This document shows, piece after piece, positions 1-47,304 of a stretch of DNA of 47,304 nt (its first letter is position 1; the number at the start of each line of letters is the position of its first letter). Both the position numbers and the translations under genes were made by a program. The stretch covers positions 1-47,304 of the forward strand of contig JAKEGK010000051.1 of NCBI GenBank assembly GCA_022627515.1, read 5' to 3'. This DNA is from Gammaproteobacteria bacterium. Lineage in GTDB: Bacteria; Pseudomonadota; Gammaproteobacteria; SZUA-152. Under the pieces are notes generated by a model that saw only the letters and a program-made list of their open reading frames with translations, searched no databases and had not been told where the DNA came from.

Positions 1-1
1 C

Positions 2-97
2 TGGTACGAGAACGAAGTTGGACGGACTGTTAAACTGCTGTCCGCTGGCGCCAATCCACGGTGGCATTTAACGCTGAAAAAAATCCCGCGCAAGTAA
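2..97 (+). CDS. C-terminal fragment of an unknown protein
   Basis: An open frame enters from the left edge and ends at a TAA at 95-97, giving the last 31 residues of a protein (it begins WYENEVGRTVKLL and ends KKIPRK). It converges on the LysR gene, whose stop lies 10 bp further on. The visible part is basic and has no motif I recognise. It could be a chance open frame, since only 31 codons are visible, but its position immediately before a convergent gene and the absence of other coding sequence favour a real gene end. Confidence 0.45.
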   Translation, partial: WYENEVGRTVKLLSAGANPRWHLTLKKIPRK

Positions 98-106
98 CCC
101 CTGCGG

Positions 107-1015
107 TCAGGCGGGCAGCTTCCATAACTCTTTGGCATGATGGATAACAAAATCCTTGAATGAAGTGGCGATGGGAGAGAGCCGCTTGCCTTTGCGGTAA
201 ACAATATACCAGTGACGCAGTATCGGAAATCCTTCAGCGTTGATGATGGCCAGCCGGTGTAATTCCAGCTCCAGTTCCAGGGTATGTATGGATACTATTC
301 CCAATCCAAGTCCTGCCTGTACGGCCTGTTTGATGGCTTCGTTGCTGCTCATATTCACGGTAGTCGCCAGTTCGGCGCCCTGCTCGAGAAAGAACCGTTC
401 AATTGCCGTGCGCGTGCCGGAACCTTCTTCGCGTAAAATGAATGTTTCCTTCTGCAGCTCGTGGATTGATACTTTGTTCTTGTTTATCAGATGATGATCG
501 GGCGCGGCAATGAGCACCAGCGGATTTTCCATGAAAGATTCCGCTTCCAGTTCCATTTCCGCAGGCGGTCTGCCCATGATGACGACATCGGTATCGTTAT
601 TTTCCAGATGTTGCAATAGTCCCTCACGGTTTGTGACATCAAGATTGATTTTGACGGACTCGTGTTCCTTGTTAAACGCGGCGAGAATGCGGGGCGCAAA
701 ATAATTTGCCGTGCTGGCAACAGCAATGGTCAGTTTTCCCTGTTTAACGCCTTTCAGGTTTTCAATAACACTTTCCGCTTCCTCAAGTTGTTGCTGAATT
801 GAGCGGCAGTAGTTATACATTTCATGACCCGCCTCGGTAAGATACACTTTCTTACCGATTTGCTCGAACAATGGCAGGCCGATGCTTTCCTCGATTTGCT
901 TGATTTGCATGGATACAGCAGGTTGAGTGAGGTGCAATTCGTCGGCCGCTTTGGTAAAGCTTAAATTTCTGGCCACCGCTTCAAGCACGGTTAACTGTCG
1001 AAACGTAATATGCAT
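107..1015 (-). CDS. LysR-family transcriptional regulator, CbbR-like
   Basis: A 302-residue LysR-type regulator. The N-terminal winged helix-turn-helix covers about residues 3-62, with the typical run FTKAADELHLTQPAVSMQIK near residue 20. The rest is the two-lobed effector-binding domain. The segments ASTANYFAPRILAAF and DVVIMGRPP closely resemble CbbR, the activator of Calvin-cycle genes. No RuBisCO or phosphoribulokinase gene is in the window, so the target is unknown and I give no symbol. LysR regulators usually act on the divergently transcribed neighbour, but here the next gene upstream (cnoX) is on the same strand 239 bp away. The ATG at 1013-1015 is the natural family start. Confidence 0.88.
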   Translation of the reverse strand: MHITFRQLTVLEAVARNLSFTKAADELHLTQPAVSMQIKQIEESIGLPLFEQIGKKVYLTEAGHEMYNYCRSIQQQLEEAESVIENLKGVKQGKLTIAVASTANYFAPRILAAFNKEHESVKINLDVTNREGLLQHLENNDTDVVIMGRPPAEMELEAESFMENPLVLIAAPDHHLINKNKVSIHELQKETFILREEGSGTRTAIERFFLEQGAELATTVNMSSNEAIKQAVQAGLGLGIVSIHTLELELELHRLAIINAEGFPILRHWYIVYRKGKRLSPIATSFKDFVIHHAKELWKLPA

Positions 1016-1254
1016 GGCTTCACCGGAAATCTTCCTGATTCGATTAAATAAACATCAGTAAATATTTATTGTTCGCGGATTTTTAATAGAGTTTAGACCA
1101 AAAACGCACCGTCCGTTAGCAGAAGAATTTCCCTATTTTTTTGCAGAGAATCAGCATCTGGAGATTGCTCCGGCATATTTTATTTATAGTTTACAAAAAG
1201 ATACTGCCGATCGCTGGGATACACCCACAGAGCGGCGGGTAAAAGGTGAAGGTG
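1016..1254. promoter_or_regulatory. Intergenic region holding the LysR gene's promoter
   Basis: This 239-bp non-coding gap lies upstream of the minus-strand LysR gene and downstream of cnoX. It contains an AT-rich interrupted palindrome at 1047-1070: AATAAA, 12 nt, TTTATT. It sits 32 bp before the LysR start codon, a plausible place for autoregulation. No strong rho-independent terminator for cnoX is visible. The operator role is inferred only from position and symmetry. Confidence 0.3.
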
Positions 1255-2106
1255 CTAGTTCAACAGGCTTGCCAGCGTCTTGCGCGCCGTGCGGACCCGG
1301 GCATCCTGCGGGCCCAGCAGGGTAAAAACGGACAACAGGGTTTTACGGGCGATATCGTCGTTGTAGTGGCGGTCTTTTTTAAGCACGTCGAACAACAGTT
1401 TAAAGGCTTCATCATAAGCCTGTTCATTGATGTAATGATTCGCCAAATCCAGGCGCGCCTGCAAATTCATGCCGTCCTCTTGTATCTGTGTAATTAAAGT
1501 TTGCTTGTCCGGCAGTGCGTGTGCTCGTTCAGCAAGTTCGATTTTGGTCAATAACTCTTTGACGGTCTCGGCAAGCTGCATATTGGCGGGCAACTCCGCG
1601 ATTAAATCTTTGGCCGCTTGCGGTTCGTCATTCTCGAACAACAGCGTAGCCTTGTTGATTTTCGCGTTGTAATTGTTGCCGTCCAGTTCAATGGCCTTGT
1701 CCAGCCACGCCAAAGCAGTTTGTCTATCGCCGCGCCCATAGATGGCCATTGCCTCCTGCCGTTTGATTTCGCTTTCATTGGGGATAATGCGTTCGAGAAA
1801 TTCACGAACCGCGGGTTCGGGCAGTGCGCCTGAAAACTCGTTGATAATTTTTCCGTTGTATACCGCCTTGACGCTGGGAATGCCGCGCACGCCAAATTGG
1901 CCCGCCAGGGCCTGGTTCTCATCCGCATTGACTTTCGCGAGTATGAATTTGCCCTGGTATTCCTCTGCAAGTTTTTCCAGGATGGGTTTTAAAATCCGGC
2001 ACGGGCCGCACCAGGGCGCCCAGAAATCCACAACCACGGGCACGGTTCTGGATTTATCGATCACTTCTGCTTGAAAATTTTGCGCTGATACGTCTTTTGA
2101 ATACAT
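1255..2106 (-). CDS. cnoX: Thioredoxin-TPR chaperedoxin CnoX (YbbN)
   Basis: A 283-residue protein, the usual length of CnoX/YbbN. Residues about 5-110 form a thioredoxin domain with the active site WCGPC (Cys33, Cys36) and the cis-proline segment GIPS. Residues about 115-283 are helical TPR-like repeats, ending in the conserved RKTLASLL tail. In E. coli, CnoX is a cytosolic holdase that protects proteins from oxidation by hypochlorous acid and passes them to GroEL and DnaK. E. coli CnoX has lost the resolving CxxC chemistry; this one keeps a full CGPC and should retain thiol reductase activity. It is divergent from putA, with about 200 bp between the start codons. Confidence 0.9.
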   Translation of the reverse strand: MYSKDVSAQNFQAEVIDKSRTVPVVVDFWAPWCGPCRILKPILEKLAEEYQGKFILAKVNADENQALAGQFGVRGIPSVKAVYNGKIINEFSGALPEPAVREFLERIIPNESEIKRQEAMAIYGRGDRQTALAWLDKAIELDGNNYNAKINKATLLFENDEPQAAKDLIAELPANMQLAETVKELLTKIELAERAHALPDKQTLITQIQEDGMNLQARLDLANHYINEQAYDEAFKLLFDVLKKDRHYNDDIARKTLLSVFTLLGPQDARVRTARKTLASLLN

Positions 2107-2302
2107 GCGGTGTTTTCCGATTACCTGACTGGGAAAATATTAACAACCAGCAAAAATAAAGGATTATTCGTGTTTGAAGGTTGCACAACGTGATGTAAAT
2201 ACGGTTATTTTTGCCATTTCACAGTCTATAGTATTGGTAAGTGATTTGCATAGCCTAAAAGAGATAAAAGAGATTTTTCCCACACCAGGTGACACATCAT
2301 TC

Positions 2303-5300
2303 ATGATTTTCGCGCCGCGTTATCTCGCTATCGGAGCCGACCGCCTGGCTTTGCAGGGCGCGTATTTGCTGGACGAAACTTTATGCGTCAATCAGCTCCT
2401 GTCGGAATTCGACAGTAATAAATATAAATCAGGCGAAATTCAGCAACACGCGATGCGCCTGGTGCAAGTGGTGCGCGACAAAACCCGCTCAACGGGCGGA
2501 TTGAATGCGTTTCTGCAGCAATATGATTTGTCGTCACAGGAAGGTGTAGTGCTGTTGTGCCTCGCTGAAGCATTGTTGAGAATTCCGGATGCGGAGACCG
2601 CGGATCGGTTAATCCGAGACAAGCTCACCCGTGCAAGCTGGGAACAACATCTGGGTCAGAGTGAATCGTGGCTGGTTAACGCTGGCACCTGGGGACTGAT
2701 GTTAACCGGACGCATCATTACCCTGGATCGCGCGGCGCAATCCGATCCATTGGCTCTGGTCAACAGCATGGTAAGCCGGGTGAGTGAGCCGGTTATCCGT
2801 GCTGCGCTCAAGGAAGCCATGCGCATCATGGGTCATCAGTTTGTAATGGGGCGCACCATTGAAGAAGCCCTGGAGCGCAGTGAAAATAATGAAAACCGGG
2901 TCTATCGATACTCATTTGATATGCTAGGGGAGGCGGCATTGAGCCGCCAGGATGCCGAGCATTATTTTGAGGTGTACCTGCGGGCCATTGAATACATCAG
3001 GAACCGGCGTGCCGGCAATCAGAGTATTATCAGTTCACCGGGCATATCAGTCAAATTATCCGCCTTGCATCCCCGTTTTGAATATGCCCAGCGTGAACGC
3101 GTGTTACTTGAGTTGACGCCCAGGGTAAAACAACTGGCCGAAGCTGCCCGGTTAGCCAACATTACCATGACCATTGATGGTGAAGAAGCGGATCGCCTCG
3201 ATATCACTCTGGATATGGTGGAGGCAATTTTGCAGGATCCGCAATTTGCGTCCTGGCGCGGTCTGGGAGTTGTGGTGCAAGCCTATCAAAAGCGGGCATC
3301 CCGGCTGGTTGACTGGCTGTCCTGGGCGGTGAATCACTATCAAAGAAAAATCATGGTGCGTTTGGTCAAAGGCGCCTATTGGGACACTGAAATCAAACGC
3401 GCCCAGGAGCAAGGCTTATCGGGTTATCCGGTGTTTACCCGAAAGCAGCATACGGATGTTTCGTATCTTGTGTGCGCGCAAAAGCTTTTATCGTTGGGTG
3501 ACAGGATTTATTCGCAATTCGCCACACACAACGCCCATACAGCCGCGGCGGTGCGGCAAATGGCGGGTAACCGCAGCAATTATGAGCTGCAGCGCTTGCA
3601 CGGCATGGGCGAAGTATTGTATCAGGCGCTTATGGATTCCAGTGACCCGCCGGTTTGCCGGGTTTATGCGCCCGTTGGCAGTCACAGGGATTTGTTACCC
3701 TACCTGGTCAGACGTTTACTGGAAAACGGTGCGAACACCTCGTTTATCAATCGAATCTCCGATGCCAGACTTCCCATCGAAGATATTGTCGCCGATCCCG
3801 TCCAATGGGTGATTGCATCCGGCCGGTCGCCGCATCCCCGCATACCCTTGCCGGAAGCAATTTATGGCGCAACGCGCAAAAACTCACAGGGAATCAATTT
3901 GGCGGATGAACCCGCTTTATTGTCGTTGCGGCAGGCCATGACAGCGTTTAAGCAATCAGCATGGACGGCGGCATCCGTGGTTAATGGTGAAATGATTGAA
4001 GGTGAACAATGTAACGTAGTGAATCCCGCCAATCATAACATCATCATTGGCAGACAAACGAATGTGGTCGCCGCACAGATAGAGCGAGCGCTCTCTATTG
4101 CGAAAGAGGCAAGCGCCGGATGGAACAAGGCGCCATTTGAACAACGCGCAGCGTTATTGGAGCGCGCGGCGGACAGTCTGCAGGATCAATTGGCCAGCTT
4201 TGCCTCATTGATCGTGACCGAAGGCGGCCGTTGCATCCCCGATGCGATTGCGGAAGTGCGCGAAGCCGGGGATTTTTGCCGCTACTACGCGTCTGTGGCG
4301 CGCTCGCAGTTTATGCAGCCTCATGAACTGTCCGGACCGACCGGCGAGTCCAATGTGTTATCCATGCACGGCCGCGGCGTGTTTGTTTGCATAAGCCCCT
4401 GGAATTTTCCGTTAGCCATATTTACCGGTCAGGTTGTTGCTGCGCTTGTTACCGGCAATAGTGTTATTGCCAAACCGGCCAGACAGACATCGCTGGTTGC
4501 CGCGCACATGATTCAGCTGCTGCACAACATAGGGATACCCAAAGACGTGCTGCATCTGCTGGTTGGTTCCGGTGCTGTTGTTGGAGATGTGCTGCTCAGG
4601 GATCAACGTGTCGGCGGCGTCGCATTCACGGGATCCACGGAGACCGCCACGCGCATAAATATTAATCTCGCCCAGCGCGGCGGCGCGATTGCACCGCTCA
4701 TCGCTGAAACCGGCGGCCAAAACGCCATGATAGTGGACAGTTCCGCCCTGCCCGAACAGGTGGTCAATGATGTGATGAAATCGGCGTTTAACAGCGCAGG
4801 CCAGCGCTGCTCTGCATTACGGGTGTTATTTTTGCAAAATGAAATTGCGCCCCGGGTTATTGAGTTGCTTGCTGGCGCCATGCAGGAAATACGGCTGGGT
4901 GATCCCGCTTGTCTGGCCACGGATGTCGGGCCGGTAATCGATAAAGCTGCGCAACGGAAATTGCAGCAGCATGTTGCTGCGATGATGCGACAAGGATCAT
5001 TGATATATCAAGTGCCGGTGCCCGGTGAACTCGCCGCGGGAACGTTTGTGGGGCCCTGCGCGTTTGAAATCCAGTCGCTGTCGATGCTAAAGCAGGAAAT
5101 ATTCGGTCCGGTATTGCATATTATCCGCTACGCGGCGAACCAACTGGATGATGTTATCGCGGCGATTAACGCAACCAGCTATGGATTAACCCTGGGAATT
5201 CACAGCCGCATCGAGGAAAAGGCCGATTACATTGCGCAACGGGTGCGTGTCGGCAACATCTATGTTAACCGCAATATTATCGGCGCATCCGTAGGTGTGC

Positions 5301-5443
5301 AGCCGTTCGGCGGAGAAGGGCTGTCGGGTACGGGACCCAAAGCCGGCGGGCCGCACTATTTATACCGTTTTTGCACCGAGCGCGTAGTGACCACAAATTG
5401 CGCGGCGATCGGCGGAAATGCAAGTTTACTTTCGTTAAAATAG
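2303..5443 (+). CDS. putA: Bifunctional proline dehydrogenase / P5C dehydrogenase PutA
   Basis: A bifunctional flavoenzyme that oxidises proline to glutamate in two steps. The frame is open from a TTG at 2174, but the first 43 codons do not resemble the family. The ATG at 2303 follows an AGGTGA 10 bp upstream and gives 1046 residues, right for a short non-regulatory (type A) PutA. The proline dehydrogenase barrel is in the N-terminal half, with RLVKGAYWD, FATHNAH and the flavin-binding run around CRVYAPVGSH. The aldehyde dehydrogenase follows, with ISPWNFPLAIFTGQ, FTGSTETA, the general base Glu802 in ETGGQN and the catalytic Cys836 in GQRCSALR. There is no N-terminal ribbon-helix-helix domain, so unlike E. 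coli PutA it should not repress its own gene. Confidence 0.95.
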   Translation: MIFAPRYLAIGADRLALQGAYLLDETLCVNQLLSEFDSNKYKSGEIQQHAMRLVQVVRDKTRSTGGLNAFLQQYDLSSQEGVVLLCLAEALLRIPDAETADRLIRDKLTRASWEQHLGQSESWLVNAGTWGLMLTGRIITLDRAAQSDPLALVNSMVSRVSEPVIRAALKEAMRIMGHQFVMGRTIEEALERSENNENRVYRYSFDMLGEAALSRQDAEHYFEVYLRAIEYIRNRRAGNQSIISSPGISVKLSALHPRFEYAQRERVLLELTPRVKQLAEAARLANITMTIDGEEADRLDITLDMVEAILQDPQFASWRGLGVVVQAYQKRASRLVDWLSWAVNHYQRKIMVRLVKGAYWDTEIKRAQEQGLSGYPVFTRKQHTDVSYLVCAQKLLSLGDRIYSQFATHNAHTAAAVRQMAGNRSNYELQRLHGMGEVLYQALMDSSDPPVCRVYAPVGSHRDLLPYLVRRLLENGANTSFINRISDARLPIEDIVADPVQWVIASGRSPHPRIPLPEAIYGATRKNSQGINLADEPALLSLRQAMTAFKQSAWTAASVVNGEMIEGEQCNVVNPANHNIIIGRQTNVVAAQIERALSIAKEASAGWNKAPFEQRAALLERAADSLQDQLASFASLIVTEGGRCIPDAIAEVREAGDFCRYYASVARSQFMQPHELSGPTGESNVLSMHGRGVFVCISPWNFPLAIFTGQVVAALVTGNSVIAKPARQTSLVAAHMIQLLHNIGIPKDVLHLLVGSGAVVGDVLLRDQRVGGVAFTGSTETATRININLAQRGGAIAPLIAETGGQNAMIVDSSALPEQVVNDVMKSAFNSAGQRCSALRVLFLQNEIAPRVIELLAGAMQEIRLGDPACLATDVGPVIDKAAQRKLQQHVAAMMRQGSLIYQVPVPGELAAGTFVGPCAFEIQSLSMLKQEIFGPVLHIIRYAANQLDDVIAAINATSYGLTLGIHSRIEEKADYIAQRVRVGNIYVNRNIIGASVGVQPFGGEGLSGTGPKAGGPHYLYRFCTERVVTTNCAAIGGNASLLSLK

Positions 5444-5460
5444 TTTTTGAACTATTTTTT
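5437..5460 (+). terminator. AT-rich stem-loop terminator after putA
   Basis: A perfect 9-bp stem AAAATAGTT / AACTATTTT (5437-5445 and 5450-5458) with a TTTG loop runs into a T-tract. The putA stop codon TAG (5441-5443) lies inside the left arm. The stem is weak because it is AT-rich, so termination may be partial. Confidence 0.5.
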
Positions 5461-5530
5461 AGTTGCTGAAGCCTGTATTAAAATCGTTTGCAAATAAACC
5501 AGCGTCAGGTCACAAATTAACGATAGCCCT

Positions 5531-7711
5531 ATGTTGCCAACAGTAACGGTTGATCGCACCCCGGTTTTAATGCGTGTCATGCGCCAACGGCCAGCTTTAA
5601 ATTTCCTGAAACGGGCAGTGCTTTGTGTGTGCCTGCTGCAGCTCCTGGCCTGCGGTGCTTCCGACAATGAGGTCACACCCGCCAACACTCCAGCGCCGGA
5701 CAAATCTTTTGAAAATTACATTGAGCTTGGTGATTTGCCGGCGTTACAGCAGCGCAAAAGACTGCGTGTATTGCTGAGTGACGCCAGTCTCGATGTGCCT
5801 TATTTGCCCAGGCAGGGACTGCCGGTGCATTTTGAAACCGACCTTATTGAACGGTTGGCCAGGCAGATCGGGCTGGAACCAGAATGGATCTATGCCGGGA
5901 ATTTTGATGATTTGTTGCCAATGCTGCTGGATGGTAAAGGCGATCTGGCCGCAGCGAATCTCACTATTACCGCACAACGCAAGGAACAGGTGGCGTTTTC
6001 CGTTCCAGTTACTGTCGTGACAGAGCAATTAATCACACGCGCCAACGATAATATAAAGTCCGCAAAGGAATTGCAGGGGCGTCGTGTTGCCGTGCAAAGG
6101 TCCAGTTCGTTTTGGGAGACGGTAGAAGCGCTAAAGCGGCAATTTCCTGGCATCAGTTTGCAGGAGGTTGAAGGTACCCGCTCCCTCATCCAGATTCTCG
6201 AAGGTGTGGCAAACAATGAATTTGATGTGACAGTGGCCGATAGTAATCTGGTCAAGGCTATCCTGCCCGTGCAGCCAAAATTGAAAGTGGCGTTTGATGT
6301 ATCCAAAGAACGTCCAGTTGCCTGGGCGGTCAGGCCGGACGCCGGTTTGTTGTTGCAGGAAATTAACCGGTTTATTACGGCGGAAAATTTAACGGCAAAG
6401 CGGCAGTTGGTGTACAAGGAGGATTTGGCCGGATTTAAAAAGCGCAAGGTGCTGCGCGTGCTGACCCGCAATAATGCGGCCACGTATTTTTTGTGGCGCG
6501 GCGAACTGATGGGTTTTGAATACGAGCTTGTGCGGCATTTTGCGCAGAGCCTGGGGTTGCGTCTGGAAATGATTGTGGTTCCCTCCCGTGAAGCGCTGAC
6601 GCAATGGTTGCTGGACGGCAAGGGCGACATGATAGCCGCGTCCATTACCATACCGGAACACATCGGCGATTCTCCGCTGCGCTATTCGCGTCCTTATGAC
6701 AAGGTTTATGAAATCGTGGTAGGTGGATCCGGTGACGCGGAAGTGGAAAATATCAATCAACTCAGGGGGAGAAGGTTTCATGTGCGTAAAAGCAGTTCGT
6801 ATTGGAGAACCCTTATGCAATATAACAAGAACGGCGCGGGCCTCAAAATTAAACCGGCGCCTGAGAATGAAGAAACAGAAGAAATAATTGCCAAGGTGGC
6901 CGCGGGTGACTATGACCTTACCCTTGCGGACAGTAATATCCTGGGCATTGAAATGACCTGGCGCGATGACATTAAAGGTATTTTGAACCTGAACGAGGAG
7001 ATGTCACATGGCTGGGTGGTGCGGGACGATTCTCCCCGGTTGCTCGACGCGATAAACACATATATTGGCAAGGAGTATCGCGGGGAGTTTTACAACATTA
7101 CCCGCAGAAAATATTTTGAGGAACCCAAAACCATCAAGCTGCGTCTCGAGGAACGCGCCGACCGTGGAATCAAGGGCAGATTATCTCCGTATGATGAATT
7201 CGCCAGGGAAATTGCTGACCAATACAATTTTGACTGGCGCATGATCGTGGCGCAAATGTATCAGGAAAGCCGTTTTGATCCACAGGCAAAATCGTGGGCG
7301 GGAGCGCGCGGATTGATGCAGGTAATGCCGCGCACCGCGTCGCAATTGGGAATAAAAAACCTCAATGACACCAGGCAATCCATTGAGGCGGGTGTGAAGT
7401 ATCTGGACTGGCTGCGGGAACGTTTTGAACCGGAGCTGCCGGTGAAAGACCGCATGTGGTTAACTCTGGCGGCATACAATGCAGGAGCCGGTCATGTGCA
7501 TGATGCCAGGAATCTGGCGCGGAAAATGGGTTGGGAACCCAATCGCTGGTTCGGACATGTGGAGCAGGCCATGTTGCTGTTGTCAAAAACCCGGTATGCC
7601 AAGGATGCCAAACACGGTTATGTGCGAGGCAGAGAACCGGTGAATTATGTGCGGGAAATCCGTGACCGCTTTGACGCTTATGTCAGATTGACACAACTTG
7701 CACAGGATTAG
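5531..7711 (+). CDS. Membrane-bound lytic transglycosylase, MltF-like, with two solute-binding domains
   Basis: A 726-residue lipoprotein. A hydrophobic segment ends in the lipobox LLAC (Cys41 lipidated). Two bacterial solute-binding domains of family 3 follow, about residues 78-295 and 307-530. They share internal repeats such as LLDGKGD at 132 and 360 and ADSN at 237 and 467. A C-terminal SLT transglycosylase domain spans about 553-690, with catalytic Glu579 in YQESRFDP, then ARGLMQVMP and AAYNAGAGHV. It should cleave murein glycan strands, leaving 1,6-anhydromuramyl ends, from the periplasm. MltF of E. coli has one binding domain (518 residues); this one has two. The start is uncertain: ATGs at 5570 and 5579 would give a more usual signal peptide. 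Confidence 0.88.
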   Translation: MLPTVTVDRTPVLMRVMRQRPALNFLKRAVLCVCLLQLLACGASDNEVTPANTPAPDKSFENYIELGDLPALQQRKRLRVLLSDASLDVPYLPRQGLPVHFETDLIERLARQIGLEPEWIYAGNFDDLLPMLLDGKGDLAAANLTITAQRKEQVAFSVPVTVVTEQLITRANDNIKSAKELQGRRVAVQRSSSFWETVEALKRQFPGISLQEVEGTRSLIQILEGVANNEFDVTVADSNLVKAILPVQPKLKVAFDVSKERPVAWAVRPDAGLLLQEINRFITAENLTAKRQLVYKEDLAGFKKRKVLRVLTRNNAATYFLWRGELMGFEYELVRHFAQSLGLRLEMIVVPSREALTQWLLDGKGDMIAASITIPEHIGDSPLRYSRPYDKVYEIVVGGSGDAEVENINQLRGRRFHVRKSSSYWRTLMQYNKNGAGLKIKPAPENEETEEIIAKVAAGDYDLTLADSNILGIEMTWRDDIKGILNLNEEMSHGWVVRDDSPRLLDAINTYIGKEYRGEFYNITRRKYFEEPKTIKLRLEERADRGIKGRLSPYDEFAREIADQYNFDWRMIVAQMYQESRFDPQAKSWAGARGLMQVMPRTASQLGIKNLNDTRQSIEAGVKYLDWLRERFEPELPVKDRMWLTLAAYNAGAGHVHDARNLARKMGWEPNRWFGHVEQAMLLLSKTRYAKDAKHGYVRGREPVNYVREIRDRFDAYVRLTQLAQD

Positions 7712-8511
7712 GACCACCATTTATCGTAGTGGATGTGATCTTCGCCGATATCGAGTTCCCCGCGCAGTTTATGCAGTATTTCAACCACGTTATCCACCAT
7801 CTGCGGCGGGCCACAAAGGTAATAACTGGAGCTTGCGGGCGGGCTGACCGCCCGCAACATGTCTGCATTAATTCTTCCATTAAATCGTTCGTGATGGTGG
7901 GTTGTCCGGCTGACGGTGACGAGACAGCGAAAATCCGGATTGGTTTTTTCCAGTGTACGCAGTTCTTTTTCAAACAGAAATTCTTCAGGTGTGCTGATAC
8001 TGTAAATCAACGTCACCGGCGTATGCGGCTTGTTGATCTGGATATGCTGGATCATGCTGTATAAAGGCGTAATGCCCACGCCGCCCGCAATAAACACGTA
8101 TGGTCCTGCGATGTGTTCCGTTAAATATACTTCACCCTTGGCCCGGGATATAAATATCTCATCGCCAATCTTGCAGGAATTATGCAGGTACGTGGTGAGC
8201 TTGAGTTCCGGCGCCAGCTTTACCGCAACCTCAATGCTGTGATTGGAGCCCGGTATGGAAGTAATGGAATAGCCGCAGTTATGGGTTTCATCGTCAATAG
8301 TCAGGTGTATGTCCACCCATTGACCGGGATAAAACCGGAAGTCTTGCGCGCCGTAATCCAGCGTAAACAATTTTACGTTAGGTGTTTTTTGCTGAATGGC
8401 TTTTATGTGGGTGACAAATTGCACGGGAATGAATTGACGTGAATTGGTCGTTGCGTTCAGGTAGACAAGATAGTTACGGTTTCGACGGGAGTGTCCGGAT
8501 TGTTGCCCCAA
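7708..8511 (-). CDS. FAD/NAD(P)-binding oxidoreductase (ferredoxin reductase-like)
   Basis: A flavin reductase of the ferredoxin-NADP reductase superfamily. An FAD-binding barrel has YPGQWVDIHL and the flavin motif CGYSITS. It is followed by a nucleotide-binding domain with VFIAGGVGITPLYSMI and the C-terminal YYLCGPPQMVDNVVE. No ferredoxin-type Cys cluster is present, so its electron partner is separate. The longest frame starts at an ATG inside the end of the upstream sulfurtransferase (55-bp overlap), and its first 25 residues look unlike the family. A GTG at 8422-8424, beginning VQFVTHIKAI, is an alternative start. Its stop overlaps the convergent MltF-like stop (7708-7711). The pairing with a rhodanese suggests a sulfur or thiol redox step, but the substrate is unknown. 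Confidence 0.82.
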   Translation of the reverse strand: MGQQSGHSRRNRNYLVYLNATTNSRQFIPVQFVTHIKAIQQKTPNVKLFTLDYGAQDFRFYPGQWVDIHLTIDDETHNCGYSITSIPGSNHSIEVAVKLAPELKLTTYLHNSCKIGDEIFISRAKGEVYLTEHIAGPYVFIAGGVGITPLYSMIQHIQINKPHTPVTLIYSISTPEEFLFEKELRTLEKTNPDFRCLVTVSRTTHHHERFNGRINADMLRAVSPPASSSYYLCGPPQMVDNVVEILHKLRGELDIGEDHIHYDKWWS

Positions 8512-9308
8512 TCGGACCAGGAACCGGGGTATCCTCTCACGTCCTTAAATCCCAGGTGCTTTAAGGCGATGTAGGTGAGCGCGGAACGATGATGGGTCTG
8601 GCAATACACAATAGTGGTTTTGTCCGGTGTTATACCATGTGCGTTAAGCAGGTCCCACAGTTCCGCGTTGCTTTTCAGGCGCAGGTTTTTCTGCCGGTCC
8701 ATTAACATCAACCAGTCAATATTAATCGCGCCGGGTATATGCCCGCCTTTTACGGCCAATTTTCTCCCGCCGGTAAATTCGCCGCTTGTACGCGCATCAA
8801 TAATCTGGATCGAATCATCCTCAAGGTGGTCAAGTATATATTGCCTGCTTGCAATCGGTTGCGCATGCATGCTGGATTGATATTGGCTGGCCGGTTCGGC
8901 GTTGCGGGTCGATTCCAGTGGGTGCCCTTCATTCGCCCAGGCGTGTAATCCGCCATTGAGCAACGAATATTTTTTATGACCCATAATATCCAGGGTATAA
9001 AGCAGGCGCGCCGCTTTCCCGCCACCTTCATCGTCGTAAGCAATGACATGAGAATCCGGTGAAATACCGGTTTGTAACATCAAGTCATTGAGCTGTTGAA
9101 TATCGGGAACCAGGCCCATTACCGGAGGCGCAGCGGTGACGATCTGACTATAGTCCAGATGAATGGCGCCGGGCACATGCGCCTGCTGATAGGATTCCGG
9201 TTTGCAAAGATCGATGATTACTGATCCGGGTTGTTGCAGAATCGATTGTAACTGCTCAGGCTCGATTAATATGGGTAATCGAATATCGTTCATGAGTTTT
9301 GTATTCAA
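8457..9308 (-). CDS. Two-domain rhodanese sulfurtransferase
   Basis: A 283-residue tandem rhodanese. The N-terminal domain (about residues 12-130) has Asp residues (AYDDEGGG, 90-97) where the active-site Cys would sit, so it is structural. The C-terminal domain (about 150-280) carries the active loop CQTHHRSALTY with Cys236, which takes up sulfane sulfur as a persulfide. DYSQI and PGAINIDW are the usual rhodanese CH2-type motifs. The donor is probably thiosulfate or another sulfane sulfur; the loop differs from the CG[S/A]GVT type of mercaptopyruvate sulfurtransferases, so I do not call it SseA. It lies just downstream of pilU (gap 5 bp) and overlaps the reductase gene, so the three may be co-transcribed. 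Confidence 0.88.
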   Translation of the reverse strand: MNTKLMNDIRLPILIEPEQLQSILQQPGSVIIDLCKPESYQQAHVPGAIHLDYSQIVTAAPPVMGLVPDIQQLNDLMLQTGISPDSHVIAYDDEGGGKAARLLYTLDIMGHKKYSLLNGGLHAWANEGHPLESTRNAEPASQYQSSMHAQPIASRQYILDHLEDDSIQIIDARTSGEFTGGRKLAVKGGHIPGAINIDWLMLMDRQKNLRLKSNAELWDLLNAHGITPDKTTIVYCQTHHRSALTYIALKHLGFKDVRGYPGSWSDWGNNPDTPVETVTILST

Positions 9309-9313
9309 ATTTA

Positions 9314-10447
9314 TTAATTGGTGCCGGCGTTAGCGGCAGAATCTTCCACTTTTTCCGGTTTGGGTTTTTTCCTGTTACTTGAGCCTTGTCCCGACAGCCG
9401 GATTTGCAGGCGCATATTACTGACTGAGTTTGCGTAAACCAATGCTGTTTCTTCAGTGATTCTGCCATGGCAGAACAAATGATACAAAGACTGGTCCATG
9501 GTGCACATGCCGGAATTGGTGTCTTTTTCCAGCACATCATGTAACTCGCCAAACTGGCCGCGCGCGATCAGATCGGCAATACGGGGTGTGTTGATCAGTA
9601 ATTCCGTGGCAACAGTGCGTTTGCCATTGGTGGTAGGCACCAGTATCTGGGAGACCACCGCTTTGATGTTATGGGAAAGGCCGATACATAACTGTTCATG
9701 TTTGTCTTTAGGGAACATATGTACGATCCGGTCGAAAGCCTGGGCGGCATTGTTGGAGTGCAGGGTCGCCAGGCACAGGTGTCCGGTATCGGAAAATTCG
9801 AGCACATTTTCCATCATTTCCCGGTCGCGGATTTCGCCGACCATGATGACATCGGGCGACTGCCTCAATGCGTTCATCAGGGCATTGTGATAGGAGTTGG
9901 TATCGACGCCGAGTTCGCGCTGGTTCACGATGGAACGCTTGTGTTCGATGATATATTCAATAGGATCTTCAATGGTAATGATGTGGCTAATATCATTGTG
10001 ATTACGGTAATTGATCATGGACGCCAGTGTTGTGGATTTTCCCGCGCCAGATGGCCCGACCACCAGCACCAGGCCGCGCTTCATCATTACGATGTCGCGC
10101 AGCATGGAAGGTATTCCCAGGGTTTCAAAATCCGGTACGCTGGATGGCACTGCACGAACCACCATGGCGATTTCATTGCGTTGTTTGAAGATATTAAAGC
10201 GGAAGCGGCCGATCCCCGGGATGGTGCAACCGATGTTCGCTTCAGGATTTTCGTCAAACACCGCCAGCTGCTCTTTTTGCATAATTAAATGAGCCATCTG
10301 CTCGGTACGGCCACTGGCCAGGGGCGGGATGTTGACGGGGCGCAGCTTTCCATTGATGCGGAATGCAGGAGCTGATCCGGTACTTAAAAATAAATCTGAT
10401 GCTCCGGTATTGATCATTTCTTTCAGTAATTTTGACAACAAATCCAT
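9314..10447 (-). CDS. pilU: Type IV pilus retraction ATPase PilU
   Basis: A 377-residue hexameric secretion ATPase of the PilT/PilU branch. The N-terminal PAS-like part contains GASDLFLSTGSAP; the C-terminal RecA-like core has Walker A GPSGAGKST (131-139), EDPIEYIIEHKRSIVNQREL, the Walker B region DVIMVGEIRD and the His box TGHLCLATLHSNNA. The opening MDLLSKLLKEMI, the length (PilT is about 345) and the polar C-terminal tail fit PilU, the accessory motor that works with PilT in pilus retraction and twitching. PilT is normally next door but is not in this window. PilT itself is the main alternative. Confidence 0.85.
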   Translation of the reverse strand: MDLLSKLLKEMINTGASDLFLSTGSAPAFRINGKLRPVNIPPLASGRTEQMAHLIMQKEQLAVFDENPEANIGCTIPGIGRFRFNIFKQRNEIAMVVRAVPSSVPDFETLGIPSMLRDIVMMKRGLVLVVGPSGAGKSTTLASMINYRNHNDISHIITIEDPIEYIIEHKRSIVNQRELGVDTNSYHNALMNALRQSPDVIMVGEIRDREMMENVLEFSDTGHLCLATLHSNNAAQAFDRIVHMFPKDKHEQLCIGLSHNIKAVVSQILVPTTNGKRTVATELLINTPRIADLIARGQFGELHDVLEKDTNSGMCTMDQSLYHLFCHGRITEETALVYANSVSNMRLQIRLSGQGSSNRKKPKPEKVEDSAANAGTN

Positions 10448-10663
10448 CGCGCAGGCTCTTTAATTGGTTGATTGCAATACCTGTGATTTCGGTTTACGAG
10501 CAGTGAAATACGGTTCGCTGTGTGTGTTGAGGGTAGAGTCGGGATGCTAAATTCCAGTGAAGGTGCACCACACTCTGAGCAGTGTATCCAAAAAACCGGA
10601 TTAAATGAATACGCGCCGCTATGAATAAGCTACTGGTTGATTAAGAAGAAAATCCGGCAGGGA

Positions 10664-10936
10664 TTAGTTCAGTTTGGAATCGTGTATTTTGGGAATCAGG
10701 TATCGGATTGCGTCCGCAATAACGCGGTAAACCTGGGTATCGACCTTACGGTGGGCGTATTGGCGTGTGTATGGGTGTTCGGAGTCGGTGCGTGTGATTG
10801 AGAGAATATCAAAACAATTGAAATCGATATTATCAGACATGGTGCGTGTAAACTCTTCGAGATTCAATAAACCGTCGCTGATTTTTATTTCCAACAACTT
10901 CTGATTATTCAACAAATTACCACGTTTCTTTGACAT
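10664..10936 (-). CDS. Small hypothetical protein, 90 residues
   Basis: I do not recognise this protein. It is a 90-residue polar protein with alternating acidic and basic stretches (MSKKRGNLLNNQKLLEIKIS at the start, VYRVIADAIRYLIPKIHDS at the end), one Cys, and no signal peptide or membrane segment. The ATG is preceded by a TAGG about 5 nt upstream, and no better gene occupies this gap between suhB and pilU. The composition looks protein-like rather than random. It could act as a small cytosolic regulator or adaptor, but nothing in the sequence shows that. Confidence 0.55.
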   Translation of the reverse strand: MSKKRGNLLNNQKLLEIKISDGLLNLEEFTRTMSDNIDFNCFDILSITRTDSEHPYTRQYAHRKVDTQVYRVIADAIRYLIPKIHDSKLN

Positions 10937-11025
10937 GCACGCCTACCACAAACAGCAAAAGCTCTTGTTAATTAAATCGGCTGAATCCGCCAAATCTTAA
11001 ATTCGTCCAAACCATTGAAAAGAGG

Positions 11026-11823
11026 TTACTTCTTTAATTCCGGGGGCAAATGCGGCTGAATTAACTCGAGCATGGGTTTTAGCAGTTTGGGATTGGCCGC
11101 AATCACATTGCCGGATTTCATATACTCATTGCGTCCCGTAAAATCGGCCACGAAGCCGCCGGCTTCTTCAATAAGCAGGGCGCCCGCCGCCATATCCCAG
11201 GGATACAGCCCGATTTCCCAAAAACCATCCAAACGGCCGGCGGCGACATATGCCAGATCCAGTGAAGCGGCGCCGGCACGGCGGATGCCAGAGGTCATGG
11301 GAAACAACGCCTTGAACGTGGCAAGATAGGCATCGAGGTACTGCTGTTGCCTGAAGGGGAAGCCGGTGCCTAACAGGGCGCCTTTGAGGCTGGTTCTGGA
11401 GGTGACGCGAATGCGCCGGTCATTCAATTGTGCGCCGCGGCCGCGCGAGGCGGTAAACAGTTCCTGGCGCAGCGGGTCGTAGACAACTGCCTGCTCCAGG
11501 ACTTGTTTGTGTTTTAGTGCAATGGATACGGCAAACTGCGGAAAACCATGGACATAGTTCGTCGTGCCATCCAAGGGATCAATAATCCAGACAAAATCAT
11601 CGCCTGAGAGCGTGCCGCTTTCTTCCGCGAGTATGCCATGGTTGGGATAAGCCTTGCGGATGGTGCGAATGATTTCCTGTTCTGCGGCTCTATCAACTTC
11701 GGTGACGAAATCATTTTCCGATTTGGATTGAACATTCAGGCGATCAACATGTTCCAGGGCGCGAACAATAATATTACCGGCATTTCGTGCGGCACGAACC
11801 GCAATGTTGAGTATGGGGTGCAT
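11026..11823 (-). CDS. suhB: Inositol-1-monophosphatase family protein SuhB
   Basis: A 265-residue Mg-dependent phosphatase of the inositol monophosphatase family. The metal-binding motifs are all present: EE (67-68) in LAEESG, DPLDGTTNYVHGFP (Asp82, Asp85) and WD (209-210) in YPWDMAAGALLIEEAGG. In E. coli, SuhB also joins the NusA-containing rRNA antitermination complex. Its place head-to-head with trmJ, next to cysE and iscR, is the classical gammaproteobacterial arrangement and supports the orthology. The start ATG at 11821-11823 opens MHPILNIAVRAAR, exactly the family N-terminus. Confidence 0.95.
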   Translation of the reverse strand: MHPILNIAVRAARNAGNIIVRALEHVDRLNVQSKSENDFVTEVDRAAEQEIIRTIRKAYPNHGILAEESGTLSGDDFVWIIDPLDGTTNYVHGFPQFAVSIALKHKQVLEQAVVYDPLRQELFTASRGRGAQLNDRRIRVTSRTSLKGALLGTGFPFRQQQYLDAYLATFKALFPMTSGIRRAGAASLDLAYVAAGRLDGFWEIGLYPWDMAAGALLIEEAGGFVADFTGRNEYMKSGNVIAANPKLLKPMLELIQPHLPPELKK

Positions 11824-11995
11824 GGTTTTGGACTACGTCGTTGATTTAGTAAAGATCAGGGATTCGGTTACAATACGCGCGTGCAATGTAACAAATTTAA
11901 TGAAAAATTGCGAACGAACTCCCATGCGGCTAACGCCAGAGGAGTCCGAACCTGTCGGGTAAACGCCCACCGAACCATGTAGAAACCACCATAAA

Positions 11996-12754
11996 ATGAA
12001 AAACGGCCGGCCCAATATTCAAATTGTTCTCGTAAATACTTCGCATCCGGGTAATATCGGTGGCGTCGCGCGCGCGATGAAAAACATGTGTTTGGACCAG
12101 CTGGTTTTGATCGATCCTGTGCAGTTTCCGCATGCCCAGGCTACTGCCCGCGCTTCGGGTGCGGATGATGTGTTGGCTAACGCCCGCGTCTACAAGACGC
12201 TGGATGAAGGATTGAGTGACTGCGACCTGGTGTTTGGCGCCAGCGCGCGAATCCGCCGGCTAAGCTGGCCCCAGGTTGGACCACGGGAGTTTGTCGATCA
12301 GGTCTATTCGCAACCGGAAGGAGCCAGAATCGCCGTGGTCTTCGGACGGGAACATTCGGGTCTTACCAATGATGAAATGGAACGTTGTAATTACATGCTG
12401 AATATTCCCAGCAATCCTGACTATAGTTCGTTGAACATCGCCGCGGCGGTTCAGGTGCTCGCCTATGAAATTCACATGCGCTGGTATTCCTTGCCATTGG
12501 AAGGGCAAAATCGCGCCGGAGAATCCGAAAGCCTGTCATTGGATGGCGAACCCTTCGCCAGCCTGCAGGATATGGAGCGTTTCTATAATCATCTCTATGA
12601 GATGCTGGCACAAATAGGTTTCTTACAGACTGAACACCCGCGTAAAATGATGCGGCGCTTACGCCGGTTGTTTAACCGGGCAAGACTGGACCGTGTGGAG
12701 TTGAATATACTGCGTGGAATTCTCGCGACGATACAGAAGCGCCTGGATCAGTAG
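11996..12754 (+). CDS. trmJ: tRNA (cytidine/uridine-2'-O-)-methyltransferase TrmJ
   Basis: A 252-residue SPOUT-class methyltransferase that 2'-O-methylates position 32 of certain tRNAs using S-adenosylmethionine. The knot fold motifs are visible: LVNTSHPGNIGGVARAMKN near the start, VFGREHSGLTNDEMERC, and IPSNPDYSSLNIAAAVQVL. A helical C-terminal tail follows, ending in RLFNRARLDRVELNILRGIL. It is divergent from suhB, with 172 bp between the start codons. A possible -10 element TACAAT lies at 11869-11874 with no convincing -35. Confidence 0.95.
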   Translation: MKNGRPNIQIVLVNTSHPGNIGGVARAMKNMCLDQLVLIDPVQFPHAQATARASGADDVLANARVYKTLDEGLSDCDLVFGASARIRRLSWPQVGPREFVDQVYSQPEGARIAVVFGREHSGLTNDEMERCNYMLNIPSNPDYSSLNIAAAVQVLAYEIHMRWYSLPLEGQNRAGESESLSLDGEPFASLQDMERFYNHLYEMLAQIGFLQTEHPRKMMRRLRRLFNRARLDRVELNILRGILATIQKRLDQ

Positions 12755-12806
12755 TTATTTGCAATACCTGAAAGATATAAGTAATTAACGGCAACCCGGG
12801 AAACTT

Positions 12807-13604
12807 ATGTTTAAACACCTAAAGGAAGATATCGAATGCGTGTTCGACCGCGATCCCGCGGCGCGAAACTTCTTTGAGGTATTAACGACATATCCTGGCG
12901 TGCATGCGGTGTTGTTTCATCGAGTGAGCCACAAGCTATGGAACCACGGATTCAAGTGGCTGGCGCGGTTTTTATCAACCTTCGTCAGATGGATTACAGG
13001 CATCGAGATTCATCCCGGCGCCATGATCGGGCGGCGGTTTTTTATCGATCACGGTATGGGCGTAGTGATCGGGGAAACGGCCGAAATTGGCGATGATTGC
13101 ACGTTGTACCACGGGGTAACTCTCGGCGGGACCAGCTGGAAAAAAGGCAAACGCCATCCCACCCTGGGCAACGATGTGGTTGTTGGCGCCGGCGCCAAAG
13201 TATTGGGTCCGATAAAAATCGGTGACGGGGCGCGTATCGGCTCCAACGCGGTGGTTGTGAAAGATGTTCCTCCGGCCGCCACCGTTGTCGGTGTGCCCGG
13301 ACGCGCCGTCAGTTCGAACCAGCAAACGGGGGACCAGGAAAAGCGCCGCCATGCCATGGCGCAAAAAATGGGCTTTGACGCTTATGGTGTGACCCGCGAT
13401 GCGCCGGATCCTGTCGCCCACGCCATCAATTGCATACTTGATCACTCCCACGCGCTGGACGCCAAGGTGGAAAAGATGTGCCAGGCCTTGAAAAGTCTGA
13501 ACGCGGAATTCAACGACATTGAACTGCCGCAACTGGGACCCTGTGAAATTGGTCCCCTCGCGGAAGAAAAACTGGAAGAAGATACCAACATCAAACCGGA
13601 TTGA
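12807..13604 (+). CDS. cysE: Serine O-acetyltransferase CysE
   Basis: A 265-residue serine acetyltransferase that makes O-acetylserine from serine and acetyl-CoA, the precursor of cysteine. The N-terminal helical part is followed by a left-handed beta-helix of hexapeptide repeats (about 68-165), with [19 protein letters not shown] (Asp81, His82) and [20 protein letters not shown] (His102). A longer polar C-terminal tail (about 170-265) follows. It sits directly before iscR, so cysteine synthesis is linked with IscS, which uses cysteine as sulfur donor. Confidence 0.95.
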
Positions 13605-13617
13605 ACTTCTCCCGCGG

Positions 13618-13642
13618 ATACTTGACTAATTCAGTCGGGATA
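13618..13642 (+). promoter_or_regulatory. IscR type 1 operator, site 1
   Basis: A 25-bp site with arms ATACTTGACT and AGTCGGGATA, closely matching the known IscR type 1 consensus (ATASYYGACTRWWWYAGTC core) except at its last three positions. It contains a TTGACT -35 element (13622-13627), with AATACT (13645-13650) 17 bp downstream as a possible -10. [2Fe-2S]-IscR binding here would block polymerase when Fe-S supply is adequate. Confidence 0.8.
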
Positions 13643-13658
13643 GAAATACTTGATACTA

Positions 13659-13683
13659 ATACTTGACAATATTTGTCGGGATA
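13659..13683 (+). promoter_or_regulatory. IscR type 1 operator, site 2
   Basis: A second 25-bp type 1 site, exactly 41 bp after the first, with arms ATACTTGACA and TGTCGGGATA. It contains a consensus TTGACA -35 (13663-13668) and, 17 bp on, the same AATACT -10 (13686-13691). Transcription from here would leave a leader of roughly 100 nt before iscR. Confidence 0.8.
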
Positions 13684-13691
13684 TCAATACT
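13663..13691 (+). promoter_or_regulatory. Likely iscR operon promoter
   Basis: TTGACA at 13663-13668 and AATACT at 13686-13691 are separated by 17 bp, and IscR site 2 covers the -35 and spacer. A matching but weaker promoter (TTGACT, 17 bp, AATACT) lies 41 bp upstream in site 1. An 8-bp inverted repeat AATACTAT / ATAGTATT with a 4-nt centre (13686-13705) starts at this -10. Confidence 0.65.
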
Positions 13692-13800
13692 ATAACAATA
13701 GTATTTACATGGATATTGAAAACTAACCGGAGCCATACAGACGCCAGTGATATCAGCGGCTGTATTTACCGTTTAATCAAATCAATCAAAGGGTTAAACT

Positions 13801-14271
13801 ATGAGATTAACAACCAAAGGCCGTTATGCGGTCACCGCCATGTTAGATCTAGCTGTACATGCCACCAAAGGCCCTATAACCCTCGCTGATATTTCGCAGC
13901 GGCAGGGAATTTCACTTTCCTATCTGGAACAGTTATTTTCGAAACTGCGCAAACGGGATCTGGTTGCCAGCGCCAGGGGACCGGGCGGCGGTTATCGTTT
14001 AAGCCGGAACGCCAGTGAAATCAATGTCGCGGAAGTTATTTCCGCAGTGGATGAGAAGGTTGATGCCACACGCTGCGGTGGACAAGGCAATTGCCAAAAT
14101 GGCGAGGAGTGTTTAACACACCAATTGTGGACTGACCTAAGCGATCAATTGTACGACTTTCTCAACGGCATTAGCCTGGGACAATTGGTTGAAAAACGCA
14201 ACGTGCAGGATGTGGCGGCGCGTCAGGATGAACGTCAGGAAAAAGAAAAACATGCGGTCTCGTTCCAGTAA
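13801..14271 (+). CDS. iscR: Fe-S cluster-sensing transcriptional regulator IscR
   Basis: A 156-residue Rrf2-family repressor/activator. The N-terminal winged helix-turn-helix (about 1-75) includes [18 protein letters not shown] and the [10 protein letters not shown] wing. The cluster-binding ligands are complete: Cys92, Cys98 and Cys104 plus His107 in the run [17 protein letters not shown], at the same numbering as E. coli. It therefore should bind a [2Fe-2S] cluster and, with it, repress the operon at the two type 1 sites just upstream. The C-terminal tail after residue 130 is polar and highly charged ([10 protein letters not shown]). It is the first gene of the isc cluster. Confidence 0.97.
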
Positions 14272-14525
14272 CAACGTTTGTTTTTCAGGATTGACTAAAA
14301 AGCGTGTACTTTAAGTTCATTTCTTGACGAAATGACTGATTGCATCATGGGTGATTCAGGGTGCTTGCCGTGAGGTTTAGTGATGGTGTTATTCACCCAA
14401 CGAAACACCAGGTCGCAAATCGAAAAAACAAAATCAGCAATTGCGCGCGCCAACTGGCCTGGGCGATTACATGAACATTAGCTGGAGTTTATAATAATAC
14501 ATTTTATTTTTGAGTGGAGTACGTG

Positions 14526-15740
14526 ATGAGTCATCCCATTTACATGGACTATGCTGCGACAACCCCCGTGGATCCGCGGGTGGCGGAAAAGATGATGCGG
14601 TATTTGACCATGGACGGCGAATTTGGCAATGCGGCGTCCCGCTCCCATGCGTTTGGCTGGCATGCCGAAGAGGCTATTGAAACCGCCCGGAAGCAAGTGG
14701 CGGATCTGGTTAATGCCAATTCCAAAGAAATTATCTGGACCTCTGGTGCAACCGAATCTGATAATCTCGCCATTAAGGGTACAGCGCATTTCTATAACAA
14801 AAAAGGCAAACACATCATCACTTCCAAGACGGAACACAAAGCCGTGCTGGATACCTGCCGTCAACTTGAGCGCGAAGGATTTGAAGTAACCTACCTGGAT
14901 CCTGAACCCAATGGCCTGATCGCTCTTGAAAAACTCAAAGCCGCCATTCGTCCTGACACCATTCTCGTATCGATCATGCATGTTAATAATGAAATCGGCA
15001 TCATCCAGGATATCACGGCGATAGGAGAAATTACCCGTGAAAAAGGTATCATTTTTCATGTCGATGCCGCGCAAAGCGCGGGCAAGGTGCCTATCGATCT
15101 GGAAACAATGAAAGTCGACCTGATGTCCTTTTCCGGGCACAAGATATACGGGCCGAAAGGTATTGGCGCGCTGTACGTCCGGCGCAAGCCGCGGGTGCGG
15201 ATTGAAGCGCAAATGCATGGCGGAGGTCATGAGCGAGGAATGCGTTCGGGTACTCTGCCGACCCATCAAATTGTGGGTATGGGTGAAGCGTTCCGTATCG
15301 CCAGGGAGCAAATGGCCGAGGACAACCAGCGCATCACCCGGCTGCGTGACAAACTCTACCACAGCCTGCAGGATATCGAGGAAGTCTACCTCAATGGCGA
15401 TATTGAACATCAGGTTCCCAATATATTAAATGTCAGTTTCAATTTCGTGGAAGGTGAATCGCTGATAATGGCGCTGAAAGGTATTGCGGTGTCTTCGGGT
15501 TCCGCGTGCACGTCCGCAAGCCTCGAACCTTCTTACGTGTTGCGCGCCCTGGGACGCAATGATGAACTGGCGCATAGTTCGATCCGGTTCAGTATTGGCC
15601 GGTTTACAACGGAAGAAAATATTAACTTTGCAATTGAGCAGGTGCACGAGGCAATCGCCAAGCTGCGGGAAATGTCACCGTTGTGGGATATGTATAAAGA
15701 AGGTATTGACTTGTCGAAGGTACAGTGGGCGGCTCATTAA
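14526..15740 (+). CDS. iscS: Cysteine desulfurase IscS
   Basis: A 404-residue PLP enzyme that takes sulfur from L-cysteine as a persulfide and passes it to IscU and other acceptors. The ATG at 14526 is chosen over an upstream in-frame GTG (14514) because GGAG lies 6 nt before it and it gives exactly the E. coli length with [19 protein letters not shown]. Lys206 in [12 protein letters not shown] binds PLP, and the mobile-loop Cys is in [20 protein letters not shown]. The gap of about 250 bp after iscR is larger than in E. coli and has no clear second promoter. Confidence 0.97.
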
Positions 15741-15796
15741 GCATATAATTTTCGGCATATTGGTTCAAATGTAGAATGAGAAAGTGAGTATATAAA

Positions 15797-16180
15797 ATGG
15801 CGTACAGCGACAAAGTAATGGACCATTACAATAATCCGCGTAATGTGGGAAGTTTTGATGCTAACGATCGCACCATTGGAACTGGTATGGTGGGTGCGCC
15901 GGCATGCGGCGACGTAATGCGCTTGCAGATCAAGGTGAGTGACGCCGGAGTCATCGAAGACGCACGGTTTAAAACGTACGGCTGCGGTTCCGCGATCGCT
16001 TCAAGTTCACTGCTCACGGAATGGGTAAAAGGCAAAACACTGGATCAGGCCTCTGAAATCAAGAATTCACAAATTGCGGAAGAATTGGCGTTACCCCCGG
16101 TCAAAGTGCACTGTTCTGTGCTGGCGGAAGATGCGATAAAATCAGCAATTAATGACTATCGCCAAAAACAGGTTCAGTAG
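15797..16180 (+). CDS. iscU: Fe-S cluster scaffold protein IscU
   Basis: A 127-residue scaffold on which nascent [2Fe-2S] clusters are built from IscS-derived sulfur. The ligand cysteines are at the canonical positions 37 (PACGDV), 63 (YGCGSA) and 106 (VHCSVLAED). The LPPVK motif (99-103), recognised by the chaperone HscA, is intact. Position 39 is Asp (CGD), as in normal IscU. It follows iscS by 56 bp in the standard order. Confidence 0.97.
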   Translation: MAYSDKVMDHYNNPRNVGSFDANDRTIGTGMVGAPACGDVMRLQIKVSDAGVIEDARFKTYGCGSAIASSSLLTEWVKGKTLDQASEIKNSQIAEELALPPVKVHCSVLAEDAIKSAINDYRQKQVQ

Positions 16181-16228
16181 GTTAAAGCGGGCAGCAGTAT
16201 AATTTGCAATTTCAGGTTTGATCGAGTT

Positions 16229-16552
16229 ATGAGTATTACATTAACAGAAGCGGCAGCAAAACACGTGCAGGGGTTTCTTGCAAATCGGGGCAATGGCGTC
16301 GGTGTCCGCCTGGGTGTGAAAACCACGGGCTGCTCCGGTATGGCATACGTCCTCGAATTCGCCGATGAAGTGAACCCTGAGGATAAGATTTTTGAAGACC
16401 ACGGCGTGAAAGTCATCGTGGATCCCAAAAGCCTGCTTTATCTCGATGGCACTGAACTGGACTATACCCGCGAAGGTTTAAACGAAGGATTCAAGTTTAA
16501 CAATCCTAATGTTAAGGGTGAATGCGGTTGCGGCGAAAGTTTTACCGTGTAA
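16229..16552 (+). CDS. iscA: A-type Fe-S carrier protein IscA
   Basis: A 107-residue A-type carrier that delivers iron or preformed clusters to apo-targets. The three conserved cysteines are at 35 (TTGCSGMAY), 99 and 101 (CGCGESFTV at the C-terminus), identical in position to E. coli IscA. It lies between iscU and hscB with short gaps, consistent with a single transcript. Confidence 0.96.
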
Positions 16553-16574
16553 TCAGCAATCGTTGGAACAAATA

Positions 16575-17120
16575 ATGGCGACGGCTGGTTTGACACACAA
16601 CTATTTTGAACTTTTCAATTTGCCAGCAGACTACGATCTTGACTTGACTGAACTCTCCACCCGCTATCGAACACTCCAGGCAACGGTTCATCCCGACAAA
16701 TTTGCCAACGCCACTGACCTTGAGCGGCGATTGTCAATGCAACAGTCCGCCCTGATTAACGAAGCTTACCAGACACTGAAAAATCCCTTGTTAAGGGCGC
16801 GTTATATGCTTCAGCTTAAGGGCGTTGATTTGTCAGTTGAATCCAGCGTCAGCATGGATTCCGGGTTCTTAATGCAGCAAATACGCCTGCGTGAGGAACT
16901 GGAACAGGTGCGAAGCCAGAAAAATCCCGAGGCGAAGTTGCTGGTTGTAGCGAAGGAAATCGAGCAGGCCATAGCAGAGCAGGTTGTGGTATTGACAGGA
17001 CTGTTCAAAGAGGGCAATGAAAAAAAATTGCCGCAAATCGCCGATTACGTGCGCCGTATGCAGTTTATGGTGAAGTTGCAACAGGAAACCGAAGCGCTGG
17101 AAGAAGAATTGATATCATAG
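16575..17120 (+). CDS. hscB: Co-chaperone HscB (J-domain protein)
   Basis: A 181-residue J-protein that recruits IscU to HscA and stimulates its ATPase. The J domain fills the first 75 residues, with HPD at 39-41 (ATVHPDKF) and ALINEAYQTLKNPLLRARYM. The C-terminal three-helix domain binds IscU. The frame is open upstream from 16509, inside the end of iscA, but the ATG at 16575 gives MATAGLTHNYFELFNLP, the family N-terminus. Confidence 0.95.
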   Translation: MATAGLTHNYFELFNLPADYDLDLTELSTRYRTLQATVHPDKFANATDLERRLSMQQSALINEAYQTLKNPLLRARYMLQLKGVDLSVESSVSMDSGFLMQQIRLREELEQVRSQKNPEAKLLVVAKEIEQAIAEQVVVLTGLFKEGNEKKLPQIADYVRRMQFMVKLQQETEALEEELIS

Positions 17121-17225
17121 GCCAGTTCCGTATAGCGCGGATCCTTAAGATTTTTTCCGCGGCTTGCGAATCCGGACCTGCGGTTTTTTATAATTAATGA
17201 AAAATGTGATCGCATATTTTTAATA
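17121..17225 (+). promoter_or_regulatory. hscB-hscA gap with possible internal promoter and hairpin
   Basis: This 105-bp gap contains a CGCGGA / TCCGCG stem with a 14-nt loop and, downstream, a perfect TATAAT (17189-17194). A TTGCGA 19 bp upstream of it (17164-17169) is a poor -35. An internal promoter for hscA is possible but weakly supported. Confidence 0.25.
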
Positions 17226-19106
17226 ATGGCCTTAATTCAAATCAGTGAACCGGGGAAGTCCGCCGCACCGCACCAACAGCGCTTGGCGGTGGGTATCGAT
17301 TTGGGCACTACAAATTCCCTCGTGGCTACTGTGCGAAGCGGTATGCCCGTTACCCTGCAGGATGAAAATGGCCGCAGTATCCTGCCCTCCGTGGTGCGTT
17401 ATCTGGCTAATGGCAGCGTCATCACAGGCGAAGCGGCGAAAAAGGCTGCCATCATTGATCCGTTGAATACCATCAGTTCCGTGAAACGCTTGATGGGGCG
17501 TGATATTGCGGACATTAATGCGAGCAGTGGTGATATTCACTATGAATTTGCCGAGACCGGCTCGCCGGCCCCCCGCATCAAGACCGTTGCCGGCAACGTC
17601 AGCGCTATTGAAGTTTCCGCGGAAATCCTCAAGCAATTAAAACACCGGGCGGAACAAGCCCTGGGTGGTGAATTGACCGGCGCCGTTGTCACAGTGCCGG
17701 CCTATTTCGATGACGCACAGCGCCAGGCAACCAAGGATGCCGCGAAGCTGGCGGGTCTGAATGTATTACGCCTGTTAAATGAACCAACTGCCGCTGCAGT
17801 CGCTTATGGTCTGGATAAAAAAGCGGAGGGCGTGCACGTGATTTATGACCTGGGTGGCGGCACTTTTGATGTATCCGTTTTACGGTTGAATCGAGGCGTG
17901 TTCGAGGTGATGTCCACGGCGGGTAATTCAACGCTGGGCGGCGACGATTTTGATCGCGCTATTGCAAATTGGCTGAAACAACAAGCAGCAATTTCCAGTA
18001 ATGTGGATCAATCACTGGTCCGGCAGCTGATACAAAAGGCCTGTGACGCCAAAGAGGCGCTTACTGACGCGGATAGTGTGACTATTGAGATTTCTGATGC
18101 TGCCAACGGTATCAGCTGGCATGGCACATTAACCCGGGACATTCTGCGCGGCTTGATCGATCCGCTAATAAGTCAAACCTTGTTGCCCTGCAAAAGGGCG
18201 TTACGTGACGCCGGCATTACCCGGGATGATATCGCGGATGTGGTGATGGTCGGCGGTTCCACCCGAGTGCCGCGTGTTCGGGAACTGGTGCGGGAGTTTT
18301 TCGGCCGTGAACCGCTGGTGGATGTCGATCCGGAGCTGGTTGTTGCGATAGGCGCGGCGATTCAGGCAGATATCCTTGTGGGTAACAAGCCGCAGGATGA
18401 AATGTTGCTGCTCGACGTCATTCCTCTGTCCCTGGGTATTGAAACCATGGGAGGACTGGCGGAAAAAATCATCCAGCGTAATACAACAATACCCGTTGCC
18501 CGCGCCCAGGAATTCACCACATTCAAGGATGGTCAAACCGCCATGTCCATTCACGTGGTACAGGGCGAGCGGGAACTGGTGAGCGACTGCCGTTCGCTGG
18601 CGAAATTTGAATTGCACGGCATTCCGCCGATGGTGGCGGGAGCGGCCAGAATCCGGGTGACATTTCAGGTCGATGCCGACGGTTTGCTTTCCGTCAGCGC
18701 CAAAGAGCAAACCACCGGCGTGGCGAGCAGTATCCAGGTGAAACCATCCTACGGACTGTCGGATTCCGAGATTGAACACATGCTGCGTGATTCCATGTCT
18801 CATGCCGAGCAGGACGTAACCGCCCGCAATCTGCGAGAGCAACAGGTGGAAGCGGATCGTGTTATTCTGGCGCTGCAAGCGGCGTTAAAAGCGGATGGTG
18901 AGCGATTGTTATCAACCGATGAAATTCGACAGGTGCAAAGCAAGCTGGAAATGCTGCAGAAAACCCGGCAAGGCAATGACCACGCCGCTATCAAACGTGC
19001 AATCGATGATTTGAATCAGGCGAGCACCGAATTCGCCGCGCGGCGCATGAACGAGAGTATAAGCTCAGCAATGGCGGGCCATAAGCTTGATGACTTTGGC
19101 CGGTAA
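17226..19106 (+). CDS. hscA: Fe-S assembly Hsp70 chaperone HscA
   Basis: A 626-residue specialised Hsp70 that releases clusters from IscU in an ATP-dependent cycle with HscB. The nucleotide-binding domain has [59 protein letters not shown] and [16 protein letters not shown]. The substrate-binding domain begins near [17 protein letters not shown], and a helical lid closes the protein. E. coli HscA is 616 residues. Its place between hscB and fdx separates it from general DnaK. Confidence 0.97.
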
Positions 19107-19170
19107 CAACGGCGGAAAACAGGGCCATTATTACTTATTGTCAGAGAAAACACCATCCGGGAAATTTGAA

Positions 19171-19509
19171 ATGCCACAATTGATTTTTTTACCGCATGAA
19201 GAAATATGCCCTGAAGGCGCAGTGATTCAGGCGGAGACTGGCGCCACCATCTGCGATGCCGCGCTGCAAAACGGTATTCCTATTGAGCATGCTTGTGAAA
19301 AATCCTGCGCCTGTACGACCTGCCATGTCATTATTCGTGAAGGTTTTGAATCGCTCGCCGACGCGGATGAGGCGGAAGAAGACCTGCTGGACAAGGCCTG
19401 GGGCCTGGAACCGGAGTCCCGGCTCAGTTGCCAGGCGAAGGTTGCGAACGAAGATCTGGTTATTGAGATTCCCAAATATACCATCAATATGGTGTCGGAA
19501 AATCATTAA
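19171..19509 (+). CDS. fdx: Isc-type [2Fe-2S] ferredoxin Fdx
   Basis: A 112-residue adrenodoxin-type ferredoxin that supplies electrons for cluster assembly. The four ligands are Cys42, Cys48, Cys51 (CEKSCACTTC) and Cys87 (RLSCQAK); the extra Cys46 is also typical of Isc ferredoxins. The frame extends upstream to 19087 inside hscA, but the ATG at 19171 begins MPQLIFLPHEEICPEG, the family start. Confidence 0.96.
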   Translation: MPQLIFLPHEEICPEGAVIQAETGATICDAALQNGIPIEHACEKSCACTTCHVIIREGFESLADADEAEEDLLDKAWGLEPESRLSCQAKVANEDLVIEIPKYTINMVSENH

Positions 19510-19533
19510 AGGAATAGAAGCCGGGAGAACGAC

Positions 19534-19737
19534 ATGTCACTGAAATGGACCGATAGCCTGGACATCGCCATCGCCCTGGATGAAGCCCATCCTGATGCCG
19601 ATCCGCAATTCGTGCGCTTTACCGAGTTGATGCAATGGTGTCTGGATCTGGAAGATTTTGATGACGATCCGAATCACTGTGGTGAAAAAATTCTGGAAGC
19701 GATTCAGATGGCGTGGATCGGCGAACGCGCCGGCTAA
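19534..19737 (+). CDS. iscX: Fe-S assembly protein IscX
   Basis: A 67-residue acidic protein that binds IscS and modulates iron or sulfur delivery. The whole sequence fits the family: [19 protein letters not shown] at the start and [20 protein letters not shown] near the end. A GGAG lies just before the start codon. It is the last gene of the isc cluster; in related genomes ndk often follows soon after, whereas here a repeat element and an oxygenase gene intervene. Confidence 0.95.
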
Positions 19738-19856
19738 TTTACGGTCACATATAACCATTGCTACTTTGCGTTTGATCCAGGACAAAACAGAGCCTGCGAT
19801 TAACGATTATAGTTTTCTCGCTTTGCTCCGTATGCGGTACAATAGCCGCAATTCCT

Positions 19857-19876
19857 AGCCCGCATTTCTCACCAGG
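19857..19876 (+). repeat. Left terminal inverted repeat of the 298-bp element
   Basis: AGCCCGCATTTCTCACCAGG, a perfect inverted copy of 20135-20154. The match stops at once on both sides. Confidence 0.85.
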
Positions 19877-19928
19877 ATCGCGGGAGCAGGCGCCGGATTC
19901 GCGTTCGTAGGCGCCCGCTCTAGAGCGA

Positions 19929-19952
19929 AAGTGGTAGCCGTAGCTACCACTT
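19929..19952. repeat. Central hairpin of the 298-bp element
   Basis: A perfect 10-bp stem AAGTGGTAGC / GCTACCACTT around a CGTA loop. It is flanked by the palindrome CGCTCTAGAGCG (19916-19927) and enclosed by the outer GCGGGAGC / GCTCCCGC pair. Confidence 0.7.
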
Positions 19953-20068
19953 GGCCGCTCCCGCACATCCTTGTGCTTCGCGGCATAAGTACTTCCTGTA
20001 CAAAAGTGAAGGGCAAGCATACGAACGCGAAGACAAGCCTGAACCGCGATAGGCCGGAGGATTAAACA

Positions 20069-20173
20069 GTGTGTAAAATGTTTAAATTGCAAAGCCGTTT
20101 GTTTATCAAACTAATCTTTTACTTTCTATGGCCGCCTGGTGAGAAATGCGGGCTTGAGGTTCATGAATCATGA
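20069..20173 (+). CDS. Possible 34-residue peptide ORF ending at the oxygenase start
   Basis: A GTG at 20069 lies 8 nt after a strong GGAGG (20056-20060) inside the repeat element. The frame encodes 34 residues with a hydrophobic aromatic centre (LFIKLIFYFLW), runs through the right terminal repeat, and stops at TGA 20171-20173, overlapping the oxygenase ATG as ATGA. The site and junction look like translational coupling. It is short and could be a chance frame or a remnant of a lost element gene. Confidence 0.3.
   Translation: MCKMFKLQSRLFIKLIFYFLWPPGEKCGLEVHES
20135..20154 (-). repeat. Right terminal inverted repeat of the 298-bp element
   Basis: The reverse complement of 19857-19876, without mismatch. 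It ends 15 bp before the oxygenase start codon. Confidence 0.85.
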
Positions 20174-20838
20174 TTTCTGTTTCCGAATTGCCCATGCGCA
20201 CCAGTGACCAACTTGCCCAGACCTTTAAGCGGCAGGGCTATGTAGTTTTACGGCGTGATGAAATCCCGTTACTGGCGGCGCAGTGGAGTAAATTGCAGTC
20301 GATATTGGAACAAATGGACTACGTTAAAGTGGTCGGTGGTGACACCGGTGATGCGCATTCCGTTTGGGTTGGCCGGTTCGTGAATGATGTCGAAAAACCC
20401 CAGTCGTTGCATGCGCTGTCTGAGTTACTGCTGGAGATTTTGATGAATGAAGAGATGCACGCATTTTTCGGACAATTGATCGGGGAGTACCCGCTTTGCG
20501 TGCGCCGTTGTCAGGCTAATCGGCTGTTTTTAAAAGATTTTATAGGTTATCACGTCGACCAGGATACAACGCCTGATTATACTGCGACTGCAGTATTCCA
20601 GTTCAGTGAGCAGTTTGAGGGCGGCGAATTCGTTCTTTATCATCCACAAAGCGGTGAATTAGTTGTAGAACTGCCCAAATACTCCGTATTAGTAATGCGG
20701 GGCGATATTCCGCATGAAGTCATGCCTGTCAGGAACGGGGTACGGCAAACCCTGGCCTGCTTTTTTTCGACCAATTTTGGCGCGACCCGTAAACCACGAT
20801 CTGAAATAAAAACAGTATCAAACGCGCTGCCATACTAG
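20170..20838 (+). CDS. Putative 2-oxoglutarate/Fe(II)-dependent oxygenase
   Basis: A 222-residue protein whose C-terminal half looks like a double-stranded beta-helix dioxygenase. The iron ligands fit His128 and Asp130 (GYHVDQDTTPDYTATAVFQF) and His182 (DIPHEV), with Arg192 (VRQTLACFFS) as the 2-oxoglutarate carboxylate partner. The substrate is unknown; relatives hydroxylate prolyl or other side chains or small molecules. There is no signal peptide, so it is cytosolic. The ATG at 20170 follows GAGG by 10 nt; a second ATG is at 20194. It sits between iscX and ndk, directly after the repeat element. The assignment rests on ligand spacing. Confidence 0.65.
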   Translation: MISVSELPMRTSDQLAQTFKRQGYVVLRRDEIPLLAAQWSKLQSILEQMDYVKVVGGDTGDAHSVWVGRFVNDVEKPQSLHALSELLLEILMNEEMHAFFGQLIGEYPLCVRRCQANRLFLKDFIGYHVDQDTTPDYTATAVFQFSEQFEGGEFVLYHPQSGELVVELPKYSVLVMRGDIPHEVMPVRNGVRQTLACFFSTNFGATRKPRSEIKTVSNALPY

Positions 20839-20962
20839 GCCATGTCTCTTTTAACTGGTTAATATTTTCCCCTCTGGATACGAGATCAAATCCAGCTATT
20901 GACTGTCATAAGCATACAAGCTGCATGATGCGGGCAACTGGTTATTTGCTGCCAATCGAAGT

Positions 20963-20968
20963 TATAAT
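20963..20968 (+). promoter_or_regulatory. Possible ndk promoter -10 box
   Basis: A perfect TATAAT lies about 88 bp before the ndk start codon. The -35 at 17-18 bp spacing is poor (GGTTAT/TGGTTA), so this is only a candidate. Confidence 0.35.
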
Positions 20969-21055
20969 CACCCGTTTAACTATGTGATATCCGGCGAATT
21001 TGGGCGATTGCGCCTATACGCCGCTACAAAAACCAAAATACCTGGAGTATCCGAA

Positions 21056-21487
21056 ATGGCAATAGAACGTACCTTTTCCATCATTAAACCCGATGCGGTA
21101 GCAAAAAACGTGATTGGCGAGATTTATTCCCGATTTGAAAAAGCCGGTTTGAAAATCATCTCGGCAAAAATGCTGCATCTGACCAGGAAGCAAGCCGAGG
21201 GCTTTTACGCGGTCCACAAAGAACGGCCGTTTTTCAAAGACTTGGTCGAGTTTATGACTTCCGGCCCGGTAATGGTACAGGTATTGGAGGGCGAAAATGC
21301 CGTGGCACGCAATCGCGCCATTATGGGAGCGACCAATCCAAAGGACGCTGAACCCGGGACTATTCGGGCGGATTTTGCCACGACTATTGACGAAAACGCC
21401 GTGCACGGATCGGATGGACCGGATACCGCGAAAACTGAAATCGCGTTTTTCTTCTCGGAGCAGGAGCTTTGTCCCCGCACGCGCTGA
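21056..21487 (+). CDS. ndk: Nucleoside diphosphate kinase Ndk
   Basis: A 143-residue enzyme that transfers the gamma phosphate between nucleoside di- and triphosphates through a phosphohistidine. The active site His117 is in [21 protein letters not shown]. The start [15 protein letters not shown] is the family N-terminus, preceded by GGAG 9 nt upstream; the frame is open further upstream but those residues are not conserved. It begins the conserved run that continues with rlmN. Confidence 0.97.
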
Positions 21488-21605
21488 AGCCGTAATTACG
21501 CTAAACTCGTTTATGTGATTGAACAGAAATTCAGGCATAGTACCTGACATTTACCACTAACCGTAGGCCACACGGGCCACTAGCACTGAAATAGAGATCC
21601 AGTAC

Positions 21606-22718
21606 TTGCAAACGTCATCATCCAAAATCAACTTGCTGAATTTGTCACGCCCTGACTTGGAGTCTTTTTTCACTGAATTGGGTGAAAAACCGTTTCGCGC
21701 GTCACAAATGTTCCAATGGATCTATCAGCTGGGGGTAGACGATTTTGATGCCATGACTAATCTCAGCAAAAATTTGCGGGCGAAATTAAAGGAGATTGCG
21801 GAAATTCGAGTGCCCATGGTGGTAACCGATCAGAAATCCAGTGACGGTACTCACAAGTGGGTATTGGAGATTGATTCCGGTAATCACATTGAAACCGTGT
21901 TCATTCCGGAGCAGGGCCGCGGCACCTTGTGCGTATCATCCCAGGTAGGATGCGCATTGGCATGTTCATTCTGTTCCACTGCGCAGCAAGGCTTTAACCG
22001 CAATTTATCAACTGCCGAGATCATTGGGCAAATCTGGATCGCCAACCGCTCGCTGGGATTTGATCCCAAAGGGCAGCGCATTGTATCCAATGTTGTCATG
22101 ATGGGCATGGGTGAACCCTTGCTGAACTTTGAAAACGTCGTCAAGGCAATGGATCTGATGATGGATGATTTTGCCTATGGTTTGTCAAAGCGGCGGGTTA
22201 CGCTTAGCACGGCAGGAGTCGTGCCGGCTATTGATCGTTTATGTGAAGTAAGTGATGTCAGCCTGGCCTTATCCTTACACGCTCCAAATGACACACTGCG
22301 CAATGAACTGGTCCCGCTAAACAAGAAGTACCCGATTCAGGAAGTGCTGGCGGCCTGCAGGCGCTATGTGGGACAGGACCGCCGCCGTATCACAATCGAA
22401 TATGTTATGCTGGACGGCGTTAATGACAGCCTGGAACATGCGCATGAACTGGTGCGCTTGCTAAAAGACATGCCGGTAAAAGTAAACCTGATTCCTTTCA
22501 ATCCTTTCCCGCAAACACGCTATCGGCGTTCATCGAAACAGGCTCTGGACCGCTTCCGTGACGTGCTGATGCAGCATAATCTGATGACGATTACCCGTAA
22601 AACGCGCGGTGATGATATTGACGCCGCCTGTGGCCAACTGGTCGGTAAGGTTCTGGATAAAACCAAACGCACCCGGCAGAAGTCCGGGCACATTACCGTT
22701 TCGCGAGGCGTTTCCTGA
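21606..22718 (+). CDS. rlmN: Dual-specificity RNA methyltransferase RlmN
   Basis: A 370-residue radical SAM enzyme that methylates C2 of A2503 in 23S rRNA and A37 in some tRNAs. The [4Fe-4S] motif is Cys116, Cys120, Cys123 (CALACSFC). The methyl-carrying cysteine is near residue 342 ([11 protein letters not shown]), with a partner Cys (C109 in TLCVSS is also present but not a ligand). [10 protein letters not shown] is the usual GGEP-type loop. No ATG precedes the conserved part, so the TTG at 21606 is the likely start. Its stop overlaps the pilF start as ATGA. Being an Fe-S enzyme, it is a client of the isc cluster upstream. Confidence 0.95.
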
Positions 22719-23479
22719 TGCGAACGCTGGTGGCAGCTTTACTGGTGATTGTGCTGGCGGGATGTTCCAGTATTGAAAATTACAAGAACGAGCAGGCTAA
22801 GAACGAACGTCTGGTGGAAACGCAGGTGCAGCTTGGAGTTGGCTATTACGAGCAGGGTAATTACGAAGTGGCTTTGGAAAAACTGCAAAAGGCGCTGGAA
22901 TTAAAGTCCGACTACGGGCCGGCCCATAGCGCCATGGCCTTGGTTTACGAAAAAATGCAGAAGTATGACAAGGCGGATGAGCATTACCGGGAGGCAATTG
23001 ATTTGAGCCCGGAAGATGGCGGCATATACAACAACTATGGCGTATTTCTCTGTAAAAGGAACCGTGCGGAAGAGGCTGAAAAATACTTTATCAAGGCAAT
23101 ACAAATACCGTTATACGCCACTCCCGAACTGGCTTATGAAAATGCCGGCGCCTGTGCCCGCCGGATACCGGATAGCGAGAAAGCGGAAAGATACTTGAAC
23201 AAAGCGCTGGAACTGAATCCGAATCTGCCCACGGCGTTAATTAACATGGCGGAAATCCGTTTTGCTCAGGAACGTTTTCTTTCATCCCGCGGATATTTAC
23301 AGCGCTATGAAGCCGTTTCCCCTCATAGTGCTGAAAGTCTCTGGCTAGGGATTCGCATTGAACGTAAATTGGGTGATAAAAATGCCGAGGCAAATTATAA
23401 AAAACAATTGCAGACCAAATTTCCGAAGTCAGAACAATTCAGAATGATGCTTAACTCTCTGGAAGAGGACCAATCATGA
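22718..23479 (+). CDS. pilF: Type IV pilus biogenesis lipoprotein PilF (PilW)
   Basis: A 253-residue outer-membrane lipoprotein with TPR repeats that helps assemble the PilQ secretin. The signal peptide ends in the lipobox LAGC (Cys16). TPR units follow, for example around VQLGVGYYEQGNYEVALEKL, AHSAMALVYEKMQKYDKADE and GGIYNNYGVFLCKRNRAEEA. It overlaps rlmN at the start and rodZ at the end by ATGA junctions. It complements pilU at 9.3-10.4 kb. Confidence 0.93.
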   Translation: MRTLVAALLVIVLAGCSSIENYKNEQAKNERLVETQVQLGVGYYEQGNYEVALEKLQKALELKSDYGPAHSAMALVYEKMQKYDKADEHYREAIDLSPEDGGIYNNYGVFLCKRNRAEEAEKYFIKAIQIPLYATPELAYENAGACARRIPDSEKAERYLNKALELNPNLPTALINMAEIRFAQERFLSSRGYLQRYEAVSPHSAESLWLGIRIERKLGDKNAEANYKKQLQTKFPKSEQFRMMLNSLEEDQS

Positions 23480-24492
23480 GTGATGTAGCGGAAGTTCAGG
23501 AATCCAAGACCAAGGAATCCGGTGAAGCTGCCCCAAAAATTGCTCCCTGGGAAAAGTTACGCCAGGCCAGAGAAAAACAGAATTTGACCCCGGCCGATAT
23601 CGCAAAGGAATTGAAACTGGATATCCGTTTTGTCAAAGCCCTGGAAGCCGGCGAACTGGAAAAATTACCCCAACCGGTTTACACAGCGGGTTATATTCGG
23701 GCTTACGCAAAGCTGGTTGCGCTGCCGCCGGATGACATTGTCGGTGAGTATGCATCGCAGGAATCAACCAGCATGCCCGAAATCATCCAGAGCCGTGAAA
23801 AAATACCGGCGCGTTACCGACATGTGGAACATGCATTGCCGAAAAGCTTTTCCGTATCGCAGGGGCAGGAAGACAAAAAATCCATACGACTGTTCATAGG
23901 CGCCCTGGCCGTCGCGGTGGTGCTGGCCATTGTCTGGCAGATATATACCAACATGCAGGCGCCGGAGGCTGAGCTGCCTTTGGATACACCACTCGAATCC
24001 CCGGCGCAAGATGCCGGCGAAACCAGTGGTGAAGCGGCGCAACCGGCTGGCGAATTACAGGAACAAAAAACTATAAAGCTGACATTGCCCGGGCAATCCA
24101 CCGCGGCAACCGATGTATCAGGAAATCTTCAGGTGAATGCGCAGTTGATGGCGAATGTCGCTTTACGTTTTTCCGAGGATTCCTGGGTTGATATCCGGGA
24201 CGCGGCGGGTAAACCGCTGATGCGCCGTCTGGGCAAGGCGGGAAGCAGTATTTCTGTCACGGGTGTGCCGCCCTTTGAAATTTTGTTGGGTTTTAGTCCC
24301 GGGGTCAGCATCGAGTATAATGGTGAGCCGTATGATATATCCAGCATCCAGATCAGGCCGGTTGCCCGGTTTAGATTGGAGAGCGGAAAGGCTCCGACCG
24401 TTTTACAAGGTCCCGGGCCAAGCGCGTTGACAGGCAATACTGTAACCAGTTCCGATAAAGCAAAGGACTTTGGACCTTCACAAGATGAGTAA
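23476..24492 (+). CDS. rodZ: Cytoskeletal transmembrane protein RodZ
   Basis: A 338-residue bitopic membrane protein that links MreB filaments to the elongation machinery and keeps rod shape. The cytoplasmic helix-turn-helix lies at about 24-92 ([20 protein letters not shown] and [13 protein letters not shown]). A transmembrane helix covers about 137-157. A proline- and acid-rich linker follows, then a periplasmic beta domain (about 220-300) with [19 protein letters not shown]. It overlaps the pilF stop and lies 8 bp before ispG. Confidence 0.93.
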
Positions 24493-24500
24493 TCATTGCA

Positions 24501-25691
24501 ATGAGCCAGCCAGTATTTAAAATCAATCGTCGGCAATCTCGGCAAATCATGGTGGGACATGTACCGGTTGGCGGTAATGCGCCGATTGCGGTGCAGAGCA
24601 TGACCAATACTGAAACCACGGATGTTGAAAGCACCGTCAGGCAGATCAAAGCTCTTGAAGCAGTGGGCGCCGATATTGTACGCGTATCCGTGCCTAGCAT
24701 GGAGGCCGCCGAGGCGTTTGGCAGAATCAAACAGCAAGTCAGTGTGCCTCTCATCAGTGATATCCACTTTGACTATAAGATCGCCTTGCGTGTTGCGGAA
24801 CTGGGCGCCGATTGCCTGCGGATCAATCCGGGCAATATTGGCCGCGAAGACCGGGTGCGCGCGGTGGTGGGGTCGGCAAGGGATCGCAATATTCCCATCC
24901 GCATCGGCGTGAATGCCGGTTCACTGGAAAAGGAATTGCAGAAAAAATACGGTGAGCCTACTCCGCAAGCGCTGGTGGAATCAGCCAAACGCCATATCGA
25001 TATTCTGGACCGGCTGGATTTTCAAAACTTCAAGGTCAGCCTGAAAGCATCGGATGTATTTATGACGGTGCTCGCCTACCGTGAACTCGCAACGCAGATA
25101 GAACAACCCTTGCATCTTGGGATTACGGAAGCGGGCGGTATGCGCTCAGGATCTGTCAAATCCGCTATTGGCCTGGGCATGCTGCTGGCCGAAGGTATCG
25201 GCGATACCATTCGCGTATCCCTCGCGGCCGATCCGGCGGAAGAAATCAAGGTCGGGTTTGATATTCTGAAGAGCCTGCATATACGCAGTAAAGGCATTAA
25301 CTTTATTGCCTGCCCATCATGTTCGCGGCAAAACTTTGATGTAATTTCGACAGTGAATGCCCTTGAAGCGCGCCTGGAAGATATTCTGGTTCCAATGGAT
25401 GTGGCGATTATCGGCTGTGTCGTCAACGGCCCCGGTGAGGCGCGTGAGGCGGATGTCGGATTAGCCGGCGGCTCACCCAATTTGTTGTATGTTAACGGCA
25501 AACCTGACCATAAAGTGGAAAATGAACAGCTGGTCGCTGAACTGGAAAGGGTGGTGCGCGCGGAAGTGGATAAACGTTTGCAGGAAAACGCTAACAGCAC
25601 TTCATCGGTATCACTGCGTGTTACTGACGGTGGCGTTACCGTGTCGCCACAACAGGACCAGGCTGTTGCCATTCAGAAGTTGACGGGATAG
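24501..25691 (+). CDS. ispG: 4-hydroxy-3-methylbut-2-enyl diphosphate synthase IspG
   Basis: A 396-residue [4Fe-4S] enzyme that converts methylerythritol cyclodiphosphate to HMBPP in the non-mevalonate isoprenoid pathway. The TIM barrel begins [17 protein letters not shown] and contains [10 protein letters not shown]. The cluster ligands lie in the C-terminal part, in [13 protein letters not shown] and [11 protein letters not shown]. The last 30 residues are a tail rich in Ser, Thr and Gln, longer than in E. coli IspG (372). No strong ribosome site precedes it, so it is probably coupled to rodZ. Confidence 0.95.
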
Positions 25692-25817
25692 CCGCGCTCA
25701 AGACAACTGCTAAAACACCGCCCGCAATCATCAGGCCACGGCTAACCGCGCACACTTAGTTACAAAATGAAAACAAGCAACAATAAATAATAAGAACGCG
25801 TAAAGAGGTTCAGTATT

Positions 25818-27080
25818 TTGTCAAAAATAATCCAAGCAATCCGCGGTATGAATGATATTACGCCGGACAATACCGCGCTCTGGCAGACGCTGGAAAATAC
25901 CGTTAAGCACACCGTTGTGACCTACGGCTACCAGGAACTTCGTTTCCCCCTTGTGGAGAAAACCGAATTGTTTGCCCGGTCTATCGGTGAAGTGACCGAT
26001 ATTGTGGAAAAGGAGATGTATACTTTCGAGGACCGCAATGGCGACAGCCTGACCTTGCGTCCCGAAGGCACCGCCGGTTGTGTGCGTGCATGCATTGAAA
26101 ACGGTTTACTGCACAATCAATCGCAACGCTTATGGTATATCGGACCCATGTTTCGTCATGAGCGCCCGCAAAAAGGGCGTTACCGCCAGTTTCACCAGGT
26201 GGGCGTTGAAGCGTTTGGCATGCAGGGTCCGGATATCGATGCCGAGCTTATTATTATGAGCGCCAGGATCTGGAAACGGCTCGGATTGAATGATCTTGAA
26301 TTACAGATAAACTCCCTGGGCAGCGCAGAAAGCCGCCAGGCTTACCGCAATGTTCTGGTGGATTACTTTTCAAGCCACCATGCGCAATTGGATGAAGACA
26401 GCCAGCGCCGTTTGCACAGTAATCCCTTGCGTATTCTGGACAGCAAAAATCCGGACATGCAGCAACTCATTGAGAACGCTCCCAGGCTGCATGATCATCT
26501 GGATCAGGAATGCGTCGAGCATTTTCACGCGTTGCAATCACTATTGAACACGTTGGGGATAGCGTACCGTGTTAATCAGCGTCTGGTGCGCGGGCTCGAT
26601 TATTATAACAAGACGGTTTTTGAGTGGATTACCACGCAACTGGGCGCGCAGGGTACTGTGTGTGCCGGCGGGCGCTATGACGGGCTGGTTGAACAACTGG
26701 GAGGCAAACCGGTTCCGGCAGCAGGATTTGCATTGGGCCTGGAGCGGCTCATCGAACTGGTGCGAGACAAACTGCAGCCGGATGTAGCGCCGCATGCATA
26801 TTTGGTAATAGCGAGTGACGCCGCGATGGCGCCGGGACTGCAAATCAGTGAATCACTCAGAGAACAAATGCCGGGTTTGCGCCTGCTGGTGCATTGCGGT
26901 GGAGGCAGTTTTAAAAGCCAGTTTAAACGCGCTGATAAAAGTGGCGCGGGAGTGGCGCTCATACTGGGCGACGATGAGCTCGCAAATAATACAATAAGTG
27001 TGAAATACCTGAGAGAAGAAAAACCCCAGCAGACTTTTGGTCAGGATGAATTGAAAAATTTTTTACAAGCACTGATTTAA
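25818..27080 (+). CDS. hisS: Histidyl-tRNA synthetase HisS
   Basis: A 420-residue class II aminoacyl-tRNA synthetase. Motif 1 is near [13 protein letters not shown], motif 2 is [16 protein letters not shown] with [15 protein letters not shown], and the histidine-specific segments are [15 protein letters not shown] and [14 protein letters not shown]. The C-terminal anticodon-binding domain starts near residue 325. The family start [13 protein letters not shown] follows a TTG at 25818, preceded by AGAGG 9 nt upstream, so TTG is the likely start codon. Confidence 0.96.
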
Positions 27081-27105
27081 ACATTCAAGACACTGGAGAG
27101 CGAAC

Positions 27106-27777
27106 GTGGACGTTTATACAACGGAAGATGAACAAATTGCTGCCATTAAAAAATGGTGGAAAGAAAACTGGCTGTCGTTATTTGGCGGCATACTGATAGG
27201 CGCCGGCATCCTGTTTGGCTGGAAATACTGGAATGATTCAAAAAACTTTCACACCGAGTCAGCGTCTGTCGAATACGAAGCGATGATTCAATCATTGGCG
27301 AAAAACCAGCTGGAGGAATCTTCCAGCCATGCCGCCACGCTGTTAGGGCAGTATGCGGATACGCCTTATGCGGGTCTCGCCGCGTTGACTATGGCGAAAA
27401 TCAAGGCCGACAAGGATGACCTGGTTGCCGCGAAATCCCATTTGCGCTGGGCAATGGATAATGTGCAGCAACAGGAAGTAAAAACCGAAGCGCAGATACG
27501 TCTGGCAAGAATCCTGTTAGCCGAGGGAAAGCACGATGAAGCCTTGCAGCAAGTCAGCAATATTCAGTTGTCTCCGTATAAAGCCGTGGTGGAAGAATTG
27601 AAAGGCGACATTTATGTCGCCAAAGGCGATATCGTGAATGCGCGCACCGCGTACTCGCTTGCTTTGGCGGAACTGGACCAGTCAACATCCGGAGCTGCGC
27701 CGCGCGCGCGAAATTTCATCCAGATCAAGCTGGACGATCTGGGTGAAGTTCCTAGACCTGGTGGAGAAGCGTCATAA
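27106..27777 (+). CDS. yfgM: YfgM family ancillary translocon/chaperone protein
   Basis: A 223-residue membrane-anchored TPR-like protein. After a short cytoplasmic N-terminus (VYTTEDEQIAAIKKWWKENW), one transmembrane helix at about 23-40 leads to a periplasmic helical domain. E. coli YfgM binds PpiD at the SecYEG translocon and helps pass on secreted proteins. The start is GTG at 27106, with GGAG nearby. Its TAA overlaps the bamB start by one base, the usual arrangement between hisS and bamB. Confidence 0.93.
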   Translation: MDVYTTEDEQIAAIKKWWKENWLSLFGGILIGAGILFGWKYWNDSKNFHTESASVEYEAMIQSLAKNQLEESSSHAATLLGQYADTPYAGLAALTMAKIKADKDDLVAAKSHLRWAMDNVQQQEVKTEAQIRLARILLAEGKHDEALQQVSNIQLSPYKAVVEELKGDIYVAKGDIVNARTAYSLALAELDQSTSGAAPRARNFIQIKLDDLGEVPRPGGEAS

Positions 27778-28970
27778 TGCGGTTGGCATTAATCCTGTGC
27801 GCGGCTTTGTCAATTTCAGCGTGCGTTAACACCGGTAAAAAAGAGTATCCCAAACTGGAGCAGGTGAGCGCCAGGGCGGCGGTTGTGCCCTTATGGGTGG
27901 CCAAGGTCGGGGAAAAAAGCGAGCGGCAACATCGGCAGCTGTCAGTCGCAGTAACCGGCGAGCGGGTATATGCCGCGAGTCAGGCAGGAAAAATCATGGC
28001 GCTGCGGCAAAGCGACGGTCAGGTTCTTTGGACAAACGCCATCATGGATTCGATTTCTTCCGGCCCGGTCGTCGACAGTAACCTTCTCTATGTGGGGACA
28101 ATCGATGCGCACGTGTTTGCGTTGAATGCCGATTCCGGCGATATCGTGTGGCAGGGAGACGTATCAAGTGAAGTCCTGGCCAATCCCGTGATTAGTGAAA
28201 ACCTGGTATTTATTCAAACCATTGACGGCAAGCTTGCCGCTCTGGATAAAAATACCGGGGAAAAGATCTGGACGGATGCGCGGGAGGTGCCTGCATTGAC
28301 ACTGCGGGGAACTAGTTCCCCTGTGATAGTTAACGATAAAGTTATTGCCGGCTTTGCCAACGGCAAGCTCGTTGCCCTGCAAAAAGCCACGGGAAAAAAA
28401 CTATGGGAGTCAGTAGTTGGTCTTCCCGGTGGCCGGACCGACCTGCAGCGGATGGTGGACATCGATGGCTTGCTTCAGGCCGATAACGATGAGGTGTATG
28501 CGGTTACCTATCAAGGGCGCATAGCGGCGGTGTCGGTCGAAAATGGCCGGACCATCTGGACGCGGGACATGTCATCGTATAATGGTATTGTCATGGACTA
28601 TACCCAGCTCTATATCACGGACGTGAATGGCTATGTTTGGGCGCTCGACCGGCGCAGCGGGGCCACAATTTGGCGTCAGGGCGCATTGCAGGACCGGGAT
28701 GTCAGCAATCCGGTGATTGTGAATAATGCATTGGCAGTTGCCGATGGCGCCGGATTTGTGCATTGGCTGGCAAAGGAGGACGGTGGTTTTATTGCGCGCA
28801 ATGACCTTATGCAAATCTATAATCAGGCATACCATAACTGGGGTGATGAAGACCGCCAGGAACTTGATTTCGGTGTCAGTGGCGCCCTGGAAGCCGTTAA
28901 TGACAGGCTTTATGTCAGGAACAACATGGGTGCATTATCCGTTTTCCAGGTGTCCACACCAGTCAAATAA
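27777..28970 (+). CDS. bamB: Outer-membrane assembly lipoprotein BamB
   Basis: A 397-residue lipoprotein of the BAM complex that inserts beta-barrel proteins. The signal peptide ends at ISAC (Cys16). The rest is an eight-bladed propeller built of repeated Trp-rich units such as ALRQSDGQVLWTNAI, ALNADSGDIVWQGDV, ALDKNTGEKIWTDA and ALDRRSGATIWRQGA. It lies in the standard order before der, separated by 25 bp. Confidence 0.96.
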   Translation: MRLALILCAALSISACVNTGKKEYPKLEQVSARAAVVPLWVAKVGEKSERQHRQLSVAVTGERVYAASQAGKIMALRQSDGQVLWTNAIMDSISSGPVVDSNLLYVGTIDAHVFALNADSGDIVWQGDVSSEVLANPVISENLVFIQTIDGKLAALDKNTGEKIWTDAREVPALTLRGTSSPVIVNDKVIAGFANGKLVALQKATGKKLWESVVGLPGGRTDLQRMVDIDGLLQADNDEVYAVTYQGRIAAVSVENGRTIWTRDMSSYNGIVMDYTQLYITDVNGYVWALDRRSGATIWRQGALQDRDVSNPVIVNNALAVADGAGFVHWLAKEDGGFIARNDLMQIYNQAYHNWGDEDRQELDFGVSGALEAVNDRLYVRNNMGALSVFQVSTPVK

Positions 28971-28995
28971 TTTTCGCCGTAAAACTGCCTAGATC

Positions 28996-30387
28996 ATGAA
29001 ACCTGTAATTGCCCTGGTTGGCCGGTCCAATGTCGGAAAATCCACCTTATTTAACTGCCTTACCCGCAGCCGGGACGCGCTGGTTGCGGATGAGCCTGGG
29101 CTCACGCGTGACCGCAAATACGGGGAAGGAAAGATCAATAACCTGGGGTTTATCGTTATTGATACCGGCGGATTGAATGACGGGGCAGCCGGTCTGGAAA
29201 GCCTGATGGCCGAGCAGGTATGGCAGGCTGTCAGTGAAGCGAACCTGGTGTTTTTTCTCACCGATGCGCGTCAGGGTCTAAGCGCAGCTGATGAAGATAT
29301 CGCGAAAAAGCTGCGCCGGACCGGGAAACCAGTCCGGCTTGTGGTGAACAAAATCGACGGACTAAACCCGGATGCAGTGTTGCCGGAGTTTCATTCCCTG
29401 GGCCTGGGGGAGCCCATCCCGATCAGCGCCGCCAACAACTATGGAGTGACCTCGTTGATACAGTCTGCGCTCGGTGAGGAGGCCGTTGCGGAGGAAGCAT
29501 CCGATCAACCTGAAGGAATCCGCATCGCTGTCGTAGGCAAGCCCAATGTGGGCAAGTCCACTCTTGTCAATCGTATTCTGGGCGAAGAACGGGTTTTAGT
29601 ATTTGATATGCCGGGCACCACCCGGGACAGTATCTATATTCCATTTACCAGGGAAGATCAGGCCTATGTGTTGATTGACACCGCGGGGGTGCGGCGCCGG
29701 GGCCGTATCGATGACAAGTTTGAGAAATTCAGCGTTGTTAAAACTCTGCAGGCGATTGAGCATGCGCATGTGGTGATTCTGGTGATTGACGCGCAGGAAG
29801 GGATTACTGATCAGGATGCGCATTTGCTGGGATATGTCCTGGATGCCGGGCGGGCGCTCGTCATTGCCGTGAACAAATGGGACGGATTAACCCAGGACCA
29901 ACGCAGCCGCGTGAAAAGCGAACTGGATCGAAAATTAAAGTTCTGTGATTTTGCCGACGTGCTCTACATATCGGCGCTGCACGGTACGGGGGTCGGCAAC
30001 CTGTTCAAACCGGTGCTGCAGGCCTATCATTCCGCGGTGATCGACGTGGCAACGTCGAAACTGACCAGGATTCTGGAAAGCGCTGTTGAGGCGCACCAAC
30101 CTCCACTGGTGAAAGGCCGCCGCATCAAACTCCGCTATGCGCATCAGGGCGGGCGCAATCCGCCGGTTATCGTGATACACGGTAACCAGACGGAAAAATT
30201 GCCGCTCATGTACCAGCGGTACCTGATGAACTATTTTATTGAAACCCTGCAATTGAAAGGAACGCCCATACGCGTTGAGTTTGTTACCGGGGAAAATCCC
30301 TATAAAGGGAAACGTAATCCGTTAACCAGGCGTCAGATAGACCGGAAAAAACGGCTTAGAAAACATGTTAGAAGAGCCAAAACCTGA
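28996..30387 (+). CDS. der: Ribosome-associated double GTPase Der (EngA)
   Basis: A 463-residue GTPase with two G domains in tandem, needed for 50S ribosome assembly. The first P loop is GRSNVGKS (9-16) with DTGG and NKID; the second is GKPNVGKS with DTAG and NKWD. A KH-like C-terminal domain contains [15 protein letters not shown] and [12 protein letters not shown] and ends in a basic tail. It closes the conserved rlmN-to-der run. Confidence 0.97.
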
Positions 30388-30711
30388 TTGCTGTGTATTC
30401 ATTAAAATATTCATTAGTTGCAGCGGTTTGTTTTATCCAGACGGTTGTAACACATTTGTCTGACTTCCGCGCAATATTACGCCGCATTGTGTGAAGCTTG
30501 CTCATGCGTCATGTCGGATTATCTTACAATATTAAAAGCCGGTAACAACGTACCTCTGCCAACTTATTGAAAGGCGGCCGGTTAATTTGCGTGGTATGAA
30601 TATTGTATCGTGTCAATCGTTGTGGAGATGATTTTAGGGGAGAGATAGAAGAATTTTCACAACGATGCTGGAGTTCTCCAGTGAAAGTTTGACGTTCCAT
30701 GTACTTGTCTT
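30388..30711 (+). ncRNA. Non-coding stretch after der, possible small RNA or long 3' leader to a terminator
   Basis: No gene fits this 324-bp stretch. It contains a small perfect hairpin CTGGAGTTCTCCAG (30668-30681), several GGA triplets near 30624-30672, and leads into a strong plus-strand terminator at 30712. A terminator more than 300 bp past der suggests either a long der 3' end or a separate short transcript. A TACAAT box is at 30525-30530, but no convincing -35 accompanies it. Confidence 0.3.
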
Positions 30712-30742
30712 AAAGCCCCGCTTTGCGGGGCTTTGTTTTTTC
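30712..30742 (+). terminator. Strong rho-independent terminator
   Basis: A perfect 10-bp stem AAAGCCCCGC / GCGGGGCTTT with a TTT loop (30712-30734) is followed by GTTTTTT. The T-tract lies on the plus strand, so it ends transcription coming from the der side. The minus-strand side reads TTTAAG, a poor tract, so it may only partly stop transcripts from the porin gene. Confidence 0.85.
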
Positions 30743-30765
30743 CATCCCGCTTCCCAGGCAAATTA

Positions 30766-31815
30766 CTAAAATTCCGCGGCAAGCTGCATAGTGATTGACG
30801 AACCGGAATTGCCGGTACCAAGCTTGGTGGTTGCATAATCGGAGTCATTGGCGTATTCAAATGCCAGTACCGTCGCTTCATCGATTCGGTATGAGGTGGC
30901 GACGAGAAAACGGGTTTCGGGCAGAAAACCGGCCATATCAACGCTGTTTTGAACGCCCGCTGCAAGATTCCAGTTGTCCGTGAAGCTGTACGCCAGTTCC
31001 AGGTTGGCGGCGCTGGGTTTGCTTTTTTGCGCGGCGTATATCTCTCCCGCGGCAAATTCCTTGGTTGCCGCCGCCAGTTCGCCGATGAACTGAAATGAGC
31101 CCCATTCAAATATAAAGTGCGCCATCATGCCGGGAACATATTCTGTCACTTCCGTCACGCCGTCATCGGGAACAGGATCATTGTCGCTTATGATTCCACT
31201 TAAACCATCGGATTCAGCAATGTTGTTGATATAACCAAAACCAATATCGAAACTGATCGATTCACCTTCAAAGCTGTAACCCACTTCTATGCCAACATTA
31301 TCGATGGTGTCATCGCCTCCGGCTTCCACCAGATCGCCATTGAAAAGATAGAGTGCAGCGCGAAAACTTTTTTCATACCCAATGGTAAAGGCGGATTCCC
31401 GGGTCTCGGCGATTTCCAATGTGAGGGGATCAGAAATCATGTTGGATTCGAACGCGCCAAACGGAACGTAGAGTTGTCCCAGCCGGAAAAAGAACGAACT
31501 TATAAACGGATTTCCGAACTCAATATAACCGTTGTCGACTTCCAGATCGGTAGCGTCTTGTTCATAGAGCAGGGAAACATGCGCGCCGAACCACTCGCTC
31601 AATTCCGAATTCAGCGCAATTTCCACGGTAGCCTGCACAATATCGTTGGAACTGTTGCCTTCAAAGTCTTCAGCAATTCCGACTTCAGCTTCCAGCACTC
31701 CACTTATTTCCGTACTGGCGGCCAGCGAGTGATTGGGAATTAATACTGCAGCAAAGACAGAGGTGTAAAAACTCCAGATACTGATGGCGGATATTTTCCC
31801 GCTTCGAAAATACAT
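30766..31815 (-). CDS. LbtU-like outer-membrane porin
   Basis: A 349-residue predicted outer-membrane beta-barrel. The ATG at 31813-31815 follows AAGGAGG with a 5-nt gap, so it is preferred over the ATG at 31869. A signal peptide (about 1-33) ends near NHSLAAS. Alternating polar and hydrophobic strands follow, and the last residue is Phe (MQLAAEF), as in barrel proteins. Segments such as VSLLYEQD, FRLGQLYVPFGAFESNM, LTLEIAETRESAFTIGYE and DTIDNVGIEVGYSF resemble the LbtU siderophore porin of Legionella. Its ligand here is unknown, and I see no Fur box nearby. Confidence 0.7.
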   Translation of the reverse strand: MYFRSGKISAISIWSFYTSVFAAVLIPNHSLAASTEISGVLEAEVGIAEDFEGNSSNDIVQATVEIALNSELSEWFGAHVSLLYEQDATDLEVDNGYIEFGNPFISSFFFRLGQLYVPFGAFESNMISDPLTLEIAETRESAFTIGYEKSFRAALYLFNGDLVEAGGDDTIDNVGIEVGYSFEGESISFDIGFGYINNIAESDGLSGIISDNDPVPDDGVTEVTEYVPGMMAHFIFEWGSFQFIGELAAATKEFAAGEIYAAQKSKPSAANLELAYSFTDNWNLAAGVQNSVDMAGFLPETRFLVATSYRIDEATVLAFEYANDSDYATTKLGTGNSGSSITMQLAAEF

Positions 31816-32108
31816 CGAAACCTCCTTACCCATTATTTTTTTTACGCGTGTGCCCCACACGGTCCCCATTGATTTTTATTCGTGACGCAGTCCTTTGCGC
31901 CGCGTAAATTTATTCGATAACACAAATCTTGTCAGTTTACTGATATTTTGACTGCGATTATAAGGGCAAAATTAAAATGATTCATACAAAAATTTCCAAG
32001 GTGTAACAAAGCAAATCGGGCCATAAGGACCGATTTTCAGAAATTTCAACAAGTTCTATTCAGCTGCGATGCGCCTTGCTGTTATTGTTAGCGCGCAGTG
32101 GCGGATTG
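31816..32108. other. AT-rich gap upstream of the porin gene
   Basis: It must hold the porin promoter on the minus strand, but I cannot assign -35 and -10 boxes with confidence. At 32013-32036 a 7-bp stem AAATCGG / CCGATTT with a 10-nt loop lies about 75 bp past the broken gene's end and could be its weak terminator. Confidence 0.35.
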
Positions 32109-32603
32109 CTATTCCAGATATCCCGGGTGTACGAGTACTTCGGACAATTCCGCAACTACTTGCTCAAGATGTTCTTTGTTACCATCGGTTTTGTATTTGG
32201 TGAGCGCGATATATGTCGTTGGCGGATGAATGACCGCGTCAATCAGATTACCCACCTGGCCAAAATGGTCATCTTTTACTTCGTAACCATTCTTTTTTAA
32301 CTCGCCGCCATGATGCCATTTTTCTTCGATTTCACTCAGGCTCAATTGTTTCATACTTTCCGAGTTCGAAGTGATCTATTCAAGGATATTTTTCTCTTTC
32401 GGATGTTTATTTGCGTAATCATTGCAGGCAGCGACGCCGATTTGCACCAGTTTATCCTGTTGCGCAATGAGCTGATCAATATCCTTTACATGCCCGTTCT
32501 GCGCCTGTCTGATTGTGTACTCCGCAAGGGGTTTATACTCCGCCAGATCTGCCGCGGATACGGCTGTAATATGTCCAAAAATCAGCAAAACGCTTTCATT
32601 GTT
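32109..32603 (-). pseudogene. Broken gene for a small exported protein of unknown function
   Basis: Two pieces in one frame are separated by a single TAG (32376-32378). The upper piece, from about 32588, contains SAADLAEYKPLAEYTIRQAQ and ends KEKNILE. After the stop the frame continues ITSNSESMKQLSLSEIEEKW and runs 81 residues past the internal Met to 32109. Together they would make one periplasmic helical protein of about 155 residues, resembling unnamed proteobacterial exported proteins I recall. The 5' end is also damaged: an ATG at 32601-32603 opens MKAF but then reads TGC TGA. One more T in the TTTT run would give a normal signal peptide, MKAFLLIFGHITAVSA. The lower piece could still be translated from Met 32354. 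Confidence 0.7.
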
Positions 32604-33119
32604 TTGTAGATACCTTGCGTAACATGCCCTCCAGGTAAATTATTGGTAAAGTTCTTTTGCGTAATTTGATCGCACCCGTTATTAGGATCGTTGTGGATAG
32701 TTAGTAACATCAAGAAGGTTAATGCGTCATAATCACAGCCACTAACCAAGAGTTGTATTTGCATCCTGCATTTATCGTTACATTCGTTTGTAAAACGTAT
32801 GAACCGGTCAAGTGGAATAATATTGACAAAACTGCTGGTCTTTACTCTTGCTGGAAAATGATGCTACCCGTGGAAATAATTAAGTGTCAAGCAGAGAAAA
32901 AGCCGGGATAAGAGCACCGTTTGCAGTACTTACGCAGCATGCGTAGGTAGCAATGATGGCTTAAGCCGGGCGGATGGACTGAGTGTCGTCAATTGAATAG
33001 TTCTACTTTGTTACATTAAATAGCCGTGCGGGATTGTTCATTAATATAAATTAAAGTAACAAAGTAGAAATAGTTAGTTGTTCAGAAGTTTCTTACAACC
33101 TGCAATTTCTATTCATTGA
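32604..33119. other. 516-bp AT-rich non-coding stretch with inverted repeats
   Basis: No convincing gene is here. It contains a hairpin at 32927-32949 (TACGCA / TGCGTA core, tri-loop GCA, extended by three further pairs and one wobble) and the 14-bp inverted repeat at 33001-33069. A 17-mer at 33082-33098 recurs inverted at 41503-41519. A 60-codon frame at 32582-32764 on the minus strand does not look like a gene. Confidence 0.5.
33001..33069. repeat. Perfect 14-bp inverted repeat downstream of zwf
   Basis: TTCTACTTTGTTAC (33001-33014) and GTAACAAAGTAGAA (33056-33069) are perfect inverted copies around a 41-bp AT-rich centre. It lies 51 bp past the zwf stop. It could fold as a 3' stem-loop of the zwf transcript, but there is no T-tract, so a simple terminator is unlikely. 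Confidence 0.6.
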
Positions 33120-34619
33120 TTAATCGCCATCACCGTTAGGACTCAGGGAATGACGCCAGAACTGGTCTTCTCGTACAAACAGTTTGCGCGTTTCCTGCGG
33201 ACCCCATGTGCCGGCAGCGTAGGTATGAATGTAGTCACGGTCGGTAGCCCAGACGCGTAAAATGGGATCCACCACCCGCCAGGCCCATTCCACCTCGTCA
33301 TAACGCAGATAAAGACTCTGATCGCCTTCAATAATATCCAGTAACAGACTTTCGTAAGCGTCCAGTTTTTCATTGGACTCATTACCCGAGAAGCTGGCAT
33401 CGAGGCTGATGGAGCGTGGCATCATGGTCAGGCCGGGTTCCTTGACCTGTAATTCGATGCGCACGCATTCCTGCGGCTGGATACCCAATAAAATCCAGTC
33501 GGGCTTTAAACGGTCCACAACGGTGTTGCGGAACAGATGTTGCGGCGGATGTTTGAAACGGATGCTGATGGCGGACTGGGTTTGCGCCAGGCGTTTTCCG
33601 GTGCGCAAAAAAAACGGAACATCACGCCAGCGCCAGTTATCGATATAGAATTTATGCGCCGAATAGGTTTCCGTCGTGCTGTTAGGCGCAACGCCCTTTT
33701 CCTCCAGGTAACTGTTAACTTTCTGCCCATTCACCATGCCGCTCGAATATTGCGCCCGGAATGACATGGCCCGTACTGCACTTTGCGATATGGGCCGGAT
33801 GGACTTGAGTACTTTCACCTTTTCGTCACGCAGGGCCTCGGCATCCATGCTGGCCGGCGGCTCCATGGCGACCAGAGTTAGCAATTGTAATAAGTGGCTT
33901 TGCACCATGTCGCGAAGCGCGCCCGCGCTGTCATAGTAGTGGGCGCGGCTTTCTATGCCAGCGGTTTCCGAATGAGTGATTTGCACATGGTCAATGTAAT
34001 TACGATTCCACAATGGTTCCAGCATCACATTGGCAAAACGGAATACCAGAATGTTTTGCACAGTGCCTTTACCCAGATAATGGTCGATGCGGTAAACCTG
34101 GTCCTCACGCAGGTAACGATGCAGTTTGCGCTGCAGGATTTGCGCACTTTCCAGATCCGAGCCAAAAGGTTTTTCAATCACCACGCGCCGCCAGCCGTGA
34201 GAGTCATTAGTCAAACCGGATTCACCCAGTTTCTGGATTACCATGCCAAATTCTTCCGGCCGCAGCGCCATGTAAAACGCGGCATTGGCGGAGTAGTTGT
34301 TATCGGATTCCAGTGTCGTTTTTATGTTGCTATAAAGCGCGTCGTCGTTTAAATCACCTTGCATGTAACGCAGCCGCGACGCAAAGCGGTCATATACTTC
34401 ATTGTCAATTCCGCCGCGCACTTTATCTGCAATAAGATTCCTGACTTCTTGCCGCCAGGTTTCTGAATTCCATTCACTCCTTCCTAACGAAAGAATAAAT
34501 GAACCGTCCGGAATCTGGTGTTCCGCTTCCAGATGGTAGAGTGCCGGCATCAGCTTGTTACGGGAGAGATGACCGGTTGCACCAAAAATCACGAAGGTGC
34601 AAGGTTCGAGAATTTGCAT
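33120..34619 (-). CDS. zwf: Glucose-6-phosphate 1-dehydrogenase Zwf
   Basis: A 499-residue enzyme that oxidises glucose-6-phosphate to 6-phosphogluconolactone with NADP, the entry step of the oxidative pentose phosphate pathway. The nucleotide-binding loop is [18 protein letters not shown]. The substrate-binding motif [15 protein letters not shown] and the catalytic neighbourhood [14 protein letters not shown] are intact. It lies 24 bp downstream of gnd on the same strand, so the two are probably co-transcribed. No lactonase gene (pgl) lies beside them. Confidence 0.96.
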
Positions 34620-34643
34620 AAATTTATTGCTCCTGTCCGCCGC

Positions 34644-36071
34644 CTATCGTGCCGATTTGCGGCTTGTCCAATCGGTATGGAAAAACTCTCCGCGCGGTTT
34701 GTCAATGCGCTCATAGGTATGCGCGCCAAAGTAGTCGCGTTGCGCCTGAAGCAGATTGGCCGGCAGTAATGAGGTTCGATAACCGTCGTAAAACGCCAGC
34801 GCTGAGGAAAACGCGGGCGCCGGGATTCCGCGTTCAATGGCAAACTGAACAGCCTTGCGCCAGCCGGATTGCGTTTGTTCGACAGCGGTTTTGAAAAAAT
34901 CGTTCAATAATAAATTGTCCAGGTGCGGATCCGCATCGTAGGCCTGTTTAATGTTGCTGAGAAAACGGCTGCGAATAATGCATCCGCCACGCCAAACCAG
35001 CGCTATGTTGCCGTAATTAAGTTTCCATTGGTTCAGCTCCGAAGCCCGTTGCATCAGCATAAAGCCTTGCGCATAGGACATGATTTTTGACGCATACAAG
35101 GCGTCCTGAATGTACTGAATCATTTCCGGTTCATGGGACTGGCGGCTTTTTTCCGGGCCATGTAATACCTGGCTGGCATGGTCCCGTTGCGTTTTTAAGG
35201 ATGAAAGAAAACGGGCGAACACCGCTTCACCAATCAAGGTCAGGGGAATACCGGATTCCAGCGCATCAATGGCGGTCCACTTTCCTGTGCCTTTCTGGCC
35301 GGCGCTGTCCAGAATTTTGTCCACCAATGGCAGGCCATCATCGTCCCTGACACCCAGAATATCGGCGGTAATTTCGATCAGATAAGAATCCAGCACACCA
35401 TGTTGCCAGTCCTCAAATACCTGTTTTACCGCGTCGACCGGCAAGCCCAGGCCAAAGCGCAATAAATGGTAAGCTTCACAGATTAATTGCATATCGCCAT
35501 ATTCAATGCCGTTATGCACCATTTTTACATAGTGACCGGCGCCGCCGGCGCCAATCCACTCGCAGCAGGCAGCATCGCCCACTTTTGCCGCAATGTCCTG
35601 AAATATGCCGCTGATCTGTGGCCACGCTTCCTCATGTCCGCCGGGCATCAGGGAAGGTCCATGGCGCGCGCCTTCTTCGCCGCCGGATACCCCCAAGCCG
35701 ATGTAACGCATACCTTTGTTTTGCAGTTCATCACAACGGCGCTGCGTGTCGGTATAAAGAGAATTCCCGCCATCAATGATGATGTCGCCGGGCTCGAGGC
35801 AGGGCAGCAGGGATGTGATTATGTCATCCACGGCGGCGCCTGCTTTAACCATAAGCATGATTTTGCGCGGCCGCTTGATGCTTTGACAAAATTCCGCAAT
35901 GGATTTTGTGCCGGTAACACGGTGGTTGCGCCCCGCGCCCGCGAGAAATTCGTCAACCTTGTTCGGGCTGCGGTTGTAAACCGAAACGGTATAGCGGTGA
36001 TCAGAAAAATTCAGGACCAGGTTTTGCCCCATGACGGCAAGTCCCACCAATCCAATGTCGGCTTGTGACAT
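34644..36071 (-). CDS. gnd: 6-phosphogluconate dehydrogenase, decarboxylating (Gnd)
   Basis: A 475-residue enzyme that oxidises and decarboxylates 6-phosphogluconate to ribulose-5-phosphate, making NADPH. The Rossmann start is IGLVGLAVMGQNLVLNFSDH. Typical motifs follow: IIDGGNSLYTDTQRR, VSGGEEGARHGPSLMPGG, the catalytic HNGIEYGDMQLICEAY, and the C-terminal QRDYFGAHTYER. The length matches the long (E. coli-like) dimeric class. Its start follows AAGGG about 9 nt upstream. Confidence 0.96.
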   Translation of the reverse strand: MSQADIGLVGLAVMGQNLVLNFSDHRYTVSVYNRSPNKVDEFLAGAGRNHRVTGTKSIAEFCQSIKRPRKIMLMVKAGAAVDDIITSLLPCLEPGDIIIDGGNSLYTDTQRRCDELQNKGMRYIGLGVSGGEEGARHGPSLMPGGHEEAWPQISGIFQDIAAKVGDAACCEWIGAGGAGHYVKMVHNGIEYGDMQLICEAYHLLRFGLGLPVDAVKQVFEDWQHGVLDSYLIEITADILGVRDDDGLPLVDKILDSAGQKGTGKWTAIDALESGIPLTLIGEAVFARFLSSLKTQRDHASQVLHGPEKSRQSHEPEMIQYIQDALYASKIMSYAQGFMLMQRASELNQWKLNYGNIALVWRGGCIIRSRFLSNIKQAYDADPHLDNLLLNDFFKTAVEQTQSGWRKAVQFAIERGIPAPAFSSALAFYDGYRTSLLPANLLQAQRDYFGAHTYERIDKPRGEFFHTDWTSRKSAR

Positions 36072-36495
36072 AGTGAATCCCTTGTGTTGTTTTCCGGATT
36101 AAATTGTCAGGGTGAATAGATTTTGTACCGTGTTCCGGGAAGCTTTTCGTTGATTCAGCAAGAAAGCTCAAGCAATGACTGTTCCAGAATTGATAATAAA
36201 TTGACGAAAACGCCCGCGTGGTAATATTTCCACTCTCAAGTTTAGTTGTCTTGATGTAATCAATCAAAATACATTCGTCAGAGGTGAGAACAATTTATAC
36301 TCTGTTTGTATGTTAAATGTACTGGTTTGGGGCGCCGGGCTTGTGCATATTCATGGTTGCTTGCACTGCGAAGGTTACACCAGCAAGTTTTCGAATAGGG
36401 TATGGATGGGCGCAAAAAAAGACCGGCCGCTGTACTGAAGAGAAGTATAAATCCTGAAGGGTGGCGGCCGGTCTTTTGCTGTCAGTCAAACATAA
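36072..36495. other. 424-bp gap between gnd and the TlpA-like gene
   Basis: The right-hand part is the terminator of the TlpA-like gene. The left part must hold the gnd-zwf promoter on the minus strand, but no -35/-10 pair stands out. I see no other gene. Confidence 0.45.
36414..36477 (-). terminator. Rho-independent terminator of the TlpA-like gene
   Basis: A perfect 14-bp stem AAAAGACCGGCCGC / GCGGCCGGTCTTTT (36417-36430 and 36464-36477) encloses a 33-nt loop. Read on the minus strand it ends in a run of seven T, 19 bp past the TlpA-like stop codon. The loop is unusually long. Confidence 0.75.
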
Positions 36496-37050
36496 CTAGT
36501 CTTTTGCGATTAAATCCTTAATCATTGATTCGAGTTTTTCCTTGTCCCGCTCGTTAAAACCCATGTGCGTAAGATGAATATTACCTTTGCGATCGATCAG
36601 GTAAGAACTCGGCATGCCTTTGACCTTGAACGCGTTCGCTGATTCACCGCCCGGATCGTGCGCGATGGTGAAACTGGTGGTCATGGTCTTCAAAAACTGA
36701 TCGATGACATCCCGTTTGTTATCCAGGCTAATCGCGACGATTTTGAATCCCAGATCGGAGTAACGTTGATACATTTCTTCCATCCAGGGGAATGATTGCC
36801 GGCAGGGTGGACACCACGTCGCCCAGAAATCGACGTACACAACATCGCCTTTCAAATTGCTGATTTTAAGATCGCTATTATCCAGGGTCTTCAGGGTCAA
36901 ATTGGGTGCAGGTTCAGCCCATAGTGGCGCCGCGGCTACTACGAGCAAGGCCAGTAGCAAATAAAATGAAATTTTTTTTATGAAACCGTTCTTACTGAAA
37001 CTTACGTTTTTGGAGCTTTTGCTGGTGTAAAAGCGGGAAAATGTCTTCAT
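36496..37050 (-). CDS. TlpA-family periplasmic thioredoxin-like protein
   Basis: A 184-residue exported thiol-disulfide protein. A long basic N-terminus and hydrophobic segment (about 25-43) end near LWAEPAP, acting as signal peptide or anchor. The thioredoxin fold has the active site WCPPC (Cys80, Cys83) and the cis-Pro segment GMPSSYLIDRKG, typical of TlpA/ResA reductases. Such proteins keep periplasmic or cytochrome c cysteines reduced, receiving electrons from DsbD/CcdA. It is divergent from msrP, which repairs oxidised methionine in the same compartment. No DsbD is in the window. Confidence 0.88.
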   Translation of the reverse strand: MKTFSRFYTSKSSKNVSFSKNGFIKKISFYLLLALLVVAAAPLWAEPAPNLTLKTLDNSDLKISNLKGDVVYVDFWATWCPPCRQSFPWMEEMYQRYSDLGFKIVAISLDNKRDVIDQFLKTMTTSFTIAHDPGGESANAFKVKGMPSSYLIDRKGNIHLTHMGFNERDKEKLESMIKDLIAKD

Positions 37051-37271
37051 GAATGCATCCTATTGAGAAACTTAATGTATTTTTTTGAACGACGTGACAA
37101 ATTCGTGATGTTTGACTGCCAGTATTACATTGGGTTCAGAAATCATGCCTGAACCGGCCCGTAATAAACACAATTATATTGCTACTTTATCGACATGAAA
37201 CTAGCAGAAATTAACCATGCCATAAAAACTGTGACCCGTATATCACTACTTGGCCAAGAGTATCGTGATTA

Positions 37272-38231
37272 ATGATTATCAAACGCCCAGATTCCATCAA
37301 AGCATCCGAGATTACGGACGAAACCAATTACCAGAACAGGCGGGAATTTCTGAGTACCGTTTCCAGGTCAACACTGGCGCTTGCCGCAGGGGCGAGTTTT
37401 CCGGTGCTACTAGGTAGTCGGCGTACCGACGCAGCACCGGCGCTGGGAAATATACAAAAATCCCGCTACGCGCTGGATGAAGAAAAAACGCCGATTGAGG
37501 ATATTACCCGTTACAACAATTTTTACGAATTCAGCACGGACAAGGAAGGTCCTGCGTTACTGGCCAGAAAATTCAAAACGGATCCCTGGACCTTACGCAT
37601 TGAGGGGGAGGTGAACAAACCCGCCACTTATCAGCTGGAGGATTTTATTAAACCTTATACGTTGGAAGAACGCGTATACCGTTTGCGCTGTGTGGAAGCC
37701 TGGTCAATGGTGATTCCCTGGGTGGGATTTGCCTTTGCCGATGTGCTAAAAAAAGTCGAACCGACTTCCAGGGCCAAGTTTGTTGAATTCACCACCTTGT
37801 ATGACCCGCGGCAAATGCCCGGACAACAGCGCCGGGTGTTGGAATGGCCGTACGTGGAAGGATTGCGCATCGATGAAGCGGCTCATCCGCTAACAATTTT
37901 AGCCGTAGGCTTGTACGGCAAGCTGCTGCCCAATCAGAACGGGGCGCCATTACGGCTGGTCGTGCCCTGGAAATACGGCTTTAAAAATATCAAATCCATC
38001 GTGCGCATCCGGTTTACCGAAAAACAACCCGGAACCACCTGGAATATTGCCGGGCCGCAGGAATACGGTTTTTATGCCAATGTAAACCCCACAGTGGATC
38101 ATCCCCGCTGGAGCCAGGCGCGTGAACGGCGGATCGGTGACTTCTTCAAACGCGAGACGCTGATGTTTAACGGTTACGCGGATGAAGTTGCCGGCCTTTA
38201 TAGCGGCATGGATTTGCGAAAATATTATTAA
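37272..38231 (+). CDS. msrP: Periplasmic methionine sulfoxide reductase catalytic subunit MsrP
   Basis: A 319-residue molybdopterin enzyme of the sulfite oxidase fold that reduces methionine sulfoxide in periplasmic proteins. The N-terminus carries a twin-arginine signal ([13 protein letters not shown], Arg23-Arg24). Cys140 in [18 protein letters not shown] is the molybdenum ligand. The C-terminus has [17 protein letters not shown] and [12 protein letters not shown]. It is followed 45 bp later by its membrane partner msrQ. Confidence 0.95.
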
Positions 38232-38276
38232 TTCCAATCACGCGCGCCGGGTATTTAAAGCAACAGGTTTTTAACA

Positions 38277-38879
38277 ATGCGCCGTTATATCAAGCCTGCC
38301 GTATTCCTGATTTGTCTGATCCCGCTCGCTATACTGGTGTGCGATGCTTTTCACCAGGCATTGGGCGCCAATCCGGTGGAAAAAATCACTCATCGCACCG
38401 GCGACTGGTCGCTGAGATTTTTACTGATTACTTTAGCAGTGACGCCGCTGCGTAAACTGTTTGGCTGGAAATCCCTGATGCGTTACCGGCGCATGCTGGG
38501 CCTGTTTGCGTTTTTTTATGTCTGCCTGCATTTTGCAACCTATCTGGTGTTCGATCATTTTTTTGATATTGGCGAGATGGCAAAAGATATCGCCAAGCGT
38601 CCATACATTACTGTGGGATTCACGGCGTTTCTGCTGCTGATTCCGCTAGCTGTCACGTCAACCGGCAAAATGATGAAACGGCTGGGCAGACACTGGCAAC
38701 GTTTGCATCAATTGGTGTACGTGAGCGCGGTTTGTGGTATTTTGCACTATCTCTGGCTGGTGAAGGCCGATTTGTTGCAGCCTTTAATATATGCGGTTAT
38801 TTTATTGCTGCTGTTTGGTATCAGGGTATGGTATCAAAGAAAACCGCTGGATACGGCGTTCCTGGAATACTCCAACTAA
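38277..38879 (+). CDS. msrQ: Heme-binding membrane subunit MsrQ
   Basis: A 200-residue integral membrane cytochrome that passes quinone-derived electrons to MsrP. About six transmembrane helices are visible. Conserved features include THRTGDWSLRFLLITLAVTP, RYRRMLGLFAFFYVCLHFATY (heme His candidate) and RLGRHWQRLHQLVYVSAVCG (second His pair). Length and order after msrP match E. coli MsrQ (YedZ). Confidence 0.94.
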   Translation: MRRYIKPAVFLICLIPLAILVCDAFHQALGANPVEKITHRTGDWSLRFLLITLAVTPLRKLFGWKSLMRYRRMLGLFAFFYVCLHFATYLVFDHFFDIGEMAKDIAKRPYITVGFTAFLLLIPLAVTSTGKMMKRLGRHWQRLHQLVYVSAVCGILHYLWLVKADLLQPLIYAVILLLLFGIRVWYQRKPLDTAFLEYSN

Positions 38880-38912
38880 CGTTTCTGAATTTTTGCCGAA
38901 TGAAAACCACTC

Positions 38913-39380
38913 ATGGCGACTGAAATAGAACGTAAATTCCTCGTGCTCAACGATGACTGGCGCAAGCTGGCGACGCGGCAAAAAATTCTGAAGCAGGGGT
39001 ATTTTGCCGGCGGCGGAAAAGCCTCGATCCGGATAAGAGTTGTGGATGAATCAGCCAACATTAACATCAAGAGCGCCACCCTGGATGTGGCACGCAAGGA
39101 ATATGAATTTCCGGTACCCTATGCGGATGCCCGGGAAATGCTTGAGCAACTTTGTGAAAAACCGCTCATCGAGAAAACCCGTTACTACGTTCCTTATGGT
39201 AATCATATCTGGGAAGTCGATGAGTTTACCGGGGACAACGCCGGCCTTGTGGTCGCCGAAATTGAGTTGTTGGAGATGAATGAAAGCTTCGAGAAACCGC
39301 CGTGGCTGGGAGAGGAGGTTTCCCACGATACCCGTTATTACAATGTTTGTCTGGTCAAGCACCCCTATAAAGATTGGTGA
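38913..39380 (+). CDS. CYTH domain protein, probable inorganic triphosphatase
   Basis: A 155-residue single-domain CYTH protein (triphosphate tunnel enzyme). The signature ExExK is at the N-terminus (Glu4, Glu6, Lys8 in MATEIERKF). Further charged tunnel residues are in IRIRVVDE, KEYEFPVPY and AEIELLEMNE. Single-domain bacterial CYTH proteins of this size, such as the Nitrosomonas europaea enzyme, hydrolyse inorganic triphosphate. The in vivo substrate here is unknown; adenylate cyclase activity is the other family option. Confidence 0.85.
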   Translation: MATEIERKFLVLNDDWRKLATRQKILKQGYFAGGGKASIRIRVVDESANINIKSATLDVARKEYEFPVPYADAREMLEQLCEKPLIEKTRYYVPYGNHIWEVDEFTGDNAGLVVAEIELLEMNESFEKPPWLGEEVSHDTRYYNVCLVKHPYKDW

Positions 39381-39412
39381 CCCGGCGTCAGCAGATATCA
39401 GATTAAATTAAC

Positions 39413-40966
39413 ATGTTGATCGATCGAGCGCAGGTGTTTTCCTTTGCCGGCATACTGTTTTGCCTTTTACTCGCCGCAACTTCCGGATTCGCCTTAACTG
39501 GCTGCCAGTCCCGGCCCAACGGCGCTGCCATACGTTTCGGTCTGGCCAGCGCGCCTGTGACACTGGACCCGCGTTATTCAACGGATGCCATCTCTTCCCG
39601 GATCAATCGTCTGCTCTACCGGCAACTGATCGATTTTGATACTGCGTCGCAGCCGGTGCCGGCGCTAGCGGACTGGCAAAAGCTTTCCCCAACCCATTTT
39701 CGATTTGTTCTGCGTGAAGAGCAGCGCGTTTTCCACGACGGCACACGTTTAACTGCACATGATGTAAAAGCCACTTTTGATTCTGTTCTGAACGGCAACA
39801 ATGTCTCACCACACCAGGCAACATTGAATATGGTGGAACAAATCATTGTCATTGATGAAGATACGGTGGATTTTTATCTTAACGCTCCCGATCCGTTGTT
39901 TCCCGGTTATCTGGAAGTGGGCATTTTGCCAGCCGTTAAAATCAAATCCGGACATCCTTTTAATACACAACCAGTTGGCAGCGGCGCGTTTCGTTTTCTG
40001 GACTGGCCGGATAGAGATCGTTTGCGTTTGCAAAGAATCAGCGACCAGCAAGTGTTCGAATTTCTATACGTGAAAGAGGAAAACACCCGGGCGCTTAAAT
40101 TAATGCGCGGTGAAATAGATATGCTTCAAAATGATATTGATGCTGAACTGGTCAGGTTCCTGGGTGAACGCCCGAATTTAACAGTGATGAAAGGCGCGGG
40201 CAGTAATTTCTCCTATTTGGGTTTTAATCTGAAAGATCCTCTGACGGGGCGATTGGCGGTTCGGCAGGCGATTGCTTACGCGATTGACCGTCAAGCGATA
40301 GTAACGCATTTGTTTTCCGGCCGGGCGCGTTTGGCAAACGCAATATTGACACCGGATCATTGGGCGGGCCACCCGGATTTGCCCGGGTATGATTACGCGC
40401 CGGATAAAGCCCGGCAATTATTGACTCAAAACGGTTTTAGCAAGGCGGCTCCATTGCGCATTACCTACAAAACATCCAATAGCCCGTTCCGGATTCGTCT
40501 CGCGACTATTATTCAGAATCAACTGGCCGCGGTGGGAATCGAAGTCAGCATACAGACCTATGACTGGGGTACGTTTTACGGCGATATCAAAGCGGGCAGA
40601 TTCCAAATGTTCAGCCTGGCGTGGGTGGGTATTAATCTGCCGGATATATTCCGGCAGGTTTTTCACAGCCAATCAATACCTCCTAACGGAGCAAACCGCG
40701 GCCACTACGGGAATCCCCGCCTCGACGCTTTGCTCATGACCGCCCGGGATGAACAGGACATCATGAGGCAGGCGTATCTGTACCGGGAAATTCAGGAGAT
40801 TTTATTTCAGGAGTTGCCATATGTTCCCTTGTGGTATGAGGATCATGTCTATGTGGCGAGAAAGAACGTGCAAGGTTACCGTATTCATCGTGACGGGAAC
40901 TACGACGGTCTGGTTGATGTCTATTTAACAGATTCCCCGCATCAGCAGGATGAGACCGCGCAATGA
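39413..40966 (+). CDS. ABC-type peptide/solute-binding lipoprotein (family 5)
   Basis: A 517-residue periplasmic binding protein. The signal peptide ends in the lipobox LTGC (Cys31). The body has the SBP family 5 layout: FGLASAPVTLDPRYSTDAIS, LREEQRVFHDGTRLTAHDVK, VRQAIAYAIDRQAIVTHLF and FRIRLATIIQNQLAAVGIEV. Ligands in the family are oligopeptides, murein peptides or nickel; none can be chosen from the sequence. No permease or ATPase genes are adjacent. It overlaps the L,D-transpeptidase start as ATGATG, which hints at murein peptides. Confidence 0.9.
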   Translation: MLIDRAQVFSFAGILFCLLLAATSGFALTGCQSRPNGAAIRFGLASAPVTLDPRYSTDAISSRINRLLYRQLIDFDTASQPVPALADWQKLSPTHFRFVLREEQRVFHDGTRLTAHDVKATFDSVLNGNNVSPHQATLNMVEQIIVIDEDTVDFYLNAPDPLFPGYLEVGILPAVKIKSGHPFNTQPVGSGAFRFLDWPDRDRLRLQRISDQQVFEFLYVKEENTRALKLMRGEIDMLQNDIDAELVRFLGERPNLTVMKGAGSNFSYLGFNLKDPLTGRLAVRQAIAYAIDRQAIVTHLFSGRARLANAILTPDHWAGHPDLPGYDYAPDKARQLLTQNGFSKAAPLRITYKTSNSPFRIRLATIIQNQLAAVGIEVSIQTYDWGTFYGDIKAGRFQMFSLAWVGINLPDIFRQVFHSQSIPPNGANRGHYGNPRLDALLMTARDEQDIMRQAYLYREIQEILFQELPYVPLWYEDHVYVARKNVQGYRIHRDGNYDGLVDVYLTDSPHQQDETAQ

Positions 40967-41463
40967 TGGCGCAGCAGCAAATTATTGTCAGCATTGCAGA
41001 TCAGCGGCTGCAATTGCGTAAAAATGGTAAGGTTACCATCGACGTCATGATTGCTACAGCCGCCAATGGACCCGGTGAAGTGTCTGGCAGCGAGTGTACG
41101 CCGCGGGGAAGGCATATCGTACGCGCCAAAATTGGCGGCGGATGTCCGATTTATACGGTTTTTACCGGTCGCCGGCCGACAGGTGAAGTGTATTCCGAAC
41201 AATTGCGCCGGACTAATCCTGACCGGGACTGGATTTTATCCAGAATCATGTGGCTAAGCGGCCAGGAAGTGGGTAAAAACCGGCTGGGAAATGTCGATAG
41301 TATGCGCCGCTATATTTATATCCATGGCAGTCCGGATGACGAAATTCATGGTCAACCAAATTCTCATGGATGCGTTAGGATGAAAAACGCCGATGTCATC
41401 CGGCTTTATGATGCGATCGATGTGGGAGTTTCAGTACTCATTTTAGAAGGGCCACTGCCTTAA
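40963..41463 (+). CDS. L,D-transpeptidase (YkuD domain) without signal peptide
   Basis: A 166-residue YkuD-fold protein. The catalytic motif is complete: His121 (YIYIHGSPDDE) and SHGCVRM with His135, Cys137 and Arg139. Such enzymes make 3-3 murein cross-links or attach lipoproteins. The protein starts MMAQQQIIVSIADQRLQL and shows no signal peptide, lipobox or membrane helix, so how it reaches the wall, or whether it acts on recycled peptides in the cytoplasm, is open. It is translationally coupled to the binding lipoprotein upstream. Confidence 0.88.
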   Translation: MMAQQQIIVSIADQRLQLRKNGKVTIDVMIATAANGPGEVSGSECTPRGRHIVRAKIGGGCPIYTVFTGRRPTGEVYSEQLRRTNPDRDWILSRIMWLSGQEVGKNRLGNVDSMRRYIYIHGSPDDEIHGQPNSHGCVRMKNADVIRLYDAIDVGVSVLILEGPLP

Positions 41464-41482
41464 CTTTACGTAAAAAGTTTTA
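41462..41482 (+). terminator. Weak stem-loop after the L,D-transpeptidase gene
   Basis: A 6-bp stem AACTTT / AAAGTT (41462-41467 and 41474-41479) overlaps the stop codon and ends in TT. It is short and AT-rich, so it is at best a partial terminator. Confidence 0.3.
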
Positions 41483-42038
41483 ACAATTATGAGTGGCGTA
41501 ACTTGTAAGAAACTTCTGACGTGCAACAATGCTAAAAACAGGCTATATTATTCAAGTGCGCGCAGAGATAAGCAGTTTCCCACTAAAACATATAATCGCG
41601 GGTTGTCAGTCAAATGGTTTGAAAGAACCCGCAGAGAATAAAAGATAACCGCGCAACATCTGAAAAGTCTTATGTTTCAAAAAAATGTTGTAGAGAAAAC
41701 GTTTTAAAAGGAATGTTTCAATAAATGAAGTTCTAAAAATATTGAAAGTAAGTTGCCAAGTTTAAAATTAACGTCTACTTTATTTTATTAACGTTTTAAC
41801 TACTCAGCATCCAGCGTTTGGCGGTATGGCTTCTTCTTAATAGCTATTGTTGTTTTGTTATAACGTTGTTGCGAAATGCTGTAGACAATAGTTGTTGTCA
41901 ACAAAGTTGTCGTAGAATCCTGGATTGGCGTGGAAATCCAGGCGGTATTGATGTTTGTGGTAAATGTAAAAAACAATGATGGCAGTAGTTATCAAGACAT
42001 GGGGTATAACTTTAACTAACAAAAGAGAGGCAAAGACA
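41464..42038. other. 575-bp AT-rich, hairpin-rich leader before the AP2-like gene
   Basis: No protein gene is seen. Structures include a two-tier stem-loop at 41598-41632 (GCGGGTT / AACCCGC outside, TCAAA TGG TTTGA inside), a 6-bp odd palindrome TTGTTGTCAACAA near 41892-41904, and an 8-bp stem CCTGGATT / AATCCAGG at 41919-41942. A 17-mer at 41503-41519 recurs inverted at 33082-33098. The base composition is far more AT-rich than the flanks. Confidence 0.5.
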
Positions 42039-42467
42039 TTGGCTAAGTACGAAAACATCACTGAACCTGATGGTATGGGATACCAGGTTAGAGTTGTTCG
42101 TAAGGGCAAGGAACGCAGCCGTTATTTTTCTCACAAGCGTTACGGTGGGAAACGCAAATCACTTGAGGCGGCAATAGAATGGCGCGACGAAATCCGGTCA
42201 AAATACCCTGAAAAGGCCAAACGGCCTGTGCAGAGTACTACCGGTATTCGTGGAATTTCGCGCACAGTCAAATATGACAAACGTCGTGACATAACCTATT
42301 TAAGTTACAGTGTGCATTTCAAAAATGCCGATGGGACTCCCAACAACAAGACCTTTTTTGTGGGTGATCTCAATGTGATATCCGATAAGGATGAACAAAA
42401 GGCATTGCGGGCAGCGAAAAAATTCAGACGGGATTTTGAGCGTACCGAGACTGTGCAAATGCACTAA
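42039..42467 (+). CDS. AP2-like DNA-binding domain protein
   Basis: A protein of about 142 residues, basic throughout. The first half (about 5-55) reads GYQVRVVRKGKERSRYFSHK followed by RYGGKRKSLEAAIEWRDEIR, the three-strand-plus-helix layout of bacterial AP2-like domains. A second, looser copy (about 65-140) includes TGIRGISRTV, YLSYSVHF and KALRAAKKFRRDF. AP2-like domains bind DNA, often in mobile-element integrases and endonucleases, but no catalytic domain is attached here. The frame is open from 41976, yet the TTG at 42039 follows AGAGAGG by 8 nt and is the more likely start. Its target is unknown, and an origin by transfer is plausible. Confidence 0.7.
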   Translation: MAKYENITEPDGMGYQVRVVRKGKERSRYFSHKRYGGKRKSLEAAIEWRDEIRSKYPEKAKRPVQSTTGIRGISRTVKYDKRRDITYLSYSVHFKNADGTPNNKTFFVGDLNVISDKDEQKALRAAKKFRRDFERTETVQMH

Positions 42468-42776
42468 CTGGCTTATGTATTACAGGTTAGTAAGCGGTTA
42501 AGCACGGCTGCTGGCAGTGAGAAGTAAGTAACGGCCTATCCATATCATGGCAGCAGGACCTTTCAAACAGCAGTTTTGTTTGAAAGGCCTTGTTGTGTCG
42601 CGCGTGACCAGGAAATTTTCCCTTTAAATTAGTTATTCCAATGGTCTTAACTGCGTTTGTTATTGACTGTTATCCGGCAATTCCAAAATGTGTAACGATC
42701 AAGCGCCACAGACTTGCCGACATGTTTTTCAAAAGTTACAACGCTCGATGGTTTTACTGTTTAGTGGTTACACATT
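42468..42776. other. 309-bp gap between the AP2-like gene and the transporter gene
   Basis: The two genes converge here. Apart from the stem-loop at 42559-42587 I see nothing recognisable. Confidence 0.4.
42559..42587 (+). terminator. Stem-loop after the AP2-like gene, probable terminator
   Basis: A perfect 11-bp stem CCTTTCAAACA / TGTTTGAAAGG (42559-42569 and 42577-42587) with a 7-nt loop lies about 90 bp past the stop. The following CCTTGTTGTGT is only a poor T-tract. Confidence 0.45.
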
Positions 42777-43640
42777 TCAATGGCTATACGGTTCAACATG
42801 GATGGAGACATCAGTAATGTGGAAGCGTGTTTCAATTAAGGATTCCACTTGATCGGAAATTCCATGAGCATTGGTGGTGGATAATTCGGGATCAACGGTA
42901 ATGACCAAATCCACGGCGGGGGATGAGCCAATCCATCGCGACCTGACTCGCAACACGCCGCGCACACCTTTTACCTCCTGAACGGCGGAAATCAACACTT
43001 CGGGATCGATAGCGTATTGGTCTACCAGTGTTGGAATCGCTCTTTTGAACAGCGAATACGCCAGATACAGTATCAGGCTAGAGACGCCAAGGGCGCAAAT
43101 CCTGTCCAGCCATGGATAGCCATGCGCGGAGAGTTGCCAGCCGGTAATGACAGCCAGGGTTATCAAAACATCCGAGAAAGTATGGCTGGCATCGGCGAGC
43201 AATATGTCCGATTTGAGGCGCTGCGCCCAGATACGTTGCCACCAGGCAACAATTATATTAATAATCAGCACGCCCACCATAATGCCCAGTTCCAGGCGCC
43301 CACTGGCAATTTCGACGTTTTCTTTCCGTATAGCATTAAGGCCCAGCTCAAACGCCAGTACTACTAATAGCGAGGCTAGAAAAAACACCGCCAAAGTTTC
43401 AAATTTCCGGTGACCATAGGGATGTTCCCGGTCCGCAGGCATATTGGAAAGACGAATCACTATCCAGGCGACAACATTGTTGGCAAGATCAGTTAGCGAA
43501 TGAATTGCGTCGCCTAGTACGGCAAGTGATCCTGTTGAAAAACCAACGATAGTTTTCGCGGTCAGGACAAAGAGGTTGGCCGCGCCCTCGATTATTATGA
43601 CACGTTGAATCCTGGCATGGCGTTCAGTGCTTTTAATCAT
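42777..43640 (-). CDS. Cation diffusion facilitator (zinc/iron-type metal efflux)
   Basis: A 287-residue metal/proton antiporter of the CDF family. Six transmembrane helices fill about residues 12-200. Metal-binding HxxxD pairs occur in helix 2 (DAIHSLTD, His47 and Asp51) and helix 5 (LADASHTFSD). A cytoplasmic ferredoxin-like C-terminal domain (about 208-287) has VKGVRGVLRVRSRWIG and ends ITDVSIHVEPYSH. It exports a divalent cation from the cytoplasm; the His-Asp tetrad favours zinc, but iron, cobalt or manganese cannot be excluded. Confidence 0.9.
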   Translation of the reverse strand: MIKSTERHARIQRVIIIEGAANLFVLTAKTIVGFSTGSLAVLGDAIHSLTDLANNVVAWIVIRLSNMPADREHPYGHRKFETLAVFFLASLLVVLAFELGLNAIRKENVEIASGRLELGIMVGVLIINIIVAWWQRIWAQRLKSDILLADASHTFSDVLITLAVITGWQLSAHGYPWLDRICALGVSSLILYLAYSLFKRAIPTLVDQYAIDPEVLISAVQEVKGVRGVLRVRSRWIGSSPAVDLVITVDPELSTTNAHGISDQVESLIETRFHITDVSIHVEPYSH

Positions 43641-43861
43641 CTTGAGGCGGCATTCACGTTTTGTATTTTCTGTTAGTTTGAAAAATTATTCCCAAGTAAT
43701 CCATGATCCATCTTAATATGGAAGCTGAAATTTGCATTCGAACGGTGTTTGATTCTTGTATGCGGTTCGCATCCGTGAACCAATAAATGGAAAACAAAAG
43801 CTGTTAATCCGGTATCTGGTGTAGAATATGCGATTTTCATCATACCAGGGGTGGCACATTA

Positions 43862-44641
43862 ATGCGCATTGCAATGGGTATCGAGTATGACGGTACCAGT
43901 TATGTCGGCTGGCAAATGCAGGATAATGGCCTGAGCGTGCAGGCGGTCCTCGAGGAGGCGCTGACTAAAGTGGCCGACCAGCCGATACGGACGGTTTGCG
44001 CCGGGCGGACCGACACCGGGGTTCATGCCCTGGGTCAGGTGGTGCATTTTGATACAAACGCCGAGCGCACCGAACGTTCCTGGATATTTGGCGGCAATGC
44101 CAATTTACCCAAAGACGTGGCTGTCATCTGGGCGCGTCCCGTGGATGACAACTTCCATGCCCGCTTTTCCGCCAAACAGCGCCGCTACCGCTATGTAATT
44201 CTCAACCGCCCGGTCCGGCCGACATTTTTGGCCTACCGCGTGGCCTGGGAATACCGGCCACTGGACGAACAGCGTATGACCGTGGCATCCCGGTTTCTCC
44301 TGGGAGAACATGACTTTAGCGCTTACCGGGCCGCGGGTTGCCAATCTAAAACCCCTATGCGGCGAGTGGATTTCATCGATGTTCAGCGTAATGAAGATGT
44401 GATTACCATTGATATCCAGGCGAATGCATTTTTACACCACATGGTGCGCAATATCGCCGGGGTGCTGATAGCCATTGGCGCGGGCGAGCAGCCCGAGAAC
44501 TGGACACTACAGGTGCTGGAATCGCGCGACCGCACCCAGGCAGGTATTACCGCGCCGCCCCACGGCCTTTACTTAGTCGATGTAAATTATGCGCCGGATT
44601 ATGAATTACCAAGGGTACTCCACACGCACATGATCTGGTAA
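43862..44641 (+). CDS. truA: tRNA pseudouridine(38-40) synthase TruA
   Basis: A 259-residue pseudouridine synthase that modifies U38-U40 in the anticodon arm. The catalytic aspartate is Asp51 in [20 protein letters not shown]. Other conserved segments are [34 protein letters not shown] and [19 protein letters not shown]. It is followed by trpF, a common arrangement in gammaproteobacteria and betaproteobacteria. A possible -10 TAGAAT lies at 43822-43827. Confidence 0.96.
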
Positions 44642-44696
44642 TCTACCGGACTTCGTTGTTTTTCGGGTAAATTTCGAGCTTAGGGAATGCACAATT

Positions 44697-45314
44697 ATGC
44701 GAACTCGCGTTAAAATATGCGGCATCACTCGGGCACAGGATGCGGTCAAGGCGGTGGAATTTGGTGCTGACGCGATCGGTCTGGTGTTTTACAGCAAGAG
44801 CCCGCGCGCGGTCAGCATTGATAGCGCCCGCGGCATTATTCAGAAAATACCTCCCTTCGTCACTGTTGTCGGTTTGTTCGTCGATCCTTCACCGAAGGAT
44901 GTCGCAGCGGTGTTGCATCGAGTGTCGTTGGACCTTTTGCAGTTTCACGGTAATGAATTACCCAGTGAATGCAGCGCCTATGGCAAACCTTATATCAAGG
45001 CGATTAAGGTCCGGGAGGGCGTTGACATAGCCGCCGAGGTCAACCGATACGCCACTGCGCGCGGCGTCCTGCTGGATACCGATGATCCCAAGGCGCCGGG
45101 CGGCACAGGCAGGGTATTTGACTGGTCCATCATACCCAAAGGATTGAACAAACCGATTATTCTGGCCGGCGGATTAACGCCGGAGAATGTCTGGCAGGCG
45201 ATAACCAAAGTGCGGCCATTTGCGGTAGATGTAAGCAGCGGCGTTGAAGCCGACAAGGGCATTAAAGATATGGAAAAAATGGCGGCGTTTATGCGAGGTG
45301 TACAAAGTGTCTAA
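44697..45314 (+). CDS. trpF: Phosphoribosylanthranilate isomerase TrpF
   Basis: A 205-residue TIM-barrel enzyme of tryptophan synthesis, free-standing rather than fused to TrpC as in E. coli. The catalytic Cys is in [20 protein letters not shown]. Other conserved elements are [16 protein letters not shown] (catalytic Asp region), [11 protein letters not shown] and [10 protein letters not shown]. Its stop overlaps the proposed trpB start by 8 bp. Confidence 0.96.
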
Positions 45315-46539
45315 AATCAAAACGGCAACCCCGATGGATCACATCATTGGCAGCGTACCGGACGCCCGGGGGCACTTTGGTGTCTACGGAGGCAAGTTTG
45401 TTTCGGAAACCCTGATGGTGCCGTTGGAAGAACTGTTAGCCGCCTATGTAAAATATTTCCAGGATCCAGAATTTCTAGAAGAACTGGACGACGACTTGCG
45501 ACAATACGTCGGCCGTCCATCACCCCTGTATTTTGCGAAACGCTGGACGGAAAAACTGGGCGGCGCCCGGATTTTTTTAAAGCGGGAAGATCTCAATCAC
45601 ACCGGCGCGCATAAAGTGAATAACACTGTAGGTCAGGCGTTGCTGGCCAAGCGCATGGGCAAGACCCGCATTATTGCGGAGACCGGCGCCGGTCAACATG
45701 GTGTGGCAACCGCGACCGTCGCGGCGCGTTTGGGCCTGGAGTGCGTGGTTTATATGGGCGCCGAAGATATCAAACGGCAATCCATCAATGTTTACCGCAT
45801 GCGTTTGCTGGGCGCCGACGTGCGGGCGGTGACATCCGGATCTAAAACCCTGAAAGACGCGCTGAACGAAGCAATGCGTGATTGGGTTACCAATGTGGAT
45901 AATACGTTTTATATCATTGGCACGGTTGCCGGTCCGCATCCTTATCCGGCGATGGTCAGGGATTTTCAGGCGGTGATCGGGCGTGAGGCCCGGGAGCAGT
46001 GCCAGCAACAAACCGGCCGTTTACCGAACCTGCTTGTTGCCTGTGTAGGCGGCGGTTCCAACGCTATCGGCCTGTTCTATCCGTTTCTGGATGACAAAGA
46101 CGTTGCCATAGTCGGCGTGGAAGCGGCGGGTGATGGCCTGGAAACCGGACGCCATGCCGCGGCCTTGTGCGCCGGAAAGCCGGGGGTATTGCACGGCAAT
46201 CGCACCTATTTGATGGAAGATGCCGATGGCCAGATTATCGAAACGCACTCCATCTCGGCGGGGCTTGATTATCCGGGCGTTGGTCCGGAACATGCGTGGT
46301 TAAAAGACACGGGCCGCGCAACTTACGTGGCGGCGACCGACAAGGAAGCTTTACAGGCTTTTCATGATTTAACGCGGATCGAGGGTATTATTCCGGCGCT
46401 GGAATCCAGTCATGCTTTGGCTTATGTAAGCAAAGTTGCGTCCACGATGCCGCGCGATGACATCATTGTGGTGAATCTATCCGGACGCGGAGACAAGGAT
46501 ATTCACACGGTTGCGGCGCTGGAAGGCATCAAGGTTTGA
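45307..46539 (+). CDS. trpB: Tryptophan synthase beta chain TrpB
   Basis: A 410-residue PLP enzyme that condenses indole and serine to tryptophan. Lys103 in [14 protein letters not shown] (shown as HTGAHKVNN) binds PLP, and GGGSNAIG is the phosphate loop. [15 protein letters not shown] and [13 protein letters not shown] are also diagnostic. I chose the GTG at 45307 because GAGG lies 9 nt upstream inside trpF; an ATG at 45334 would shorten it by 9 residues. A longer frame runs back to 45244 but overlaps trpF heavily. Confidence 0.95.
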
Positions 46540-46579
46540 CCACCACAGCGCGATCAGGAATCACAGGATATAAAATTAC

Positions 46580-47304
46580 ATGAACCGTATAACCAAATGC
46601 TTTGACGCACTGAAAGCGGAAAATAAAAAAGCACTGATCCCGTATATTACCGCAGGAGATCCGGATCCTGGTGATACGGTGGATTTGGCCCATGCGCTGG
46701 TTAAGGCCGGCGCCAATATCATCGAGCTGGGCGTGCCGTTTTCAGATCCGATGGCGGATGGTCCGGTTATACAGCGCGCCAGCGAACGCGCTTTGGCGCA
46801 TCATGTCAGTTTGCATCAGGTGCTGGAGATGGTGCGGGAGTTCCGTCAAACCGATAATGACACACCGATTGTACTGATGGGCTATTTAAATCCGGTGGAA
46901 GTCATGGGTTATGAAACCTTTGCCAAAGCCGCAGCAGAGGCGGGTGTTGATGGTGTGCTCACCGTGGATATGCCGCCGGAAGAAGCCGAAGATCTCGGCG
47001 CGGCATTAATGAATAACGGACTTGATCCGATCTATCTGCTGGCGCCTACCACCAGCGCGGAACGTATTCAAAAAATATGCGATGCCGCGCGTGGTTATGT
47101 GTATTATGTATCGCTAAAGGGGGTTACCGGCGCGGCCACCCTGAATATCGAGTCGGTTGCCGAGAAGACCCGGCAAATACGCGCCAAAACCAGTCTGCCT
47201 ATCGGGGTTGGATTTGGCATCAAAGACGCGGCCTCCGCTGCCGCTATCGCCGCGGTGGCCGATGCGGTCGTTGTCGGCAGTGCGCTGATTCAGAAAATTG
47301 AACA
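46580..47304 (+). CDS. trpA: Tryptophan synthase alpha chain TrpA, cut by the window edge
   Basis: The frame opens at an ATG at 46580 and runs without a stop to the right edge, showing about 241 of roughly 270 residues. It starts [20 protein letters not shown]. The catalytic Glu is in [16 protein letters not shown], with Asp in the same run (DPMADGP). [21 protein letters not shown] and PIGVGFGI follow. TrpA splits indole-3-glycerol phosphate and passes indole to TrpB. It lies 40 bp after trpB. Confidence 0.96.

Follow-up and report, generated by a model that had tools for sequence, protein, structure and literature searches.

In the window analysed here, a stretch of 47,304 nucleotides of gammaproteobacterial DNA, a highly palindromic segment separates iscX from a 2OG-Fe(II) oxygenase gene, which raises the question of whether this segment is a mobile repeat, a structured RNA, or an element that combines the two.

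Boundaries, copies and proposed partner of the element

The sequence-only reading had described a 298-bp element with perfect 20-bp terminal inverted repeats (TIRs), nested inner palindromes, no transposase gene and no target duplication. The arms at 19857-19876 and 20135-20154 do match over 20 of 20 bases in inverted orientation, but the TIR proper comprises 18 bp (CCCGCATTTCTCACCAGG, perfect at 18/18) and the element spans 294 bp (19859-20152). The repeat was shortened because it starts with CCCGC in all copies, and the outer AG/CT of the 20-bp match is half of a palindromic 4-bp target; across all copies the preceding 4 bp are CTAG, TTAA, CTAA or TTAG. Contrary to the earlier claim, a target duplication is present in degenerate form, the two flanks agreeing at three of four bases (Table 1). 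The inner palindromes were confirmed, the arms of helix 3 matching at 14 of 15 positions, and no transposase is encoded: the open reading frames listed for the element are mechanical and none is transposase-like.

Table 1. Coordinates of the element, its core and its flanks in the window.
Feature	Position	Strand	Basis
Left target duplication copy, CTAG (YTAR target)	19855..19858	.	Sequence, flank comparison
Left TIR CCCGCATTTCTCACCAGG	19859..19876	+	Inverted match
Structured core (128 positions in covariance models R1/R2), here with 53-bp insertion	19875..20054	+	Covariance models, alignments
Helix 1, 5' arm, pairs with 20044-20050	19877..19883	+	Structure alignment
Helix 2, 5' arm, pairs with 20037-20041	19887..19891	+	A-U in one copy group, U-A in the other
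Helix 3, 5' arm, 15 pairs, pairs with 20017-20031	19898..19912	+	Inner inverted match 14/15
Helix 4, 5' arm, pairs with 20010-20014	19917..19921	+	Structure alignment
Apical hairpin AAGTGGTAGC CGTA GCTACCACTT	19929..19952	+	Compensatory changes among copies
53-bp inserted module	19953..20005	+	Shared with a few further copies; tandem array in a relative
Variable A+T-rich region before right end	20055..20134	+	Mean inter-copy identity 0.49 vs. 0.83 in the core
Right TIR (CCTGGTGAGAAATGCGGG on + strand)	20135..20152	-	Inverted match
Right target duplication copy, CTTG (one change from CTAG)	20153..20156	.	Flank comparison

Between iscX and the element there are 121 bp, and 17 bp after the element the oxygenase gene begins (ATG at 20170), in the same direction. 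The oxygenase gene itself (PF13640, 20170-20838) sits between iscX and ndk, a position in which it was not found in 17 relatives. None of 17 iscX-bearing relatives carried the core near iscX, and this absence led us to reject the idea that the site is conserved host DNA; neither the flanking intergenic DNA nor the oxygenase gene is conserved, and no exact empty site was alignable.

A search of the genome with the 298 bp recovered seven related copies (C20, C7, C68, C31, C201, C206 and an end fragment, C75), and the family of the window copy ranges from 241 to 367 bp in this genome. The 16-bp end pattern CCCGCATTTCTCACCA, with up to two mismatches, occurred 36 times vs. once for the reversed control. 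Among 25 distinct elements, the 4-bp flanks were identical in 15 and agreed at three or more of four positions in 23. Of the 19 elements flanked by YTAR at either end, 15 had the same 4 bp left and right, more than in shuffled pairs (p = 0.005), which distinguishes a duplication from an extended TIR; one element (L093) carries a non-palindromic CTAA/CTAA duplication. Copies at multiple unrelated places, both here and in other genomes, share these ends and show YTAR duplications of 4 bp, which upholds the earlier interpretation as a MITE, and the idea of unique conserved DNA clearly fails.

A second MITE family, B, has the same ends and is 176 bp long with CTAG on both sides (L044 531-706, L058 398-573, L059 1729-1904). 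Minimal elements of 50-53 bp with the same ends are flanked by CTAG on both sides as well (family B and minimal entries include L056 and L063).

IS1380-family insertion sequences (PF13701 / NF033539) resemble the MITE in TIR type (CCCGCATTTCTCACCA or CCCGSATATTTCA), YTAR target and 4-bp duplication; they differ in their length of about 1.7 kb, their transposase and the lack of a structured core, and no core was found inside IS1380 elements. Transposase-bearing elements with shared ends, which the earlier reading had suggested looking for, were found in two other genomes, where IS1380-family elements show this TIR type and are flanked by CTAG at either end. One of them (L097) is 1736 bp long with both ends present and one stop in its transposase. 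The other (L188, genome G181) is 1763 bp long, with near-identical 43-bp ends and an intact frame of 524 amino acids, for which IS1380 is the best NCBIfam family at 130.9 bits, below the curated cut-off of 180 bits and far above other families. Its subterminal CACTTCGTAGCGAGACGGTTCAA resembles the subterminal CCGTTCGTCGCGAGACGGTTCAA of family B, which therefore looks like a classical IS1380 derivative.

The proposed partner in this genome, in contrast, appears only in truncated form. Five contigs (C36, C87, C176, C283 and C132; L052-L055, L057) end within about 100 bp inside a longer element with the identical 16-bp TIR, and three of these five ends share an IS1380-like leader; the assembly does not contain the transposase gene. 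TIR and leader (AAAAAGGCCGCC...AGGCGACCTTAT) are shared with the IS1380 locus L184, and the truncated element is probably a multicopy IS1380 that is missing from the bin. No PF13701 gene was found in this assembly, nor was a full-length insertion sequence of its own recovered from this genome's contigs, an absence to be expected if the repeated element had collapsed and escaped binning. Two near-complete genomes with 7 and 9 copies likewise yielded no IS1380 transposase above the cut-off; the IS1380 partner is therefore inferred, and some copies may be relics. Weak PF13701 matches in G144 and G263 were rejected as partners because their ends do not match. A scan of viral contigs gave one unpaired TIR match, the window element had no match in plasmid and phage collections, and a query with locus L164 matched those collections only over a flank of 60 bp, part of which carries ychF annotations. 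The assignment of the element as a MITE of IS1380 type is well supported.

Fold and distribution of the core

Folded as RNA, the whole 298 nt reached -146.3 kcal/mol (z = -9.1), which none of 200 shuffles equalled, and DNA parameters gave z = -10.2. A core of 128 positions adjoins the left end and folds as one long rod. Across 21 copies, mean identity was 0.92 for the TIRs and 0.83 for the left core vs. 0.49 for the right 75-80 bp.

In an alignment built without structure (A2), five helices with 42 pairs were formed in 94.6% of cells, compared with 30-38% when slid, and 9 of the 42 pairs had changed on both sides; the rearranged copy G7C66 was left out of the structure alignment. The arms of the apical hairpin, for example, read GTGGTAGC/GCTACCAC, GTCATAGC/GCTATGAC or GCCATAGC/GCTATGGC, depending on the copy. 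Among distant copies from the same class, RNAalifold predicted 40 pairs, of which 37 had changed on both sides. The later alignments (A3-A5) were fitted to the covariance model, and in 54 sequences so aligned 37 of 42 pairs had changed on both sides, and none of 500 shuffles reached the observed score; 92.2% of cells were paired vs. 76.3% in shuffled and 30-38% in slid alignments. Covariation of this kind supports conserved helices, as expected of a structured RNA. The loop sequence GAGCGA/GAGUGA suggests that tandem G-A pairs may form.

The covariance model located the core in 22 of 278 relatives, representing 18 families of the class, often in several copies (5 to 12 in several genomes), and a second model located it in six genomes from one family of another class of the same phylum, so that the core pairing spreads over at least 19 bacterial families. 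All 25 new loci tested, from 20 genomes, had TIRs matching at 13-16 of 16 positions in the same geometry and were 246-280 bp long; control positions reached 13 in 1 of 97 cases. TIRs were present at both ends in 9/9 loci of the other class and in 34/34 outside copies tested overall. The TIR sequence differs by genome (CCCGCATATTGCACCA, CCCGGATATTTCATGG, CCCGGAAGTTGTATGA and others), whereas the core keeps its length, its unpaired motifs and its position beside one TIR over the 19 families. The core thus outlives its ends, unlike a simple deletion derivative of one insertion sequence. These results support well a long-lived and widespread MITE superfamily, apparently uncatalogued, with a conserved strand-specific fold.

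Explanations for the fold and comparison with known repeats

Of the two strands, the one that reads from the left TIR into the core gives the better fold in 38 of 39 copies and in 24 of 24 genomes, and when representative copies were considered with the other class added, the preference held in 33/33 under RNA parameters and 32/33 under DNA parameters. G-U cells numbered 60, compared with 16 A-C cells. In our reading, one strand carries the functional fold, as RNA or as single-stranded DNA. On this strand only the 16-18-bp TIR precedes the core, which leaves no room for an internal promoter, and a search revealed no promoter-like site. The copies have no consistent sense orientation to neighbouring genes, the neighbours being unrelated and in every orientation.

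We consider it very probable that the element is an IS1380-mobilised MITE whose one-strand core fold has been selected for the persistence of the element. In this model, an IS1380-family transposase would excise the MITE at its TIRs in trans, a route for which support is good, and the excised MITE would be pasted into YTAR sites with a 4-bp duplication. The fold, which may be selected for the element's own persistence, most likely would act as RNA (a candidate on the + strand) when host transcription crosses the element, and this RNA might form a rod that is stable and open to processing, much like NEMIS/Correia transcripts; the main alternative to RNA would be a hairpin in single-stranded DNA. 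The earlier proposal of a structured RNA, if transcribed, has gained from the covariation, with folding at the DNA level still standing beside it. More tentatively, the core could be a module that functions as a nucleic acid, either RNA or single-stranded DNA, and is needed for the element's own spread, and the family a long-lived IS1380 "satellite" lineage that keeps one fold while its ends track each host's IS1380, in at least two classes of one phylum; we regard this extension as possible rather than probable.

First among the competing explanations, the selected form might be single-stranded DNA, one strand folding during replication or transfer and aiding excision or target choice. The strong fold under DNA parameters, with nearly the same strand preference, and the lack of orientation with host genes are consistent with it; one pair, however, is most often G-U (21 of 54), other pairs tolerate G-U well too, as RNA does, and transposition of the IS1380 type would be expected to use ends in double-stranded form. 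We consider this form unlikely, if still a serious candidate. Second, MITEs are usually regarded as deletion derivatives that stem from one insertion sequence and are short-lived, and the element might be such an ordinary derivative, its inner palindromes incidental and its compensatory changes produced by replication template switching between arms instead of selection on the fold. Palindromic DNA does get corrected between its arms, many copies are degenerate, and cassettes are gained and lost. Conservation of the core, however, greatly exceeds that of the 80 bp next to it and extends over 19 families, and correction from arm to arm, which treats both strands alike, would not be expected to produce the strand preference or the excess of G-U; these observations render an ordinary deletion derivative improbable. 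Third, a structured RNA or regulator recruited by the host at the iscX/oxygenase locus, for example as a leader of the oxygenase gene, would fit the position of the element directly before a start codon in the same direction, but it is very improbable, given the unrelated neighbours of other copies in all orientations, the relatives without the element after iscX, and the TIRs and target duplications that bound it. Last, a MITE of another YTAR-targeting family such as IS5, which also duplicates YTAR (PMC10359306), or IS701 is hardly credible, although the L188 transposase weakly matches IS1634 and IS701 models, because IS1380 is the best-matching family for the proteins of elements that carry precisely these ends, and PF13546 (IS701) is absent from this genome.

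Rfam 15 gave no credible match to the window element at E <= 1, the one match (E 0.83, to a microRNA family) being due to chance, and none in nine other loci at E <= 0.1. The element is similar to BOX of Streptococcus pneumoniae, a modular interspersed repeat with a stable structure and interchangeable inner modules. BOX is a repeat family (PMC3049150), from which the element differs in host group, ends and modules. NEMIS/Correia elements, the MITEs of Neisseria, are likewise short and TIR-bounded, their whole transcript is foldable, and TIR pairing closes the structure (PMC2229807, PMC10969869); in those papers they are restricted to Neisseria, have other ends and are shown to be processed by RNase III. 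Folded MITE transcripts have thus been described for NEMIS/Correia, with RNase III cleavage, and for the QMITEs of Coxiella (PMC10969869, PMC2229807, PMC5896051). A 2024 RNA survey lists 250 mobile or repeat candidates, of which MRSC-65-2 is the only one described in its main text (PMC11109978). MRSC-65-2 resembles the element in having a long stem with covariation, numerous copies in a genome, no consistent orientation and suspected mobility, and differs in its UYCCGG repeats, with no IS1380-type TIRs described for it (PMC11109978); identity of the element with one of the survey's other 249 candidates is possible (PMC11109978). A search of the open literature found no published MITE of IS1380 type whose fold is conserved across many families.

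It is unusual for a MITE that the interior is conserved far beyond genome and genus by compensatory changes on one strand, while the ends bound by the transposase vary. This makes it testable whether an element without a transposase carries a selected RNA or DNA structure that aids its persistence. In addition, the covariance model would allow copies to be annotated across many genomes and candidate small RNAs to be marked.

Modules and composite copies

Several copies contain further repeated sequences. A cassette of about 80 bp with three hairpins (GGGTGAGCGGCGG..., CGGCCAGGG..., CTTCATCGTGAGGC...) occupies the first third of the C20, C201 and C206 copies (L002, L006, L011), directly before helix 3, and such hairpin cassettes seem to be exchanged between copies. 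The 53-bp module of the window copy is also found inside the C20, C68 and G7C108 copies, and minimal copies are without it; outside the MITE, the same module forms a tandem array with a 53-bp period in the relative G004 (L145 480-808) and occurs singly in G010 and G022. Head-to-tail pairs of the MITE with the central 4-bp target in common were observed at two loci of another MAG, L087 98-583 and L089 77-436, and look as if one copy had inserted into the target duplication of another. Furthermore, a 160-bp inverted-repeat element with CCCGCATGTCTCACCAGG ends is nested in a MITE copy (L091 930-1089), and one such end lies in L087 near 2372.
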